The notes beneath the pieces were generated by a model. It was not told where the DNA came from, ran no database searches, and was given only the letters and a program-made list of their open reading frames with translations. A stretch of DNA of 64,000 nucleotides, from assembly GCA_013177895.1 (NCBI GenBank), contig JABLXV010000032.1, positions 1 to 64,000 of the forward strand. Direction: 5' to 3'. The stretch comes from Brevinematales bacterium (GTDB lineage: Bacteria; Spirochaetota; Brevinematia; Brevinematales; GWF1-51-8). The translations under genes were made by a program, and so were the position numbers. Shown one piece after another: positions 1 to 64,000 of this stretch (the first letter of the stretch is position 1; the number at the start of each line of letters is the position of its first letter).

Positions 1-579
1 GGCGCGATGGATACCGGTTCGTCGTTCGAGGGTATGGGCGCTAATCGGGAGGCGTTTTTTTCTATCCTGATAGAGCCCGCGCTTCTCCTCGGGTTCGCCG
101 TTCTGACCGGTTTCTCGGCGGAGGCTTCGTTCGACAGCGTGATTCGGAGCGCGTTCCAGTCGCTGTCCTTCGAGAATATCGCCCTCCTGCTTCTGGTGTG
201 CGCATCCTTCCTGATACTGGCTCTTGCCGAGAACAGCAGGATTCCGTTCGACGACCCCACCACTCACCTGGAATTGACGATGATTCACGAGGTAATGATA
301 TTGGATAATAGCGGGCCCGATCTCGCGATGATCGAATATAGCGCGTCTTTAAAGCTCTGGTTTTTCTTCGCCCTGATCGCGGATATTTTCCCTGCTCTTC
401 ACTATTTAACCCAGCCCTTGAAACCCGTGCTGACGTTTGCCGTCATCCTGCTCCTTTCGGTTCTTGCGGGGGTTGTTGAATCGGTGATGGCGCGTCTGCG
501 ATTGACGCGTATCCCGCAGATGCTTTCGACCGCGCTGGCGTTTTCGCTGGTAGCAATACTTTTAAAGAGTATATTATGA
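1..579 (+). CDS. hyfC: HyfC/NuoH-like membrane subunit (5' end outside window)
   Basis: This is the C-terminal part of a NuoH/HyfC-type integral membrane subunit; the reading frame is open at the first base, so the start lies upstream. Visible residues include DTGSSFEGMGANRE near the beginning and the family signature RIPFDDPTTHLELTMIHE, which in complex I and group 4 hydrogenases lines the link between the membrane arm and the soluble arm. Several strongly hydrophobic segments follow. The stop codon overlaps the next start as ATGA, so the two are translationally coupled. Family membership is clear. Whether the complex makes hydrogen is doubtful, because the large subunit downstream lacks the NiFe ligands. 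Confidence 0.88.
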   Translation, partial: GAMDTGSSFEGMGANREAFFSILIEPALLLGFAVLTGFSAEASFDSVIRSAFQSLSFENIALLLLVCASFLILALAENSRIPFDDPTTHLELTMIHEVMILDNSGPDLAMIEYSASLKLWFFFALIADIFPALHYLTQPLKPVLTFAVILLLSVLAGVVESVMARLRLTRIPQMLSTALAFSLVAILLKSIL

Positions 580-1220
580 ATAATCTGATCGAAATGTTTT
601 TAGTCGGAATACTGATTACGGACTTCATCCTGCTGGCCACCGGACGGATGCGGGCGAGCATTCGCCTCGTTTCCATCCAGGGATTTCTACTCGGCGTAGT
701 CCCCGTGATTATCGGGATCACGCAGGGCATCAATCAGGAGATAATCGTTATCTCGCTGGCGGGCATCGTGTTACGCGGCATCGTCTTCCCGCGTCTGCTT
801 CGCCGTTCGGTGATCGATACGGGAGTCGACCGTGAGGAACACCCCATAGTGGGGTATATCGCATCGCTTCTTATCATGGTCGTATTCCTGCTGACGTCCC
901 TCTGGGTCGGATCGAAGCTCGCGTTCCTGGCGCCAAAGTCCGCGCTGATGATTCCCGTCGCATTGGCGACCATCTTCGCGGGAACGTTTATGATCGTCGG
1001 CCGCCGCATCGCGATTATGCAGATTATCGGGTATATCCTGATCGAGAACGGTATCTACTGCTTCGGCCTGACGCTGGTGGAAAAAGTCCCGTTCCTCGTC
1101 GAGCTCGGAGTACTGACCGACGCGGTGGTCGCCGTATTGGTGATGACGAATGCGACCAAGCGGCTTCATCAGGTGTTCGATCATATGGATACCGGGAATA
1201 TGGATTCCCTAAAAGGATAA
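576..1220 (+). CDS. hyfE: HyfE-like (NuoK-related) membrane subunit
   Basis: A 214-residue protein made almost entirely of hydrophobic helices (about seven), matching hydrogenase-4 component E, whose C-terminal half resembles NuoK. It starts inside an ATGA overlap with the preceding subunit and is followed four bases later by the antiporter-like subunit. The segment IMQIIGYILIENGIYCFGL carries the intramembrane glutamate typical of the NuoK-like part. Its likely role is ion conduction in the membrane arm of the complex. The assignment rests on hydropathy, gene order and this motif. Confidence 0.82.
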   Translation: MNNLIEMFLVGILITDFILLATGRMRASIRLVSIQGFLLGVVPVIIGITQGINQEIIVISLAGIVLRGIVFPRLLRRSVIDTGVDREEHPIVGYIASLLIMVVFLLTSLWVGSKLAFLAPKSALMIPVALATIFAGTFMIVGRRIAIMQIIGYILIENGIYCFGLTLVEKVPFLVELGVLTDAVVAVLVMTNATKRLHQVFDHMDTGNMDSLKG

Positions 1221-1224
1221 TAAC

Positions 1225-2721
1225 ATGATGGAATTTTTCGGCAGGATCGGGGCGGAATTGCTCTGGGGATATCTGGCTATTCCCGTACTCGCAATCGTGT
1301 TTATTCTACTGGTTCGCCGTCCGCGGCTAGTCCCGATAATCGCCTCAATTGCCTCCTTTCTCGAAGCGGCGCTCAGCATGATTATAGCGTCCCTGATACC
1401 GGCCGTAAAAAAACTCACTACCTTCGGGGAATTATTCACCGTCGACGCGTTTTCCGTCTGGCATCTGCTCGTCCTCACTCTGATCGTGTTTCTAAGCGCG
1501 TCCCTGTTCTCATTATCCTATTTTAATAAAGAGCATATCCTCGAACTTAAAAAAATGAAACGTTTCGGCGTACTGTGGATGGGCGCGCTCGGAACTATGA
1601 GTCTGGTGCTCATTTCCGGGAATATCGGCATCATGTGGGTCAGCATCGAAGCTACGACCTTATTTACGGCGTTCCTGATTATCCGCGACGATTCTGCCGC
1701 GTCTCTCGAGGCGATGTGGAAATACATCATCATGTGTTCGGTGGGGGTCGCTTTCGCTTTCATCGGGACATTGTTAATCGCGGCGGCCGCCCAGCAGGCG
1801 GGACTTGTAGGTAACGACGCGCTTCTATTGAGTAAGATATACTCCGTAAAGGAACAATTAAACCCCGTACTGGTGATGGCGGGCTTCATCTTTCTGCTGA
1901 TAGGATATGGGACTAAAGCCGGGCTTGCTCCCCTGCATAACTGGCTCCCGGACGCGCATAGTCAGGCTCCCGCCCCCGTATCCGCGATGTTTTCCGGCTT
2001 CCTGCTGAATACCGCGCTCTATAGCATTCTCCGCTTCCTGCCCCTTGCAGACGCGGCCGGCGCGCCTCCCGGACGCGCGCTGGATATTATGATGTTTCTC
2101 GGCGTGCTGTCCGTCCTCATCGCCGCGGCGTTTATCGTTTTCCAGAAGGACGCAAAGCGCATGCTGGCGTATTGTTCGGTAGAAAACATGGGGATTATCG
2201 TGCTGGGGTATTCCCTCGGGCCTATCGGCACGATGGGCGCGCTTTTTCATACGTTGAACCATTCCATCGCGAAAACCGGCGGATTTTTTACCGCGGGGAA
2301 GCTCGGACAGCTGATCGGCAGTAATCATCTCACGGAGTTCGACGGCGCGGCGAAGACCTATCCCGTATGGGGAATCGGCCTCGCGGTCAGCCTGCTCGCG
2401 CTCACCGGGGCGGCACCATTCGCCCTGTTTGTCAGCGAATTCCAGATCATCAAAGCCGCGGTTGATTCGGGAAAATTCGCCGCACTGATACTTTTTTTAA
2501 TCGGCACGATTATCGTCTTTATCGTCATGCTCCGCCACGCCATCCGAATTGCGTGGAATCCCGTACCGGCGGGACATACCGGAAAAATGCAGGTCTCCGT
2601 TCTCGAGGCGCTGCTGGTCTTTATCCCGCTGGGATTATTATTAGTGTTAGGTCTGTGGCAGCCCGGCTTCATCCATGAATTCATAGAACAGGCCTCCGGC
2701 GCGTTATGGGGGATGAAATGA
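1225..2721 (+). CDS. hyfF: HyfF/NuoL-M-N-like antiporter subunit
   Basis: A 498-residue polytopic protein of the proton-conducting membrane transporter family shared by Mrp antiporters, NuoL/M/N and HyfB/D/F. The diagnostic block YGTKAGLAPLHNWLPDAHSQ is present near residue 228, followed by APVSAMFSGFLLNTALYSILRF. A conserved membrane glutamate lies in WVSIEATTLFTAF. The stop codon shares bases with the next start. Together with the flanking subunits it would couple electron transfer in the soluble arm to ion translocation across the cytoplasmic membrane. Confidence 0.9.
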   Translation: MMEFFGRIGAELLWGYLAIPVLAIVFILLVRRPRLVPIIASIASFLEAALSMIIASLIPAVKKLTTFGELFTVDAFSVWHLLVLTLIVFLSASLFSLSYFNKEHILELKKMKRFGVLWMGALGTMSLVLISGNIGIMWVSIEATTLFTAFLIIRDDSAASLEAMWKYIIMCSVGVAFAFIGTLLIAAAAQQAGLVGNDALLLSKIYSVKEQLNPVLVMAGFIFLLIGYGTKAGLAPLHNWLPDAHSQAPAPVSAMFSGFLLNTALYSILRFLPLADAAGAPPGRALDIMMFLGVLSVLIAAAFIVFQKDAKRMLAYCSVENMGIIVLGYSLGPIGTMGALFHTLNHSIAKTGGFFTAGKLGQLIGSNHLTEFDGAAKTYPVWGIGLAVSLLALTGAAPFALFVSEFQIIKAAVDSGKFAALILFLIGTIIVFIVMLRHAIRIAWNPVPAGHTGKMQVSVLEALLVFIPLGLLLVLGLWQPGFIHEFIEQASGALWGMK

Positions 2722-4187
2722 ATAAACGTCTGACCGTCAGTCTGAAAAACGGCGATTTCTGCGGCATCAGGGAAATCCCGTCTTTTTCGGGAGAGGAACT
2801 GAGTTCCGTTATATCCCAAAGCGCGGGAGAAGGAATGCGCATCGTATCCTTTTTCGCCGTACCATTGCCGAAGGACGGAGGGAAATTATTCGCGGTATTG
2901 GCGGACGATACGCACGGGGTTTTATATCCGCTCGCTTCCGCCGAACTCAAATCCTACCCGTCGGTAACCCCGTCCTGTCCGCAGGCGCACCTGTTCGAGA
3001 GGGAGATATTCGAGCAATCCGGCATCATACCGGAAGGGCACCCGTGGCTGAAACCCGTGCGGAAGCTGATGAAGAACGACTCTTTTTATCATATCGACAG
3101 CGATGAAATACACGAAGTGGCGGTCGGCCCGGTTCACGCGGGCGTCATCGAGCCGGGGCATTTCAGATTCCAATGCTCCGGCGAAAGGGTGTTTCACATG
3201 GAAATCGCCCTCGGTTACCAGCATCGCGGGATAGAGAACGCCCTTTCCGGCACGCCCGGCCTGAAAACTATCCATTATATGGAAACTCTCGCGGGGGATA
3301 CCACTATCGGGCATTCGACCGCGTACTCCATGATTATCGAAGCCCTGCGGGGAATAACCCCTTATCCCCGCGCCGAGGCGATACGCGCGATCGCGCTCGA
3401 AATGGAAAGGATCGCCAATCATATCGGCGACCTCGGCGCATTGGCGGGCGATATCGGCTATCTGCCCTCCAAATCCTTCTGCGGCCGTCTGCGCGGGGAT
3501 GCGCTCAATATGACCGCGGAAATCTGCGGGAACCGTTTCGGGAGAAATCTGGTTCGCCCGGGCGGGGTCAGATACGATCTTGACCGACCCCTTAGCGAGA
3601 AACTCCTCGCTAAAATAAAGGATTTCCGTAACGACGCGGTTCAGGCGGCGGAGATCATGTGGGACGTCCCGTCCGTACTGGAACGGTTCGAGGATACGGG
3701 CATAGTCTCTAAAGAGACCGCCGCACGTATCGGGATGGTCGGCCCTTCGGCGAGAGCGTCCGGCCTCAAGCGGGACGTCCGCAGCCAGTTCCCGACCGGC
3801 GCCTACCGTTTCAACCATGTTCCCATCGTCACCTATGAGAGCGGGGACGTATTCGCGAGAGCGTTGACGCGCGAGATGGAAATCAACCGTTCCATTAAGT
3901 TCATACAGGATTTACTGAAAAATCCGCCCACCAGCCCGCTGATGAACGATAAAGCGAAAAATATCGCGGGGGATTCGTTCGCGGCGGCGATGGTCGAGGG
4001 GTGGCGCGGGGAAATATGCCATACCGCGATCACGGATAAAAACGGCGGGTTCGCCCGCTATAAGGTCACCGACCCGTCGTTCCATAACTGGTTCGGGCTG
4101 GCCTGCTGTATGAAAAACGGCGCTATTTCCGATTTCCCCGTATGCAATAAAAGTTTCAGTTTATCCTATTGCGGTCACGATTTATAG
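2718..4187 (+). CDS. hyfG: HyfG/NuoC-D-like large subunit lacking NiFe ligands
   Basis: A 489-residue fusion of a short NuoC-like N-terminal part (ending around HPWLKPVRKL) and a NuoD/hydrogenase large-subunit part. I chose the ATG that overlaps the preceding stop because GGGGGA lies just upstream; an in-frame ATG 12 bases earlier is also possible. The fold markers are there (YQHRGIENAL, ERIANHIGDLGALAGDI, DPSFHNWFGL, NKSFSLSY). The two CxxC pairs that hold NiFe in true hydrogenases are not. The first site reads LAGDTTIGHSTAY, and the protein ends at SYCGHDL without DPCxxC. This matches the energy-converting-hydrogenase-related (Ehr) class rather than an active hydrogenase. The electron partner is unknown. 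Confidence 0.85.
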   Translation: MNKRLTVSLKNGDFCGIREIPSFSGEELSSVISQSAGEGMRIVSFFAVPLPKDGGKLFAVLADDTHGVLYPLASAELKSYPSVTPSCPQAHLFEREIFEQSGIIPEGHPWLKPVRKLMKNDSFYHIDSDEIHEVAVGPVHAGVIEPGHFRFQCSGERVFHMEIALGYQHRGIENALSGTPGLKTIHYMETLAGDTTIGHSTAYSMIIEALRGITPYPRAEAIRAIALEMERIANHIGDLGALAGDIGYLPSKSFCGRLRGDALNMTAEICGNRFGRNLVRPGGVRYDLDRPLSEKLLAKIKDFRNDAVQAAEIMWDVPSVLERFEDTGIVSKETAARIGMVGPSARASGLKRDVRSQFPTGAYRFNHVPIVTYESGDVFARALTREMEINRSIKFIQDLLKNPPTSPLMNDKAKNIAGDSFAAAMVEGWRGEICHTAITDKNGGFARYKVTDPSFHNWFGLACCMKNGAISDFPVCNKSFSLSYCGHDL

Positions 4188-4195
4188 GAGACGTT

Positions 4196-4963
4196 ATGTT
4201 CAAATCATTACGCGCGCGAATCGACCAGAAGTATAGAACTATCCCATTCCCGATAAGCGACCCGGTTCTGCCCGAGCGTTACACCGGACGTCCGGCGTTA
4301 TCGCCCGAGAAGTGCGACCGTTGTTCCGAATGCGTAAGCGTCTGCCCTACCGGCGCGATCGCCCTGCGGAAGAAAGGGATAACCATCGATACCGCGAGAT
4401 GCATATTCTGCGCCGAGTGCGCGGAAATCTGCCCCAAGGACGCAATCGTCTTCTCACGGGAATTCCGTATGGGGGCGAACGAAAAAGCCGGGCTGATCGA
4501 GAACGGGGCTGAACGAAAACCGATAAGCGCGCTGAATAAAAAGATGCTGCGCACCTTCGGACGTTCGCTGAAATTCCGGGTAGTCAGCGCGGGCGGATGC
4601 AACGCGTGCGAGGCGGATATCAACGTGCTCGGGACAATCGGCTTCGATCTGGACCGTTTCGGCATCAGCTACGCGGCGTCCCCCCGGCACGCGGACGGGT
4701 TAATCGTCACGGGGCCGATCTCCATGAACATGAAGGAAGCTGTTCTGAAGACCTACGAGGCAGTCCCGGAGCCGAAAATTGTGATCGCGGTGGGGGCATG
4801 CGCGCTGTCCGGGGGAATCTATGCCGGGCATGCCGAGACCTGCGGCGGCGTCGACGCCATTCTCCCGGTAGACCTGTATATCCCGGGATGCCCTCCGCAT
4901 CCGATGACAATCCTGAACGCGCTGCTGGAACTGCTCGACCGGATACCCCGGAGAAACGGGTGA
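4196..4963 (+). CDS. hyfI: Fused ferredoxin + NuoB/HyfI-like small subunit
   Basis: A 255-residue protein that joins two usually separate subunits. The N-terminal part has two complete 4Fe-4S motifs (CDRCSECVSVCP and CIFCAECAEICP), as in HyfH/NuoI. The C-terminal part is a NuoB/HyfI-type small subunit with the proximal-cluster cysteines in GGCNACEADI, VGACALSGG and PGCPPHP. The ATG was chosen for the AGGAG ahead of it, which overlaps the stop of the large-subunit gene; longer in-frame starts lie inside that gene. It would carry electrons through three 4Fe-4S clusters to the large-subunit interface. This is the last gene of the operon in this window. Confidence 0.87.
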   Translation: MFKSLRARIDQKYRTIPFPISDPVLPERYTGRPALSPEKCDRCSECVSVCPTGAIALRKKGITIDTARCIFCAECAEICPKDAIVFSREFRMGANEKAGLIENGAERKPISALNKKMLRTFGRSLKFRVVSAGGCNACEADINVLGTIGFDLDRFGISYAASPRHADGLIVTGPISMNMKEAVLKTYEAVPEPKIVIAVGACALSGGIYAGHAETCGGVDAILPVDLYIPGCPPHPMTILNALLELLDRIPRRNG

Positions 4964-5019
4964 CAGGTATTGTCTTTCACATCTTCTATATATAACGATA
5001 AAAATTATAATAAAAAACT

Positions 5020-5048
5020 TTGACGAGGGCGCCGGAATAATATATAAT
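5020..5048 (+). promoter_or_regulatory. Sigma-70 promoter of tRNA-Leu
   Basis: TTGACG and TATAAT are separated by 17 bases, and the tRNA begins about 45 bases after the -10 element. The match is 5/6 and 6/6. The stretch between the hydrogenase-like operon and this promoter is AT-rich and holds nothing else I can support. Confidence 0.75.
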
Positions 5049-5092
5049 ATTTGTCGGCGACTGTTAGAGGTTCATTTCAGACGGAAACCAAC

Positions 5093-5176
5093 GCCCAGGT
5101 GGTGGAATTGGTAGACACGCTAGCTTGAGGGGCTAGTGGGAGCAATCTCGTGCAAGTTCAAGTCTTGTCCTGGGCA
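5093..5176 (+). tRNA. tRNA-Leu (anticodon GAG)
   Basis: The ends GCCCAGG and CCTGGGC pair as a seven-base acceptor stem with discriminator A. The anticodon stem CTAGC/GCTAG encloses the loop TTGAGGG, giving anticodon GAG, which reads CUU and CUC leucine codons. A long variable arm, as expected for a class II tRNA, lies before the T arm (GTTCAAGTC). No CCA is encoded after the discriminator, so the CCA-adding enzyme in this window would be needed to finish the molecule. Confidence 0.95.
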
Positions 5177-5178
5177 AT

Positions 5179-5213
5179 AAAAAGACCCCGACCGAAAGGC
5201 TGGGGTCTTTTTT
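5179..5213. terminator. Bidirectional Rho-independent terminator
   Basis: The arms AAAGACCCC and GGGGTCTTT flank a 12-base loop, with a run of A before and a run of T after. It can therefore stop both the tRNA transcript and the convergent SPFH operon. Confidence 0.85.
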
Positions 5214-5229
5214 ATCTGAGTTATAACTT

Positions 5230-6165
5230 TTATTTCCCCTGTCCCATAATGATCGGCAGGCCTACCCCGTTGGGACTGGTCGGCATAATGATAAACGTCG
5301 TATTGTCCGAGTTCGCGAGGGTCTGGTATGCCTGAATCGCCTCGTGTTGGAGATAGTTCGCGCTTAACGTCGAATTGATAATCTTCTGCGCCTCCGCAAG
5401 CCCCTTCGCCTCGACAATCTTGATTTCCGCTTCCATCATCGCCTTCTGCTTCTTATACTCCATCGCCTCGGCTTCCTGCTGGGATTGGATCTTGAGCTGG
5501 ATAGCCTCGTCGATCGACTTGGGCAGAAGCACGTTACGCAGCATGAAACGGTCGATAATGATACCCTTGGTGGCAAGAAGCTCGGTAATATTACTCTCTA
5601 TTTCCATAGTAACCTCGTTCCGGTAGGTGGAGTAGATATCCTTCATCGTGTACTTGCTGCACACGTCACGGATAATCGTACGCACCGCGGGAATAAGGAT
5701 ACCCCGTTCGAGGTCTTCTATCGATTTCGCGACATTCGCGTAAACATACCCCGCCATTTTAGAATCCACAAAGTACCAGATAGTCGAATCGATGGTCACT
5801 GTCAGGTCGTCCTTGGTCTTCACAGGGACGCCTCCGCCCACATCGCTCTCGTCATAAGCCTTGGTCTGCGTCAGGCTGAATTCCCGCAGACGGGTGGGAT
5901 AGATGATGATTTCCGCGAACGGATTTTTCAGGCTGAGTCCGGGCATAAAAAAATTATCCTGGACTTTTCCGAATACCACGGGCACACCGACCTCGCCGGA
6001 ATCGATAATAACGATCAACTGAGAGAACATCGAAACAATCGCGACGATGATAGTCACGCTTGCGCCCATGACTATTTTTTTAGGGTCGCCGGGTAGTTTT
6101 TTCGGTCCAAAAACCAGTATCCCCAGTCCCGCGATTAAACATGCAACTCCGAAAACGAACAACAT
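5230..6165 (-). CDS. SPFH/prohibitin-family membrane protein
   Basis: A 311-residue prohibitin/stomatin-type protein. Two hydrophobic segments lie in the first 55 residues. An SPFH domain follows (about 60-220; GEVGVPVVFGKV, then VKTKDDLTVTIDSTIWYFV), then an alanine/glutamate-rich coiled coil (AEAMEYKKQKAMMEAEIKIVEAKG). Such proteins form large ring- or cage-like assemblies that organise membrane domains and proteases; its client here is unknown. The start is the ATG behind GGAGG with five bases between; an in-frame TTG upstream is less likely. Two tiny membrane-peptide genes and a diguanylate cyclase lie directly upstream in the same orientation. Confidence 0.9.
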   Translation of the reverse strand: MLFVFGVACLIAGLGILVFGPKKLPGDPKKIVMGASVTIIVAIVSMFSQLIVIIDSGEVGVPVVFGKVQDNFFMPGLSLKNPFAEIIIYPTRLREFSLTQTKAYDESDVGGGVPVKTKDDLTVTIDSTIWYFVDSKMAGYVYANVAKSIEDLERGILIPAVRTIIRDVCSKYTMKDIYSTYRNEVTMEIESNITELLATKGIIIDRFMLRNVLLPKSIDEAIQLKIQSQQEAEAMEYKKQKAMMEAEIKIVEAKGLAEAQKIINSTLSANYLQHEAIQAYQTLANSDNTTFIIMPTSPNGVGLPIIMGQGK

Positions 6166-6187
6166 ACGTCCCTCCAAAGATTTTTCT

Positions 6188-6280
6188 TCACTCCAAAGAA
6201 TCGATGATCTTGATTATAACTAACAATATTGCCAGCAATGAAATAGCGCCGATAAACACGACCAGGCCGCGCCGCCTCAT
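6188..6280 (-). CDS. 30-residue basic single-pass membrane peptide
   Basis: The frame reads MRRRGLVVFIGAISLLAILL and continues to a charged end, IIDSLE. It has an arginine cluster, one hydrophobic helix and a short acidic tail. The ATG overlaps the stop of the preceding 27-residue ORF as ATGA, and the SPFH gene begins 22 bases after its stop. No function can be assigned. Its size and topology suit a small regulatory or assembly peptide for a membrane complex, possibly of the SPFH protein. A chance ORF cannot be excluded, but the overlap, the position and the clean transmembrane pattern argue for a real gene. Confidence 0.55.
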   Translation of the reverse strand: MRRRGLVVFIGAISLLAILLVIIKIIDSLE

Positions 6281-6360
6281 TTCTTTGCTTTGCCGCTAAA
6301 AAAATAAACGAGAAATCCGATAAACGCGATGCCCGCGATAATCCCAATGATAATTAGCAT
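6277..6360 (-). CDS. 27-residue single-pass membrane peptide
   Basis: The product begins MLIIIGIIAGIAFIGFLVYF and ends FSGKAKK: one glycine-containing hydrophobic helix with a basic C-terminus. AGGGG lies six bases before the ATG. It starts 13 bases after the diguanylate cyclase stop and its own stop overlaps the next start, so GGDEF, two mini-proteins and SPFH form one four-gene transcription unit. I do not recognise a family. Confidence 0.55.
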   Translation of the reverse strand: MLIIIGIIAGIAFIGFLVYFFSGKAKK

Positions 6361-6373
6361 CCCTCGCCCCTAT

Positions 6374-7390
6374 CTACCCTTCGTTCTTCATCCGGTACAT
6401 CTCCTCATCCGCGCGATGCATCACGTCCTCGAGATGCCCGGTGTTCCCCTGCGCGATACCGTAGGCGAAAGTGATACCGTGATGAGTCTCCGCGAATTCG
6501 CGCGAGAGTTTCGGCAGACGGTTATGCAGACGATCCAGGACGATGTCTACCGTGTTTTTTTCACGGATATTGATCAGGATTAAAAATTCGTCCCCTCCGA
6601 TACGGAAAATATAATCGTCATACCGGAGCAGGGTACGGAATAGAAGAGCGGCGTCCCTTAAAACTTTATCGCCCTCGCGATGGCCGAACTGGTCGTTCAC
6701 CTCTTTGAAATTGTTCATATCGATGAATACCGCGACTGTAATCAGGTTACAGTCCTGCTGTCTGCGGCGCTGTCCGGTTTCGCTGACGCAGTAGTCGATC
6801 AGCTTATCGAGTTTGGAACGGTTATACAGCCCCGTCAGCGGATCCCGTTCCGCGAGCTCCGATGAGAGCCGGTATGCCGCGGAGTTGGCGAACGCGATAG
6901 CCGCGAAATCCGCGATCGTCTGGAGTATCATCAGGTCGGCTTTCGTAAACGTCCGGGTGCTGTCATGCGGATTGATCACCTCCAGCACGCCGAATACCTG
7001 ATTACGGAACGCCACCGGCACCGCGATGATGGATTTTGTCTCGTATCCCGTGGCCTTATCGACCTTATTCGAGAAACGGTTATCCTGCGCGGTATCCGGC
7101 ACATAAATATACTGATTGGTTGCGGCAACCGTCCCGGCAATCCCCTCGTTCAACCGGAGCTGAATGTTTTTCACCGTATCGAACTCCACCCCCTGAGCAA
7201 TCATAAAGAAAAGCTGATTGGACGCAGGGTCGAGCCGGAATAAGCTCCAGTTTTCCGGCTGAAAGAAAAATCGCACCTCCTTCATAATACCTTCGAGTAT
7301 CTCGTTCAAATCGAGGGACGAAGTAATTAATTTCCCGATACTGGCATACAATTGAAATAACGGCGTCATTTCCGATTCATCGCAGGGCAT
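6374..7390 (-). CDS. GAF-GGDEF diguanylate cyclase
   Basis: A 338-residue soluble protein with an N-terminal GAF domain (about 20-165; NEGIAGTVAATNQYIYVPD, IIAVPVAFRNQVFGVLEV) and a C-terminal GGDEF domain (about 175-335; ERDPLTGLYNRSKLDKLI). The active-site motif RIGGDEF is intact and is preceded at the right distance by RYDD, the RxxD inhibitory site that binds c-di-GMP. It should make c-di-GMP from GTP and be product-inhibited, with the GAF domain sensing an unknown small ligand. GGAGG precedes the start. It is the first gene of the operon that ends with the SPFH protein. Confidence 0.93.
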   Translation of the reverse strand: MPCDESEMTPLFQLYASIGKLITSSLDLNEILEGIMKEVRFFFQPENWSLFRLDPASNQLFFMIAQGVEFDTVKNIQLRLNEGIAGTVAATNQYIYVPDTAQDNRFSNKVDKATGYETKSIIAVPVAFRNQVFGVLEVINPHDSTRTFTKADLMILQTIADFAAIAFANSAAYRLSSELAERDPLTGLYNRSKLDKLIDYCVSETGQRRRQQDCNLITVAVFIDMNNFKEVNDQFGHREGDKVLRDAALLFRTLLRYDDYIFRIGGDEFLILINIREKNTVDIVLDRLHNRLPKLSREFAETHHGITFAYGIAQGNTGHLEDVMHRADEEMYRMKNEG

Positions 7391-7442
7391 GCATCCTCCA
7401 ATATATTCAGATGTTCTAATAAATTCCTTCCGGCTGATTCGC

Positions 7443-7471
7443 TTGACAAGCGTACGGTTTCCCGCTACAAT
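7443..7471 (+). promoter_or_regulatory. Near-consensus sigma-70 promoter
   Basis: A perfect TTGACA is followed after 17 bases by TACAAT (5/6). This is one of the strongest promoter matches in the window, and the only ORFs downstream on this strand are a 28-codon frame and a 64-codon gene. Confidence 0.75.
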
Positions 7472-7476
7472 ACTCT

Positions 7477-7613
7477 GCCGGCGGGTTTATATATATATTA
7501 ATCATTTGTGGCTGCTCTTGAAAAGGAGGCACAGTATGATAAAAACAAACTCGTCAAAACAGAGTTTTCTCTTTTGCCCTTCGGGGCGCTTAAAAGAAAC
7601 AATCCCCGCCGGC
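7477..7613 (+). other. Possible structured leader RNA over a small ORF
   Basis: GCCGGCGGG at 7477-7485, right where transcription should begin, is the exact complement of CCCGCCGGC at 7605-7613, just ahead of the ribosome site of the 64-residue gene. Inside the enclosed region, GCCC-TTCG-GGGC at 7576-7587 forms a hairpin with a stable UUCG-type tetraloop. Closing the long arm would enclose the 28-codon ORF. This could be a translation-controlling leader or an independent small RNA; it is a reading of base complementarity only. Confidence 0.35.
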
Positions 7614-7622
7614 ATTAATTAA
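7536..7622 (+). CDS. Putative 28-residue leader peptide
   Basis: An ATG stands six bases after AAAGGAGG, a nearly perfect ribosome site, and opens a 28-codon frame (MIKTNSSKQSFLFCPSGRLK at its start) that ends 11 bases before the next gene. The peptide is polar with no membrane segment and resembles no family I know. Much of its coding sequence is also the UUCG hairpin described above. It may therefore act as a leader ORF whose translation affects folding, rather than making a functional protein. Confidence 0.42.
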   Translation: MIKTNSSKQSFLFCPSGRLKETIPAGIN

Positions 7623-7633
7623 AAGGAACGATT

Positions 7634-7828
7634 ATGATTGACGAAGAACGGCTGGAACAACTGAAGCTTTTAATGGATGAGATACAGACTATGAGCTTTT
7701 TCCATGAAAAGCTTGAGAGAGTGGATGGGACTGCCAATGAAAACGACCTTGCCGAACTGCTTAAACTCATCCACGAGCAATGTTCCCGTATAGAAATAAA
7801 AATCAGAAAATTCAGAAAAGAGTATTAG
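7634..7828 (+). CDS. Small helical protein of unknown function
   Basis: A 64-residue charged protein predicted to be mostly helical (MIDEERLEQLKLLMDEIQTM at the start, IEIKIRKFRKEY at the end), preceded by AAAGGAAC. There is no signal peptide or membrane segment. It is driven by the near-consensus promoter upstream. Its stop codon overlaps the stop codon of the convergent response regulator. I do not recognise it. Confidence 0.7.
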   Translation: MIDEERLEQLKLLMDEIQTMSFFHEKLERVDGTANENDLAELLKLIHEQCSRIEIKIRKFRKEY

Positions 7829-8337
7829 CTTTTCTTCCCGTTCGCTTCTTCCTTCTTTTCCAGCAGACTCTCTAATTCCGCAATCCGCGCTTCCAGTTTC
7901 TCGGTTCTGACTTTTACTTCCTGTTCGAGATACTCCTTATGCTTTCGATTCTGCTCAAGCAGGTCGAGTTTTTCAAAAGCCTTCTGAAGCCGCTGATATA
8001 GCTCCTCGATATCGATCATCGGCTTGATGATATAGTCCCATGCCCCCAGTTCCATCGCCCTAAGCGCGTCCTTAACATCGTTCGATCCGGTTATCACAAT
8101 AATCGGGAAATCGGGCTTCTGCCGGGTTATCGCCTCCATAACCTCAAATCCGTTCTTTCCCTCCATCCTGATATCGATCAGCGCGACATTCGGGGAGAAA
8201 CGTTCGAAAAGCCTCATCCCCTCATCTCCGTTCGGAGCCGCGGCAACCATGAAATCCTTTGTAGTAAGAAACTTCGACACTACGTTCAGAACATTCGGCT
8301 CGTCGTCAATAACCAATATCTTCCTGTTGGATTCCAT
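7825..8337 (-). CDS. Single-domain response regulator with coiled-coil tail
   Basis: A 170-residue protein with a full receiver domain: acidic pair D11-D12, phosphoacceptor D55 in ALIDIRM, T83 in VITGS and K105 in YIIKP. Residues 115-165 form a charged coiled coil (EYLEQEVKVRTEKLEARIAE) instead of a DNA-binding or enzymatic output domain. It probably works through protein contacts or dimerisation. I start it at the second in-frame ATG, which has AAGGGAAA before it. No histidine kinase is adjacent. Confidence 0.88.
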   Translation of the reverse strand: MESNRKILVIDDEPNVLNVVSKFLTTKDFMVAAAPNGDEGMRLFERFSPNVALIDIRMEGKNGFEVMEAITRQKPDFPIIVITGSNDVKDALRAMELGAWDYIIKPMIDIEELYQRLQKAFEKLDLLEQNRKHKEYLEQEVKVRTEKLEARIAELESLLEKKEEANGKKS

Positions 8338-8436
8338 AAACTTTCCCTTACTGATTTTTTTAATTATAAATCCTTGCTCTGTAAATCTCAACTAATTCAG
8401 TGGGTGTTTTACAAAAATAATTTACGGTTTATTAGC

Positions 8437-8464
8437 AAAAAAAAACCGCCGTTTCCGGCGGTTT
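8437..8464 (-). terminator. Rho-independent terminator
   Basis: Read on the minus strand, the arms AAACCGCCG and CGGCGGTTT close a small loop and run into nine or more T residues. It lies four bases after the stop codon of the 146-residue membrane protein and ends the ECF sigma operon. Confidence 0.85.
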
Positions 8465-8467
8465 ATT

Positions 8468-8908
8468 CTATGCTTCCTGTTTCGGCTCTTCGTTTTTAGT
8501 TCGGATATATTCTTCAAAATCTCCTTTTCCCTTCTCGTTCCAATAATTACGGAACTCCTTCCAATTCTCCCGCGACGACGGGAAATCCGAAAACGGGCCG
8601 TGGTCTCCTTTGTGCGGATGACGTTTTTTATCCCCGCCCTTGGGCGATCCGGGATTCCCGAATAGAATCTTCGCGATCAGAACCAATCCGAAGCCCTGCC
8701 AGTAGCCGATCACTTTCAGACCGAATACTTCCGGCATAATCCAGTTCCATAACAGCATCACCACCGCGCCGAATACCAGAGCGAACACAACCGCGAGCGC
8801 AATCCCGCCTATCACCATTCCGGCAATAGCCAGACCCTTCTGTAACGGCGACTTGCCCTGTAAAAACGGCGGGAAATGGTCGTCATTTCCGCAACAATCA
8901 TCTTTCAT
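8468..8908 (-). CDS. Two-helix membrane protein of ECF sigma locus
   Basis: A 146-residue protein with a cysteine-rich N-terminus (MKDDCCGNDD), two hydrophobic segments and a polar, histidine- and lysine-rich tail. The core LLWNWIMPEVFGLKVIGYWQ is a recognisable block that recurs in small membrane proteins encoded next to ECF sigma factor genes. AGGAGG precedes the ATG. It is the third gene after the sigma factor and the methyltransferase. A role in membrane-linked control or in a stress response is inference from that company. Confidence 0.75.
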   Translation of the reverse strand: MKDDCCGNDDHFPPFLQGKSPLQKGLAIAGMVIGGIALAVVFALVFGAVVMLLWNWIMPEVFGLKVIGYWQGFGLVLIAKILFGNPGSPKGGDKKRHPHKGDHGPFSDFPSSRENWKEFRNYWNEKGKGDFEEYIRTKNEEPKQEA

Positions 8909-8929
8909 AGTTTCCTCCTATTTTCCAGA

Positions 8930-9493
8930 CTAATCTTTTATAAACACATTAAACGACTGGTCTTCCAGCATATCGTAACTTTTAATATACCGGAATCCGG
9001 CCTGCTCCATATTCTCCCGGATCGTCTCCGATGAAGTAAAATGACCGTGAACCTGAACTATCGCTTTTTTCGACGTGCCCAGGTGATCGATAATCACCAG
9101 CCTTCCGCCGGGTTTCAGGAATCTTCTCATATTTGCGAAGTACCCGACCGGGCTCCCGATATGATGGTAGGAGTTCCGGCTGAAAAAGAGATCGATGCTT
9201 TCCTCTTTCAGAGGGATATCCGCTCCCTCGATTAACACGGTTTCAATATTCGTATACCCGTTCTTTTTCGCTTGACCGGCGACATACTTCAGGTTCGAGG
9301 GCTCCACGTCCATCGCGTAAACTTTCCCCTCCGTTCCGGCCGCTCCCGCGAATTTCATGGCGAGGTATCCTCCACCGGAACCGATGTCGCCTATCGAAAG
9401 TCCCTTCAAGTCGCCTAATACATCCATGATCGCGGCGGGATTTCCGTTCTCCGCGCTATCGTTCCAATGATTTAATTTTATCCTATCGAACAT
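8930..9493 (-). CDS. Class I SAM-dependent methyltransferase
   Basis: A 187-residue Rossmann-type methyltransferase. Motif I is IGDIGSGGGYLAMKFAG, an acidic residue ends strand 2 (AMDVEP), and FFSRNSYHHI and FLKPGGRLVIIDH correspond to later motifs of the UbiE/type 11 group. The substrate cannot be read from sequence. Its place between an ECF sigma gene and a small membrane protein suggests that it modifies a metabolite or lipid as part of that regulon. Confidence 0.85.
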   Translation of the reverse strand: MFDRIKLNHWNDSAENGNPAAIMDVLGDLKGLSIGDIGSGGGYLAMKFAGAAGTEGKVYAMDVEPSNLKYVAGQAKKNGYTNIETVLIEGADIPLKEESIDLFFSRNSYHHIGSPVGYFANMRRFLKPGGRLVIIDHLGTSKKAIVQVHGHFTSSETIRENMEQAGFRYIKSYDMLEDQSFNVFIKD

Positions 9494-9514
9494 TCTCTAT
9501 CTCCCGGTGATTCT

Positions 9515-10036
9515 TTATTCGTAATACTCCGCCATCAGCTTACGGAGTTTTTTATTCGCGCGGTTCTTCCGCGCGAGAAGCGTCCCTATCGGCGTCCCCG
9601 AACTTTCCGCGACCTCGTGGAACTCCTTCCCCTCGAGTTCGGTCGCTATCCATATATCTCTCTGTTCGGCGGGGAGAGTCGCGATCGCCTGAAACAACGC
9701 GTTCCATATAACCTGGCTTTCATATGCCTGATAGACATCCCCCATCGGGTCGCCGAACCAGTCCTCCTCCTCTCCGCCGTCGTAGTCCTCCAATTCAGCC
9801 GACATCCCCCGCTTGCGGTGAAGGTCGATAATGTAATTATTGACGGAGCGATAGATATACCCGGCGATATTGCGGATGGGCGCGAGAAGGTCGAGTTTGC
9901 TGAAAAGGTTCAGCGAGACCTCCTGGAGCACGTCCTCCGGCTCGATATCCTGAATTAATCTATTCATCCGCTTGCGGATATATCCGAGAAGCCTCGGTTT
10001 TTCTAGCGCCAGCGTTTCGGTAAGTTCATCTTTCAT
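9515..10036 (-). CDS. ECF-type RNA polymerase sigma factor
   Basis: A 173-residue sigma factor. Region 2 contains EDVLQEVSLNLFSKL and the helix GYIYRSVNNYIIDLHRKRG. Region 4 contains LPAEQRDIWIATELEGKEFH and a helix-turn-helix ending in ANKKLRKLM. The chosen ATG has GAGGG five bases upstream; an earlier in-frame start has none. No classical anti-sigma gene follows; instead there are a methyltransferase and a two-helix membrane protein. The about 200-base divergent gap to the GH57 gene should hold its promoter, but no convincing motif was found. Confidence 0.9.
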   Translation of the reverse strand: MKDELTETLALEKPRLLGYIRKRMNRLIQDIEPEDVLQEVSLNLFSKLDLLAPIRNIAGYIYRSVNNYIIDLHRKRGMSAELEDYDGGEEEDWFGDPMGDVYQAYESQVIWNALFQAIATLPAEQRDIWIATELEGKEFHEVAESSGTPIGTLLARKNRANKKLRKLMAEYYE

Positions 10037-10175
10037 ATCACCCTCTATTGTAATCAACGATTATCAGGTATTTTTATTGCCGTTCCATAAAAAAATATAC
10101 AAATTCCGCTGAATAATCCAATTATCCGGCAATATTTTTATTCTGCCGCAAATCCCGCATTCCCCATGAAAATAA

Positions 10176-10204
10176 TTGCTATTTCATTATCAATCGTATA
10201 AAAT
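10176..10204 (+). promoter_or_regulatory. Sigma-70 promoter of the GH57 gene
   Basis: TTGCTA (4/6) and TAAAAT (5/6) are 17 bases apart, about 30 bases ahead of the start codon, with GGAGG in between. Confidence 0.5.
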
Positions 10205-10233
10205 ATCAATCGATTTATCTACCGGAGGACGCT

Positions 10234-12729
10234 ATGCCGGACAACCAGTTCTATGTCATTCTGCACGGGCACTTTTACCAGCCCCCGCGCGAGGATCCGT
10301 GGATCGACGAGATCGACCGTCAGCCCTCGGCTTTCCCCGATCACAACTGGAATGAACGAATTAACAAACAATGCTATGCCGCCAACGCCGCGTCGAGGGT
10401 AATCGACAATATGGGGCGTATCGACGAAATAATCAATAATTACCGATATGTCAGCTTTAACTTCGGGCCGACCCTGCTCGAATGGCTCCGCAAGTACGAC
10501 CGTTATACCTACGATAAAATTATCGAGGCCGACCGGCTGAGCATGCAGGATAATAACGGGCACGGCAACGCGATCGCGCAGGTCTATAATCATATCATTA
10601 TGCCGCTCGCCAGTAACGCCGATAAAATCACCCAGATCGAATGGGGCCTCAAGTACTTCGAGCGTCATTTCGGGAGAAAGTCCGAAAGTATCTGGCTCGC
10701 CGAGACCGCTATCAACGACGAAGTCGCGGAGTTCCTGATTCATTACGGAATCCGTTATGTTATCCTCTCGCCCACACAGGCCGAATCGGTCTGCCCGTTC
10801 AATAGCGACCAATGGCACAGCGTGGCGAATAATTCCATCGACCCGTCCAAACCCTATATATTGAAGGAAAAGAACGGCGAGCTCGCGGTATTCTTCTACT
10901 ACGGAGGAATCGCCCATAAGCTCTCGTTCGAGCATCTTCTGCGGAAAGTCGAGTATATCCGCGGCGAACTGTTGGCGCATAACAATCCCGATAAACCCTT
11001 GCATATGATCAATGTCGCCACGGACGGGGAGACTTACGGGCATCACGAGCCGTTCGGGGATATGTGCCTCTCCCGCCTCATCAACGAGAACCGGAAGAAC
11101 GAGGACTTTATCTTCACCAACTACGGCCGATTCCTCGAATTGAACCCGCCGCAGGATTTCGTGCGCCTCAAGGAAGGCAACGACGGACTGGGCACGGCAT
11201 GGAGCTGCGCGCACGGGGTAGACCGTTGGCGGCGCGACTGCGGGTGTTCCAACGGCGGCGGCGAGGGATGGAACCAGAGCTGGCGCGAACCGTTCCGTAA
11301 CGCGCTCGACTTCCTGCGCGACCGTCTTTTCGATACCGCCGAACGCGAACTTTCCAAGCTATTAAAAAATGTCTGGAACGCGCGTAACGAATATATTCAT
11401 GTGGTGATGGCGGATATGGGCGGCGACCGCGCTCAGGCTGTCGACCGGTTTTTCGCAGAGCATTCCGCCCGGGAGCTGACGCCCTCCGACCGCACATTCG
11501 TCCTGCGCCTGATGGAATCCCTGCATAACGGGATGCTGATGTACACCAGCTGCGGGTGGTTTTTCGCCGAAATATCGGGAATCGAGACCGTGCAGGATAT
11601 GCGTTACGCCGCGCGGGCTATCGAGCTCGCCGAGGACGTCCTGCCCGCCGATACCAAGAAACAGTTCCTCCACATCCTCGCCCGCGCGAAAAGCAATATC
11701 TCCGAGTTCCAGAACGGGAAATGGATCTACGAAAACTGGGTGGACAAATTCGCGTTCGACCATAAACGGATAGTCAACCAGTACCTGATCGGGCGGATTA
11801 TGGTGAACGACCCGTTCCAGATCGGCGAAGCGCATCCGTACTATTTCTATACCCTGAAACTGCGCGATTATAAAACGGCCGTTAAGGACGGATGGCAAAT
11901 CTATAAATTCGTCCTCGATTTCAACGATTCTCTGGTTCAGGAAGAATCGGAGTATATCGCCTATATATTCCGTAACGATAACAACTTCAGGACGTTCATA
12001 AAAAAATGCATCGATAACAGTCTGGTGGAATATCTCGATAAGATTATCGAGAAAGACAACGCGAGAACGATGATCAAGGACTTCGGCGACTGGTTCACGG
12101 ACAGTTTCTCCCTGACCGATCTCAAGTACGATACGAAAGAAATTATCCTGAACCGGATATTCGAAAAAAGCCTTGCAACCCTTCATAAAAAGGTAATCAG
12201 CGTCGACCTGAAAATCGAGGACTATCTCGACGTGCTCAATCTGTTCCGCGAACTCCAGGTTGTGATGTCCGAGAAGGATCAGGTCGCGGTCAAGGAACTG
12301 CTGAATAATTATATCCTCAACGAACTCCACAAGCTGGAGGAGACCGGGATCGAGAACTACGATTTTACGAGCCTGATACGGATTATCCAGACCGCGAAAC
12401 GCGCGAACCTCGATATCGATTATCAGGATATGGTGCCGCTGATCCGCAGTTCCGTATCGCGTCGTATGCATGCGGCGATAATAGAACTGAATAACGCCGA
12501 ACTGAGACGCCTCGAACGGATCATCGACTTTACCAATATCGCCGGGATGGATTTCGAGAAATACGACATCCAGAACCTCCTGTACGATTACCTCGATATC
12601 CACGTGAGGGCATGGGAAAACGGCGACCCGAACCTGAACCGGGAGACGATGGCGCTTCTTTTCGGGATGGCCTCGAAATTCAATCTGGCGACCCACCGTT
12701 TCGAAAGCAGGGTTAAACATAAAGGATAG
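10234..12729 (+). CDS. GH57-type glucan enzyme with DUF3536 tail
   Basis: An 831-residue cytoplasmic protein (no signal peptide). The N-terminal third is a family 57 glycoside hydrolase barrel: HGHFYQPPREDPW at the start, SIWLAETAINDEVAEFLIHY carrying the likely nucleophile glutamate, and NVATDGETYGHHEPFGD carrying the likely acid aspartate. The long remainder fits the DUF3536 extension of this subgroup. Members act on alpha-glucans (amylase, branching or transferase activities), so a role in glycogen or maltodextrin metabolism is likely, but the exact reaction is not readable. It is transcribed alone, from GGAGG to a terminator that overlaps the stop. Confidence 0.88.
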   Translation: MPDNQFYVILHGHFYQPPREDPWIDEIDRQPSAFPDHNWNERINKQCYAANAASRVIDNMGRIDEIINNYRYVSFNFGPTLLEWLRKYDRYTYDKIIEADRLSMQDNNGHGNAIAQVYNHIIMPLASNADKITQIEWGLKYFERHFGRKSESIWLAETAINDEVAEFLIHYGIRYVILSPTQAESVCPFNSDQWHSVANNSIDPSKPYILKEKNGELAVFFYYGGIAHKLSFEHLLRKVEYIRGELLAHNNPDKPLHMINVATDGETYGHHEPFGDMCLSRLINENRKNEDFIFTNYGRFLELNPPQDFVRLKEGNDGLGTAWSCAHGVDRWRRDCGCSNGGGEGWNQSWREPFRNALDFLRDRLFDTAERELSKLLKNVWNARNEYIHVVMADMGGDRAQAVDRFFAEHSARELTPSDRTFVLRLMESLHNGMLMYTSCGWFFAEISGIETVQDMRYAARAIELAEDVLPADTKKQFLHILARAKSNISEFQNGKWIYENWVDKFAFDHKRIVNQYLIGRIMVNDPFQIGEAHPYYFYTLKLRDYKTAVKDGWQIYKFVLDFNDSLVQEESEYIAYIFRNDNNFRTFIKKCIDNSLVEYLDKIIEKDNARTMIKDFGDWFTDSFSLTDLKYDTKEIILNRIFEKSLATLHKKVISVDLKIEDYLDVLNLFRELQVVMSEKDQVAVKELLNNYILNELHKLEETGIENYDFTSLIRIIQTAKRANLDIDYQDMVPLIRSSVSRRMHAAIIELNNAELRRLERIIDFTNIAGMDFEKYDIQNLLYDYLDIHVRAWENGDPNLNRETMALLFGMASKFNLATHRFESRVKHKG

Positions 12730-12776
12730 CGGTTAATAATTAATTTACTTATGGTCACTTCTAATAACCGCTTTTT
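12728..12776 (+). terminator. Terminator after the GH57 gene
   Basis: AGCGGTTA, starting in the stop codon, pairs with TAACCGCT and is followed by five T residues; the loop is long (29 bases). Confidence 0.55.
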
Positions 12777-12864
12777 GAATGCGACAAGGAGGCGACCATC
12801 GGTCGTGTAATAAAGAGTTTTTAGGAACCGCCCTTAAAGCAACGAAAATTTACTTCCTTATTTA

Positions 12865-12893
12865 TTGACGTTTCACAGTAAATAAGTTACATT
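12865..12893 (+). promoter_or_regulatory. Sigma-70 promoter of the TPR operon
   Basis: TTGACG (5/6) and TACATT (4/6) are 17 bases apart, 34 bases ahead of the first TPR gene. Between the preceding terminator and this promoter lies an isolated AAGGAGG with no start codon behind it. Confidence 0.55.
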
Positions 12894-12927
12894 ATTAGGG
12901 TACATATAATTAATATGCGAGGCGAAT

Positions 12928-14055
12928 ATGTCCGAATACGATGCGCGGTTGGAAAACGCTGCCAATCTATTTAAATCTGAAAATTTCGAAGATGCTGAAA
13001 ATATCTTTCGTGAAATTTTAGAATCCCTTGAAAAAAATACCGAAAATAATCCTGTAAAAACCAGAGCCCTCATCGGTTTAGCAGGCTGCTTGCGCGAACA
13101 GTTGTTTTTCGACGAGGCAATCCCCTATTATGAAGAAGTCCTGAAAATCTCCGAAAACGATAAGGATGCGCTGATGGGTCTCGCGGACAGTTACCGCGGC
13201 CTCAAGCATTGGGACAAGGCGATGGATTACTGGAAGATGATTCTCGCTCAGGAACCGCAGGATTACCTTGTGATGACACGTATCGGCGACGCTTACCGTA
13301 AACGCGGCGACTTCGACAACGCCGAGCGTTATTATCTGATGTCACTCGATGTCAACCCCCGCAATAAATTCGCCCTCATGGGCATCGGCGACCTCTACTA
13401 TAAAAACAAAAAGTACAACCGCGCCCTCGAATTCTGGAAGAAACTGCTGGAGATCAATCCCCGATTTATCAACATCCTTACTATGGTCGGTAATGTTTAC
13501 CGTATCTGGAAACAGTTCGATAAATCGATCGAGTATTACCAGAAGGCGCTCGAGATCGACCGTAATAACTTTTACGCGCTCTACGGTATTGCCGATTCCC
13601 TCCGGGGTAAGGGCCGGTATAAGGACTCGCTCAAATACTGGCGCAAGATACTCCGTAACGAACCGGAGAACGAACGTATCCTCACCCGTCTCGGCGACTG
13701 TCTGATCCGTATCGGAAAGCATGCCGAGGCCGAAGAAACCTACCGTGTGGTACTTAAAAGCTCCTATAATAAATACGCGGTTATCGGATTGATACGCATC
13801 AAGCTCGACTCTAAGGATTACGATACCGCCATCGTCCTTAGCCGGGAATACCTGACCCGTTTCCCGAACGATCAGCGGGTAGTTCTCCTTCTCGCGAAGA
13901 TTTATGAAGAATGGGGTCAGGGCGACAAAGCCCTTGAAGTTTTCGAAACGTACAATTCCGTATTCAAAGATAAGAAGGAGTTTATGTCCCGGCTTGCCTC
14001 TTCGACTATCGAGCACTTTAAAAGTTCTATTGAAGAACTGGACGAAGGCGAATAG
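12928..14055 (+). CDS. TPR-repeat protein
   Basis: A 375-residue protein built of about nine to ten tetratricopeptide repeats over its whole length, for example AIPYYEEVLKISENDKDALM and SIEYYQKALEIDRNNFYALY. There is no signal peptide, so it should be a cytoplasmic scaffold for protein contacts. It heads a three-gene operon with an exported protein and a second TPR protein. The partner is unknown. Confidence 0.88.
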   Translation: MSEYDARLENAANLFKSENFEDAENIFREILESLEKNTENNPVKTRALIGLAGCLREQLFFDEAIPYYEEVLKISENDKDALMGLADSYRGLKHWDKAMDYWKMILAQEPQDYLVMTRIGDAYRKRGDFDNAERYYLMSLDVNPRNKFALMGIGDLYYKNKKYNRALEFWKKLLEINPRFINILTMVGNVYRIWKQFDKSIEYYQKALEIDRNNFYALYGIADSLRGKGRYKDSLKYWRKILRNEPENERILTRLGDCLIRIGKHAEAEETYRVVLKSSYNKYAVIGLIRIKLDSKDYDTAIVLSREYLTRFPNDQRVVLLLAKIYEEWGQGDKALEVFETYNSVFKDKKEFMSRLASSTIEHFKSSIEELDEGE

Positions 14056-14063
14056 GTACGGAT

Positions 14064-14633
14064 ATGCGGAATAAAATAATTGCCCTCATTTTGGGATTCC
14101 TCTTTTTACCGCTTCTCCTCCTCTACTCTATCAATCTGCCGAACAATGAAGTAATCCCTATTTATCCGGGATTCCAATTCTCGCTGACCTCCGATAAAAG
14201 CAACACCCTGAAAGTCAAGACGGCAATCGACCTCCCCGAGAACTTCGTCGATTATAAGAAATTCGACATGCTCTGGCAGGTACGTCTTACCTATAACGGT
14301 ACTGAGTTTCAATGGATGCTCCGTTTCCGTGTCGAGAGGAACGGGGATATGTACCTCGAAGAAATATCCGACGATTATACGACCCGCGTCATCCCGTCCT
14401 CGTTAGACCCGCTATTCCCGCGCAATACGGTGCTGAATCGGCCGGTATCTCTGGGGAAAAACATCGCATGGGTAGTCACTAAGACTATCCCGTCAATCAA
14501 GCTCGGTAGTAAGACCTATACCGACGTGTTTCTAGCCGAACTTACCCTATCCGAAAAGAAAATCCTTTTCTATCTCGCTAAAAAGCGGGGGATTGTGGGT
14601 ATCCAGATAGACGGTGAAACTTTCGCGCAGTAA
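14064..14633 (+). CDS. Membrane-anchored or exported protein, unknown function
   Basis: A 189-residue protein with a basic N-terminus followed by a strongly hydrophobic segment (IIALILGFLFLPLLLLYSIN) that is either an uncleaved anchor or a signal peptide. The rest is beta-rich and soluble, with no recognisable domain. It lies nine bases after the first TPR gene and 24 bases before the second, so all three products probably act together at the cell envelope. Confidence 0.75.
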   Translation: MRNKIIALILGFLFLPLLLLYSINLPNNEVIPIYPGFQFSLTSDKSNTLKVKTAIDLPENFVDYKKFDMLWQVRLTYNGTEFQWMLRFRVERNGDMYLEEISDDYTTRVIPSSLDPLFPRNTVLNRPVSLGKNIAWVVTKTIPSIKLGSKTYTDVFLAELTLSEKKILFYLAKKRGIVGIQIDGETFAQ

Positions 14634-14657
14634 TCGGATATTTTGGGAGGGAGAGGG

Positions 14658-15368
14658 ATGAAAATTCCTTCCGAACTGGAGAAACGTCTCCAACCGGTAG
14701 TCGACGTCTTTATACATAAGAAAAAATTCGAAGGCGCTATCGAAGCCTTATTATCCGTACAGAACAACTATCGCGATTTTCATATTATCGATTATTATCT
14801 CGGTATCTGCTATGTCAACCTGCTCGATTACGACCGCGGAGTCAGCTACCTGAACACGGTCAAACTCTCCAATCAGCTCTCGCCTATCCAGATCGTCCAA
14901 AGCAACCTGATTCTCGGGATGGTCTATACCCAGTTGAAGGAACTGGACAAGGCTGAGTCGGTGATCAAGTACGCGATCACGCTGAACCCGCAGAGCTCGA
15001 TGGGGCATTCCGCTCTGGGGTATGTCTATTACCTCGCGAAACGATATCCCGACGCGATCCGCTTCTTCAAGCTCGCCATCGAGCTCGATCCGAACAACGC
15101 GGGCGCGCATAATAACCTCGGCTATACCTACGCGGAGATCGGCATCAATGTCAACGAATCGATGCGGGAGTGCCGGAAGGCGGTCGCCTTGAACCGCAAC
15201 TCGGCGGCGTACCGTGACAGTCTGGGGTGGGCTTACTATGCGGCGGGACAGTATTCCGAGGCGGTGAAGGAATTGCAGAAGGCGCTCGAGCTGGATTCGA
15301 ACAATCCCGCTATCGGCGAGCACCTGAAGGAAGCGATCCAGAAACGCGACCGCCATAAAAAGAAATAA
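14658..15368 (+). CDS. TPR-repeat protein
   Basis: A 236-residue protein with about five to six TPR units, the clearest being AESVIKYAITLNPQSSMGHS, AIRFFKLAIELDPNNAGAHN and AVKELQKALELDSNNPAIGE. The ATG was chosen because GGGAGGGAG precedes it; the longer TTG-initiated frame would include that site. It is the last gene of the TPR operon and cytoplasmic by sequence. Confidence 0.85.
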   Translation: MKIPSELEKRLQPVVDVFIHKKKFEGAIEALLSVQNNYRDFHIIDYYLGICYVNLLDYDRGVSYLNTVKLSNQLSPIQIVQSNLILGMVYTQLKELDKAESVIKYAITLNPQSSMGHSALGYVYYLAKRYPDAIRFFKLAIELDPNNAGAHNNLGYTYAEIGINVNESMRECRKAVALNRNSAAYRDSLGWAYYAAGQYSEAVKELQKALELDSNNPAIGEHLKEAIQKRDRHKKK

Positions 15369-15396
15369 CCGCCCCGGCAGTCCACGATTTATATCA

Positions 15397-15458
15397 GCGG
15401 TTGCCGGGCGTAGCCGTTACACCCTTCCAACTAGCTATGCGGTTGCCGGGCGTAGCCG
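15397..15458 (+). repeat. Pair of 20-base direct repeats
   Basis: GCGGTTGCCGGGCGTAGCCG occurs at 15397-15416 and again, identically, at 15439-15458. The first copy can also pair imperfectly with CGCCCCGGCA at 15370-15379, just after the TPR operon, forming a hairpin without a T run. No other copy was noticed in the window. It lies between convergent genes. Confidence 0.8.
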
Positions 15459-15468
15459 AGGCACACAC

Positions 15469-16509
15469 CTATCTCTGAAATTCAAAGTATTCCCTGACGG
15501 CTTCGATCCCCATATTCACGATATCCACCGGCGGAGATTCGAGCGGGTTACCGCCGACCGCGAGGATATCGCACTTATCCATCTCGAAAAAACCGCGCTC
15601 GAGCTTTTCTATCTTGTTATCCCGCATATACAGTTCTTTCAGACCGGTGAGGCCTATGATACTCAACGGGGCTTTCGTTATCAGATTCCCGCTGAAGTCG
15701 AGCACTTCCAGTTGTTTCATATTCGCGAATATTTCCGGTAATAACTCGATACGGTTCGAGCTGAGCCGCAGGGTTTTCAGCTTACTGAGTTTCTGCAGAG
15801 ACGCGGGTACGCCGGTTATCAGGTTATTCCCCAAATCGAGCTCGATGAGCTCGGTCAGGTTCTCGATCTCGGGCGGGATTTCCTCTATCTCGTTGCCGGC
15901 GAGGCTGAGCCTGCGAAGCTGGCGCATCTGAAGCGCCGCGCGCGGGAATTCTTCCAGACGGTTCGACGAGAGGTCGAGCTCGAATAGCCGGTTCAGCGCC
16001 TCGAATCCCTGCGGAAGCTGATGGATATTGTTATTGCCGAGGTCGAGGATCCGCAGGCCGGCCATCTGCGACATCTCCTTGGGGAGCTGCGAGATTTCGT
16101 TATTCGACGCGTGTATGCCCGCGAGGGCGGTGAGTTTCTGGAGTTCCGGCGTGATATGGGACAGGCGGTTCGACGAGATAAAAAGGATACGCAGTTTTGA
16201 GAGGTTTCCTATCTCGCGCGGCAGGTCGGCGAGACGGTTCCGCGAGAGGTACAGCACCGCTAGATTTTCGAGCCTGCCGATTTCGCCGGGAAGCCTGCCG
16301 ATACGGTTATCGCCCGCGTAGAATTCCTCCAATCCAGTCAGCAACCCTATCTCCCGCGGGATATCGGTCAGGTCGTTCCGGTTGACATTGAGGTCTTTCA
16401 GCCCGGTAAGCGTAAAAACGTCGCGTTCCCAGCGCCTGAGATTCATCCCGCGTAAATCTAATGAAATTGCGCCATTCCTGACTTGTTCGATTTTTCCCGA
16501 AAGGTTCAT
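15469..16509 (-). CDS. Leucine-rich repeat protein
   Basis: A 346-residue protein consisting of about 12-13 leucine-rich repeats of 23 residues with the bacterial pattern LPxEIGxLxxLxxLxLxxNxL (for instance NLAVLYLSRNRLADLPREIG). A cap, VDIVNMGIEAVREYFEF, resembles the segment that follows the repeats in LRR proteins linked to Roc GTPase domains, but no GTPase follows here. There is no signal peptide. GAGGG lies before the ATG. It probably binds a protein partner in the cytoplasm. Confidence 0.9.
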   Translation of the reverse strand: MNLSGKIEQVRNGAISLDLRGMNLRRWERDVFTLTGLKDLNVNRNDLTDIPREIGLLTGLEEFYAGDNRIGRLPGEIGRLENLAVLYLSRNRLADLPREIGNLSKLRILFISSNRLSHITPELQKLTALAGIHASNNEISQLPKEMSQMAGLRILDLGNNNIHQLPQGFEALNRLFELDLSSNRLEEFPRAALQMRQLRRLSLAGNEIEEIPPEIENLTELIELDLGNNLITGVPASLQKLSKLKTLRLSSNRIELLPEIFANMKQLEVLDFSGNLITKAPLSIIGLTGLKELYMRDNKIEKLERGFFEMDKCDILAVGGNPLESPPVDIVNMGIEAVREYFEFQR

Positions 16510-16592
16510 CTTTCCCTCGTCAAACTTTCACCCTATTGTTTTTCGGAATTTTACCCCAAAACGTAAGAAAAGGATAATAAATCCGCCGATTT

Positions 16593-16622
16593 TTGGAACT
16601 ATAACTAAAAATAGGGTAAAAT
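16593..16622 (+). promoter_or_regulatory. Likely sigma-70 promoter of cca
   Basis: TTGGAA (4/6) and TAAAAT (5/6) are 18 bases apart, about 27 bases ahead of the start codon. Confidence 0.42.
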
Positions 16623-16648
16623 AATAGACAAATTTTTTGGGATGGGAA

Positions 16649-18106
16649 ATGCACGATTCGAACGGCCTCTCTTTATTTTCATCACCACCGCCCTCCGATC
16701 TGAAGTTCATCGTCGAAACCCTGAAAAACGCGGGCTTCGAGGCTTATCTCGTCGGCGGAGCGGTCAGGGATTTAATTCACCGGCAGGTGTATCATATCGA
16801 GCAAATCCCCGGGATGGATTTCGATTTCGCTACCGACGCCGCCCCCCAGAAAGTGATCGCGGTATTTTCCGGCAAACGGATTTTTACTATTCCCACCGGG
16901 CTCCAGCACGGCACGGTTACGGTCGTCCTCAACGGTAAAAACTACGAGATCACTACCTACCGTATCGACGGGGCTTATGCCGACGGGCGTCATCCCGATC
17001 ATGTGCAATTCTCCTCGTCGCTGGAGGAAGACCTCGCGCGCCGCGACTTCACGGTCAACGCTATCGCTTACGATATCCTCGAATCCCGTATCGTCGATCC
17101 GTTCGGAGGAACAGACGATATCCGCGCAAAGGTCATCCGCACGGTCGGCGACCCGGAGGCGCGTTTCTCCGAGGACGCGCTCCGCCTGATGCGCGCGTGC
17201 CGGATCGCGGCATATATGGGCTATACTATCGACGAGCGCACGCTGAACGCCGTCCGCGATTGCGCGCCCAATATCAAGAAAGTTTCGCCGGAGCGGATAC
17301 AGGAGGAGCTGATCAAGCTGATGAAGGCCGATACTCCCTCCACCGGACTGGAGTACCTCCGCGATACCGGGCTTCTCAGGCTGATACTGCCCGAGCTGAC
17401 CGAGGGCGCAGACGTCGACCAGAACGAGTACCACCTCTACGACGTGTACCGTCATAATATATACGCGTGCGACGCCGTGCCTAAGGAGAAGCCTCTCCTC
17501 CGTATCGCGGCGCTCTTCCACGATATCGGCAAACCCCGTTCCAAGGACTACGCGCTTCGTATCGGTAACGGCAACGTGTTCTATAACCATGAAATCATCG
17601 GCGCGAAAATGGCGCATCATATCCTGAAACGCCTGCGCTTCTCCAATCACGCGTCGGCATATATCACCGATATGGTGAAGAATCATATGTTCTATTATAC
17701 CGAGGAGTGGACGGACGGCGCGGTCAGGAGATTTCTGCGGAAGATTAACGGCGACCCCGAACTCCTGAACGACCTGTTCCTGCTGCGGAAGGCCGACCGT
17801 ACCGCGAGCGGAGTGCGCAAGGGCGATACAAGTATCCTCGAACGTTTCCGCCGCCGTATCGAGGAAATCATGCAGAAGGATAACGCCCTCAAAGTTACCG
17901 ACCTCGCGGTGGACGGATACGCTATTATGGAGAGTTTTAAAATCAAGCCGGGTAAGATTATCGGCGAACTGCTGAACCATATGCTGGAAAAAGTGCTCGA
18001 TAATCCCGAACTGAATACGCGCGAGGAACTCCTGAAGATCGGCGGGGAATATCTCGAGCATCCCCCGCAGGCCTCGCCCCATGATGAAGTTGAAATACTT
18101 ATATAG
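16649..18106 (+). CDS. cca: CCA-adding tRNA nucleotidyltransferase with HD domain
   Basis: A 485-residue class II nucleotidyltransferase. The head has LVGGAVRD, a catalytic acidic pair in MDFDFAT, and RRDFTVNAIAYD. The neck and body follow (FSEDALRLMRACRIA, a conserved signature), and the C-terminal half has an HD phosphohydrolase domain with ALFHDIGKPRSKD. It adds or repairs the 3' CCA of tRNAs, and the tRNA-Leu in this window indeed lacks an encoded CCA. The nearest ATG preceded by GGGATGGGAA was taken as the start. About 13 extra residues separate GGAVRD from the catalytic pair compared with the usual spacing. Confidence 0.92.
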   Translation: MHDSNGLSLFSSPPPSDLKFIVETLKNAGFEAYLVGGAVRDLIHRQVYHIEQIPGMDFDFATDAAPQKVIAVFSGKRIFTIPTGLQHGTVTVVLNGKNYEITTYRIDGAYADGRHPDHVQFSSSLEEDLARRDFTVNAIAYDILESRIVDPFGGTDDIRAKVIRTVGDPEARFSEDALRLMRACRIAAYMGYTIDERTLNAVRDCAPNIKKVSPERIQEELIKLMKADTPSTGLEYLRDTGLLRLILPELTEGADVDQNEYHLYDVYRHNIYACDAVPKEKPLLRIAALFHDIGKPRSKDYALRIGNGNVFYNHEIIGAKMAHHILKRLRFSNHASAYITDMVKNHMFYYTEEWTDGAVRRFLRKINGDPELLNDLFLLRKADRTASGVRKGDTSILERFRRRIEEIMQKDNALKVTDLAVDGYAIMESFKIKPGKIIGELLNHMLEKVLDNPELNTREELLKIGGEYLEHPPQASPHDEVEILI

Positions 18107-18115
18107 AGGAAACCA

Positions 18116-18682
18116 ATGAAAATGTATCTGCGAATGACTTTTATAATAGCGGCCGCCATTTTTATGGGATGTACGGTCGAGGAACCCAAGTGGGTGGGAT
18201 GGATGCGCGAACTGCAAACGACTATCGACGAGTACGGGGCTACCGCGAGCGCGCACCCGGAGGTTCTGCTCCCGGGGACGGTTTCCACCAATTCCGGCAA
18301 TGCCGCCAAAAAGCTGAATACCCTCCGCGAGAAAATCCTGAAGATGCTCGCGGAGTACGACGATGTTATTAAGACGGTTTCCCCCGATCAGCAGGAGAAA
18401 TTCAAAAACGGGTACGACCTCATGGCGCTGAGCGCGGAGAACACGTTATATCCGTGGCGGCGGTGGCTATCGTATTATAGTAAGATCACCTATGCGGTGG
18501 TCGCTACGGCGAATCATCCTGAAATACAAGACCAGTTCGACGCGGCATACCAGGAATGGAATTACCTCGAAGGGGTGATTGCCTCTATCGAACAGACCAT
18601 CCCCGCGGTCGATAAACCGTTCTTTCTCGCATCGGTTCAATCCAATCGCGATGCGGTAAAAGCCACTATCAAGAAGAAATGA
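18116..18682 (+). CDS. Predicted lipoprotein, unknown function
   Basis: A 188-residue protein with a basic start, a short hydrophobic stretch and a cysteine after FMG (AAAIFMGC), a relaxed lipobox like those accepted in spirochaetes. The mature part is helical and soluble with no domain that I recognise. GAGGAAA precedes the ATG, and the gene begins nine bases after cca, so it probably shares that transcript. Confidence 0.72.
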   Translation: MKMYLRMTFIIAAAIFMGCTVEEPKWVGWMRELQTTIDEYGATASAHPEVLLPGTVSTNSGNAAKKLNTLREKILKMLAEYDDVIKTVSPDQQEKFKNGYDLMALSAENTLYPWRRWLSYYSKITYAVVATANHPEIQDQFDAAYQEWNYLEGVIASIEQTIPAVDKPFFLASVQSNRDAVKATIKKK

Positions 18683-18699
18683 TTTTATCATTGTTTTTT
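18678..18699 (+). terminator. Weak terminator after the lipoprotein gene
   Basis: AATGAT, overlapping the stop codon, pairs with ATCATT, and six T residues follow. The stem is short and AT-only. Confidence 0.4.
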
Positions 18700-18740
18700 G
18701 TTAAAAATGACGATATATTAATATAACGAAGGAGGATGAG

Positions 18741-19505
18741 ATGAAGAAGCGGAATGTAATCGTAAAAATATTCATGATTCTCACGGTCAGTTTCGGGATA
18801 CTCTATGCGAGCGAATTAAAGGATATAACTTCCAACGATCTCGCAAAAAAAAGAAACACCCTCGAGGGTACTTTGGAATTAATCACCACCCTCCAGGCTA
18901 AACTCAAAGCAGAGCCCAACTCCTATGACGCATCGTGGCAGTATGCCGCAATATGCTATTTCTATGGGGATTATTATTTAAAAGACAATGAAAAAGATAA
19001 AAAAAAGAAATATTTCACTTTGTGTAAAGACGCGGCGGAAAACGCCGTTAAATTGAATCCCAAGGGCGCAGACGGGCATTACTGGCTCGGTATCGGTTTG
19101 GGGATGTCCGATGCGAACGGGATACTGGACAGTCTCTTTTTCGCCGACGATGTCGCGAACGAGATGACCAAAGTAATCGAGATGAATCCCGCCTACTTCC
19201 GCGGTACCCCGTGGATGGTGCGCGCCTCGGTATACGCGTTCGCTCCCGGATGGCCGCTGAGTGTCGGTGATACCGCAAAGGCCTATGCCGACGTCAAGAT
19301 GGCGTTTAAGTACGGCGCAGACTACCGGGTGATGTACGTGCTTTATTGCAGAATACTGATACACAATTCCAAGTGGCCGGAGGCGATGAAGATTATCGAA
19401 AAGGGACTCGCGCTCCCATACGATAAGAATATTCCGGTCGAGGAAGACGCCGCTATCGCAAAGCTAAAAGACTATAAAATACAGGTACAAAAAGAATTAA
19501 AATAA
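18741..19505 (+). CDS. Secreted TPR-like protein
   Basis: A 254-residue protein with a signal peptide (IFMILTVSFGILYAS) and TPR-like helices (ENAVKLNPKGADGHYWLGIG). The arrangement, including LDSLFFADDVANEMTKVIEM, resembles a group of periplasmic TPR proteins distantly related to TRAP-transporter T components. No transporter gene is adjacent, so substrate capture is not implied. AAGGAGG precedes the start. Confidence 0.72.
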   Translation: MKKRNVIVKIFMILTVSFGILYASELKDITSNDLAKKRNTLEGTLELITTLQAKLKAEPNSYDASWQYAAICYFYGDYYLKDNEKDKKKKYFTLCKDAAENAVKLNPKGADGHYWLGIGLGMSDANGILDSLFFADDVANEMTKVIEMNPAYFRGTPWMVRASVYAFAPGWPLSVGDTAKAYADVKMAFKYGADYRVMYVLYCRILIHNSKWPEAMKIIEKGLALPYDKNIPVEEDAAIAKLKDYKIQVQKELK

Positions 19506-19517
19506 TTTCCCTCTTTC

Positions 19518-19546
19518 TTGCGTAATCGGGCTTTCATTGCTACAAT
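19518..19546 (+). promoter_or_regulatory. Sigma-70 promoter of the FlgM-like gene
   Basis: TTGCGT (3/6) and TACAAT (5/6) are 17 bases apart, 34 bases before the GTG start. Confidence 0.45.
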
Positions 19547-19580
19547 ATAGAAGGGAGGAAATATTTAGGGTATAAGGTTT

Positions 19581-19736
19581 GTGGAAAAAAATAACAAAAA
19601 CAGCGACTTAACGGAAGAAAAGATCCGTTTACTGCGTGAGCGTTTAACGGATGAAAATTATATAAAAGGGGCTATTGAAAAAATAGCCGAAGATGTAAGT
19701 TCGGTAATTGTCCGGGATTCGAAGCCCAGGAAATAA
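19581..19736 (+). CDS. 51-residue FlgM-like anti-sigma peptide
   Basis: A GTG-started frame of 51 codons, limited upstream by an in-frame stop 13 bases before the GTG. The segment KIRLLRERLTDENYIKGAIE followed by KIAEDV matches the pattern of the C-terminal sigma-28-binding helices of FlgM, including the tyrosine in the turn. Full-length FlgM is roughly 90-100 residues; here the flexible N-terminal half is missing. If functional it would hold the flagellar sigma factor until hook completion. The ribosome site (TAAGG) is close and modest. The resemblance was judged by eye. Confidence 0.5.
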   Translation: MEKNNKNSDLTEEKIRLLRERLTDENYIKGAIEKIAEDVSSVIVRDSKPRK

Positions 19737-19817
19737 GCCGTCGACTATTCTTTCAATCAACAAAACTTTTTTTCTTCCGATAATAAAATATAGTTACCGT
19801 ATCAGGGGGCTTTTGCG

Positions 19818-20891
19818 GTGGGGGAATTTTTCCAGAATCTATCGCGGGTATTAATCAGACTCGATCTCATGAATAATCCGTACTTCCAGTTCTTTATAGT
19901 AATCGTAGTCGCTCTAATAGCGAGCAAGATTCTTGAAGGGACGGTCGCCGCGAAGAAGGATGAAACCTTTAAGGAGAATCCGGTATTCCGCGAACTGGTG
20001 GGGGGATATCTCACCCGGAATCTTTTAATAATATGGTTTCTCATAGGACTGTTGTTCGCGTTCGATTTACTACAGCTGGACTTCCGGTGGATGAATTCGA
20101 TACAGTCGATCATTATCACCGTAGTACTGACGATCTGTTTTTTCCTCGCGAAAAAACTCATCAAGTCGATTTCGATTACCCTGCACGACAGTAAATCGAA
20201 GGCCACCAAAAGATTATTTCAGAATAAAAATATTATTAATCTGTTCAAACGGTTTTTAGAAGTGACGATGTTTATCCTGTTCGCGACCCTGATACTGGGG
20301 AGTTGGGGCATACAGGTCGCCCCTATCCTCGCGGGTCTGGGAATAGCGGGTATCGCGGTCGGATTGGCTCTGCAGGATTCGCTCGGACATATTTTCGGCG
20401 GCGTTTCCCTGATACTGGACAACACCTACAACGAAGGGGATTTCGTCGAGCTGGAAAACGGCCATATCGGGACGATTTATTCCATCGGATACCGCAGCTC
20501 CAAGATACTGACGCCCAGCAATGAAATCATCATCGTCCCGAACGGGGAATTTGCCAAGATGATGGTGAAGAACCTCTCGCGCCCCTCGCGTCTGTACCGT
20601 CTGAACCTTATCATTAACGCGGCGTATGGGAGCAGCCCCGAACATGTAAAAAAGGTGATATTATCGACTGCACTGGACACCGAGGGAGTTCTCGACGATC
20701 CCGAGGCGGTGGTGTTTTTTGAAAAGATGGACGCGTATTCGCTGAATTTCAGGCTGATAGTTTCAATCCAGAACCCGTTGGAACGACTGGTTGTTACCGA
20801 TAGAATTTTAACCCGGATTACGGACATGTTTAAAAAGGAAAAGATACAAATACCGTTCCCGACTACTACAGTTCATATAGAAAAACAATAG
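19818..20891 (+). CDS. MscS-family mechanosensitive channel
   Basis: A 357-residue protein with three to four membrane helices and the MscS pore and beta domain (GLGIAGIAVGLALQDSLGHI, then NEGDFVELENGHIGTIYSIG). The pore helix is rich in Gly and Ala as the family requires. It should open under membrane tension and release solutes during hypo-osmotic shock. GTG is taken as the start because AGGGGG precedes it; an ATG 51 bases later is the alternative. Confidence 0.9.
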   Translation: MGEFFQNLSRVLIRLDLMNNPYFQFFIVIVVALIASKILEGTVAAKKDETFKENPVFRELVGGYLTRNLLIIWFLIGLLFAFDLLQLDFRWMNSIQSIIITVVLTICFFLAKKLIKSISITLHDSKSKATKRLFQNKNIINLFKRFLEVTMFILFATLILGSWGIQVAPILAGLGIAGIAVGLALQDSLGHIFGGVSLILDNTYNEGDFVELENGHIGTIYSIGYRSSKILTPSNEIIIVPNGEFAKMMVKNLSRPSRLYRLNLIINAAYGSSPEHVKKVILSTALDTEGVLDDPEAVVFFEKMDAYSLNFRLIVSIQNPLERLVVTDRILTRITDMFKKEKIQIPFPTTTVHIEKQ

Positions 20892-20904
20892 GGGATATAA
20901 AGTT

Positions 20905-22992
20905 ATGCGTAAACTATGGACCAAACAGGTGATTATTAACCTCGCCATCGTCATTTCCGTTTTTATCGGATTCGTACTTTTAGACATTAATCTCAGTAAG
21001 GCCAGCCCCAACCCGCCGCAGACGACCAACGCCCTGCCCGCTGCTGTAGTTGCCGACGCCGGCTCCCCGGAGTACAACTTCAAGAAAATCCCGCCGTTCG
21101 ACTGGAACAAGGAGTATTATGTCGATCATAATATCCTGAACACCCAGACGAATTTCGAGAACGTGAAGGTGAATTCCAACGAGACTAAGACGCTCGCGTT
21201 TTACTCTTACCGGAAGGCGTACTACCGTTTCGAGGTGGAGAAGTTTATACTGAAGGGTAAAATCGATATCAAGCGGGTATATATTGTTATCACTAAGGAC
21301 GGCAAAACGGTCAATCCTTATCTCGCCGCGCCCGAGGTGCGTTTCTGGAAGGAAGGTAATGACCTGGTGGCATACTGGTTCGCCGACTGGAAAACCCCCA
21401 CCGGGAAATACGAAGCCGTGCTTCATTACGACGGGAAACCTGTCCTATCCAAGCAATTTCAGGTAATCAGCCGCCCTCCCTATAAATTCAACCGTACTAT
21501 GAATTTCCTGACGCTCGAGTCGAATATCCCGATCTATAAATCCAGTAAGTATAATCATCTCGACGAGAAGGTCGGGTTCAAGGACCTCGTGCTGGACTGG
21601 ATGAATTTCGGCGACCTCGACGGGTTCCTGATCCTTTCCGGCGAGACGGCGGGCTTCCCGAATAACGGTGTTACCCCCGAGAAGCCGTGGGAAAAATCCC
21701 CCCTCCTCAACCTCAAGGAACTCGGTACCGCCGTGCATGACGACGGTAAACTGGTCGGGGCTTATATTATGTGCTTCTACACCCCGGAGAACGGCTTCAA
21801 GAAGGCGGGGTATGCCCCGGCAAAGGGCGTAACCTACGACCAGAACGGCCAACTGGTGGTGCGGACATGGAAATTTACGTCATTTAAAGACCCCAAGCGT
21901 TATAAGGATATTGTCGAGCTCGCCGCCTATTTCAACACTTTGCCGTATGTGGATATGATCGGCTTCGATTTCATCCGTTTCGGCGAAAATGTGGGGTACG
22001 AGAATGCCGACGAATTCGTCCGCCAGATGAATATCCCCGTTCCGGTTGCGTGGGTTTATATGACCGAAGACCAGCAGGCGTTATGGCTGGGCGGGATGCT
22101 GAAAAAGAAGGGGAATATCAAGAAACAGTGGCAGCTTTGGAAGGCGCACAAGACAGCGGAATTTATTTATAAAGTCCGCACTGAGGCGCAGCTCACCAAG
22201 CCGGTATGGGCGTTCACACTCGGGTGGGAGCACGGCGAGGAGCACGGGCAGGATCCCGCGCTTCTGATGGATGCCGGCCTGATCGCGGATTTCCCGATGC
22301 TGTATGAGGCTACTCCCGACCAATTCGCGGGGTTGACCGTCAGTTGGAAGAAATACCTCAAGAAAGAGACCCTGAATTATATCCCCGGCAATCAGATCGA
22401 CGCGAAACTGATGAAATCGGTGAAGGGATTGAACCCCATCGAGGAATACTATTACCGGCTGTCGAGCGCAGTAGATTTCGCGGAGTACCAGTCGAAAGGA
22501 GTCTTTATCCATGACATCGCGCGCGCGTTCTGGGGAAGGACGGGAGGATACTCCTATCACGAATGGCTGAACGCGGGATTGTCCGCGGCAAGCTACCTCC
22601 GCTGGAAAAAAGAGGAAATCCCGTTCATGGTAACTATCGATAAGAAGGATTTCCCCGGCGCGAAGGCCGCGGGCAGTATTACAGTCCCGGTGACCGTGCA
22701 TTTTACCCCGTCGAAAATGAATCAGATTATCGGTAAAAAGTTTATTCTCGGCGGAGCGGGAATTTCTTTTACTCAAAAATTTGACATTACCTCGAAAACC
22801 AATGTAACATTATATATCAAAATAAATCCCAATCAGTCAGGAGCATATTATTTCGCGGTAAAGGGTATGATTCAAGGATATCCTTCCTTCTTTACATTTC
22901 GGTATCTCAACTTTAACGCAGTTCCTGCGGTTCCTGCAAAGGTTGCCGTATCGAAACCGGATAAAAAGATCGCACCCAAACAAAAGAAATAA
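20905..22992 (+). CDS. Exported barrel-type protein, possible glycoside hydrolase
   Basis: A 695-residue protein with one N-terminal hydrophobic segment (IINLAIVISVFIGFVLLDIN), so it is anchored or secreted. A beta-rich domain occupies about residues 50-190. From about 230 to 560 a TIM-barrel-like region has features of the GHL/DUF4015 kind: VDMIGFDFIRFGENVGY, WAFTLGWEHGEE and DIARAFWGRTGGYSYHEW. A C-terminal beta domain and a lysine/proline tail close it. The likely action is on an external polysaccharide, but the catalytic residues cannot be fixed. It follows the MscS gene by 13 bases. Confidence 0.62.
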   Translation: MRKLWTKQVIINLAIVISVFIGFVLLDINLSKASPNPPQTTNALPAAVVADAGSPEYNFKKIPPFDWNKEYYVDHNILNTQTNFENVKVNSNETKTLAFYSYRKAYYRFEVEKFILKGKIDIKRVYIVITKDGKTVNPYLAAPEVRFWKEGNDLVAYWFADWKTPTGKYEAVLHYDGKPVLSKQFQVISRPPYKFNRTMNFLTLESNIPIYKSSKYNHLDEKVGFKDLVLDWMNFGDLDGFLILSGETAGFPNNGVTPEKPWEKSPLLNLKELGTAVHDDGKLVGAYIMCFYTPENGFKKAGYAPAKGVTYDQNGQLVVRTWKFTSFKDPKRYKDIVELAAYFNTLPYVDMIGFDFIRFGENVGYENADEFVRQMNIPVPVAWVYMTEDQQALWLGGMLKKKGNIKKQWQLWKAHKTAEFIYKVRTEAQLTKPVWAFTLGWEHGEEHGQDPALLMDAGLIADFPMLYEATPDQFAGLTVSWKKYLKKETLNYIPGNQIDAKLMKSVKGLNPIEEYYYRLSSAVDFAEYQSKGVFIHDIARAFWGRTGGYSYHEWLNAGLSAASYLRWKKEEIPFMVTIDKKDFPGAKAAGSITVPVTVHFTPSKMNQIIGKKFILGGAGISFTQKFDITSKTNVTLYIKINPNQSGAYYFAVKGMIQGYPSFFTFRYLNFNAVPAVPAKVAVSKPDKKIAPKQKK

Positions 22993-23122
22993 CGATTTGA
23001 ACGGATATGGGATTGTTTTGGCGATATTACTCACCTTCGATTCGCTTTATAGAATGCCTAAGGGGAAATCTATCCATTGGGAAAACTCTTACCCGTTATC
23101 ATTCTCAAATAAATGTTTTTAT

Positions 23123-23150
23123 CAAGGAACGGAAGGTTTCCTTGTTTAAT
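23123..23150 (+). promoter_or_regulatory. Hairpin in the rho leader
   Basis: CAAGGAA pairs with TTCCTTG and is followed by TTTAATAAT, 20 bases ahead of the rho start codon. It might be a weak terminator or an attenuator for rho, which is autoregulated in other bacteria. Nothing else is visible in the 177-base gap apart from AT-rich sequence. Confidence 0.3.
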
Positions 23151-23169
23151 AATCAAATAGGAGCTACTT

Positions 23170-24783
23170 ATGCCGGTTGGCAAAAGAAAAGTGAAACTTA
23201 AATCGGACGCCGATACCCTGAACGGGAACGGATTTTCCGACAATAATAACGAAAACGGCGGTAATGCGCTCTTCGAGGAGACGCAGGGTCAATATACCCC
23301 TCCTGTGGAGAAAACCCGTTCTTCTGACGACGACGAATTCGACGATACCCCTAAAAATAAACCCAATCCCGAAGAGGATGTATACGTCGGCACGCCTACC
23401 GATGAGATCGCGTTAAGCGCGCAGAAAAAGCCCCACCGTCACGAAACCCACATCCCGGGTCTCCCGTCGGAAGCGGAAGCCAAAGAAATTATCGAAAAAG
23501 TATTCCCCGGCGACAGTAAACTCTCCATCAACGAGCTGAAAAAGCTGTCGATCGTGGGATTATCCATTGTCGCGATGCACCTGAAGCTCGATAACTACGA
23601 GTCGATGCATACCCAGGAATTGATATACAGCATCCTCCGCAAGCACGCCGATAACGGCGGGGTTATCTACGGCGGCGGCACCCTTCAGGTGCTCGAGAAC
23701 GGTTTCGGATTCCTGCGCTCCCAGCGTTATAACTACCTGTCCAGTCCCGACGATATTTATGTTTCGCCGTCGCAGATTTCCCTGTTCCGTCTGCGCACGG
23801 GCGACCATATAGAAGGCCAGATTCGTCCCCCGAAGAAGACCGAAGAAGAAAAGTTTTTTGCGCTTCTCCGCATTGAGCTGATAAACGATCTTTCTACCGA
23901 CGAGTCCCGCAAGCGCACGCTCTTCGATAACCTCACCCCGCTCTTCCCCGACGAGGCCATCAAGCTGGAAGCCGAACCCGAAGAAGTCGCTATGCGCATG
24001 ATGGACTTGTTCACCCCTATCGGTCTCGGACAACGCGGGCTGATCGTTTCCCCCCCGAAAGCGGGAAAGACCGTCCTCCTGAAAAAAATCGCAAACAGTA
24101 TCACACGCAATATGCCCGACGTTAAACTGATCATCTTCCTGGTGGATGAACGCCCCGAGGAAGTCACCGATATGCAGCGTTCCGTAAAGGCCGAGGTCGT
24201 CAGTTCGACGTTCGACGAACCCGCTGTCAAGCATGTCGCCGTCGCCAATATGGTGCATGAGAAGGCCAAACGTCTGGTGGAATGCGGCTATGACGTGGTT
24301 ATCCTGCTCGACTCGATTACCCGACTCGCCCGCGCGTATAATACCTGCGAGCCCCCCAGCGGGCGCGTGCTCTCCGGCGGTCTGGACGCCAACGCCCTGC
24401 ATAAACCGAAAAAATTCTTCGGCGCCGCGCGTAATATCGAAGAAGGCGGAAGCCTCACGATTATCGCGACCGCGCTCATCGATACCGGAAGTAAGATGGA
24501 CGAAGTCATCTACGAGGAATTCAAGGGCACCGGCAATATGGAAATCCACCTCGACCGCAACCTCTCGAATATCCGCGTCTATCCCGCGCTCGACCTGAAA
24601 CTTTCCGGCACCCGCCGCGAGGACTTGCTCCAGTCGGTCTCGGTGCTCGAAAAGGCGCGTATGCTCCGCCGTATTTTCGCGGATATGTCTAACGAGGAAG
24701 TAATCGGCAAGCTCAAACAGGCGCTTTCTAAAACCGCGACCAACGAGGAATTCCTGAACAATATGCAGTACTTCGCTAAATAA
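23170..24783 (+). CDS. rho: Transcription termination factor Rho
   Basis: A 537-residue Rho hexamer subunit. Residues 1-120 are a polar, acidic extension ([20 protein letters not shown]) not found in the short enterobacterial form. An N-terminal helical domain follows, then the OB fold that binds RNA ([19 protein letters not shown]). The ATPase has Walker [14 protein letters not shown] near residue 292 and Walker [12 protein letters not shown] near 376, with arginine-rich C-terminal contacts. It terminates transcription by translocating on nascent RNA. An acetyltransferase and a DUF1349 gene lie downstream and may be co-transcribed. Confidence 0.97.
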
Positions 24784-24793
24784 GTACATTTCT

Positions 24794-25357
24794 TTGATAC
24801 CGGCCGAAAAAGAAAAAATGCTCGCGGGCGGGCTTTATCACGCTTCCGACCCGCAATTATTGGAAGACAGGGCGCGCGCGCTCCGTTTAACCTATGAATT
24901 CAATCAATCCCATCCCGACGATCTGATAAAACGCGTTCAAATTCTGCGCTCGCTTTTCGGTAAACTCGGCGAGAATTTTGAGATACAACCCTCGTTCCGG
25001 TGCGACTACGGGTACAATATCCATATCGGCGATTATTTCCTTGCGAATTATAACTGCGTCATCCTCGACGTCTGCCGCGTGGATATCGGAAACCGCGTAC
25101 TGTTCGGGCCGGGCGTGCAGATATACACCGCCGCCCACCCGCTCGACCCCGCCCTGCGCGCCTCGTCCATGGAGTTCGGCAAGCCCGTGAAAATCGGGGA
25201 TAACGTCTGGATCGGCGGTGGGGCGATTGTCCTGCCCGGCGTGACTATCGGGGATAACTCCGTGATCGGCGCGGGAAGCGTGGTCGACAGGGATATCCCG
25301 GATAACGTAATCGCCGCCGGGAACCGTTGCAGAGTAATCGGCGAAATAGGAGATTAA
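24794..25357 (+). CDS. Maltose/galactoside-type O-acetyltransferase
   Basis: A 187-residue left-handed beta-helix acetyltransferase of the Maa/LacA/NodL group. The N-terminus has the family motif EKEKMLAGGLYHASDPQL, and the catalytic histidine is in YTAAHPLDP. The hexapeptide turns are clear (IGDNVWIGGGAIVLPGVTIG). It moves an acetyl group from acetyl-CoA to a sugar hydroxyl. I accept a TTG start because it includes the conserved EKEKML segment; the next ATG would cut it, and neither has a good ribosome site. Confidence 0.87.
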   Translation: MIPAEKEKMLAGGLYHASDPQLLEDRARALRLTYEFNQSHPDDLIKRVQILRSLFGKLGENFEIQPSFRCDYGYNIHIGDYFLANYNCVILDVCRVDIGNRVLFGPGVQIYTAAHPLDPALRASSMEFGKPVKIGDNVWIGGGAIVLPGVTIGDNSVIGAGSVVDRDIPDNVIAAGNRCRVIGEIGD

Positions 25358-25358
25358 A

Positions 25359-25895
25359 ATGGAATGGCTGAATCCGCCCGCGCATTTTTCCGGGGATAAC
25401 GGAGTTATCAAGATAACGACGCTTCCGAAGACCGACTTCTGGCGCGTCACGCATTACGATTTTACCAAGCAGAACGCCCATTTCTACCACCGTACTTTCG
25501 AGGGCGATTTCGAGATATCGGTGAAGGTTTCCGGGGCTTACCGCGATAATTACGATCAGGCGGGACTGATGATACTGGCGGACGACCTTAACTGGATCAA
25601 GGCGGGTATCGAATTTACGGACGGGATTCAGAATATCAGCGCGGTGATTACGCGGGAATTCTCGGACTGGTCGGTGCAGGCATTAAATAACGCCCCGGAA
25701 TCGGTATGGTTTCGGATTATCCGCAGGAAAGAATCGGTCGAGGCCGCATATTCTATCGACGGGGAAAACTACTGTCTCTATCGTCTGGGATACCTTTCAC
25801 TCAATCATGCGCTCAAAACGGGTATTTACGCCGCATCGCCGATGGGCGACGGTTTCCCGGTAACATTCGAGCAACTCAGTATTAACCCTTTATAA
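25359..25895 (+). CDS. DUF1349 family protein
   Basis: A 178-residue protein that fits the DUF1349 concanavalin-like beta-sandwich family: [20 protein letters not shown], then [31 protein letters not shown] and [14 protein letters not shown]. It is cytoplasmic by sequence. These proteins probably bind carbohydrates, but no enzymatic role is established for them. It starts one base after the acetyltransferase stop, indicating translational coupling. Confidence 0.85.
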
Positions 25896-25904
25896 CAGAA
25901 AGAT

Positions 25905-27353
25905 TTATTTATACCCGCTCTTCGGCAGGCTGGTCTGTCCCATCAGCGCCAGGTCGATTTCACGCGCGCAATCGCGTCCTTCCATGATCGCCCATACGAC
26001 AAGCGACTGGCCGCGATGCATATCGCCCGCGGAATAGACCTTATCCACCGATGTCTTGTAATCCGCCCCGGTCCTGACATTCCCGCGCTGGTCGTACTCG
26101 ACCCCGAGCGCGTCGAGAAGCCCGTTATGCACGGGGCTGAGGAAGCCCATCGCGAGCACCACAATATCCGCGTCGATAGAAAATTCGCTGTCCGGGAGGT
26201 CCTGCATCTTCGGGGGTTTCCCCGGTTGCATATCCCAATGCACGCGCGCGCAATGAAGTTTCTTCACACTGCCGTCGCCGGTAAATTTCTTAGTGGTGAC
26301 CTGCCACTCGCGGTTTCCGCCCTCCTCGTGGCTGGAAGTCGTCTTAAAGAGGCGCGGATAGTACGGCCACGGTTCGCTGCTGGCGCGCTGTTCCGGCAGT
26401 CTCGGGAGAAGCTCGAGCTGGATAACCTTCGCCGCGCCGAGACGGTGCGAGACCCCGATACAGTCGCTTCCGGTGTCACCCCCGCCGATGACGACGACGG
26501 TCTTTCCCTTCACGTCTATCAGTTCCTTCTCGGGAATTTTATCTCCCGCGATCCGGTGATTGAACTGGATGAGATAATCCATCGCGAAGTAAATGCCCTT
26601 GAGGCCGCGCCCTTCGATCGGGAGATCGCGTGGCTCGCGCGAACCGCCCGTGAGCGCTATCGCGTCGAACGAGCTCAGGAGATCCTTGACCTTCATATCG
26701 ACGCCTACATTGACGCCGGGCTTAATGTTAATTCCTTCCGCCGCGAGGATATTGAGCCTGCGGTCGAGAATATTTTTATCGAGCTTGAAGTCGGGTATCC
26801 CGTAACGCAGGATGCCGCCGAGACGGTCGTCCTTCTCGAAAAGGGTGACCGTATGCCCGGCCTTGTTCAACTGGTCGGCGCACGCGATACCCGCGGGGCC
26901 GCTGCCGATAACCGCGACATTTTTTCCGGTACGCATAGCGGGAGGATTGGGCTTAATACAACCCATCTCAAACCCTTTCTCTATGATCGAAAGTTCGTTC
27001 TCGCGGATAGTGACCGGGTCGTCGTTGATCGAGAGCACGCATGAGTATTCGCACGGCGCGGGGCATACCCTTCCGGTGACCTCGGGAAGGTTATTCCGCG
27101 CTTGGAGCATATCGAGCGCCTGCTTCCATTTACCCCGGAATATCAGGTCGTTCCACTCGGGGATAATATTCCCTATCGGGCATCCCCAATGGCAGAAGGG
27201 AGTCCCGCAGTCCATACACCGGGACGCCTGCTCGGTCGATTGTGAATCCCCGCGCAGAGGCGTGACCTCGCTCGCGTCGCTCAGCCGTTCGCCGACCGGT
27301 CTATATTCGGTATCCTTGCGGGATACTTTTAAAAAGCCCATGATATCACCCAT
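25905..27353 (-). CDS. gltD: Glutamate synthase small subunit
   Basis: A 482-residue NADPH-dependent oxidoreductase subunit. The N-terminus holds iron-sulfur cysteines ([14 protein letters not shown], then [10 protein letters not shown]). FAD- and NADPH-binding folds follow ([19 protein letters not shown] and [13 protein letters not shown]), and [14 protein letters not shown] is near the end. It passes electrons from NAD(P)H to the large subunit. The start overlaps the gltB stop by eight bases and GGAGG lies six bases before it; an ATG 12 bases later is an alternative. It ends only nine bases from the convergent DUF1349 gene, with no visible terminator. Confidence 0.96.
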
Positions 27354-30300
27354 CGAGAGCCTCCGCTAATCCAAGTTTTCGGGTCGTTTTTAACGCTTCC
27401 ATCTTCACGCGTTTATATTCTATCGGCATAACTTTTATAAATTTCTTGAGTTCGTCCGTCAGGTTATCGAGGACATGTTTCGCGAGCGGGCTATTGGTGT
27501 ACTGGTAATGATTGCGGACGAGACTATTGATATTCTGCACATCTTCCTCGTCCAGTTCCTCGAACTCCACCATTCCCATATTGCACTTGCTCCTGAAGTC
27601 GCCGTTGACGTCGCGGACATACGCGATACCGCCGGACATACCCGCGGCAAAATTGCGCCCGGTCGGCCCGAGGATGACAGCGATACCGCCGGTCATATAC
27701 TCGCATCCGTGGTCGCCCACACCCTCCACTACGGCAAGGATGCCGGAGTTGCGGATACAGAAACGTTCGCCCGCGCGCCCGCGGATGTATGCTTCCCCGC
27801 GTATCGCGCCGTAGAACGACGTATTCCCGATAATAATATTATCCTCGGCGACATAATCGGTCTTTTTATCGGGATAGACGATTATCCTTCCGCCGAATAA
27901 CCCTTTACCGAGGTAATCGTTCGTCATACCTTCCACCTCGAACGTCACGCCCTTCACGAGGAACGCGCCGAAGCTCTGCCCGGCATATCCCTTAAATTTG
28001 ATATGGATAGTCTCTTCCGGGAGGCATCGTTCGCCGAAACGCCGGCATATCTCGCCGGAAAGCATCGCGCCGACCGTACGATTCGTGTTGGAGATCGGCA
28101 ACTCCGCGCATATCGGTTTCTCCTCCAGTATCGCGGGCTGGCATATCTCGATCAATTCGCGGTCGAGCACATTCCCTATTTTATGTACTTGATTCGTAGT
28201 TTTATAGACGCCTACTTCGCGCGGCACATCGGGGCGGAAAAGTATCCGCGAGAAATCGATCTGGCGCGTCTTATCGTCCAGTAAATCCTCGTTTACTTCG
28301 AGCATATCCGTGCGCCCGATCATCTCGTTCAATGTACGGAAGCCCAGCTCCGCCATAATCTCACGCAGGTCGTCGGCGACATAGTTAAAATAATGCACCA
28401 GCCATTCCGGGCGGCCCTTGAAGCGGTTCTTGAGGATTTCATTCTGGGTCGCCACACCCACGGAGCAGTTGTTCAAGTGGCAGTGCCGGAGCATGATGCA
28501 TCCCATAATAATCAGCGCGGCGGTACTGAAGCCGTACTCCTCAGCGCCGAGCATCGCCGCGATAGCGAGATCGCGCCCGGTACGCATCTGCCCGTCCGTC
28601 TGGAGACGCACCCTGCTTCGGATATCGTTCAGCACAAGGGTTTGGTGTGTCTCGGAGATGCCGAGCTCCCACGGCAATCCGGCGTGTTTCACCGAACTGA
28701 GCGGCGACGCGCCCGTACCGCCGTCCCCGCCGGATATCAGGATCATATCGGCGTGCCCTTTCGCGACACCCGCCGCGATCGTGCCTACCCCGACTTCCGA
28801 TACCAGTTTTACGCTGATACGGGCTTTGGGATTCGTATTCTTGAGGTCGAAGATGAGCTGTGCCAAGTCTTCGATCGAGTAAATATCGTGATGCGGCGGC
28901 GGGGAGATCAATGTCACCCCGGGCGTAGTATAACGGGTCTTCGCGATCACCGCGCTGACCTTGTGCCCCGGAAGCTGTCCGCCCTCGCCGGGTTTCGCGC
29001 CCTGAGCGATCTTTATCTGTAGTTCCTCGGCGTTAATCAGGTAATGAGTGGTCACCCCGAAACGTCCCGACGCGACCTGCTTAATTTTCGAGCAGCGCGA
29101 GTCGCCGTTTGGTATAGGCGCGAAACGCTCCGGGTCTTCGCCGCCCTCGCCCGTGTTCGACATACCGCCGATACGGTTCAGCGCGATCGCCATAGTCTCA
29201 TGCGCGCCCCGGCTGATCGATCCGAAACTCATCGCGCCGGTCACGAACCGTTTGAAGATTTCCTCTTTCGGTTCGACCTCGTCGAGCGATATTTTTTTGC
29301 CCGGCTTGAATTTCAGGAGACTCCGCAGAGTCGTGGGCTGGCCGCTCTGGTCGTTGATCCTTGCCGCGAATTCGCGGTATTTCGACTGGTCGCCCGAACG
29401 CACCGCGTCCTGAAGGAGGGCGATAGTGACCGGGTTCCAGAGGTGAAACTCCCCGTCCTTCCGCCACTGGTACAACCCGCCCGCCGGAAGAAATTCCGTC
29501 CATAGGCCGGGATTTTTCGGGAAACCCTGATCGTGCAGGTCGATGATATTTTTCTGGATATTGACGAACTTCACCCCGCCGATACGGGTGGCGGTATGGG
29601 TGAAACAGCGGTCGACCACTTCGGGATGCACGCCGAGCGCCTCGAAAATCTGCGCCCCTTTATAGCTCTGCAGCGTGGAAATCCCCATCTTCGACATTAC
29701 TTTATAGATACCGTGATTGATCGCGTCGATATAATTATACTGCGCTTTCTTCCATTCGACATTAAGGGAACCCTCGTCAATCATAAACCGGAGGATATCA
29801 TAAATCAGATAGGGATTGATCGCGTCCGCCCCGAAGCCGAATAATACGCAGAAATGATGGACTTCACGGGGTTCTGCGCTCTCGAGGACTATCCCGATCC
29901 GGGTGCGGAGAGCCTTGCGGATGAGGTGCTGGTGCACCGCGCCTACCGCCGCAAGTGCTGGAAGCGCTGCGTTTTCCTGATTCACTCCGCGGTCGCTGAG
30001 TATAACAAAAGTATACCCCTCCTCGATAGCCTTTTCCGATTCGTCGCATATCCTGTCCAGCGCGTTCATAAACCCGTTTTTAGCATGCACATCGAATAAA
30101 AGAGAAATCGTTTTGGTCTTCATCCCCTTCGCGCTGATAGAACGGATATTCTCGAGACTCTCGTTGGTAAGTACCGGCTCCTTGATATGAAGCCGTTTCG
30201 CCTGCCCGGGCGTCTCGTCGAGGATATTCCCCTCGGGACCCGTCATCACCTGATAGCTCATCACCAATTCCTCGCGTATCGGGTCGATAGGAGGATTGGT

Positions 30301-31878
30301 GACCTGCGCGAACAATTGCTTGAAGTAGGTATAGAGCAGATGCGGCTTCTTCGAGAGCACGGCGTGCGGGGTATCGTTCCCCATCGAGCCGGTCGGTTCC
30401 TTCCCGGTCTCCGCCATGGGGCCGATCAGCACGCGGAGGTCTTCGCGGGAGTACCCGAACGCCTTCATCAGCGCGAGAACTCCTTCGCTTTCCTTCTTCG
30501 TGTCGGTCTTGTTATCGAGTTTATCGAGTTCGACCAAATTATCGGCGAGCCATTTACCGTAGGGCGCCTGCGCGGCCATCGTATCCTTGATCTCCTGATC
30601 GTCGACAATTCTCCCTGCCTCGGTATCGATAAAGAATATCTTACCGGGTTCGAGACGGCCGGACTTCAGGATATTTTCAGGTTCGATGTCGAGCACGCCG
30701 ACTTCCGACGCCATTATCACGCGGTCGTCCTTAGTGACTATATACCGCGACGGGCGAAGGCCGTTACGGTCGAGCACCGCGCCTATCTTCACGCCGTCGG
30801 TAAACGACATGGACGCGGGGCCGTCCCACGGCTCGCTCAGGCAGCTATGGTACTTATAGAAATCTTTATGCTTGGGATTCATCAGTTCGTTCTGTTCCCA
30901 CGCGGCGGGAATCAGCATCATAATCGCATGCGGAAGGGAGCGCCCGCTCAGGACAAGGAGTTCGAACACCCTGTCGATAGTCGCGGAATCGCTTAGCCCG
31001 TCCACCACAATGGGCTTGATCTTATCCACATCCTTGCCCCACACCTCGCTGGATAAAAGACCTTCGCGGGCGCGCGTCCAGTTGATATTCCCGCGAAGCG
31101 TGTTGATCTCGCCGTTATGCGCGAGATAGCGGAACGGCTGCGCCAAATCCCAGCTCGGGAACGTGTTCGTACTGTAACGGGAATGCACCATACAGATAGC
31201 GGATTCTATCGATTCATCCTTCAGTTCGATGAAAAATTCCGATATCTGGCCGGACATCGCCATCCCTTTATAGGAGAAGGTCCGTGAAGAAAGATTCGGC
31301 ATATAGAAGGCTTTTTTATGTTTCAATGTGGAATTGGCAACTTCATTTTCAATTCTTTTTCTAATAATATACAGCTTGCGTTCGAAGGCGAGCGCGTCCC
31401 TGATATCCTTCGATTTCCCGATAAATACCTGCTCGAAATCAGGCATCGATTTCCGGGCGGTAGCGCCGATAGCGGACGGATCGATAGGCACCTCGCGCCA
31501 TCCGAGAAGGGTCTGCCCTTCCTCTTCGATAATCGTTTCTATATTCGATTTGCAGAATTTTTTTTCCATCTCATGATTGGGGAGGAATACCATCCCCGTA
31601 CCGTAGTCTCCCTCGGCGGGAAGTTTTATCTCGTTTTCTTTGCATACCTTCTGGAAGAACTTATGCGGAATCTGTATCAGGATACCCGCGCCGTCGCCGG
31701 TCTCAGGGTCCGCGCCGACCGCGCCGCGATGCTCCATGCGGAATAATACCTGGAGGCCGTCTTTAACTATCTGATTCGATTTGCGTCCTTTTATATCAAC
31801 CACGAATCCTACGCCACAGGAATCGTGCTCAAAAGCGGGGTCATATAATCCCATTTTCGGGATTCGTTCGTTCCACAT
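27346..31878 (-). CDS. gltB: Glutamate synthase large subunit
   Basis: A 1510-residue enzyme that makes two glutamates from glutamine and 2-oxoglutarate. Order: class II amidotransferase domain with the catalytic cysteine in HDSCGVGF (residue 21, so a short propeptide would be removed), a central domain, the FMN barrel (GGDGGTGASPLSSVKHAGLP), the 3Fe-4S cysteines in CIMLRHCHLNNC, and the C-terminal beta-helix (GEAYIRGRAGERFCIRNSG). I prefer this ATG because GGAGG lies five bases upstream; another ATG 30 bases earlier has no ribosome site. gltD follows with overlap, and glnA lies just upstream on the same strand. Confidence 0.97.
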   Translation of the reverse strand: MWNERIPKMGLYDPAFEHDSCGVGFVVDIKGRKSNQIVKDGLQVLFRMEHRGAVGADPETGDGAGILIQIPHKFFQKVCKENEIKLPAEGDYGTGMVFLPNHEMEKKFCKSNIETIIEEEGQTLLGWREVPIDPSAIGATARKSMPDFEQVFIGKSKDIRDALAFERKLYIIRKRIENEVANSTLKHKKAFYMPNLSSRTFSYKGMAMSGQISEFFIELKDESIESAICMVHSRYSTNTFPSWDLAQPFRYLAHNGEINTLRGNINWTRAREGLLSSEVWGKDVDKIKPIVVDGLSDSATIDRVFELLVLSGRSLPHAIMMLIPAAWEQNELMNPKHKDFYKYHSCLSEPWDGPASMSFTDGVKIGAVLDRNGLRPSRYIVTKDDRVIMASEVGVLDIEPENILKSGRLEPGKIFFIDTEAGRIVDDQEIKDTMAAQAPYGKWLADNLVELDKLDNKTDTKKESEGVLALMKAFGYSREDLRVLIGPMAETGKEPTGSMGNDTPHAVLSKKPHLLYTYFKQLFAQVTNPPIDPIREELVMSYQVMTGPEGNILDETPGQAKRLHIKEPVLTNESLENIRSISAKGMKTKTISLLFDVHAKNGFMNALDRICDESEKAIEEGYTFVILSDRGVNQENAALPALAAVGAVHQHLIRKALRTRIGIVLESAEPREVHHFCVLFGFGADAINPYLIYDILRFMIDEGSLNVEWKKAQYNYIDAINHGIYKVMSKMGISTLQSYKGAQIFEALGVHPEVVDRCFTHTATRIGGVKFVNIQKNIIDLHDQGFPKNPGLWTEFLPAGGLYQWRKDGEFHLWNPVTIALLQDAVRSGDQSKYREFAARINDQSGQPTTLRSLLKFKPGKKISLDEVEPKEEIFKRFVTGAMSFGSISRGAHETMAIALNRIGGMSNTGEGGEDPERFAPIPNGDSRCSKIKQVASGRFGVTTHYLINAEELQIKIAQGAKPGEGGQLPGHKVSAVIAKTRYTTPGVTLISPPPHHDIYSIEDLAQLIFDLKNTNPKARISVKLVSEVGVGTIAAGVAKGHADMILISGGDGGTGASPLSSVKHAGLPWELGISETHQTLVLNDIRSRVRLQTDGQMRTGRDLAIAAMLGAEEYGFSTAALIIMGCIMLRHCHLNNCSVGVATQNEILKNRFKGRPEWLVHYFNYVADDLREIMAELGFRTLNEMIGRTDMLEVNEDLLDDKTRQIDFSRILFRPDVPREVGVYKTTNQVHKIGNVLDRELIEICQPAILEEKPICAELPISNTNRTVGAMLSGEICRRFGERCLPEETIHIKFKGYAGQSFGAFLVKGVTFEVEGMTNDYLGKGLFGGRIIVYPDKKTDYVAEDNIIIGNTSFYGAIRGEAYIRGRAGERFCIRNSGILAVVEGVGDHGCEYMTGGIAVILGPTGRNFAAGMSGGIAYVRDVNGDFRSKCNMGMVEFEELDEEDVQNINSLVRNHYQYTNSPLAKHVLDNLTDELKKFIKVMPIEYKRVKMEALKTTRKLGLAEALDG

Positions 31879-31915
31879 CCTATCCTCCAAATCTTTGTTT
31901 CCACTCATGCGGTAT

Positions 31916-31934
31916 ACCCATAATTATAATGGGT
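31916..31934 (-). promoter_or_regulatory. Inverted repeat in the gltB leader
   Basis: ACCCAT and ATGGGT are separated by seven bases. The whole element sits between the -10 box and the gltB start, a good position for a repressor or a leader hairpin. The regulator is unknown. Confidence 0.4.
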
Positions 31935-31937
31935 TAT

Positions 31938-31966
31938 ATTTTAGCATATCTTAATAATTCTATCAA
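31938..31966 (-). promoter_or_regulatory. Sigma-70 promoter of gltB-gltD
   Basis: On the minus strand TTGATA (5/6) and TAAAAT (5/6) are 17 bases apart, about 60 bases ahead of the chosen gltB start. This differs from glnA next door, which has a -24/-12 promoter. Confidence 0.6.
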
Positions 31967-32021
31967 TAAAATTTATTCCCTAGGAACAAAATAGAACGTT
32001 TTTCCATCATCCGTCAGAGAC

Positions 32022-32055
32022 AAAAAGCAGGAGAAAGGACGAACCTTTCTCCTGC
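32022..32055 (-). terminator. Terminator of glnA
   Basis: A perfect 12-base stem (GCAGGAGAAAGG with CCTTTCTCCTGC) with a five-base loop is followed on the minus strand by TTTTTG. It lies 24 bases after the glnA stop and separates glnA from gltB. Confidence 0.85.
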
Positions 32056-32079
32056 GAATTATGCGGTAAAACCGTTCGA

Positions 32080-33498
32080 TTACATATCGAAGTAAAGGAA
32101 AAACTCGTAGGGATGCGGCCTTGAATCTACCGCGCGAACTTCTTCCTTGATCTTATATTCAATCCATGTCTCGATAACATCCTTAGTGAACACATCGCCC
32201 TTGAGAAGGAACTGGTGATCGTTAGCAAGGTTGTTCAACGCTTCCTCGAGAGAACCGGGAAGGTTTCTTACCTTCGCCTGCTCTTCCGGCGGGAGGTCGT
32301 AGATGTTCTTATCAAGCGGCTCGCCCGGATCGATCTTGTTCTGGATACCGTCGAGACCGGCCATCAGCATGGCGGAAAATGCCAAATACGGGTTAGCAGT
32401 CGCGTCAGGAGTACGGAACTCGATACGTTTCGCCTTCGGGTTCTCCGAGTACACGGGGATACGGATAGCGGCGCTGCGGTTACGCGCGGAGTATGCGAGC
32501 TTGATAGGCGCTTCGAAACCGGGCACGAGTCTCTTATAGGAGTTCATGCTGGGGTTTGTCAGAGCAACCAGAGCGGGGGCATGCTTCAGGATACCGCCAA
32601 TGTACCACAGGCCTTCCTGAGTCATTCCGGCATACTTATCGCCCGCGAAAAGGTTCTTTCCGCCCTTCCAAATGGACTGGTGGACATGCATACCGGTACC
32701 GTTGTCGCCGTAGATCGGCTTGGGCATAAAGGTAACAGTTTTACCGTTCTTGATAGCGGTATTCTTCAGGACATACTTGTACATTAATGTCCAGTCGGCC
32801 ATCTTGACAATCTCATTAAAGCGCATATCGATTTCAGCCTGTCCGGCTGTCGCGACTTCATGATGCTGGGCTTCGATTTCGATACCGACCTTCTGGAGAT
32901 AATCCACCATCTCGGAGCGGAGATCCATCTGGCTATCGGTCGGAGGCACAGGGAAATATCCCTCTTTGTGACGGACTTTATATCCCAAGTTACCGCCCTC
33001 TTCGACACGCCCGGTATTCCAAACCGCCTCGTCTGAATCGACAAAGAAGAATCCGCCGCTCGGACCGTATCCGAAACGGATATCGTCGAAGACGAAGAAT
33101 TCCAACTCAGGGCCGAAGAAAGCCGTATCGCCGATACCAGTAGACTTCAAATACTCCGCGGCTTTCTTCGCGATATGACGCGGGTCGCGGGTATATTTCG
33201 CCTTGGTTCCCGGTATTGCGATATCCGCGATCATAACCAGCGTCGGATATTTGGTAAACGGATCCATAAAAGCCGTATTAGGGTCAGGCATGAGAAGCAT
33301 ATCGGATTCGTTAATCGCCTGCCATCCGCGGATCGAAGAACCGTCAAAACCTAAACCGTCCGAAAAGACACTTTCGTCCTGGAACTGTGAAACGGGATAG
33401 GTACAATGCTGCCACATTCCCGGAAAATCCATAAAGCGAATATCCACTTGGAATATTCCTTCTTTTTTGATTTTCTCGATTATTCCCTTAGCATCCAT
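32080..33498 (-). CDS. glnA: Glutamine synthetase type I
   Basis: A 472-residue class I glutamine synthetase, which condenses glutamate and ammonia using ATP. Visible are the N-terminal [13 protein letters not shown], the latch region [12 protein letters not shown], metal ligands in [13 protein letters not shown], and [18 protein letters not shown]. Tyr400 in [11 protein letters not shown] corresponds to the adenylylation site, so control by an adenylyltransferase is possible. GGAGG lies before the start. The sigma-54-type promoter and the divergent AAA+ activator suggest nitrogen control. Confidence 0.97.
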
Positions 33499-33528
33499 TA
33501 ATAAACCTCCAAACTTTTTATATTATTA

Positions 33529-33545
33529 TGCAATCTTCGTACCAA
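33529..33545 (-). promoter_or_regulatory. Sigma-54 (-24/-12) promoter of glnA
   Basis: The minus strand reads TTGGTACGAAGATTGCA, against the consensus YTGGCACGRNNNTTGCW: one mismatch. The invariant GG and GC are ten bases apart, as required. The expected start site is about 20 bases upstream of the glnA ATG. RpoN itself is encoded elsewhere in this window. Confidence 0.85.
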
Positions 33546-33693
33546 AATGTAAAGTATTCTAAAAACATCATATTTCTTTATATAATATAGATATATCGTT
33601 TCAGTGATAATTTTCCTTAAAATATTATTTGATTATATTTTATTCATGCCTTATAATATTGAGTATTATTTAATCATTCCCGGGGGAATCGAA

Positions 33694-35802
33694 ATGGAAA
33701 AGAGAGAGAAGGACGTCCAAAAAGACGGGGCATATATCCTGAATCTGGAGAATCAGATTAAACGTCTGAAACTGATTCAATATCTCCTCGATACGATGAA
33801 CTCATCGAAAAATCCGAACGAACTATTGGAAAAACTCCTCGACCAGTGTATCGCCATGACCGGGGCATCTTCCGGTTCTATTATGCTCAAGGAACCCGAT
33901 TCCGACGAGCTGAAGATCGTCTTTCACCGAAATCTTGACGAACGTATCCTGCAAAAAACCGTCATCATGGTCGGCGAGGGAGTAACCGGTTTTGTCGTGC
34001 AGGAGGGGCTTCCCAAGCTCGTGAACGACGTCGATCTCGAACCGAAGTATATCCCGGTGCGTAAAGACATCCAATCCGAGTTAGCTGTCCCCCTCAATAT
34101 ACAGGGATCGATCCGCGGGGTGCTGAACGTCGATTCCGATCACAAGAACGCATTCACCGAGAGCGACATCGAACTGATGCAGACCGCCGCGCATCAGGCC
34201 GCGCAGATTCTCAGCCGGAACATGATGACTAAAGAACTCGAGAACAAAATACAGCTTCAGCAGATACTCATCGATATCTCCAATGAGGTTGAAAAGATTT
34301 CCGAGCTTCGCGACGCATTCGACCTCGTGATGAAGAAACTCACCGATAATTTAAAAATCCATCGCGGTATGCTCGTCCTCTTCGATACCGAGGACATCAA
34401 TCAGCTTTCCGTGGTCACCGCCTACAATCTTACCGAAGATGAGATGTCACGCGGGGTTTACAAGGTCGGCGAGGGCGTGATCGGTAAGGTAGTCGCGACT
34501 CATACACCTATCGCTATTCCCGATATTAACAGGGACAAGGATTTCCTCAACAGGATGCGCATCAAGCGTGAAAAACATATCCCTATTTCGTTTATCGCTA
34601 TCCCGATTAATATCGAGGGGATGACGTCGGGCGTACTGGCGGTGGAGAAGGAATTCGAGAGCGCCAACACGTTGAGCGACGAGACAAATTTCATCTACCT
34701 CATCGGTAAATTCATCGCGAACAAGGTGCGCGCATTCCAGAGGCTATCGGAAGAACGGCAGACGCTTCTCGATGAGAATCTTCAACTAAAAAAAGAACTG
34801 TATAAAAACTACGGGCTGAATAATTTTATCGGGAAAAATATCAAGATGGTGGAAGTGTTCGATATGGTCAAGCTGGTTGCCGACAGTCAGTCCTCCATAC
34901 TGGTGCGCGGAGAGAGCGGTACCGGAAAAGAACTGATCGCGCGTGCATTGCATTATAACAGTTCCCGCCGCGAACAGCCGTTTATCAGCGTGAACTGCGC
35001 CGCGATACCCGAGCACCTACTCGAATCCGAACTGTTCGGATATAAAAAGGGCGCGTTCACCGGCGCGACCGCCGACCGCAAGGGAAAATTTATTCTGGCG
35101 AACAACGGCACTATTTTCCTCGACGAGATCGGCGATATGCCCCTTCCTCTTCAGGGGAAACTCCTCCGCGTCATACAGGAGCGCGAGGTCGAGCCTATCG
35201 GCAGCGAAACCAAGGTCAAGGTCGATATCCGTATCCTGTCCGCGACTAATAAAAATCTTCAGCTCTTGATAAAAGAGGAAAAGTTCCGCGAGGATTTATT
35301 CTACCGCCTGAATGTGATTGAAATCGGCATCCCGCCCCTCCGCGACCGGAAGGACGATATTCCCCTTCTGGTCAGCCATTTTAAGTCTAAATACGCGAAG
35401 GTAAATAACCGGAAGATCGACGCTATTTCGCCGGAGGCGTTGCGGGTGCTTCAATCCTACAATTGGCCGGGTAACGTGCGCGAACTGGAAAATATTATCG
35501 AACGCGCCGTATTGTTATGCAAGACCGGGGTTATCGAGCCTGCAAATCTCCCCTCGTATATCGCGGAGACCGAGCACTCGCAGGTCAGCGATATCAGTAT
35601 CGGTAAATGGATCGACGGCTATATCAAGAATGTCGCGTATGAAGGAAAGGTTTTCTCGGAAATCGTGGGTTATATCGAGAAGGAGCTTCTATCGCGGGCT
35701 CTGCTCTTTAATAATCGAAACAAGGTGAAGACCGCGGATTTCCTCGGAATTAACCGGAACACCCTGCGGTTTAAGATGAGGGACTACGGGATCAAACTCT
35801 AA
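33694..35802 (+). CDS. GAF-GAF-AAA+ sigma-54-dependent activator
   Basis: A 702-residue enhancer-binding protein. Two GAF domains lie at about 35-175 and 195-345. The AAA+ domain (about 375-615) has Walker A GESGTGKELIARAL near residue 405 and the sigma-54 contact loop GAFTGA near 452. A Fis-type helix-turn-helix ends it (NKVKTADFLGINRNTLRFKM). It opens RpoN polymerase complexes; the divergent glnA promoter is the obvious target, so it may be this organism's nitrogen regulator, NifA-like in layout. The ATG after GGGGGAA was chosen over a hydrophobic upstream extension. A TATAAT box lies at 33581-33586. Confidence 0.93.
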   Translation: MEKREKDVQKDGAYILNLENQIKRLKLIQYLLDTMNSSKNPNELLEKLLDQCIAMTGASSGSIMLKEPDSDELKIVFHRNLDERILQKTVIMVGEGVTGFVVQEGLPKLVNDVDLEPKYIPVRKDIQSELAVPLNIQGSIRGVLNVDSDHKNAFTESDIELMQTAAHQAAQILSRNMMTKELENKIQLQQILIDISNEVEKISELRDAFDLVMKKLTDNLKIHRGMLVLFDTEDINQLSVVTAYNLTEDEMSRGVYKVGEGVIGKVVATHTPIAIPDINRDKDFLNRMRIKREKHIPISFIAIPINIEGMTSGVLAVEKEFESANTLSDETNFIYLIGKFIANKVRAFQRLSEERQTLLDENLQLKKELYKNYGLNNFIGKNIKMVEVFDMVKLVADSQSSILVRGESGTGKELIARALHYNSSRREQPFISVNCAAIPEHLLESELFGYKKGAFTGATADRKGKFILANNGTIFLDEIGDMPLPLQGKLLRVIQEREVEPIGSETKVKVDIRILSATNKNLQLLIKEEKFREDLFYRLNVIEIGIPPLRDRKDDIPLLVSHFKSKYAKVNNRKIDAISPEALRVLQSYNWPGNVRELENIIERAVLLCKTGVIEPANLPSYIAETEHSQVSDISIGKWIDGYIKNVAYEGKVFSEIVGYIEKELLSRALLFNNRNKVKTADFLGINRNTLRFKMRDYGIKL

Positions 35803-36827
35803 CCCTTGCTCTGTTTTTGAGTTTTCTTCGCGCGCTTATCGGACAGCATCAGCTCGTCCGCCTGCTGAATAAGCAGGTTTATATCGCGGGAGTTTTTCTC
35901 GTCGTTCATGGAAACCCCGCAGCTCGCGGCAAGGTTATATTCCCTGTTCGCGGAACGGTTATGATATTCGAGGTTCTCGTTGAATCGCTTTTTTACCACA
36001 TCGGGGGTGAATTTTGCCGACGGTATCATAAACACCGCGAATTCGTCCCCGCCCATCCTCGCCACCACATCCATATTGCGGAATGTTTTTATCAGTATCA
36101 GCGCCATATCGCGGAGCGCGTTATCCCCCTGATTGTGCCCTAATGTATCGTTGATCCATTTCATATTATCGAGGTCGGTATAGAATACCATCGTCGGGAT
36201 ATCCGACTGCCGCGCCTGGGCGAGCTTATGCTCCGCGAGGATATCGAACCCCCGCCGGTTGTATAGTCCGGTCAATTCGTCCCTCAGCACGAATTCGCTG
36301 AGCGCCTCCTCGACCTTATCCAGCGTCGTATTATCGCGGGTGATACAGCCCATCATATAACCCTTTCCCGTCTGTATCGGGAATACCATCTCCTGCACGA
36401 TACGGCGGCTCCCGTCGGGACGTTTGATCTCGTACTGGATGGGCTGGTTCTCGCCGGATAGCTTCCCCTCCTCCAGATTGATGAGAAGGGTATCCCGTAC
36501 CTTTTCGCCCACAGTCGCGGTATAATCCTCGCTGGGGGACAGGCTTTCGTGAATATTCCAGTACTTTTTACCCAGCGCATCGGGCGCGGATATCCCGGTG
36601 ATATTTTCCTCGCCGGAATTCCACTCGATTACCACTCCTTCCTCGTCCACAATGACGATGCCGTCTATCGCATTCTCGAAAAACGAGCGGAACTGCGCGC
36701 ATTCTTCGATGCGTAATTGCATTTCTTTTTGTTTGTTGATTGACAGGATATAAAAAATAATGATTACTATCAGCGCAATTCCCAGCGCGATACTGAAACT
36801 AACAGCGAAAATCAAGCCGCCGCCCAT
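35799..36827 (-). CDS. Membrane-anchored PAS-GGDEF diguanylate cyclase
   Basis: A 342-residue protein with one N-terminal membrane helix (residues 4-28), a PAS domain (about 40-160; FFENAIDGIVIVDEEGVVIE) and a GGDEF domain (about 185-325; RDELTGLYNRRGFDIL). The catalytic motif RMGGDEF and the inhibitory RNMD site are intact, so it should synthesise c-di-GMP with product feedback. It is the last gene of the long minus-strand operon. Its stop overlaps that of the convergent activator gene by sharing TA. Confidence 0.92.
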   Translation of the reverse strand: MGGGLIFAVSFSIALGIALIVIIIFYILSINKQKEMQLRIEECAQFRSFFENAIDGIVIVDEEGVVIEWNSGEENITGISAPDALGKKYWNIHESLSPSEDYTATVGEKVRDTLLINLEEGKLSGENQPIQYEIKRPDGSRRIVQEMVFPIQTGKGYMMGCITRDNTTLDKVEEALSEFVLRDELTGLYNRRGFDILAEHKLAQARQSDIPTMVFYTDLDNMKWINDTLGHNQGDNALRDMALILIKTFRNMDVVARMGGDEFAVFMIPSAKFTPDVVKKRFNENLEYHNRSANREYNLAASCGVSMNDEKNSRDINLLIQQADELMLSDKRAKKTQKQSKG

Positions 36828-36856
36828 TCGACATCCTTTTCGACTCCCGGAAGGGA

Positions 36857-37435
36857 TTATTTATACGTAACCTTTGCCCCTTTCGACTCTGAGAGAATAT
36901 CGGTGGTTTCAAGGTAGAGATTGAAGTACTTTATTTTCGCGATACCGAAATTGAACTCCAAATCCTGCAAGACCCGCTGCTGTATCCGCTCGGAGAATCT
37001 TACAAAATCGTTCTTTTCATCGGCGTCTATCCAGAGATTGATCCCTACCATATTATCTTTTTGTATATCGATCCGCGCTTCGCAATGATGTACGCCGCCC
37101 AATCCCGAAACCGTATCCCGGATGAACATCTCGACCGCGCCCCGTCCGAGAAAGACGCTTCCCTTCTCGCCATGAACCGAAAGGTATTCAGACGAGAGAC
37201 GCGAGAATAAACGGAACGCGAGAATCACTACCGGGATACATACCAGAACTCCCGCCGCGATTCCGAGAAATTGAAAGATCGGTATCCCCGTCTTTCCCGC
37301 GAACAGCTCCTCCAGGTTAGTGCCGGGATAGTAACTCATAAACACCCGGTAGAGGAGTATGCCTATCAGTACGGATATCCCGATGTAGAAATAGAGGAAA
37401 ATCAGGCTAAATCTTTGCAGCAGCTTCTTTTTCAT
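36857..37435 (-). CDS. AmaP-like membrane anchor of Asp23
   Basis: A 192-residue protein with two membrane helices (about 8-32 and 48-75) and a cytoplasmic domain resembling Asp23 (VSGLGGVHHCEARIDIQKDN). This is the layout of AmaP, which tethers Asp23 to the membrane in Gram-positive bacteria. AAGGA precedes the start, which lies 29 bases inside the asp23-like gene, so the two are tightly coupled. Their role in a diderm is not known; envelope stress handling is an inference. Confidence 0.8.
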   Translation of the reverse strand: MKKKLLQRFSLIFLYFYIGISVLIGILLYRVFMSYYPGTNLEELFAGKTGIPIFQFLGIAAGVLVCIPVVILAFRLFSRLSSEYLSVHGEKGSVFLGRGAVEMFIRDTVSGLGGVHHCEARIDIQKDNMVGINLWIDADEKNDFVRFSERIQQRVLQDLEFNFGIAKIKYFNLYLETTDILSESKGAKVTYK

Positions 37436-37736
37436 CGAAGATATCCTTCACGTTCATTTCGAGCGATTTCACGTTTACCCGCGTCAGTTTGAGAAGGTTG
37501 TCGCGGATTTCCTGCGACGCCTTCTCGACCGTCTTGATGACGTCCGCGCCGTAACGCACGTCCACATCCGCGGCAATATCCACCGACGACGACCCGGCAT
37601 AGTTCATCTTCAGGGGTGAACTTACCAGCCTTATCGGCATCCGCCTCACATGGAGTCTCATGTCGGGGTTGCGCGATATAGTATGCCGGACCATGCTTTC
37701 CAGTCCGTACTTATCGACATTAACGCGGTTTCTCAA
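37407..37736 (-). CDS. Asp23/Gls24 family protein
   Basis: A 109-residue protein of the Asp23 (alkaline shock) family, recognised from SSVDIAADVDVRYGADVIKT followed by VEKASQEIRDNLLKLTRVNV. It sits between accC and the AmaP-like gene, the position that yqhY holds after accC in Bacillus. In Firmicutes this protein influences acetyl-CoA carboxylase activity and envelope homeostasis, which is relevant given the unusual accB next door. Confidence 0.85.
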   Translation of the reverse strand: MRNRVNVDKYGLESMVRHTISRNPDMRLHVRRMPIRLVSSPLKMNYAGSSSVDIAADVDVRYGADVIKTVEKASQEIRDNLLKLTRVNVKSLEMNVKDIFDEKEAAAKI

Positions 37737-37749
37737 ACGGGTCTCCTAT

Positions 37750-39084
37750 CTAGAACTTAAAATCTTCCAAAAATTTCGTCGTATATTCGCCGCTTTTGTA
37801 TACCTTGTTATCCATCACCTTCTGGTGGAACGGGATGGTGGTCTTGATGCCCTCGATACGGAATTCGTCCAAAGCACGCTTCATACGCGCGATAGCTTCC
37901 TCGCGGTTCTTACCCCATGTCAGCAGTTTCGCGACAAGGGAATCATAGAATTTTGGAATTTCATATCCGGCATACACATGCGAATCGATACGTACTCCGG
38001 GGCCGCCCGGGAAGTGCAGGGTGCTGATAGTGCCCGGCGTGGGCATAAAGTTCATATGCGGGTCTTCGGCGTTGATGCGGCATTCGATCGCGTGATTGCG
38101 GAAAACAACGTCGTCCTGGGTGAACGAGAGTTTCTCGCCCATCGCGACACGTATCTGTTCCTTGAGGATATCCAGCCCGGTCGCGAGCTCGGTCACGCAG
38201 TGCTCGACCTGGATACGGGTATTGACTTCCATGAAGTAGAATTTTCCGCCCTCGAACAGGAACTCCATCGTCCCTACCCCGGTATACCCGACATGCTTGA
38301 CTCCCTTGACGCAGGCCGCGCCGATTTCCGCGCGGGTCTTGGGGTCGAGTACGGGACTGGGGGATTCTTCTATCAGTTTCTGGTGACGGCGCTGGATAGA
38401 ACAGTCGCGCTCGCCCAGATGAACGACATTACCGTGGTTATCGGCGATAAACTGGATTTCGATATGGCGAGGATTTTCGAGATACTTCTCGACATATACG
38501 TCGGGGTTGCCGAACGCGGTCTTGGCCTCGCCCTGCGCGATCGGGATGATCTTACGCAGTTCGTCGTGACTCCACGCGACGCGCATACCCTTTCCGCCGC
38601 CGCCCGCCGTCGCTTTTACGATCACGGGGTAGTTCACTTCCTGGGCAAAATTGACCGCTTCCTCGACATCTGTGATAATCCCGGTACCGGGAGTGATCGG
38701 GACGTTAACTTCCAGCATCGTCTTACGCGCCGTAGCCTTATCGCCGAGAAGGTCGATTACCTCCGGCTTAGGGCCGATAAACGTAATTTTATGCTCGGCG
38801 CAGATGCGCGCGAATTTCGAATTTTCCGCGAGGAACCCGTACCCCGGATGGATCGCGTCGGCTCCGCTGATCTCGGCCGCGCTGATGATCGCGGGAATCT
38901 TCAGGTACGATTCCGGCGAAGGCGCTGGTCCGATACAGATGTCCTGGTCGGCAAGCTTGGTATGCAGAGACGTTTCATCCGCTTCGGAATGAATCGCGAC
39001 AGTCGGTATCTCCAGTTCTTTCGCGGCGCGGATTACACGTACCGCGATCTCGCCTCTGTTGGCAATTAATATTTTACGAAACAT
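37750..39084 (-). CDS. accC: Biotin carboxylase of acetyl-CoA carboxylase
   Basis: A 444-residue biotin carboxylase of normal length. Motifs are intact: KILIANRGEIAVRVIRAAKE at the start, the ATP-grasp glycine loop KATAGGGGKGMRV, and EVNTRIQVEHCVTELATGLD with the catalytic arginine. It carboxylates carrier-bound biotin using bicarbonate and ATP. It follows accB by nine bases, yet that AccB has no biotin-accepting lysine. Either another carrier protein serves it or the pair works differently. Confidence 0.96.
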   Translation of the reverse strand: MFRKILIANRGEIAVRVIRAAKELEIPTVAIHSEADETSLHTKLADQDICIGPAPSPESYLKIPAIISAAEISGADAIHPGYGFLAENSKFARICAEHKITFIGPKPEVIDLLGDKATARKTMLEVNVPITPGTGIITDVEEAVNFAQEVNYPVIVKATAGGGGKGMRVAWSHDELRKIIPIAQGEAKTAFGNPDVYVEKYLENPRHIEIQFIADNHGNVVHLGERDCSIQRRHQKLIEESPSPVLDPKTRAEIGAACVKGVKHVGYTGVGTMEFLFEGGKFYFMEVNTRIQVEHCVTELATGLDILKEQIRVAMGEKLSFTQDDVVFRNHAIECRINAEDPHMNFMPTPGTISTLHFPGGPGVRIDSHVYAGYEIPKFYDSLVAKLLTWGKNREEAIARMKRALDEFRIEGIKTTIPFHQKVMDNKVYKSGEYTTKFLEDFKF

Positions 39085-39093
39085 CGCGCCCTC

Positions 39094-39537
39094 CTATTTC
39101 TCAAAACGCATGATCGGCTGACCGTATTCTATCGGCTGGCCTTCTTCGATTAAGATTTCCTTCACCTTCCCTTCGTCATCCGCGACCACGTCCTGCATTA
39201 TCCCTAACACACGGACATGCGCGATAATATCGCCCTTCTTCACGGTGTCGCGAAGCTTGATGTAGTATTCCCCGGTCTTGGTGTTCAGACGGGTAAAAAA
39301 TCCCACCCATTTCGAACGGAGCTCAAAGACGCTGTCAGACGAATCTTTCGCCTGCGCGCCGTCCGTACCGGTCTGCGCGGGTGCGGTAGGAACCGCCGCG
39401 GGAGCCGCCTTTACGGGCGCGGGCTTACCGCCCATCACCATCCGCAGGCGACCTTCGGGTGTCTCAATCTCGATCTCGCCCACATCCGAAGTTTTGAATA
39501 TATCCTGAATCTCTTTCATATCTTTCACGTTAAACAT
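39094..39537 (-). CDS. accB: AccB homologue lacking the biotinylated lysine
   Basis: A 147-residue protein with the usual AccB plan: a helical N-terminus (MKEIQDIFKTSDVGEIEIET), an Ala/Pro-rich linker (about 50-72) and a lipoyl/biotinyl domain (about 75-147) ending EEGQPIEYGQPIMRFEK. At the biotinyl hairpin the expected EAMKMMNQI-like motif reads RVLGIMQDV. The lysine becomes Gly112 (codon GGG, 39202-39204) and the Glu, Ala and Met before it are also changed. The frame is continuous and flanking residues are conserved, so this is not a simple frameshift. As written it cannot carry biotin. It may be a regulatory or structural paralogue comparable to plant BADC proteins. Confidence 0.9.
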   Translation of the reverse strand: MFNVKDMKEIQDIFKTSDVGEIEIETPEGRLRMVMGGKPAPVKAAPAAVPTAPAQTGTDGAQAKDSSDSVFELRSKWVGFFTRLNTKTGEYYIKLRDTVKKGDIIAHVRVLGIMQDVVADDEGKVKEILIEEGQPIEYGQPIMRFEK

Positions 39538-39562
39538 AATCCACCTCCAACGTTTTTATCCG

Positions 39563-40123
39563 TTACTTTACACGCTCAATATAGCGGTCGTCACGGGTAT
39601 CGACTTTTATTTTTTCACCTTTCTGGACAAAAAGCGGAACCAGCACCATCGCCCCGGTCTCGAGGGTGGCGGGTTTGGTACCCCCGGATACCGTATCCCC
39701 GCGCAGGCCGGGGTCGGTCTCGACTATCTCCAGTTCGACGAACATCGGGGGTTCGACCAGTATGACTTCCCCGTCATATATATGAAGCGTACAGATCATT
39801 TCATCCTTGAGGTACTTCTGGTCTTCGGCTAACGTTGTCGAAGGAATATGGTGCTGATCGAACGTTTCGGTATCCATGAATACGTAGCTGTTGTCGCTTT
39901 CTTTATAAAGAAGCTGCGCGGCTTTTTTCTCGACATACGCCTCTTCGAACGAATCGCTGCCGCGGAACGTTTTTTCCATGACTGTGCCGCGAATAATATT
40001 TTTCAGACGGGTGCGCATGACCGCGCCGCCCTTACCGGGCTTATGATTCTGCGACCAGAGCACGAGGTATAATTCCCCGTCCATCTTGATCACATTTCCT
40101 TTACGGATATCCGTGTAAAACAT
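39563..40123 (-). CDS. efp: Elongation factor P
   Basis: A 186-residue EF-P with the normal three-domain length. The tip of domain I reads NHKPGKGGAVMRTRLKNI, keeping the lysine at the position modified in many bacteria, and domain III ends with VQKGEKIKVDTRDDRYIERV. It relieves ribosomes stalled at proline runs. It lies between pepP and accB, as in many Firmicutes. No EpmA- or EpmB-type modification gene is seen here. Confidence 0.96.
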   Translation of the reverse strand: MFYTDIRKGNVIKMDGELYLVLWSQNHKPGKGGAVMRTRLKNIIRGTVMEKTFRGSDSFEEAYVEKKAAQLLYKESDNSYVFMDTETFDQHHIPSTTLAEDQKYLKDEMICTLHIYDGEVILVEPPMFVELEIVETDPGLRGDTVSGGTKPATLETGAMVLVPLFVQKGEKIKVDTRDDRYIERVK

Positions 40124-40140
40124 CTATTCCTCCTAGTTTT

Positions 40141-41211
40141 TTACAAATCATAAGACGTATGGGTCAGTACTTCCGCGCCGTCTTTTCTCACGGCGACCAC
40201 GTCCTCAAGACGGACGCCGCCCTTACCGGGAAGATATATCCCCGGTTCGACCGTAAACACCATCCCCTCGCTGAGAACCGTCTCGGAGTTCGTGGTGATA
40301 CGCGGAGCCTCGTGAATCTCCATCCCCACCCCATGCCCCGTGGAATGCGTGAAGAAGGCGCCGTATCCCGCCCTGTCGATCACATCGAACGCGGCCATAT
40401 GCACCAGCTTCGCGGGAATACCCGGGCGTATCGCTCTCTGGGCGGCTTTTAACGCTTCCAGAACGATGCGGTGGATTTTATCAAATTCCGAGCCTAATAT
40501 TTTACCAAAATATAAGCATCTTGTAAAGTCCGAGCAGTATCCGTCTTTAAGAATCCCGAAATCGAACAGTACAATCTCGTTCTTTTCGATTTTTTTCATA
40601 CTCGCGAGCCCGTGGGGGAGCGCGGAACGCGGCCCGGAGGCGCAAATCGTATCGAACGACATCTTTTCAGCGCCCTGTATCCGCAGGTAATGCTCCAACA
40701 TCGCGGCGGTCTCGATCTCCGTTTTGCCCTCTTCGACATTGCGGAGGATATAATGATAACCGAGCTCGGTAATACGGATATTGCGCCGGATAGTCTCGAT
40801 CTCGATCTCGTCCTTTATCATCCGCATCTCACGGATCACCTCGCAGTACTTGAAGCGGATTTCGGGGATATCCCCCTCTATTTTCCGCATCATCGAGACC
40901 CTGACGTCGTCGGGGTTGAGAAGCAGAGTCTGGATAGTATGACCGGAAATCAATTCCGCGAGCACCTTAGTCAGCGAATTCCCCGGCGATACTTCCATCA
41001 GGTAACCGTTGACCTGCGTTTCCTCACGGTACTGCTGGGTAAACCTGCCGTCGGTGATAAAATACAGCTCGTCGCCTGTTATGAGGCAATAGGCGCTATC
41101 CCCGGTGAATCCGGTCAGATAACCGACGTCCTCCGGCAGAATCGCGAACAGGGCTTCGTTCGCCTTCAATTGTTTCCGCACATTTTCCAAACGCAGTTCA
41201 AATCGATTCAT
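40141..41211 (-). CDS. M24 family Xaa-Pro peptidase
   Basis: A 356-residue aminopeptidase P/prolidase-type enzyme. An N-terminal creatinase-like domain (about 1-130) is followed by the pita-bread domain. The five metal ligands are visible: aspartates in [18 protein letters not shown], histidine in [15 protein letters not shown], and glutamates in [10 protein letters not shown] and GVRLEDVV. It removes N-terminal residues ahead of proline or splits X-Pro dipeptides. It lies directly upstream of efp, an association conserved in many bacteria. Confidence 0.93.
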
Positions 41212-41226
41212 ATTTCGCCTTACGCG

Positions 41227-42795
41227 TTATTTTTCACCGGACAGCGAGGCCTTCTCATTAGAGAGTTTGGTTTCCTCATCATGGAGAAGTGTCGAATAAT
41301 AGTTCAGATCGTTGTCCAGACCCGCGAGCGCCTGATTGGTTAGATAAGAATTTTTGTATATCTCAATCAGAACTTCGTACTTTTTATTAATCTCCTCTAG
41401 CAGGCTGTCCAACCCCTCGATTTCCGCTATCAGATCGAGTTCCTGCTGAGAAGGAACATATTCCTTCGCCGGGATTTTATCGGGCTGTTTGACGGGGATG
41501 ACCTGCTTATTGGTATTCTCCGCGACTAACGCCTGATTGGTGTTCGTGGCGGCGGCCACTTTTTCCTCTATTTTATTCTCGAGCGTCTTTTCAATAGTTT
41601 TATCCGATACGACGAGATTCTCGATATAATTCATTTTGAATGATTTCTGGGCGATGACTTCCTGGGAATTGTTATTCACAGTCCCGGTCGCCTTCACGCT
41701 GACGTTAAAATTCCCGCCGATACTGCCGCATGTCAGATGCCAAAGCCCCTTCTTAGACTCACCCGCCCCGACCTTCACAAAATCGATCGTATCCTTCTCG
41801 CCCTCCGCGAGGCTGAATCCCTTGGGGAAAGTTATCTGGAGGGTCATCTTATCGAGCGCGGTCTTCGAGGTGTTCTTGATATCGACCGAAACCGATACGG
41901 GAGGAGCAGCCGGTTCCGCGGGGATACTGATGCTCATCGCGAGATCCTGCGAGGAGAACATGGTCGCGCCGTATAAACCGTAAATAGTACTGATATACAT
42001 CATTTCATTCGGGCCCAATTCGACAGGCTCGTAGTATAACGCGATCGCGCTATCGTAATGCCCCGTCCCGACCCGTTTGAACTCCTTGGTGGAGTCGATA
42101 ACAAAGTCCCAGAGGTTGTCATATAGCCTGTCCCATGAAGAAAATACGACTTTATCCGGGGTCGTCACGCCGAAACCCTTGAGGATACCCTGAGTCTTGA
42201 TCAGGGGGTTGTCGAACGAATCGAACGAGTACCAGTAGGCGGGGATACTCTCACGGTAAAATTGCGCTTCGTGCGAAATATCGCCGAGTTCGGGGAGACT
42301 GAACGCCGCGCCGTCCTTATCGCCGAGGTACGTGTCCAGCATAATTCGCAGGCCGACCTTCGTATTGACGGGGTTCTCGTTCTTAATACGGTACAGCACT
42401 CTCATGCAGTCCATATTTCCGGTGCTGGGGCCTTTGACAATCTCCACTTCCTGGATAAATACAACGCCCTTGACCGACCATTCGGTAATAATCTTAGTTC
42501 CCACCACTTCGGCGCGTTTACGGAAATACCCGTCGGGCGAGCCGAAAATAAACGGTTCGTCGTTGATATAAACCGTGGTCAGGCTGGTAGGGGGCACTTT
42601 TTCATAAAGCAATTGCACATTATCGTCATTGGGGTTTTCAGGGTCGCCCTTGAGCGTCGTCATAATATAACGCCCGGTATTGTCGTCCACCCCTATTTTT
42701 ACGAACTCGTTCTTTACTTCGAACACCTTCGCGTAAATCGCGCTCCCGAATAATATCAGGGCGGAAACTATATAAAAACGCAGTAATGTTTTCAT
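41227..42795 (-). CDS. Exported protein with C-terminal coiled coil, unknown function
   Basis: A 522-residue protein with a cleavable signal peptide (FYIVSALILFGSAIYA), a large beta-rich region of about 350 residues, a proline- and lysine-rich linker near 440, and a C-terminal coiled coil (LDLIAEIEGLDSLLEEINKK). I do not recognise the family. Its start overlaps the stop of the preceding periplasmic TPR protein as ATGA, so the two are probably made together and act as partners in the periplasm. Confidence 0.72.
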   Translation of the reverse strand: MKTLLRFYIVSALILFGSAIYAKVFEVKNEFVKIGVDDNTGRYIMTTLKGDPENPNDDNVQLLYEKVPPTSLTTVYINDEPFIFGSPDGYFRKRAEVVGTKIITEWSVKGVVFIQEVEIVKGPSTGNMDCMRVLYRIKNENPVNTKVGLRIMLDTYLGDKDGAAFSLPELGDISHEAQFYRESIPAYWYSFDSFDNPLIKTQGILKGFGVTTPDKVVFSSWDRLYDNLWDFVIDSTKEFKRVGTGHYDSAIALYYEPVELGPNEMMYISTIYGLYGATMFSSQDLAMSISIPAEPAAPPVSVSVDIKNTSKTALDKMTLQITFPKGFSLAEGEKDTIDFVKVGAGESKKGLWHLTCGSIGGNFNVSVKATGTVNNNSQEVIAQKSFKMNYIENLVVSDKTIEKTLENKIEEKVAAATNTNQALVAENTNKQVIPVKQPDKIPAKEYVPSQQELDLIAEIEGLDSLLEEINKKYEVLIEIYKNSYLTNQALAGLDNDLNYYSTLLHDEETKLSNEKASLSGEK

Positions 42796-43583
42796 TGGGC
42801 GCTCCTCTGCTCTTTAATCTGGACTAAGAGCGAAATTTTCTCGGCCTTAATCTCGAGCAGTCTCTGTTTAATCAGCAGGAGTTCGGATATTTTTTCGAGT
42901 AATTGTTTCTCTTTGGCGAGTTTCTGGTTCTTCTGCTTCAACGTATCCACCTCGGAGATGATCGTCTCGACTTTTTTATTCTGCTCGGACTCCTCGGTAA
43001 TAATCGATTGAAGTTTGTCGATAAAAGCGCGGATATCGTACGCGAGAGCCGTATCGGGATATTTATTCAGGATGAGTTCCATCGTATTCAGAGAGACATG
43101 GAAATCCTTCAGTCCCATATACCCCCGGGCGAGCCAGTAGAGCGCGTTATCCCCGAGATTGTCCTTATCGCCGTACTTCGAGATATAATCGTTGAGAACC
43201 GTTATACCCTCGCTGTAGTTTTTATCGAGCACGAGCGTCCGGCCGAGTTTATAAAGGGCTTTGGTGTAGATTTCCGAATCCTGGTAGCTCTGCACTACGA
43301 TGCGATAGTTTTCTATCGCCTGAACGTAGTTTTTCTGCATGAAATAGGCGTCGCCGAGGAAGTAATAACTCCTCGCCTGATAGCGTACCAGCGTACTTTT
43401 GGATTCCTGCGCGATCTCCGTAATGGAAATAACTGTTTTCAGACCGGTCATCGCCTCCGAAAGATCGTTATCAGCCAGCGCTTTTACCGCCTTCAGGTAT
43501 ATATCCCGAACTTCCGTAATTTCAATTGGGTAGAGCTGCACTGCAATTAAAAGAAATGCGACGAGAATGTACCGCTTTTTCAT
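42792..43583 (-). CDS. Periplasmic TPR-like protein
   Basis: A 263-residue protein with a signal peptide (YILVAFLLIAVQLYPIE), TPR-type helices in the middle (QAIENYRIVVQSYQDSEIYT, then YWLARGYMGLKDFHVSLNTM) and a C-terminal coiled coil (VDTLKQKNQKLAKEKQLLEK). The plan recalls YbgF/CpoB in mirror order, but no Tol-Pal gene is nearby. The ATG preceded by GAGG was chosen over a GTG six bases earlier. Both it and the following gene end in coiled coils, which could pair. Confidence 0.72.
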   Translation of the reverse strand: MKKRYILVAFLLIAVQLYPIEITEVRDIYLKAVKALADNDLSEAMTGLKTVISITEIAQESKSTLVRYQARSYYFLGDAYFMQKNYVQAIENYRIVVQSYQDSEIYTKALYKLGRTLVLDKNYSEGITVLNDYISKYGDKDNLGDNALYWLARGYMGLKDFHVSLNTMELILNKYPDTALAYDIRAFIDKLQSIITEESEQNKKVETIISEVDTLKQKNQKLAKEKQLLEKISELLLIKQRLLEIKAEKISLLVQIKEQRSAQ

Positions 43584-43618
43584 AAGCACCTCACCAAACT
43601 TTCAGCAATATTATAGTA

Positions 43619-44077
43619 CTAATGTAACTCTTTTTCAAGTATATTGATTAAAGCGCGAAGCCCCCACTCGTAAGAATCCGCCCCGAAACCCGCGATTACC
43701 CCCGCGGCAATGTCCGATAGGTATGAATGATGCCGGAATTCCTCACGTTTGTAGATATTCGTCAGATGCACCTCGACAAACGGGATACCCACCGCGAGGA
43801 TGGCGTCCCGTATCGCGATAGACGTATGGGTGTACGCGCCTGCGTTAATGATTATCCCGGAGGCGGAAATCCCCTCGCTCTGGATATAGTTCACGATGTC
43901 GCCTTCCGAATTGGACTGGAAGTGCGGGGCCGTATAGCCCAGATCGGCGGCGATCTTTTTTACGCTCCCGACTATATCGTCAAGATTACGGGAGCCGTAT
44001 TTATCCGGTTCCCGCGTGCCGAGCATATTGAGATTTGGCCCGTTGATAATCAGTATCCTTCGCGTCTTACCATCCAT
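43619..44077 (-). CDS. aroQ: Type II 3-dehydroquinate dehydratase
   Basis: A 152-residue dodecameric-type dehydroquinase of the shikimate pathway. Motifs are complete: ILIINGPNLNMLGTREPDKY (with the catalytic Tyr region), FQSNSEGDIVNYIQ, INAGAYTHTSIAIRDAI and PFVEVHLTNIYKREEFRHHS. It converts 3-dehydroquinate to 3-dehydroshikimate. It overlaps the upstream lipoprotein gene by 11 bases and stands at the aroQ position of the aroQ-pepP-efp-accBC order. Confidence 0.95.
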   Translation of the reverse strand: MDGKTRRILIINGPNLNMLGTREPDKYGSRNLDDIVGSVKKIAADLGYTAPHFQSNSEGDIVNYIQSEGISASGIIINAGAYTHTSIAIRDAILAVGIPFVEVHLTNIYKREEFRHHSYLSDIAAGVIAGFGADSYEWGLRALINILEKELH

Positions 44078-45053
44078 CGCTCTTTCCTGCCTTCGGGGCG
44101 ATCGCCCCTGTATTGGGACCGTTCTCTATCACAAACCATTTATATCCTTCGACCGCTTCCGTTCCGGGAATCCCCGTCTTTTGAAGGGTGAAAATGCCCT
44201 GCGCCTTCGAGTAATACGCCTGGGTGATTTTCGCTGTACTTTCCTTCGATAGATTGCCTATCACGATAAAGTTCTTATGATTCGGCTGATCGCTCATAAA
44301 TTTCGCTATCCATCCGTAGCCGTCATATTCCCGCGAGATGATCACAATATGGGTATTTCTATATTCTATATAGTAATAACCGTCCTTTCCGGGCGAGATA
44401 TTCTTCCCGTCGTAGTGGAGAGCGAACGCCGGGATAATAATAGTCGACGAGAGGAGCGCGGAATTGTTCCGGTAGAACTGTTCGAATTCCCCCGCGCTCA
44501 TACTGTCCTTATCGGACATGAGTATCATAAAGTTCGGCGCGTTCTGCGCCTCAATCTTCTGGTCGGTTATCTTGGTAATCCCGAATGTAAACTGGAACAC
44601 GTTGCCGTAAGGAACTGTCTTTATCGACGAGATTTTCTGGAGAGTCTGGGATTCCGTCTGGAGCTCAAAACGGTACACCGCGCTTTCCTCGAGCTGCTGG
44701 AACGCCATCTGGTGGAACGCGCTCAGATTGTTGTCTTTCCGCACCCAGTCGATATCCCCGACCATACTGAAAAAGACGACGGTTTTTTTAGGGCTCGCGG
44801 TAAAATAATTCAAGGTGACCGACTGCATATCGTTGCCGATCGGGAGGAAGAACGGGCCGAACTCCACCGGGAGCTTGGATGCGTCCGGGGAGGGGGTATC
44901 GTACTCCGGGGCGATCTTGCCGTCATCCATCTGGACAGCTCCCGAACCGGTTATATCGTTCATTATCCACCCGCTTTTTATCACGGCTGCCCCGCTTTGG
45001 CCGCATGAGGCCGTCAGTACGGCGGACAGCATGAATATGAAAATCTTACCCAT
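44067..45053 (-). CDS. Predicted lipoprotein, unknown function
   Basis: A 328-residue protein whose N-terminus (IFIFMLSAVLTASC) ends in a relaxed lipobox. The mature part has alternating strands and helices, including KKTVVFFSMVGDIDWVRKDN and NFMILMSDKDSMSAGEF, which loosely recall von Willebrand A-like folds without a clear MIDAS motif. It is the first gene of the long minus-strand operon and overlaps aroQ. Confidence 0.68.
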   Translation of the reverse strand: MGKIFIFMLSAVLTASCGQSGAAVIKSGWIMNDITGSGAVQMDDGKIAPEYDTPSPDASKLPVEFGPFFLPIGNDMQSVTLNYFTASPKKTVVFFSMVGDIDWVRKDNNLSAFHQMAFQQLEESAVYRFELQTESQTLQKISSIKTVPYGNVFQFTFGITKITDQKIEAQNAPNFMILMSDKDSMSAGEFEQFYRNNSALLSSTIIIPAFALHYDGKNISPGKDGYYYIEYRNTHIVIISREYDGYGWIAKFMSDQPNHKNFIVIGNLSKESTAKITQAYYSKAQGIFTLQKTGIPGTEAVEGYKWFVIENGPNTGAIAPKAGKSDGW

Positions 45054-45107
45054 AGGTTTCTCCTGAAAAAATATTTCTGAGGGCGGTTTTAAAAATCCCG
45101 CGTAATT

Positions 45108-45127
45108 CCCGGTTTCCGCAAACCGGG
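45108..45127. promoter_or_regulatory. Hairpin in a divergent intergenic region
   Basis: CCCGGTTT and AAACCGGG are separated by CCGC. The 295-base gap between the divergent lipoprotein and HAMP genes also holds a GC-rich stretch followed by seven T residues near 45180, and the promoter of the HAMP gene. It may be an attenuator or operator for the minus-strand operon. Confidence 0.45.
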
Positions 45128-45255
45128 GGCTAATCGGATGATCCGCCGGACGGACGATGTTTCACGCGGAAATGCGGCGTTTTTTTAAAAAGCCCTATAT
45201 TAATATCGGTTCGTCAGTTAAAAAATTGAAAAATCGGGGGAAATACTTATTTCTA

Positions 45256-45284
45256 TTGACAAAAATTCATTTTATTCCTAAAGT
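45256..45284 (+). promoter_or_regulatory. Sigma-70 promoter of the HAMP gene
   Basis: A perfect TTGACA is followed after 17 bases by TAAAGT (4/6), 65 bases before the start codon. AGGAGGAG supplies the ribosome site. Confidence 0.55.
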
Positions 45285-45348
45285 ATTATTACAGTATTGA
45301 GGACAGTACTGCCGATAAATCCAAATAGCATATTACAGGAGGAGTTCT

Positions 45349-46176
45349 ATGGCCGCGGGTAAAAAAAGTTTCAGATGGAGATATTTTATCGATAAGCCCT
45401 TCCAGCTCAGGTTTATCGCGAGATTCGCAATACTTATCTTATTGGGTATGATTTTATCCCTCGCCATGATATTAATCACCAATCTGAATAAGTATACAAG
45501 CCCAATTTTCTTCCAGGCGAAAAACACGGAAAATATGGAAAAAATTGTCGCATCCGTCGATTCCCTGAATTCGCTACTCGCGAAACTTCAAGCGGGTGAT
45601 ATCTCGGAGATCGTCGTTGTCGCAATGAGCGACGGTTATAAGACCAACGAGCTAAAAATTACCGACAAAATGAAGGAAGCGGTGTCAGGTTTAGCCTCCA
45701 CTACTCTCGCGGGCATCAGCGGTAATGAAATAGACAGCATCAATAAAAACATCGCCGTACTGGAAGCCAACCATTCCGACGCTAACGCTATGAACGAGAT
45801 CAGAAAATCCCTGGACGCTATGATTGCACAGGGAATTTACAACGAAGCCTCCAACTATGTACAGGCAGTCAAGAGCGACCCGATCGGGGCGATTATCCTT
45901 TCCATCAACCTGGGTAAATCCTATAACCTGTTCGACCTATATCTCTTCCCGATTGTCGGAGTGAGCATACTTTACCTTGCCCTGATCATCGTATTCGGCT
46001 TGTTTATTTCCCATAAAATGGCCGGGCCCGTTTACCGTATTAAAAAGACCTTATTGGAAGCAGTCGACGGGAATGTCGACGTCACCAAGATTCATTTCCG
46101 CCTGAGAAAGGGCGACGAACTGAAAGAACTGGTGGACGCATTGAACGGTTTTATCGCGAAGATCAATAAGAAGTAG
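45349..46176 (+). CDS. Membrane protein with sensor-like region and HAMP domain
   Basis: A 275-residue protein with a cytoplasmic start (KSFRWRYFIDKPFQLRFIAR), a membrane helix (about 26-48), a periplasmic helical region of about 150 residues, a second membrane helix (about 203-225) and a HAMP domain (KMAGPVYRIKKTLLEAVDGN). It stops there, so the output module of a chemoreceptor, kinase or cyclase is absent. The YFIDKPFQLRF motif occurs in other HAMP-only membrane proteins. It may transmit a signal by contact with a partner. Confidence 0.82.
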   Translation: MAAGKKSFRWRYFIDKPFQLRFIARFAILILLGMILSLAMILITNLNKYTSPIFFQAKNTENMEKIVASVDSLNSLLAKLQAGDISEIVVVAMSDGYKTNELKITDKMKEAVSGLASTTLAGISGNEIDSINKNIAVLEANHSDANAMNEIRKSLDAMIAQGIYNEASNYVQAVKSDPIGAIILSINLGKSYNLFDLYLFPIVGVSILYLALIIVFGLFISHKMAGPVYRIKKTLLEAVDGNVDVTKIHFRLRKGDELKELVDALNGFIAKINKK

Positions 46177-46193
46177 ATTCTCCTTTCTTAGAT

Positions 46194-46227
46194 AAAGGCT
46201 GTCCATCCCGGACAGCCTTTTTTTTAT
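46194..46227 (+). terminator. Rho-independent terminator
   Basis: AAAGGCTGTCC and GGACAGCCTTT form an 11-base stem with a five-base loop and are followed by more T residues. It ends the HAMP gene. Confidence 0.92.
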
Positions 46228-46360
46228 CCCCGGAACCTTACCCAAAGCGATCTATTATCATACCGAATTAAGGAATATAACAGACTGCTCCTCGCAGTGA
46301 CATAAAATAGTAAGAATTGCCGCTTCGTCAGCAGCCCCGATAGCTGAACCTTTTCGCGGG

Positions 46361-46388
46361 TTGACTTTTTTCAATTTTGTATTATCAT
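46361..46388 (+). promoter_or_regulatory. Sigma-70 promoter of rpoN
   Basis: TTGACT (5/6) and TATCAT (5/6) are 16 bases apart, about 50 bases before the rpoN start. The 130 bases between the preceding terminator and this promoter hold a small ACTGC/GCAGT hairpin and nothing else I can support. Confidence 0.5.
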
Positions 46389-46436
46389 TTATTCGTACTT
46401 GGAAAGATTTTTGCTAAAAGCGTACCGAGGTATAGA

Positions 46437-47798
46437 ATGCGTTTGGAGATTACACAAACCCAGAAACAGATCATTTCTCCCGTGATTATGCAGACTCTCG
46501 AACTTCTCCAGATTCCCGCTATAGAACTGACCGAGAAACTGGAAGAAGAGGCTGAGGCGAATCCCATCCTCGAACTGGAATACCCCGCGGGTAAGGGCGA
46601 AGAATCCGCCGGGGTCGACGAGGAGGTCGAGAACACGTTTCAGGATTCCAGCGATAACGGGTATGACGCGCCGTCCCCAAAAAAGAACGATTTCCGCGAT
46701 TATAATAATAAGTCCTATATAGAAAATATGTCCGTCGAAACGGTCAATATCTACGACCACCTGATGGAGCAGATACAGTTTCTGATCTTTACCCCGCTTG
46801 AGATCGAGATCGCGGGTATCATCATCACCAGTCTCGACGACCGCGGATTTCTATCCATCCCGCCGGAGACACTCACGATACCCGATAAATTTACCGTTGC
46901 CGAATTCGAGAGCGTCCGCCAGCGCATCCTGCGTCTCGATCCGTTGGGTATCGCCTCGAAAGACCTCTACGAATACCTCCTCATCCAGATCGAGGAGCGT
47001 TACGGAAAACGCAGCCTTGAGTACCGGATTATGCTGCGCTATGTCGACCTTCTCGAAAAGAAGATGTACAGTAAAATCGCGAAAAAGATGAATATCAAGT
47101 TCGAGGACGTGGTCGCGGCGGTGGAGAGCATAAAAAAGCTCAATGTTTCCCCGGCGTTGGAATTCTCACGCGATACCGTGCGTTACGTAGTCCCCGACGC
47201 CCGTGTCGAGGTCAAGGAGAACAAGATACAGGTTGTCCTCAACGACGAATATATCCCGAATATCAAGCTCAATAAATACTACCTCGATATCTACACCAGC
47301 GCGAAGGACCGTACGACCAAGGGGTTCCTGAAAGAAAATATCGACCGGGCGAAGATACTGATCGAGAACCTGAAATCGCGAAAGGAAATTATCTTTAAGG
47401 TCATCCTGAAAATTGTGGAAAAACAGCGCGATTTCTTTCTCAAAGGCGTACAGTATCAAGTTCCTTTAAAATTAAAAGATATTGCCGATGAATTAAGTAT
47501 CCACGAATCGACGGTAAGCCGCGCGATCAAGGAGAAATATATCCAGACCGACCGGGGAATTATCTGCCTGAAGCAGTTTTTCTCGACCCAGGTCGGAAAC
47601 GATGACGTTTCGTCCAAGAGCATCAAGGAGATACTGAAAAGGATCGTGGAAGCCGAGGATAAGGATTCACCCCTCAGCGATGATAAGATTGTCAGACTGC
47701 TGAAAAACCGCGGGATGAAACTTTCGCGCAGAACAGTAGCTAAGTATCGTTCGGAATTAAACATCCCCGCCGCTTTTTTGCGGCGTAACCCGTTATAA
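46437..47798 (+). CDS. rpoN: RNA polymerase sigma-54 factor
   Basis: A 453-residue sigma-54. Region I is glutamine- and leucine-rich (TQTQKQIISPVIMQTLELLQ) and is followed by an acidic region II. The core-binding region and helix-turn-helix (DIADELSIHESTVSRAIKEK) come next, and the C-terminal RpoN box reads SRRTVAKYRSELNIP. It directs polymerase to -24/-12 promoters such as the one in front of glnA and needs an AAA+ activator. The ATG behind CGAGG starts region I correctly; a longer frame upstream is unlikely. A DUF342 gene follows after 10 bases. Confidence 0.96.
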   Translation: MRLEITQTQKQIISPVIMQTLELLQIPAIELTEKLEEEAEANPILELEYPAGKGEESAGVDEEVENTFQDSSDNGYDAPSPKKNDFRDYNNKSYIENMSVETVNIYDHLMEQIQFLIFTPLEIEIAGIIITSLDDRGFLSIPPETLTIPDKFTVAEFESVRQRILRLDPLGIASKDLYEYLLIQIEERYGKRSLEYRIMLRYVDLLEKKMYSKIAKKMNIKFEDVVAAVESIKKLNVSPALEFSRDTVRYVVPDARVEVKENKIQVVLNDEYIPNIKLNKYYLDIYTSAKDRTTKGFLKENIDRAKILIENLKSRKEIIFKVILKIVEKQRDFFLKGVQYQVPLKLKDIADELSIHESTVSRAIKEKYIQTDRGIICLKQFFSTQVGNDDVSSKSIKEILKRIVEAEDKDSPLSDDKIVRLLKNRGMKLSRRTVAKYRSELNIPAAFLRRNPL

Positions 47799-47808
47799 GG
47801 GGGAAACA

Positions 47809-49788
47809 ATGGACCGGTTGAGAGAGATATTAGAAAACGATCAGGCAAACGAACTGGAACGAAACGCTGGAAATTCCATAGATGGCGACTATGATAATGA
47901 AGTCGAGGTATTCGCGTTCTCGGTCGAACAGGCTCTGCAGAACGCCTCCGAGGCGCTCGGTACCAGCATCGTCAATCTGGAATACGAAATAATGGAAAAA
48001 GGTACGAACGGTATCTTCGGCTTCTATAAAAAACCCTACCGGATACTGGTTCGTAAGACATCTTCGATGGACACTACCCATATTATGGGCGGCTTGCAAA
48101 CCGATTTCGACGCGCATAATGCAGTTCTCCAGAATCAGGACGGCATGTTCAAGGTGCAGGTACGAAAAGCAGGTGTTATGCTGAAGGTTACCGCTCCCAA
48201 GGGTGAGGGTAAGCCGGTCGATTTTGCCGCGATCATCGGAAATCTCCAGCGTAGGGAAATTAACAACGCCGACCAGAACGCGATTAAAAAAACGCTCGCC
48301 CGGGCTTCCGGGGACTGGGTGCGCATCGGGGACTATATCCCCTCGCCGAACGACAGTATTGTCCAGATGCAGATCGCTCCCGACGAAATGAAGGCGTTCG
48401 TCACGATCACCAAACCGGAAAAATTCGGGCGTGTTCCCGAATCTGAAGAAATCATTTCATTACTGAAAGGAAAAAACGTTCATTACGGCTTCAAGGAAAA
48501 CGTCATCAAGGACTCGATCGATAACGAATTATTCAATATGCCGATACTGGTCGCCGAGGGCGATATGCCGATAGAAGGGAAAGACGCCGAGATTCGGTAT
48601 CATTTCAAGACCGCCAACGACGAGGTGAAATTCGCGGTCGCGGACGACGGAAGCGTCGACTTCCATAAGCTGGACATTATCCAGAGCGTCGTGGTGGGCC
48701 AGGTTCTCGCGACTAAGGTACCCGGCGAAAAAGGAAAGGCCGGCCGTACGATAACCGGGAGAATTATCCCCGCCCGCGACGGACGCGACGTAAAACTGAT
48801 ACCCGGCACAAACACCCAGCCCTCGCCGGATAATATGCAGATTGTTTCCACCATCAACGGGCACGTCAATTTTAAGAACGGACGCGTCAATGTGGAAGAG
48901 GTATGGGAGGTCACCGGGGATGTGGATATGACGACGGGCGATATCAATTATCCGGGTACGGTCATCATCTACGGTAACGTCAACGATACGTTCAAGGTTT
49001 ATTCCGGCGGGAATATAGAGATAAAAGGTAATGTCGGTAAGGCGGAGGTAGTCGCCGAAGGGGATATTATCGTCCGGCAGGGTATACAGGGCAAGGACGA
49101 AGCGAAAATCACCTGCGGTGGCGAACTATACGCCCGTTTTATCGAACGTTGCAATATCAAGACAGAGGGCGATATTTTTGTCACCGAGGTTATTCTTCAC
49201 TGTCATGTTGACTGCAAAAGCAATATCTACGTATCCGGGGGTAAGCGTTCTCAGATAGCGGGCGGGCATGTACGCGCGCTCAAGGAAATCAACGCGAAAT
49301 TCCTCGGCGCGGAAGCCTATACGGAAACGCTTCTCGAAGCGGGTATCGATCCGGACGCGGAAGATAAGCTGATCGAAGTTATCAGACGGCGCGACGAGCT
49401 GTCGAAGGAACTTTCCGAGATCGGGAAACAGTTGAACAATCTCTCCATGATGATGGCGTCGGGCCCGCTTCCTCCGGGTAAGGAAGAAACCTACCAGATG
49501 CTCTCCGTCAAGAATATCGAATTTAAGGAAGAGTTGAACGCTCTTTCCGAGCAGGCCGAGGAACTACAGAAGTATCTGGAATCGCTGGGTAAAGACGCCA
49601 AGATCAGCGCGTCGAAAACCACCTACCCCGGCGTAAAGATAAAAATCAAGAATCTCACTCTGCCGATTAAGACGGAATTTAAATTCGTCACCTTCTATAA
49701 AGAAGGCGCCGATATTCGTTATGTGCCGTATGAAAAACCGAAAGAGATTGACGAGAAGCTTTTAGCTATGTCTAAAAGAAAGATTTAA
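47809..49788 (+). CDS. fapA: DUF342/FapA protein with Jag-N-like domain
   Basis: A 659-residue protein. Residues 25-88 resemble the Jag N-terminal domain (EVEVFAFSVEQALQNASEAL, then GTNGIFGFYKKPYRI). The middle (about 190-500) is the DUF342/FapA beta-solenoid with short strand repeats (GNIEIKGNVGKAEVVAEGDI). A helical, partly coiled-coil section (about 505-600) and a beta end follow. FapA-type proteins are polymer-like and in some bacteria affect cell shape or polysaccharide assembly. It is encoded between rpoN and a bactofilin gene, so a scaffold role near the envelope is plausible. GGGGG precedes the start. Confidence 0.85.
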   Translation: MDRLREILENDQANELERNAGNSIDGDYDNEVEVFAFSVEQALQNASEALGTSIVNLEYEIMEKGTNGIFGFYKKPYRILVRKTSSMDTTHIMGGLQTDFDAHNAVLQNQDGMFKVQVRKAGVMLKVTAPKGEGKPVDFAAIIGNLQRREINNADQNAIKKTLARASGDWVRIGDYIPSPNDSIVQMQIAPDEMKAFVTITKPEKFGRVPESEEIISLLKGKNVHYGFKENVIKDSIDNELFNMPILVAEGDMPIEGKDAEIRYHFKTANDEVKFAVADDGSVDFHKLDIIQSVVVGQVLATKVPGEKGKAGRTITGRIIPARDGRDVKLIPGTNTQPSPDNMQIVSTINGHVNFKNGRVNVEEVWEVTGDVDMTTGDINYPGTVIIYGNVNDTFKVYSGGNIEIKGNVGKAEVVAEGDIIVRQGIQGKDEAKITCGGELYARFIERCNIKTEGDIFVTEVILHCHVDCKSNIYVSGGKRSQIAGGHVRALKEINAKFLGAEAYTETLLEAGIDPDAEDKLIEVIRRRDELSKELSEIGKQLNNLSMMMASGPLPPGKEETYQMLSVKNIEFKEELNALSEQAEELQKYLESLGKDAKISASKTTYPGVKIKIKNLTLPIKTEFKFVTFYKEGADIRYVPYEKPKEIDEKLLAMSKRKI

Positions 49789-49856
49789 TATATTTCCCTT
49801 TTTTTTATATTTAAGCTAAAATATAATATGTTTAATGATAAGAGGGTGCTCTAAGA

Positions 49857-50684
49857 ATGGAACCGGATATCAAAGAACTTATTGAATCTGCAAAGCCATA
49901 CATCGAAGATAAACTGCTTCAAACACGTAAGAAATTCGAATTAGTAGTAGCATCCTTATCGGACGCAAAAAAGAAAAGCGAACTACTCGAAAGTATCAGG
50001 GAAGTCGAACGCGACATTAAAAAACTCCACGCCGGATTATTTAACGAAAAAGACCTGACCAAGTATAAGCTGGATAAGAACGACCTGAAGAACAATCTTT
50101 CCGGCGTATCCACTGAAAAGGGTATCGGCGAATATAAAATTCTCCGCAATATACCGATAGTTAATCTGAATCAGCATTCGTTCAATCAGGAAATAAACGC
50201 GCTTTGGAGCTACATGCAATTTTTTGAGAAAGAGTACCTCGGGCTCCTCAGCGAACAGAACCTTCGTTTGGACTACGGCCACGCTTACCAGCGCGATAAG
50301 TTTTACACCTCCTTCAATGAAACCAACCGTTTCATCCAGAGGTACGGCGAACTTCTCGAGCAGATAGAAGACGCTTCCATCCGGGGAAATAAGGACTATC
50401 GCGAACGGCTGGTTTCCATTCAGGGAAAGCAGTACCGCGATGTGATACTCCGTTCCGGTAAATTTCTGCATAGTCTGGACGGTTTTATAGAAAGTATATT
50501 CGAAGCCGAGAGTAATGGGGAAAGGGTGTTATTGGATCCCGAGAAAACGGTGTCTATCAGCGGAAATCAGGCCAGTATCGAGGGATTGACCTCGAAGGAC
50601 GCACTTCTGGATTTAAACCGTTTTGTCAAGGAGTTTATCGATTTTCTCAAGATACCCGAGATTAAAAAAATAGAGGACGAATAA
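49857..50684 (+). CDS. Helical protein of unknown function beside bactofilin
   Basis: A 275-residue soluble, charged, mainly helical protein (KKKSELLESIREVERDIKKL), with no signal peptide and no domain I recognise. Its last base is shared with the first base of the bactofilin start codon, implying coupled translation and probably a joint function, for example as a bactofilin partner. AGAGGGTG precedes the start. Confidence 0.75.
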   Translation: MEPDIKELIESAKPYIEDKLLQTRKKFELVVASLSDAKKKSELLESIREVERDIKKLHAGLFNEKDLTKYKLDKNDLKNNLSGVSTEKGIGEYKILRNIPIVNLNQHSFNQEINALWSYMQFFEKEYLGLLSEQNLRLDYGHAYQRDKFYTSFNETNRFIQRYGELLEQIEDASIRGNKDYRERLVSIQGKQYRDVILRSGKFLHSLDGFIESIFEAESNGERVLLDPEKTVSISGNQASIEGLTSKDALLDLNRFVKEFIDFLKIPEIKKIEDE

Positions 50685-51076
50685 TGGCAACACCTAATAC
50701 CCCCGCAAGAACAGTCAACCTGATCGGCGAAAAATCGTTTTTCGAAGGCCGTTTCCTGGTAAACGGGACTATCCAGATAAACGGAAAATTCGAGGGACAA
50801 ATCCTTAAAGTAGACACGATTCAGGTCGGTCGTACCGGTAAAGTAAAGACGGATATAGTCGCTTCGTCCATTGTGGTCGAAGGCGTGGTAGTCGGGAATA
50901 TCAAGGCGCATACCCGCGTCATGCTGCTTCCTACCGCCCGTATGCTGGGCGATATTCATACGCCCGAACTGATTATCCACAACGGGGTTATCCTCGAAGG
51001 GAAGTGCCATATCAGTACGGATATGACCCAGCCCGCGCACGACACTATTCTCAAACTTTACAATAGTGAAGACTAA
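50684..51076 (+). CDS. Bactofilin
   Basis: A 130-residue polymer-forming bactofilin (DUF583). The core is a right-handed beta-helix of short repeats (FFEGRFLVNGTIQINGKFEG, IVVEGVVVGNIKAHTRVMLL) between short polar ends. Bactofilins form nucleotide-independent filaments used in cell shape, polar organisation or flagellar assembly. It is coupled to the unknown helical protein upstream and overlaps pdxA by 11 bases. Confidence 0.93.
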   Translation: MATPNTPARTVNLIGEKSFFEGRFLVNGTIQINGKFEGQILKVDTIQVGRTGKVKTDIVASSIVVEGVVVGNIKAHTRVMLLPTARMLGDIHTPELIIHNGVILEGKCHISTDMTQPAHDTILKLYNSED

Positions 51077-52043
51077 GGTACTACTGACACTCGGCGACCC
51101 GAATAGTATCTCCCCTGAAGTATGCGTAAAGTCTCTCACCAAACTTTCACCCGAACAACTCAGCCGCCTGATCGTCATCGGCGATTCAAGCACGATTGAC
51201 CGTTATTTCCCCCCGGCGTTAGCATCATCCCTGCGATTTGAAATAATCGACCCGTCCGCATCCGGCATCGGTTTCCGTCTGTCTCCCGGCACACCCGATC
51301 CGTCGGCGGGAGCGATGTCATTCCTCTTCCTGCGCAGGGCTGTGGAACTGCTCCAATCCGGGAAAGCATCGTACCTGGTGACCGCCCCCGTGTCCAAATC
51401 GCTGATCGTACGTTCCGGCCTTCCCGGTACGGCCAACTTCCGGGGTCATACCGATTACCTCGCCGAATCGTTCGGGATTACCTCATACAGCATGATGTTC
51501 CACTCCCCCGATTTAAAGGTTATCCTCGCGACCATCCATACCCCGTTAAAAAAAGTCCCCGCGGAATTATCCGCCGAAAAGATAGATATCGCGTTGAAAA
51601 ACGCCCTGCTCTACTATAACATGATGAGAGTGAAGGATTTCCGAATCGCGGTCTGCGGGCTGAACCCCCATGCCGGAGAATCGGGACTGCTGGGCGGCGA
51701 GGACTCGGAAATTATCGCGCCTGTGGTCGAAAGTTACCGCGCTAAGGGCTACAATATCGAGGGGCCGCTTCCCGCCGATACGGTGTTTTTCCACGCCTAC
51801 CGCGGGAAGTACGATATGGTAATCGCGATGTACCACGATCAGGGACTCGCGCCGTTCAAGATGCTGCACTTTATCGACGGGGTCAACATCACGCTGGGAC
51901 TCCCGTTCCTGCGGACATCGCCCGATCACGGGACGGCGTTCGATATCGCCGGGAAGAATATTGCCGATGAAACCAGTATGGATCAATCGATAGATTTTAT
52001 ATTTAAGGCGGACGAATCATGGAAAAAACACACCCCGCGATAG
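51066..52043 (+). CDS. pdxA: 4-hydroxythreonine-4-phosphate dehydrogenase
   Basis: A 325-residue PdxA of the pyridoxal phosphate pathway. The three metal-binding histidines are visible in ANFRGHTDYLAES, CGLNPHAGESGLLGGED and IAMYHDQGLAPFKML, with RTSPDHGTAFDIAGK near the end. It starts with GTG inside the end of the bactofilin gene. Its own end overlaps the next gene by 25 bases, so these genes form one tightly packed operon. Confidence 0.94.
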   Translation: MKTKVLLTLGDPNSISPEVCVKSLTKLSPEQLSRLIVIGDSSTIDRYFPPALASSLRFEIIDPSASGIGFRLSPGTPDPSAGAMSFLFLRRAVELLQSGKASYLVTAPVSKSLIVRSGLPGTANFRGHTDYLAESFGITSYSMMFHSPDLKVILATIHTPLKKVPAELSAEKIDIALKNALLYYNMMRVKDFRIAVCGLNPHAGESGLLGGEDSEIIAPVVESYRAKGYNIEGPLPADTVFFHAYRGKYDMVIAMYHDQGLAPFKMLHFIDGVNITLGLPFLRTSPDHGTAFDIAGKNIADETSMDQSIDFIFKADESWKKHTPR

Positions 52044-53278
52044 GGAGATTTTTTTCGGCGATAGGAAGGTTCTTTCAGAGACTTTGGCAGTATATCGAAA
52101 TCATCTATAAAAAATTCAACGACGATCTTTGTTTTCAGGGCGCATCCGCGCTTTCGTTCAATACGGTTTTATCGTTAGTGCCGCTGTTCACCCTTGTCCT
52201 CGCGATTATCACATCGATGCAGGCGTTTCAGGGCGTGGAAAACAATATCAAGCAATTCATCTTCGACCGGTTTATCCCCGAACAGGCGCAGGTGATCGAA
52301 AACTATATCGAGGAGTTTTCGAGGAACCTGCAGGCGATGAATATCATCAGCATTATCGGCGTACTTCTGGCGGGAGTATTTCTGCTGGTATCGCTCGAGA
52401 ACTTCCTGAACAAGATATGGAAGGTGAAAAAACAGCGCGGGTTTATCCGCTCGATTATCAATTACTGGACAGTACTTACGCTCGGGCCGATCTTTCTCGG
52501 CGGGTCGTTCTATATCACCGAGTTGATGAAGCAGTACGCATTGATTCACCCGTTCCTCACTGGCATCACCGCGTTTATCACCTCCTATTCCCTGAATACC
52601 GCGCTGATGTTTCTGATGTATTACGTCATGCCGTTCCATAAGGTAAAAATCCGCGCGGCTCTGGGGGGAGCGTTATTCTCGGGATTCTGTTATGAAATTC
52701 TCCGCACCTATTTCGGCGAAATTCCCGCGAAGCTGAATTATGATAAAATCTACGGGGCGGTCGCTATCCTGCCGATTTTCCTGTTCTGGATCTACCTGAT
52801 CTGGATTACCATCCTGATCGGGGCGGAGATCGCCTACTTCATTCAGTACCCGCCCTCGCTTAATAAAAAATTCTTCTCAAATTCGAATATTTTTATCGTG
52901 GAGCTTTCTGTTTTCTTTTATATTGTGCGCAACTATCTGGAGGACGGGATAAAGCTGGAAAAAGAAAACCTGTCTATGAAGCTTTCCGACTTCGATCCTG
53001 AAATGATCCGGCGGGCATTGGATACCCTCTCCGAACGTTCGCTGATACTGTTAACCGACGAACGGGGTTATATCCCCTATTCCGAGCCGGTTAAACAGAA
53101 CCTCGGGGCGATCATCGGCGCTATCCTCGGGATACGCGAAATCCCTGTCTCTGAGATGACCGGCATCCCCGAGTACCGGCAGGTACTGAACGACCTGAAT
53201 ACCATTATTGAAAAGCATTTCCATGAGGATATTTTTAAGCTGTTAGACAAGGAAACCCGTCCCGCGGTAACCGGATAA
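52019..53278 (+). CDS. YihY/BrkB family membrane protein
   Basis: A 419-residue protein. After a cytoplasmic N-terminus come about six membrane helices with the family core (FQGASALSFNTVLSLVPLFT, then LPIFLFWIYLIWITILIGAE). The C-terminal 120 residues form a soluble part that looks like a winged helix (EMIRRALDTLSERSLILLTD). Older names such as ribonuclease BN are misleading for this family; its function is unsettled. It begins inside the end of pdxA. Confidence 0.9.
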   Translation: MEKTHPAIGRFFSAIGRFFQRLWQYIEIIYKKFNDDLCFQGASALSFNTVLSLVPLFTLVLAIITSMQAFQGVENNIKQFIFDRFIPEQAQVIENYIEEFSRNLQAMNIISIIGVLLAGVFLLVSLENFLNKIWKVKKQRGFIRSIINYWTVLTLGPIFLGGSFYITELMKQYALIHPFLTGITAFITSYSLNTALMFLMYYVMPFHKVKIRAALGGALFSGFCYEILRTYFGEIPAKLNYDKIYGAVAILPIFLFWIYLIWITILIGAEIAYFIQYPPSLNKKFFSNSNIFIVELSVFFYIVRNYLEDGIKLEKENLSMKLSDFDPEMIRRALDTLSERSLILLTDERGYIPYSEPVKQNLGAIIGAILGIREIPVSEMTGIPEYRQVLNDLNTIIEKHFHEDIFKLLDKETRPAVTG

Positions 53279-53296
53279 AAACATTTCGATTCAAAG

Positions 53297-53324
53297 TTGA
53301 CTAATAAAACATTTAGGTTATAAT
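53297..53324 (+). promoter_or_regulatory. Sigma-70 promoter of the slipin gene
   Basis: TTGACT (5/6) and a perfect TATAAT are 16 bases apart, about 32 bases before the start codon; AGGAGG follows. Confidence 0.7.
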
Positions 53325-53356
53325 ATATTTAAAAGGCAAGCTCAGGAGGAAACAGA

Positions 53357-54094
53357 ATGGAATGGTTAGTGATTACTATCGCAGCGATTTTCCTGATTAT
53401 TTTACTGTCCAGTCTTAAAATCATTAGGGAATACGAACGTCTCGTCGTATTTCGTTTCGGACGCTTTTTTAAGGTAAAAGGGCCGGGGTTTGTAGTGATT
53501 ATTCCCGGGGTCGATCAGGTAACCAAGATCGCCACCCGTACGGTAACCATGGACGTACCGCCGCAGGATGTTATCACACGTGATAATGTCTCGGTATCCG
53601 TCAACGCGGTTGTATATTTCCGTGTTATCTTTCCTGAAAAAGCTATTATCGAGGTACAGGATTTCCAGTATGCCACATCCCAGATGGCGCAGACTATTCT
53701 CCGCAGCGTAGTGGGCGAATTCGATCTGGACGGACTACTTTCCCAGCGCGAATCGATCAATGAAAAGCTCGAGGTGCTTCTCGACCTTGCGACTGACCCG
53801 TGGGGTATCAAGGTTTCCGCGGTGGAGATCAAGCATGTCGACCTGCCCGAAGAGATGAAGCGCGCGATGGCTCGTCAGGCTGAAGCCGAGAGAGAAAGAC
53901 GCGCGAAAATAATCGCCGCAAGCGGCGAATTGGAAGCGTCCCAGAAACTGCTGGAAGCCGCGCAAAAAATGGCTTTGGAACCGGTAACTATTCAACTGCG
54001 CTACCTCCAGACTCTCAACGAGATCTCGGCGGAAAACGCTACAACGATCGTTTTCCCGATTCCTATTGATATGTTCAAGATATTCCAGAAATAA
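53357..54094 (+). CDS. Slipin (stomatin-like SPFH protein)
   Basis: A 245-residue stomatin/slipin. It has one N-terminal membrane hairpin or helix ([20 protein letters not shown]) and an SPFH domain with [15 protein letters not shown], the [20 protein letters not shown] stretch, and an [17 protein letters not shown] helix. Short of the C-terminal OB (NfeD) partner, it is probably a membrane scaffold. This is the second SPFH protein in the window and belongs to a different subfamily from the prohibitin-like one. Monocistronic by its promoter and terminator. Confidence 0.93.
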
Positions 54095-54103
54095 AACTCA
54101 CTC

Positions 54104-54131
54104 GAAGGCAGGGCTATGCCCTGCCTTCATT
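54104..54131 (+). terminator. Terminator after the slipin gene
   Basis: GAAGGCAGGGC and GCCCTGCCTTC form an 11-base stem with a three-base loop; the T run after it is short (ATTT). Confidence 0.75.
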
Positions 54132-54181
54132 TAAAAACTTATGGCAATAAAAATATATTCAAATCAATAAGATTGTCCTGT

Positions 54182-54208
54182 TAAGGATACACCCATTTAT
54201 GCCGATTT
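54182..54208 (+). promoter_or_regulatory. Sigma-28 (flagellar) promoter of the fliS operon
   Basis: TAAGGATA, 11 bases, then GCCGATTT, against the consensus TAAAGTTT-N11-GCCGATAA: 5/8 and 6/8 with exact spacing. It lies 37 bases before fliS, a typical late flagellar gene. Confidence 0.65.
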
Positions 54209-54244
54209 TATAATAGTAATGTTTTTTCAAGCGAGGGTCTTGCC

Positions 54245-54658
54245 ATGGAAGGGTATAAGAATTACAGGGAAATTGAGATTGAGACTGCGAGCGGATTGAA
54301 GCTGGTTGTTATGCTCTATGCAGGCGCGATAAAATTCCTCAATCTCGCGATTGACGGTATCAATGAAAGGAAGCTCGATATCGCTAATAACAATATTATT
54401 AAGGTTCAGGATATTATCTCGGAACTCATCACCTCATTGAATTTTGAGGCCGGTGAAATCGCCCATAATCTTTATAGTCTGTATGTCTATATAAACCGCA
54501 GACTACTGGAAGCCAATCTGCAAAAAAACAGTGAAATTCTTCTGGAAGCGGCCAACCTGATCACGACGCTGAAAGACGCATGGGATATACTGCTGAAAAA
54601 CCAGAAGCCCGAAGTAGTAAAAACCGCGGCGCCTTCCCGTTTAAATATCTCGGGCTGA
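54245..54658 (+). CDS. fliS: Flagellar export chaperone FliS
   Basis: A 137-residue four-helix protein with the FliS signature near its start (NYREIEIETASGLKLVVMLY, then AGAIKFLNLAI) and a helical remainder ending in a flexible tail. FliS caps the C-terminus of flagellin until export. It is the first gene behind the sigma-28-like promoter and is followed after 27 bases by the large acidic protein. The flagellin and FliD genes are not in the window. Confidence 0.9.
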   Translation: MEGYKNYREIEIETASGLKLVVMLYAGAIKFLNLAIDGINERKLDIANNNIIKVQDIISELITSLNFEAGEIAHNLYSLYVYINRRLLEANLQKNSEILLEAANLITTLKDAWDILLKNQKPEVVKTAAPSRLNISG

Positions 54659-54685
54659 TTTTAAATATCCTTTTTGGGGAAAAAG

Positions 54686-57600
54686 ATGTCTTTGGAGAAA
54701 AACGAAATTTTTGATGATCTTGAAATCGATCTGAATATCGAAACTATTACCCTCGATGATATCGAATTATCCGAAATCGAGGATGAGAATCTCAATAATT
54801 CGACCGATTTCACTAATGAGGAACTGAACGATGTTAAGGTTACCGAATTCAACGCAGGCGACCTTAATTCTCCTGTAGAAGACAGCGATATCGCATTCGA
54901 AGCGCCCGCTCCCGTGGAATTACAGGCGTCCTATGCGGCTCCTACTCCATCCCCGGCGCCTATAGAGGAAACTACTCAGATTGAATTAGAGGAGACCCCC
55001 GTTGAAATTGACGAGCCCGCTCCTTCCGCAAATCTGGGCGCGAATGAAACATTAAATATCCTACAGGTTACCCCGGAACCTGAAATTCCCCAGGAAGAAG
55101 CGCTTCCCATTCCTTCCGAGGACGACCGTTTATTCAATCAATCCAAAGCGCTAAAAGACGCCTATGTCATTGAGGCAAGCACCGAAATCATTTCCATCAA
55201 CGGCAGCGATCTCGACCGTATGATTAACGACGCGGAAAGCCAACTCAAGGGTTCATCCTCAGAGGACGAAGTCCGCATGATTGACGAGCCCCTTGTTCTG
55301 GATACCCCGGATTTCGAGCCGGACGAACCCCCTGTCGAGACTATTCCCGTTTCCGAAGTCGCCCCGGCACAGGGGATTGACCTGAACGATATAAACGATG
55401 ATAACTTCGAATTGAATATAGAAGAATCCCGACAGCCCGAGGAAGAAGTCGTCTTTACCAGCGAACCCACCGAGGAAATCCGTGAGACTCTACCGGATGA
55501 AATTCCCGAGCTCGATCTCGACCTATCGGCGGTCACATCGATAGACGATGACGACGACGATGCGCCTATCGCGCTCTCAATGGATGAATTAAATAATATA
55601 GAAGTGACCGAGGAACCCGAGGAGATGAGTATCGCTCCCGCAGGGGAATCCCCCGCCTCAGAACCGATCGCTATTGTCGATGAGGAACTTGTCGAGGTTA
55701 GCGTGGGCGATTCGTATGCTGAAGAAACTCCGATGCTGGACATGAGCCGCGAGTTCGAATCGGATATTACTGACGGCGAAGTTCCTGTCGAAGGGCTTTC
55801 GGATCTACCGTCCTTTGAGGAAGAAATGCCGGTTTCTAATATATCGCCCGTATCCAGTCTTGATGAGGGCGAGATGGAACTCGAAATGATGATCGAAGAG
55901 CCGCAGGAACTGACTGTTAACGAACTCCCTACCCAGCCCGCTTCGGAGGAAGAATTAGGCCTCGAAGCCCCGGTAAAATTCGACGCTATCGCGCTTGATG
56001 CGGGTTCGGAACCTGAACTGGAAGAAGTTTCCGCTGAAATAGGGCTTACCCCATCTCCTACTGAAGCCGAAGAGCCGTTTATAATAGAGGAAGCCGAATC
56101 TCCCGTTATGGCTGGAGATTTCGAAACACCCGCAATGATCGAAGAAACTGAAAACGAGCCTATTGTGCTTGTGTCCGAAGATATAGAACTTACTCCTGCT
56201 CCCGCGGAGACCGAAGAGCCTTTTATTTTTGAAGAGGCTGAATCTCCCGCGATGAGCGACCAATTCGAGACTCCTGTCACCATTGAGGAGACATCCGATG
56301 AACCTATCGAATTAGTCTCGGGGGATATTGAGCTTACTCCCGTTCCCGCGGAGATTGAGGAACCTATCGTTCTTGAAGAGGCTGAATCTCCCGCGATGAG
56401 CGACCAATTCGAGACTCCTGTCACCATTGAGGAGACATCCGATGAGCCTATCGAATTAGTTTCGGGGGATATTGAGCTTACTCCCGTTCCCGCGGAGATT
56501 GAGGAACCTATCGTTCTTGAAGAGGCGGAATCTCCCGCGATGGGCGACCAATTCGAGACTCCTGTGGATTTAGATGAAGCCGTAACCCCGTCGATACAGG
56601 AAGAGACTTCCGAGCCGTTGACATTCGAGGTTTCGGAATCCCCCATGATGCACGAAGAACCCGAGTTCGAGATGATGGAGACCCCAATCCTTCCCGACGA
56701 GCCGGTGTTCGCTCCCGATAGCGATATCACTGTCCCTGAAGAGCTGCCCCCTTCGGCATCCGAATCTCCCGTCGAGCCGGGTGTCCAGGAAGTACAGGAG
56801 ATGCATGACGTCATCGATATAGTCGAACCCGAAGAGACGCCCCTGTCTGCCGCGCCTTCGTCAGCGCAACCCGATCTTTCATTGGAAGAGCCCCTGTTCG
56901 AACCGTTGGAAACCCCGACGGAGGAAATTGTCTTCGATAGTTCGGAAATCAGTACCGTTATGCCCACAACCTACGACCTCTCGGAACAACCTGTCATTGA
57001 AGAAACTCCTGTTGCAATAGAAGAACCGTTGGAGGTTCCGGACGAAATAGAAACTGCCGCCGAGCCGGAACCGTTCGGCTCTATTTCCGAGGTCGAGGAT
57101 ACCGCTCCTCCCGCACCCGCACCCGCCGCTCACCCGCATGAGCTGGAAAAAACACCCCAGCGCACGCTGGTATCTACCGACGAGCAGGAAAAAGCGTCCC
57201 CGTCAGTGGAAATGGTTCCCCTCGAGGAAGAAATAGAAATGTCGCAGAACGATTTCGAGGAAATCGCGAAAATAGAAGAAGCTGAAGAATTTGAAGGAAT
57301 TCAGGAAAACGAGTTTGATTCCGTCAATATCAGCGAGCCGGAAGTTCCCGAAGAAATGCAATTCGAGACCGGTTCTATGGAATTTCCAGAAACTGAATTT
57401 GCGCCCGAACCCGATTTTGCGGCCGAACCCGAGCCGGAACTTGTGCTTGAGTCGGACGAGCATGTCGAGATTGCCGTCGACGAACTGAACGAGATTCAGT
57501 CCGGGATACAGGGCGAAGCTATTCTATCGGAGATTCCCTACGAAATGGATTCCGCGCAGGAAACAGTCGTATCGCCGCATGACGAACCGGGCATACATCT

Positions 57601-57796
57601 TTCGCATGAACGGAAGGCGCAGATTATTGACGAGAAGGTTGTCAGCCTGAGCGACGATACCAAGACCGAAGTCAAGAAGATTTTGAAATATCTCGATACC
57701 CTGCTCGAGGACTTGCCCGAGGATAAAATCAGGAGATTCTCCCAGTCCGAATACTATGACCTGTATGTAAAAATTCTTGATAAACTGGGTGTGTAA
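54686..57796 (+). CDS. Giant acidic repeat protein with conserved C-terminal module
   Basis: A 1036-residue cytoplasmic protein, extremely rich in Glu, Pro, Ser, Asp and Ala and almost certainly disordered for its first 970 residues. Around residues 465-630 it has tandem 48-residue repeats with the core EEAESPAMSDQFETPVTIEE. The last 60 residues are ordered and helical (VVSLSDDTKTEVKKILKYLD, LLEDLPEDKIRRFSQSEYYD), a module I associate with spirochaetal proteins. ATG was chosen, with GGGGA before it. It lies between fliS and a GAF-domain gene. A role as a tether or scaffold in motility or polarity is conjecture. Confidence 0.85.
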   Translation: MSLEKNEIFDDLEIDLNIETITLDDIELSEIEDENLNNSTDFTNEELNDVKVTEFNAGDLNSPVEDSDIAFEAPAPVELQASYAAPTPSPAPIEETTQIELEETPVEIDEPAPSANLGANETLNILQVTPEPEIPQEEALPIPSEDDRLFNQSKALKDAYVIEASTEIISINGSDLDRMINDAESQLKGSSSEDEVRMIDEPLVLDTPDFEPDEPPVETIPVSEVAPAQGIDLNDINDDNFELNIEESRQPEEEVVFTSEPTEEIRETLPDEIPELDLDLSAVTSIDDDDDDAPIALSMDELNNIEVTEEPEEMSIAPAGESPASEPIAIVDEELVEVSVGDSYAEETPMLDMSREFESDITDGEVPVEGLSDLPSFEEEMPVSNISPVSSLDEGEMELEMMIEEPQELTVNELPTQPASEEELGLEAPVKFDAIALDAGSEPELEEVSAEIGLTPSPTEAEEPFIIEEAESPVMAGDFETPAMIEETENEPIVLVSEDIELTPAPAETEEPFIFEEAESPAMSDQFETPVTIEETSDEPIELVSGDIELTPVPAEIEEPIVLEEAESPAMSDQFETPVTIEETSDEPIELVSGDIELTPVPAEIEEPIVLEEAESPAMGDQFETPVDLDEAVTPSIQEETSEPLTFEVSESPMMHEEPEFEMMETPILPDEPVFAPDSDITVPEELPPSASESPVEPGVQEVQEMHDVIDIVEPEETPLSAAPSSAQPDLSLEEPLFEPLETPTEEIVFDSSEISTVMPTTYDLSEQPVIEETPVAIEEPLEVPDEIETAAEPEPFGSISEVEDTAPPAPAPAAHPHELEKTPQRTLVSTDEQEKASPSVEMVPLEEEIEMSQNDFEEIAKIEEAEEFEGIQENEFDSVNISEPEVPEEMQFETGSMEFPETEFAPEPDFAAEPEPELVLESDEHVEIAVDELNEIQSGIQGEAILSEIPYEMDSAQETVVSPHDEPGIHLSHERKAQIIDEKVVSLSDDTKTEVKKILKYLDTLLEDLPEDKIRRFSQSEYYDLYVKILDKLGV
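56078..56569 (+). repeat. Tandem 144-base in-frame repeats
   Basis: Units begin at 56078, 56222, 56366 and 56510 (the last partial), each 144 bases or 48 codons. The two units from 56222 to 56509, and the opening of the fourth, are nearly identical in DNA, which points to recent duplication. The first unit has diverged. Confidence 0.9.
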
Positions 57797-57798
57797 AT

Positions 57799-59337
57799 AT
57801 GGGGCTTAGAGAAAAAGCGTCCAGATACCGTATCGGAAAAAATGAAGACATCATCGAAAACTTTGACATCCTATTCGCGGGTAAAACGCTAACCCAGTCC
57901 GAACTGCTAGAGATAAAGATCGAGATAAAGAGTCGAATCTCGGAGATCACATCGATTCTCGACCGTAAACTGATCGATATGAACACTCTGTTCGAGATCG
58001 GCAAGGAACTGAACTCCACCCTGCTTGTGGACGATCTCCTGCAGATCGTAATTTTCACCTTAATGGGTCAATTCCAGGTATTCGACGTGGCAATCTTCTT
58101 TATACACGATTCCCGCGCCGAGCTCCACGCGCAGAAGGGTTTTTCCGAACTCCCGGGGTTTGAATTTTCCTCGAAGTTTATCGAGTATGTCGGGACGAAC
58201 GATATCGCGCTTGCGGTAGACGAACTTCTCGATTACCCCGACGAATATACCCATCTTTTCAATTCCGGCGCGACGCTGGTAATTCCCGTCAAGGGGAAAA
58301 ATCGCCTGATGGGGATGATTTTCCTCGGCGCGAAAATGAATACGGAAAAATTTACCCCCGAGGAAAAGAGTTTCACCTATACCCTTGCGTCCCTCGCTGG
58401 AATTGCGATCGATAACGCGCGTCTTTACAGCGAGCTCGACAAGCGTTATCAGGAACTATCCACCCTGTACAAGGTCAGCAATGTCATCAACTCGTCGGAC
58501 GATTACGACCTCGTGCTTGCCCTGATACTCGAAACGATAACTACCGGGTTCGGTGTGAAGAAGGCGCTTGTTATTTCGCATGACGACGATATTTACCGGA
58601 TAGTCGAAACCGTCGGCATGGATTCATCCCTCAAGAGTATGGAAATCAATTTCACCAACACCGAAAATAAGATGATGGACGATAATGTCACGGGTATTCT
58701 CGATATCAATCCCGACCTATCCCAGTATGCCGCGGATTTCCTGAGATGCCTGTTTATCCCGTTAAAAAGCGTCGCCGCGAAAGTCGGTGCGATTCTCATC
58801 TTCGAATTCGAGCATTATTCCATACATCCTGAAAACACCGACCTCATCAATCTCTTCTCGATTATCGCATCCCAGATCGCGCCGCCGGTCTTTATGACGA
58901 AACTGATGAAGCTCGAGAAGGAGAAAATTCAGGATCCGTTCACTCCCCTGCTCGATCTGATCAATAAGGAAATCGAGAAGGTCGAGAACTTCGGGATGGA
59001 CATCACGTTCGGGATGCTCAAACTGACGAACTTCAATAAATATATCGAATTTTACGGCGGCGGAAAGGCGTTCCAGAAATTTGACGCGCTCGCGGGTAAA
59101 ATCAAGAAAGACCTGCCCCCTGAAGTAAAACCCGTCCGTTACGGTTCGAATAAAATCCTTTTTATCATGCCCGCGTTAGCGCAGACGGATTTCGAGGATG
59201 TTAAAGATACTATTATTCACACATCCCAGTCGTTTTTTCAGGACGATCAGGAAGTGGACATCGGCATCGATTTCCTCTCCGTAAAATATCCCGACGACAC
59301 CGAAGATAAATACGCTATTCTTTCCAGAATTGAATAA
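57799..59337 (+). CDS. Double-GAF protein with degenerate GGDEF domain
   Basis: A 512-residue soluble protein. A helical N-terminus (about 1-60) is followed by GAF-like domains at about 65-205 and 225-365. The C-terminal domain (about 380-500) keeps the GGDEF fold pattern (FGMLKLTNFNKYIEFYGGGK) but has VRYGSNKILFIMP where RYGGDEF would be, so it cannot make c-di-GMP and may bind a nucleotide or a partner. It starts two bases after the acidic protein gene and belongs to the fliS operon. Confidence 0.8.
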   Translation: MGLREKASRYRIGKNEDIIENFDILFAGKTLTQSELLEIKIEIKSRISEITSILDRKLIDMNTLFEIGKELNSTLLVDDLLQIVIFTLMGQFQVFDVAIFFIHDSRAELHAQKGFSELPGFEFSSKFIEYVGTNDIALAVDELLDYPDEYTHLFNSGATLVIPVKGKNRLMGMIFLGAKMNTEKFTPEEKSFTYTLASLAGIAIDNARLYSELDKRYQELSTLYKVSNVINSSDDYDLVLALILETITTGFGVKKALVISHDDDIYRIVETVGMDSSLKSMEINFTNTENKMMDDNVTGILDINPDLSQYAADFLRCLFIPLKSVAAKVGAILIFEFEHYSIHPENTDLINLFSIIASQIAPPVFMTKLMKLEKEKIQDPFTPLLDLINKEIEKVENFGMDITFGMLKLTNFNKYIEFYGGGKAFQKFDALAGKIKKDLPPEVKPVRYGSNKILFIMPALAQTDFEDVKDTIIHTSQSFFQDDQEVDIGIDFLSVKYPDDTEDKYAILSRIE

Positions 59338-59346
59338 GGGGCGTTT

Positions 59347-60234
59347 ATGATCGAGAACCTGAGAGAAATCGCAGGAAATGTAACCCCTGAAATGAAAAAT
59401 ATTGAACACGATGGGCCGCTCGTTGTCAATGGCAATGTCGAAAGCGGGAGTTTCATAGTCGCTACAGGGGATATCCTGATTCACGGGGATGTCGAAAGCT
59501 CGAAAATCAAATCCATCAAAGGCCATGTCATTATCGACGGAGGCATCCGCGGGGTAAATTCCATTATTTACGCCAACGGCGGCGATGTGAAGGCGCGGTT
59601 TGTCTATAACGCAACGATCAAGGCCGAGGGCGATGTGGTCATCAAGGATATGGCGATCGAAGCGCATATAATCACCAAGCACTCGTTATTCGTATTCGAC
59701 GGGGAAGGGAAGATCGAGGGCGGCGAAGCGGAGGCGGGAATCGATATCGTCGCGAATTTCATCGGGAACAGTACCGCGCTCGCGACGGTCGTGCGGATAT
59801 CCGACTTTAAACTCCGCGAACTTTATGCGTTCCTTTCGCGTATCGAAATACAGGTGAAGGATATTACCGAGCAGATGAGCCATCTTGAGAAATTTATCGA
59901 GGTCATCCGCCTGCTCGGGAATAAGGTAATCACGCTGCCGATGGAAAAGAAACAGGACCTCGCGCTGAAGGTAAAAAAGTATAACGAACTCAAGCTCCAG
60001 CTCGATCAATTTAACGAGGAAAAAAGTAAACTCGTCGTCGAACAGAAAAAAGAGGACGAGCTCGAACGGACGGTGATTGTTAAACGCACCCTTTTCACCG
60101 GCGTCTATGTCTATATGGACAAAGCCAAACTACCAATCCAGCACTCCTACGCGAATGTTATCCTCTATAAGCGCGTGATCATCATCATCGGCGATTACGA
60201 TAAATTTATGTATCGCAAAAAATACGCATATTAA
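59347..60234 (+). CDS. Short DUF342/FapA-like beta-solenoid protein
   Basis: A 295-residue protein. Residues 20-150 are a beta-solenoid like the core of FapA (DILIHGDVESSKIKSIKGHV, then KAEGDVVIKDMAIEAHIITK). A coiled coil (about 160-245; QLDQFNEEKSKLVVEQKKED) and a small beta end follow. It lacks the N-terminal domains of the larger FapA encoded after rpoN, so it is a trimmed paralogue. Last gene of the fliS operon; nine bases from the GAF gene. Confidence 0.82.
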   Translation: MIENLREIAGNVTPEMKNIEHDGPLVVNGNVESGSFIVATGDILIHGDVESSKIKSIKGHVIIDGGIRGVNSIIYANGGDVKARFVYNATIKAEGDVVIKDMAIEAHIITKHSLFVFDGEGKIEGGEAEAGIDIVANFIGNSTALATVVRISDFKLRELYAFLSRIEIQVKDITEQMSHLEKFIEVIRLLGNKVITLPMEKKQDLALKVKKYNELKLQLDQFNEEKSKLVVEQKKEDELERTVIVKRTLFTGVYVYMDKAKLPIQHSYANVILYKRVIIIIGDYDKFMYRKKYAY

Positions 60235-60290
60235 ACACTATTTTACCTCAGAATTATTCTTCTCCCATTTATTTTATTTTTTTATGATTT

Positions 60291-60322
60291 AGGTGTAAAA
60301 TAATAGTAATTATTTTACACCT
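60291..60322. promoter_or_regulatory. Perfect 14-base inverted repeat, probable operator
   Basis: AGGTGTAAAATAAT and ATTATTTTACACCT are separated by AGTA and end 11 bases before the start codon of the flavoprotein gene. TGTAAAAT within it may double as the -10 region, so a bound repressor would block transcription or translation. No T run follows that would make it a terminator. The regulator is not identifiable here. Confidence 0.75.
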
Positions 60323-60333
60323 GCAGGAAAAGA

Positions 60334-61695
60334 ATGAATAAACGGGTAGTGATTATCGGGGGAGGCGCCGGCGGGATGACCGCAGCCACTCAGATAAAGC
60401 GTCAGGATTCTGAGATAAAGGTCGTCGTGATCGATAAAGGGTCTTACGTATCGTGGGCGGGATGCCCTACTCCTTATTATATCGCCGGGAAAATCGACGA
60501 GGCGTCGATTGTTCACAACGATCCGGCATATTTCAAGAAAGAACGCGATATCGATGTTTTGACCGATCATGCCGTCGAACGTATCGATTTCGCCGATAAG
60601 AAGCTCCTTGTACACGGCGCGACTGTCGAAGGCGATTACGGGTACGACACCCTGATCCTCAGCACGGGTGCGAAAGCGGTCGTCCCGGAGATTAAAGGTC
60701 TCCGCGCGAAGGACGGTTCGTTTCATAAGGGTATTTTTGTACTTCGGCATGTAGAAGACGCGTTCACGATAAAAAAATATCTCGACGCCTGCGGGTGTAA
60801 AAACGGCGTGATTATCGGGGCGGGATTTGTCGGTCTGGAGATGGCCGAATCGCTGAACCATCTCGGGATGAAAATAGATATTGTGGAGATGGCGGATTCG
60901 ATCCTCCCGATGCTCGGCACAGTCGAACAGCGTAAACGGATTATCGATACGTTAAAAAAGCACGATGTGGGTTTGCATTTAAGCGCCACGATCGACGAAA
61001 TAATTTCGACGAACGGGACGGTCACCGAAACGGCGCTTTCCGACGGGACTCTCCTTCACGCGGATTTCCTGCTGATCAGCATCGGGGTTCGTCCCGATCT
61101 GAGTTTGCTCGAACGTTCGGGATATACTCCTCCCGACGGGAAATTGATGATCAACGAACGGATGGAAACCGGGATACCGGATGTTTACGCCTTGGGCGAC
61201 ATGGTATGGACGAAGCACCAGCTGACGGGAAAGCCATTCTATGCTCCGTTCGGGGATGTCGCGGATAAACAGGGATTGATACTCGGCGGGATCATCGCCG
61301 GGGATTCCCTTGAGTTCCCCGGGGTCATCGGATCGGCGGCTACCGCGGTATTCGACTGGCAGATGGCGGTAACGGGGTTGAACCTTCCGCAGGCTCGCGA
61401 TAACGGGTTCGACGCGGATGAAACGAATATCAAATCGCTGCACCGAATCATCGGGTTCGAGGGCACGATACCCGGGCTGGTCAATGTGGTATATGAAAAG
61501 AATACCTATCGGGTGCTTGGCGCGTCGATCGTGGCGCAAAGCGCCGCCGCGCAGTTCATCGACCAGTTTGCGATCGCGATTACATACGGACTGACCATCG
61601 AACAGTTATTCAAGGTAGATTACGCATATTCGCCATCGACGTCGGTGGTATGGAATCCGATTTTGGCGGCATACAGGAAAGTATTTAACCGATAA
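60334..61695 (+). CDS. CoA-disulfide-reductase-like flavoprotein
   Basis: A 453-residue FAD- and NAD(P)H-dependent enzyme of the single-cysteine disulfide reductase group (CoA-disulfide reductase, NADH oxidase/peroxidase). Features: FAD loop VVIIGGGAGGMTAATQIKRQ, redox cysteine in SWAGCPTPYY at about residue 45, NAD(P)H loop VIIGAGFVGLEMAESLNHLG, and FAD motif PDVYALGDMV. Likely roles are keeping CoA thiols reduced or coping with oxygen or sulfur species. It appears monocistronic behind a perfect palindrome, which suits a stress-induced gene. Confidence 0.9.
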   Translation: MNKRVVIIGGGAGGMTAATQIKRQDSEIKVVVIDKGSYVSWAGCPTPYYIAGKIDEASIVHNDPAYFKKERDIDVLTDHAVERIDFADKKLLVHGATVEGDYGYDTLILSTGAKAVVPEIKGLRAKDGSFHKGIFVLRHVEDAFTIKKYLDACGCKNGVIIGAGFVGLEMAESLNHLGMKIDIVEMADSILPMLGTVEQRKRIIDTLKKHDVGLHLSATIDEIISTNGTVTETALSDGTLLHADFLLISIGVRPDLSLLERSGYTPPDGKLMINERMETGIPDVYALGDMVWTKHQLTGKPFYAPFGDVADKQGLILGGIIAGDSLEFPGVIGSAATAVFDWQMAVTGLNLPQARDNGFDADETNIKSLHRIIGFEGTIPGLVNVVYEKNTYRVLGASIVAQSAAAQFIDQFAIAITYGLTIEQLFKVDYAYSPSTSVVWNPILAAYRKVFNR

Positions 61696-61729
61696 TTTTA
61701 TATATCTTATATAGATACAGGAGGATTTC

Positions 61730-62209
61730 ATGGGAGAAAATGAAGTTGGAGACATCGGCACGGTTCAGCCGAAAAAAAGTAATGCCCTCAAGATTTTACT
61801 TGGCGCGCTGGTTCTGGTAATCTTAATCGGTTTGGGTGTCTGGCGCACTTGTACGTTAAGTACGCTCGATGTCGCCAACCCGTATATCGTCTGCCTGCGC
61901 GATTATTATTCGACTATCGCGACGGACTACACCAACGCGAAGGTGTTCTGGGCGGACGGGGTGATCAAGATTACCGGCGAGATTAACGGTGTCGTATCGG
62001 GACCTTTCGAGTTTTTCCCGTATGAGAACACCGACTTTAACGGCACGAACACTGTCGCCGCTAAGAAAATCTTATACAGCATCACTGTTCTGGAAGGAAG
62101 CCGTAATGCGTCCTACCTGAACGAGGCGTATCTGAAAGATATGAACGGGGCTGTCAAGATACTCAGTATCGTCAACCTTCATAAAGGCCAGGCGATCGGT
62201 AAGAAATAA
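61730..62209 (+). CDS. Single-pass membrane protein, unknown function
   Basis: A 159-residue protein with a polar 20-residue start, one membrane helix (ALKILLGALVLVILIGLGVW) and an extracytoplasmic beta-rich part of about 110 residues (VFWADGVIKITGEINGVVSG). I do not recognise a family. AGGAGG lies before the ATG. It is separated by 34 bases from the flavoprotein gene and may share its transcript. Confidence 0.75.
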   Translation: MGENEVGDIGTVQPKKSNALKILLGALVLVILIGLGVWRTCTLSTLDVANPYIVCLRDYYSTIATDYTNAKVFWADGVIKITGEINGVVSGPFEFFPYENTDFNGTNTVAAKKILYSITVLEGSRNASYLNEAYLKDMNGAVKILSIVNLHKGQAIGKK

Positions 62210-62229
62210 CCTTTCAATTCTATTCCGGG

Positions 62230-62275
62230 CAAAGATAAGAAGCGGCGTATCCAAGACGAATGTTTCTTATCTTTG
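62230..62275 (+). terminator. Inverted repeat after the membrane protein gene
   Basis: CAAAGATAAGAA pairs perfectly with TTCTTATCTTTG across a 22-base loop, but only TTTGTT follows, so it would be a weak intrinsic terminator. The rest of the 247-base gap holds a TATAAT at 62284-62289 without a convincing -35 box and no other feature I can support. Confidence 0.45.
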
Positions 62276-62456
62276 TTCGCTTGTATAATATTCGACATCC
62301 TTTTGAATCCCGAATTTATATTCCTATAAATATACTATTTATTTTACGCACAGTTTATTTTTATATCCTGAAAGATAATAGAGTTTCGGGTATTTCTTGT
62401 TTTTCTGCGCGGACTTCGTTAAACTAATCCTGCTTCGATATTTTCAGGAGGGGATC

Positions 62457-64000
62457 ATGCCTTTTTCGGATAATGCGCTTTTTATTATGCAAAAACTTTA
62501 TTTCAGGAAAGATAAAAACGGCAACCTGATAGAAAAAACCCCGGAAGAGTTATTCGCGAGGGTCGCCGATTTTGTCTCCGGCGCGGAAACCGACGCTTCA
62601 CAGAAAAAATCCTTCCGGAATACGATCTATAAACTCATGCTCGACCAGAAGTTCATGTTTTCCTCGCCCACCCTGTTCAACGCGGGAAGCGATTTCCCTC
62701 TCGCGTCAAGCTGCTTTGTCGGTAAACTCGACGACGATATGCTTGCCATAATGAAGGCAGCGACCGATACCGCGATCACATTTAAGGCCGGCGCGGGTAT
62801 GGGGCTGAACTTCGGGAACCTGCGTCCGAAAGGCGCGCCCGTAGGACGCGGCGGCACATCGAGCGGCCCGGTCAGCTTCATGCATCTTTTTAACGAGGTC
62901 GGCGAGACGGTTAAAAGCGGCGGAGTCCGCCGCGCGGCGTTTATGGCGATGATGGATATCCATCACCCCGATATCGAGGCGTTTATCACCGCGAAGGACT
63001 TTATCGCGCTCCTCCGGCAGGATAATCCCGGGGTGGATATCCCCGATCATTTCATCGACTTCACCATGAACGAAATCGCCGCATCGCTCGCTTCCTATAT
63101 CTCCAATACGGATTATCTCAACCAGATGGTCGGGAATATCCGCAAGACCCTTTTCGAGCCGCTCTCCAATATGAATATCAGCGTCGCGGTTACCGACAGC
63201 TTTATGAGGGCAGTCAACGACGATACGGAATTCGACCTCGACCGCCATAAAGACAAGGGCATCTACCGGAAAATTATCGCGCGCGAGTTGTTCCATAAAA
63301 TCGCGGTCTCCGCGTGGCGTACCGCCGACCCCGGGGTATGGTTTATCGACCGCGCCAACCAGTACGATACCGTGCCGGGATTCGGGCGTATCGATTCTAC
63401 CAACCCGTGCGGCGAACAGAGCCTCCATCATTACACGAGCTGTAACCTCGGCTCCATCAATCTGATATCGTTCATCAAGAATAAATCTTTCGATTATACC
63501 GCATATGAGGAGACAATCTCCATCGCGGTGCGCGCGCTTGATAATGTCATCGACTGCGCCGCATTCCCGACCGACGAGTTTACGCGCAACACACGCATGA
63601 TTCGCCCTCTGGGATTAGGCTACACCGGCCTAGGAGAAGCGCTCTATCGTCTGGGTATCCCCTATAATTCGGAGGAAGGGTGCGAGTTCGCGGCTAACGC
63701 CGCTCGGGTGATGACCCAGACCGCGATCCGGGCTTCTATAGAGCTTGCGCGCGAGAAGGGTTCGTTCGATGTATTCGAACCGAACAAGGAAGCCCTGATA
63801 CGGGTCGCCAAGGATTATTTCGACGACGACGAGGATAAAAATAATATCGAGCAGCTGATCCGGCAGAACGGTATCCGCAACAGTAACTGGACGACCCTCG
63901 CGCCGACGGGAAGTATCAGCCTGATCCTCGATTCTTACACCTATTCCCTCGAACCCCAGTTCGCGCTGGCGTACCATAAAAATCTGATCGACGGCGGTAT
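62457..64000 (+). CDS. nrdJ: Class II (B12-dependent) ribonucleotide reductase, 3' end outside window
   Basis: The first 514 residues of a ribonucleotide reductase catalytic chain of the NrdJ type; the frame is open at the window edge. Motifs include the first redox cysteine in LASSCFVG, GAGMGLNFGNLRPKGAPVGR, the central STNPCGEQSLHHYTSCNLGS with the radical-site Cys and Glu, and APTGSISLI. It reduces ribonucleotides to deoxyribonucleotides using adenosylcobalamin, which works with or without oxygen. About 50 extra residues lie between AFITAKD and SNMNISVAVTD. AGGAGGGG precedes the start. No cobalamin riboswitch was seen upstream. Confidence 0.92.
   Translation, partial: MPFSDNALFIMQKLYFRKDKNGNLIEKTPEELFARVADFVSGAETDASQKKSFRNTIYKLMLDQKFMFSSPTLFNAGSDFPLASSCFVGKLDDDMLAIMKAATDTAITFKAGAGMGLNFGNLRPKGAPVGRGGTSSGPVSFMHLFNEVGETVKSGGVRRAAFMAMMDIHHPDIEAFITAKDFIALLRQDNPGVDIPDHFIDFTMNEIAASLASYISNTDYLNQMVGNIRKTLFEPLSNMNISVAVTDSFMRAVNDDTEFDLDRHKDKGIYRKIIARELFHKIAVSAWRTADPGVWFIDRANQYDTVPGFGRIDSTNPCGEQSLHHYTSCNLGSINLISFIKNKSFDYTAYEETISIAVRALDNVIDCAAFPTDEFTRNTRMIRPLGLGYTGLGEALYRLGIPYNSEEGCEFAANAARVMTQTAIRASIELAREKGSFDVFEPNKEALIRVAKDYFDDDEDKNNIEQLIRQNGIRNSNWTTLAPTGSISLILDSYTYSLEPQFALAYHKNLIDGG

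Follow-up and report, generated by a model that had tools for sequence, protein, structure and literature searches.

How does an AccB that has lost the residue to which biotin is attached come to be kept next to an intact biotin carboxylase gene, and what might it do there? The window analyzed here, a 64,000-nucleotide stretch of DNA from a Brevinematales bacterium, contains such a gene on its reverse strand (39094..39537; 147 aa, ATG start), whose product we call AccB*, a lysine-less AccB paralog. A preliminary description of this DNA had reported that glycine replaces the biotin-accepting lysine. The open reading frame and the substitution were both confirmed: the hairpin reads HVRVLGIMQDV, and in an alignment with 92 lysine-containing carriers the biotin position falls on Gly112 (GGG; 39202..39204, reverse strand). 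AccB* scores 69.1 bits against TIGR00531 across residues 3–146, under the cut-off of 115.2, and 40.1 bits against PF00364, over the cut-off of 22.1. Lysine-less orthologs were found in other genomes, and a profile built from the AccB* family matched E. coli BCCP (4hr7_B) end to end (E = 2.3e-29). On these family and profile matches, the protein is firmly assignable to AccB. A full-length AlphaFold model (mean pLDDT 45.8), in which the N-terminal domain was not confidently modelled, was set aside. A model of the biotinyl domain only reached moderate confidence (mean pLDDT 61.1) and served fold recognition alone; Foldseek returned E. coli BCCP from its complex with BC (4hr7_G) as the best match, with a TM of 0.81, and Arabidopsis BCCP1 was also matched.

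All neighboring genes considered here lie on the reverse strand as well. The accC gene (37750..39084) starts 9 bases past the AccB* stop codon, and direct reading of the sequence places Shine-Dalgarno-like, purine-rich stretches ahead of both genes. AccC had been described as intact, in agreement with its score of 713.9 bits against TIGR00514 (cut-off 626.5). Immediately upstream of AccB*, gene order and the open reading frame identify efp, encoding elongation factor P (39563..40123), and beyond it lies a pepP-like Xaa-Pro aminopeptidase gene (40141..41211), recognized by its open reading frame and gene order, named from its own sequence, and retained in Brevinematales. Past accC, two genes spanning 36857–37736 score slightly below curated cut-offs, an Asp23-like gene (37407..37736; Pfam Asp23, 24.6 bits against a cut-off of 28) and a gene for an AmaP-like membrane protein (36857..37435; NF033218, 53.7 bits against 55). 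By sequence, both have the look of divergent representatives of the two families, which are envelope-related. The preliminary description had Asp23 following accC; a gene does stand at that position, and its Asp23 assignment is weakly supported by the sub-threshold score.

A lysine-less AccB beside accC calls for a carrier elsewhere if the carboxylase is to be complete. A PF00364 search of the genome, in which the window lies on contig C32, located another carrier, on contig C7. It is an AccB of 169 aa with a normal biotin site (EAMKVMNEI), and its gene follows an aspartate aminotransferase gene at a distance of 12 bases. This protein scores 123.4 bits against TIGR00531, above the cut-off that AccB* fails to reach. 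The same genome encodes AccA (321 aa), AccD, and a ligase of the BirA type, and genome searches found a single AccC, the one in the AccB* operon. The cell would therefore have a complete acetyl-CoA carboxylase, the enzyme with which fatty-acid synthesis begins, plus an extra AccB*, and a genome short of other carboxylase parts is ruled out. The second AccB with an intact motif, AccA, AccD, and BirA, all of which the preliminary description had proposed looking for, are thus present.

In an effort to determine how widely the loss is shared, 60 relatives and then 392 Spirochaetota genomes, most of them metagenome assemblies, were surveyed, and the DNA of more than 100 carrier loci was read. A contig search matched only Brevinematales. 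Thirty lysine-less AccB* proteins from 17 family codes were confirmed, all in Spirochaetota, with glycine (23), histidine (3), asparagine (3), or glutamine (1) at the biotin site. Lysine is absent from this position in 30/30 AccB* proteins but present in 92/92 carriers of the other two groups, namely single-copy AccBs and carriers co-resident with AccB* (one of the 92 is a PycB-like carrier), a distribution that rules out chance loss. Sequencing error is likewise ruled out, as glycine occupies the site in all four independently assembled congeneric genomes. Among these congeners, dN/dS (NG86) is 0.055–0.134 for AccB* and 0.033–0.085 for the true AccB; the values are comparable, and the AccB* gene is therefore under purifying selection. 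Loss of a catalytic residue could in principle mark a decaying pseudogene or an assembly error, a reading whose probability we regard as negligible and which is refuted by conservation across 30 genomes, with no in-frame stops, and by the low dN/dS; in four relatives of the order, moreover, the biotinyl domain is 77–95% identical to that of the window. It is also very improbable that AccB* is a carrier modified at some other residue or serving some other carboxylase. It does have a biotinyl/lipoyl-domain fold, but the hairpin-tip lysine is found in none of the 30 proteins, the site varies among G, H, N, and Q, the Glu, Ala, and Asn around it have also been lost, and a normal carrier is present with only one AccC to serve.

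The genomic context of AccB* points to the carboxylase. The accC gene adjoins the AccB* gene in 25/30 cases, and the order efp–AccB*–accC occurs in at least 19 of the 30. A biotinylated AccB was found in 26/30 AccB*-bearing genomes, often encoded beside an aspartate aminotransferase gene. One more genome (G040) has a possible partial copy, and no biotinylated AccB was found in three assemblies (G008, G030, G058) that are only 80–86% complete. In genomes without AccB*, the normal AccB gene mostly adjoins accC. The aspartate aminotransferase linkage, seen for example at locus L001 (25–1734), where the biotinylated accB comes straight after that gene, is conserved in many AccB*-bearing genomes for no obvious reason. 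Four Brevinematales genomes of one family (f4; G006, G009, G011, G012) were found to have neither AccC nor an AccB of either kind, and their biotin-domain matches are exclusively carriers of the oxaloacetate-decarboxylase type. These genomes are small, and the loss of AccC together with both AccB forms suggests, from gene content, that they have no fatty-acid synthesis of their own. The linkage to accC and the absence of AccB* from this family, which is without AccC, tie AccB* to the carboxylase.

One family departs from this arrangement. In f5 (Brevinematia) the AccB* gene lies apart from accC, and in four genomes (G013, G014, G016, G017; loci L184 4131–5880, L185 4599–6327, L054 1624–3352, and L186 1224–2964) it abuts or overlaps a membrane sensor kinase gene, three of them showing an 8-bp overlap. 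The sensor kinases of G013, G014, and G017 were confirmed to have HisKA, HATPase_c, and PAS-like domains. Placed beside a histidine kinase gene and not beside accC, at least some members may act elsewhere, and a recruitment of the f5 AccB* into signalling is possible on this gene arrangement. These four genomes are the argument that AccB* is no longer part of acetyl-CoA carboxylase and has become a signalling or structural protein whose operon position is merely retained. We consider this improbable, given that adjacency to accC persists in 25 copies across 17 family codes and that the four genomes of the window's order without AccC are also without AccB*.

Four plasmid-borne relatives were also read. 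In three the EAMK is normal, and two of these three are encoded beside 5-oxoprolinase genes; the fourth is lysine-less. This fourth relative, on Moraxella osloensis plasmid pNP7-5 (L227 2318–2746), is an AccB-like protein with VACMAQLLPVI in place of EAMKM, encoded beside the pxpBCA 5-oxoprolinase genes; it adds a lysine-less carrier from outside Spirochaetota to those above. The EAMK is normal in similar operons on plasmids of L. plantarum and P. aeruginosa.

Evidence on what AccB* does comes from which residues each AccB form has kept. Single-copy AccBs carry both the EAMK site with its neighbors and, toward the C terminus, a V-(E/D)-(Y/F) motif, which reads VEFD in E. coli. In AccB* of the window, column counts place this motif at codons 137–139 (Glu-Tyr-Gly; 39121..39129, reverse strand). 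Tyr or Phe at position 138 is found in 30/30 AccB* and 67/67 single-copy AccBs but in only 1/25 lysine-containing carriers that share a genome with AccB*; since the one exception is a 623-aa PycB-like protein, the count for true co-resident AccBs is 0/24. An acidic residue at 137 is present in 28/30 AccB* proteins, and the co-resident AccBs of G028 and G039, read separately, also lack the motif. The reverse holds around the biotin site: Pro76, the thumb residue Tyr82, Gly96, Glu109, Ala110, and Asn115 (25/25 in the co-resident carriers), together with Met111, are near-universal in both lysine-containing groups and mostly lost in AccB*. The AccB* thumb mostly retains the length of the insertion and has Tyr82 in just 5/26 and Pro87 in 1/28. 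These counts come from groups with shared ancestry and do not represent independent events. Such complementary degeneration is the strongest evidence that AccB* and the biotinylated AccB jointly do the former job of one AccB. AccC residues specific to AccB*-bearing genomes also exist, and these are inseparable from shared ancestry.

Phylogenetic analysis is consistent with this division. In a tree computed without the hairpin columns, a single branch (SH-aLRT 80) separates all 30 AccB* proteins from the rest. A second tree, from which the thumb, the columns of the C-terminal motif, and two further diagnostic columns were also dropped, requires only the minimum of two changes to distribute the lysine-less, co-resident, and single-copy states (support 81 and 79). 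With 122–140 columns, moderate support, and sequences from Spirochaetota, the trees fit a single duplication followed by joint inheritance of the two copies.

Taken with the linkage to accC, the results make it probable that AccB*, much like the plant BADC proteins, serves the AccC–AccB subcomplex as a non-catalytic subunit and that it arose by duplication and division of labor. An ancestral accB beside accC would have been duplicated, and one copy would have relocated, often to a site beside an aspartate aminotransferase gene, while staying biotinylated. The relocated copy would have kept the mobile biotin hairpin and thumb while its C-terminal V-E-(Y/F) surface disappeared; in the copy left beside accC, that surface would have persisted while the biotin site and thumb residues were lost. 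Most simply, AccB* would then sit on the AccC dimer in positions of the carrier type and hold or position the biotinylated AccB, much as plant plastids use BADC with BC and BCCP. A physical AccB*–AccC–AccB complex is what we infer from this arrangement, and its net effect would be on assembly or positioning, possibly with regulation. One alternative in the preliminary description had likewise been a regulator or subunit of the BADC type, the true carrier being encoded elsewhere. All the tests available to the analysis favored that proposal, under which AccB* would associate with AccC and have a structural or a regulatory effect. None of the outcomes it had named against itself (a normal EAMKM in relatives, missing carboxylase parts, or decay of accC) occurred; the four congeners share the glycine.

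The main rival to a structural subunit is a dedicated negative regulator, in which AccB* would compete with biotinylated AccB for AccC and throttle malonyl-CoA synthesis on a signal. Plant BADCs have been described as inhibitors that rival BCCP for BC (PMC7712654; view relayed in PMC11926652), an Asp23-like gene ends the operon here while YqhY restrains the carboxylase in B. subtilis (PMC5437119), and a sensor histidine kinase accompanies the f5 AccB*. The Asp23 match, however, is under its cut-off, and a motif universal in single-copy AccBs has gone from the biotinylated paralog, which suggests dependence on AccB* and not mere competition with it. We rate a dedicated regulator as unlikely, though a serious contender. 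In a bolder form of the cooperating-subunit proposal, AccB would have divided, in a bacterial lineage, into two halves that work only together, one serving as biotinylated arm and the other, without the lysine, as docking subunit, and the architecture of acetyl-CoA carboxylase would differ accordingly; one family would then have coupled its docking subunit to a membrane sensor histidine kinase, tying the state of the carboxylase to signalling. We offer this as a speculative picture with some chance of being correct.

If AccB* and AccB divide the work as proposed, the partition of motifs predicts which AccB surface docks on AccC and which serves only biotin. It also means that an accB beside accC is not safely the carrier, which affects both annotation and pathway models.

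Several known systems resemble this locus in part. AccB* shares with bacterial AccB/BCCP (TIGR00531; E. coli 4hr7, 1bdo) the two-part layout, the biotinyl-domain fold, and the accC neighborhood, and it differs in that the biotin lysine and the thumb Tyr and Pro are gone and the score falls below the equivalog cut-off. The AccB of B. subtilis is, unlike AccB*, a normal biotinylated subunit. The glue subunits of actinobacterial acyl-CoA carboxylases are small unrelated proteins and not carrier paralogs. In gene order, the accBC-yqhY operon of B. subtilis may be like the operon in the window (accB-type, accC, Asp23-like), with the Asp23 match here sub-threshold, and the Asp23-family protein YqhY of B. 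subtilis is the one reported to restrain acetyl-CoA carboxylase (PMC5437119). Actinobacterial acyl-CoA carboxylases likewise have non-catalytic "glue" subunits (PMC11926652), which makes them similar to AccB* as proposed, in that both are non-catalytic carboxylase subunits of bacteria.

The closest likeness is to plant BADC. Arabidopsis BADC1–3 are, as AccB* is, BCCP paralogs without the biotinylation motif, with the true BCCP encoded separately in the genome. The AMKL motif is missing from them, they bind both BC and BCCP, and their role has been interpreted as that of assembly "glue" but also as that of inhibitors (PMC11926652, PMC7712654). A 2025 paper described BADC as unique to the plant enzyme (PMC11926652), and the titles and abstracts returned by a full-text literature search on BADC and acetyl-CoA carboxylase named no bacterial counterpart. 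Our claim concerns function and not descent: by analogy, AccB* may work like a BADC. Its origin was probably independent, with which the single AccB* grouping within Spirochaetota is consistent. Whether BADC acts as glue or as inhibitor is disputed, and a bacterial counterpart in which the motifs are naturally and reciprocally partitioned would offer a clean system that is testable in E. coli. AccB* differs from plant BADC in being bacterial, in being encoded in the accC operon, and in having a biotinylated partner that has reciprocally lost the V-E-(Y/F) motif, and it is this reciprocal motif loss that is new here.
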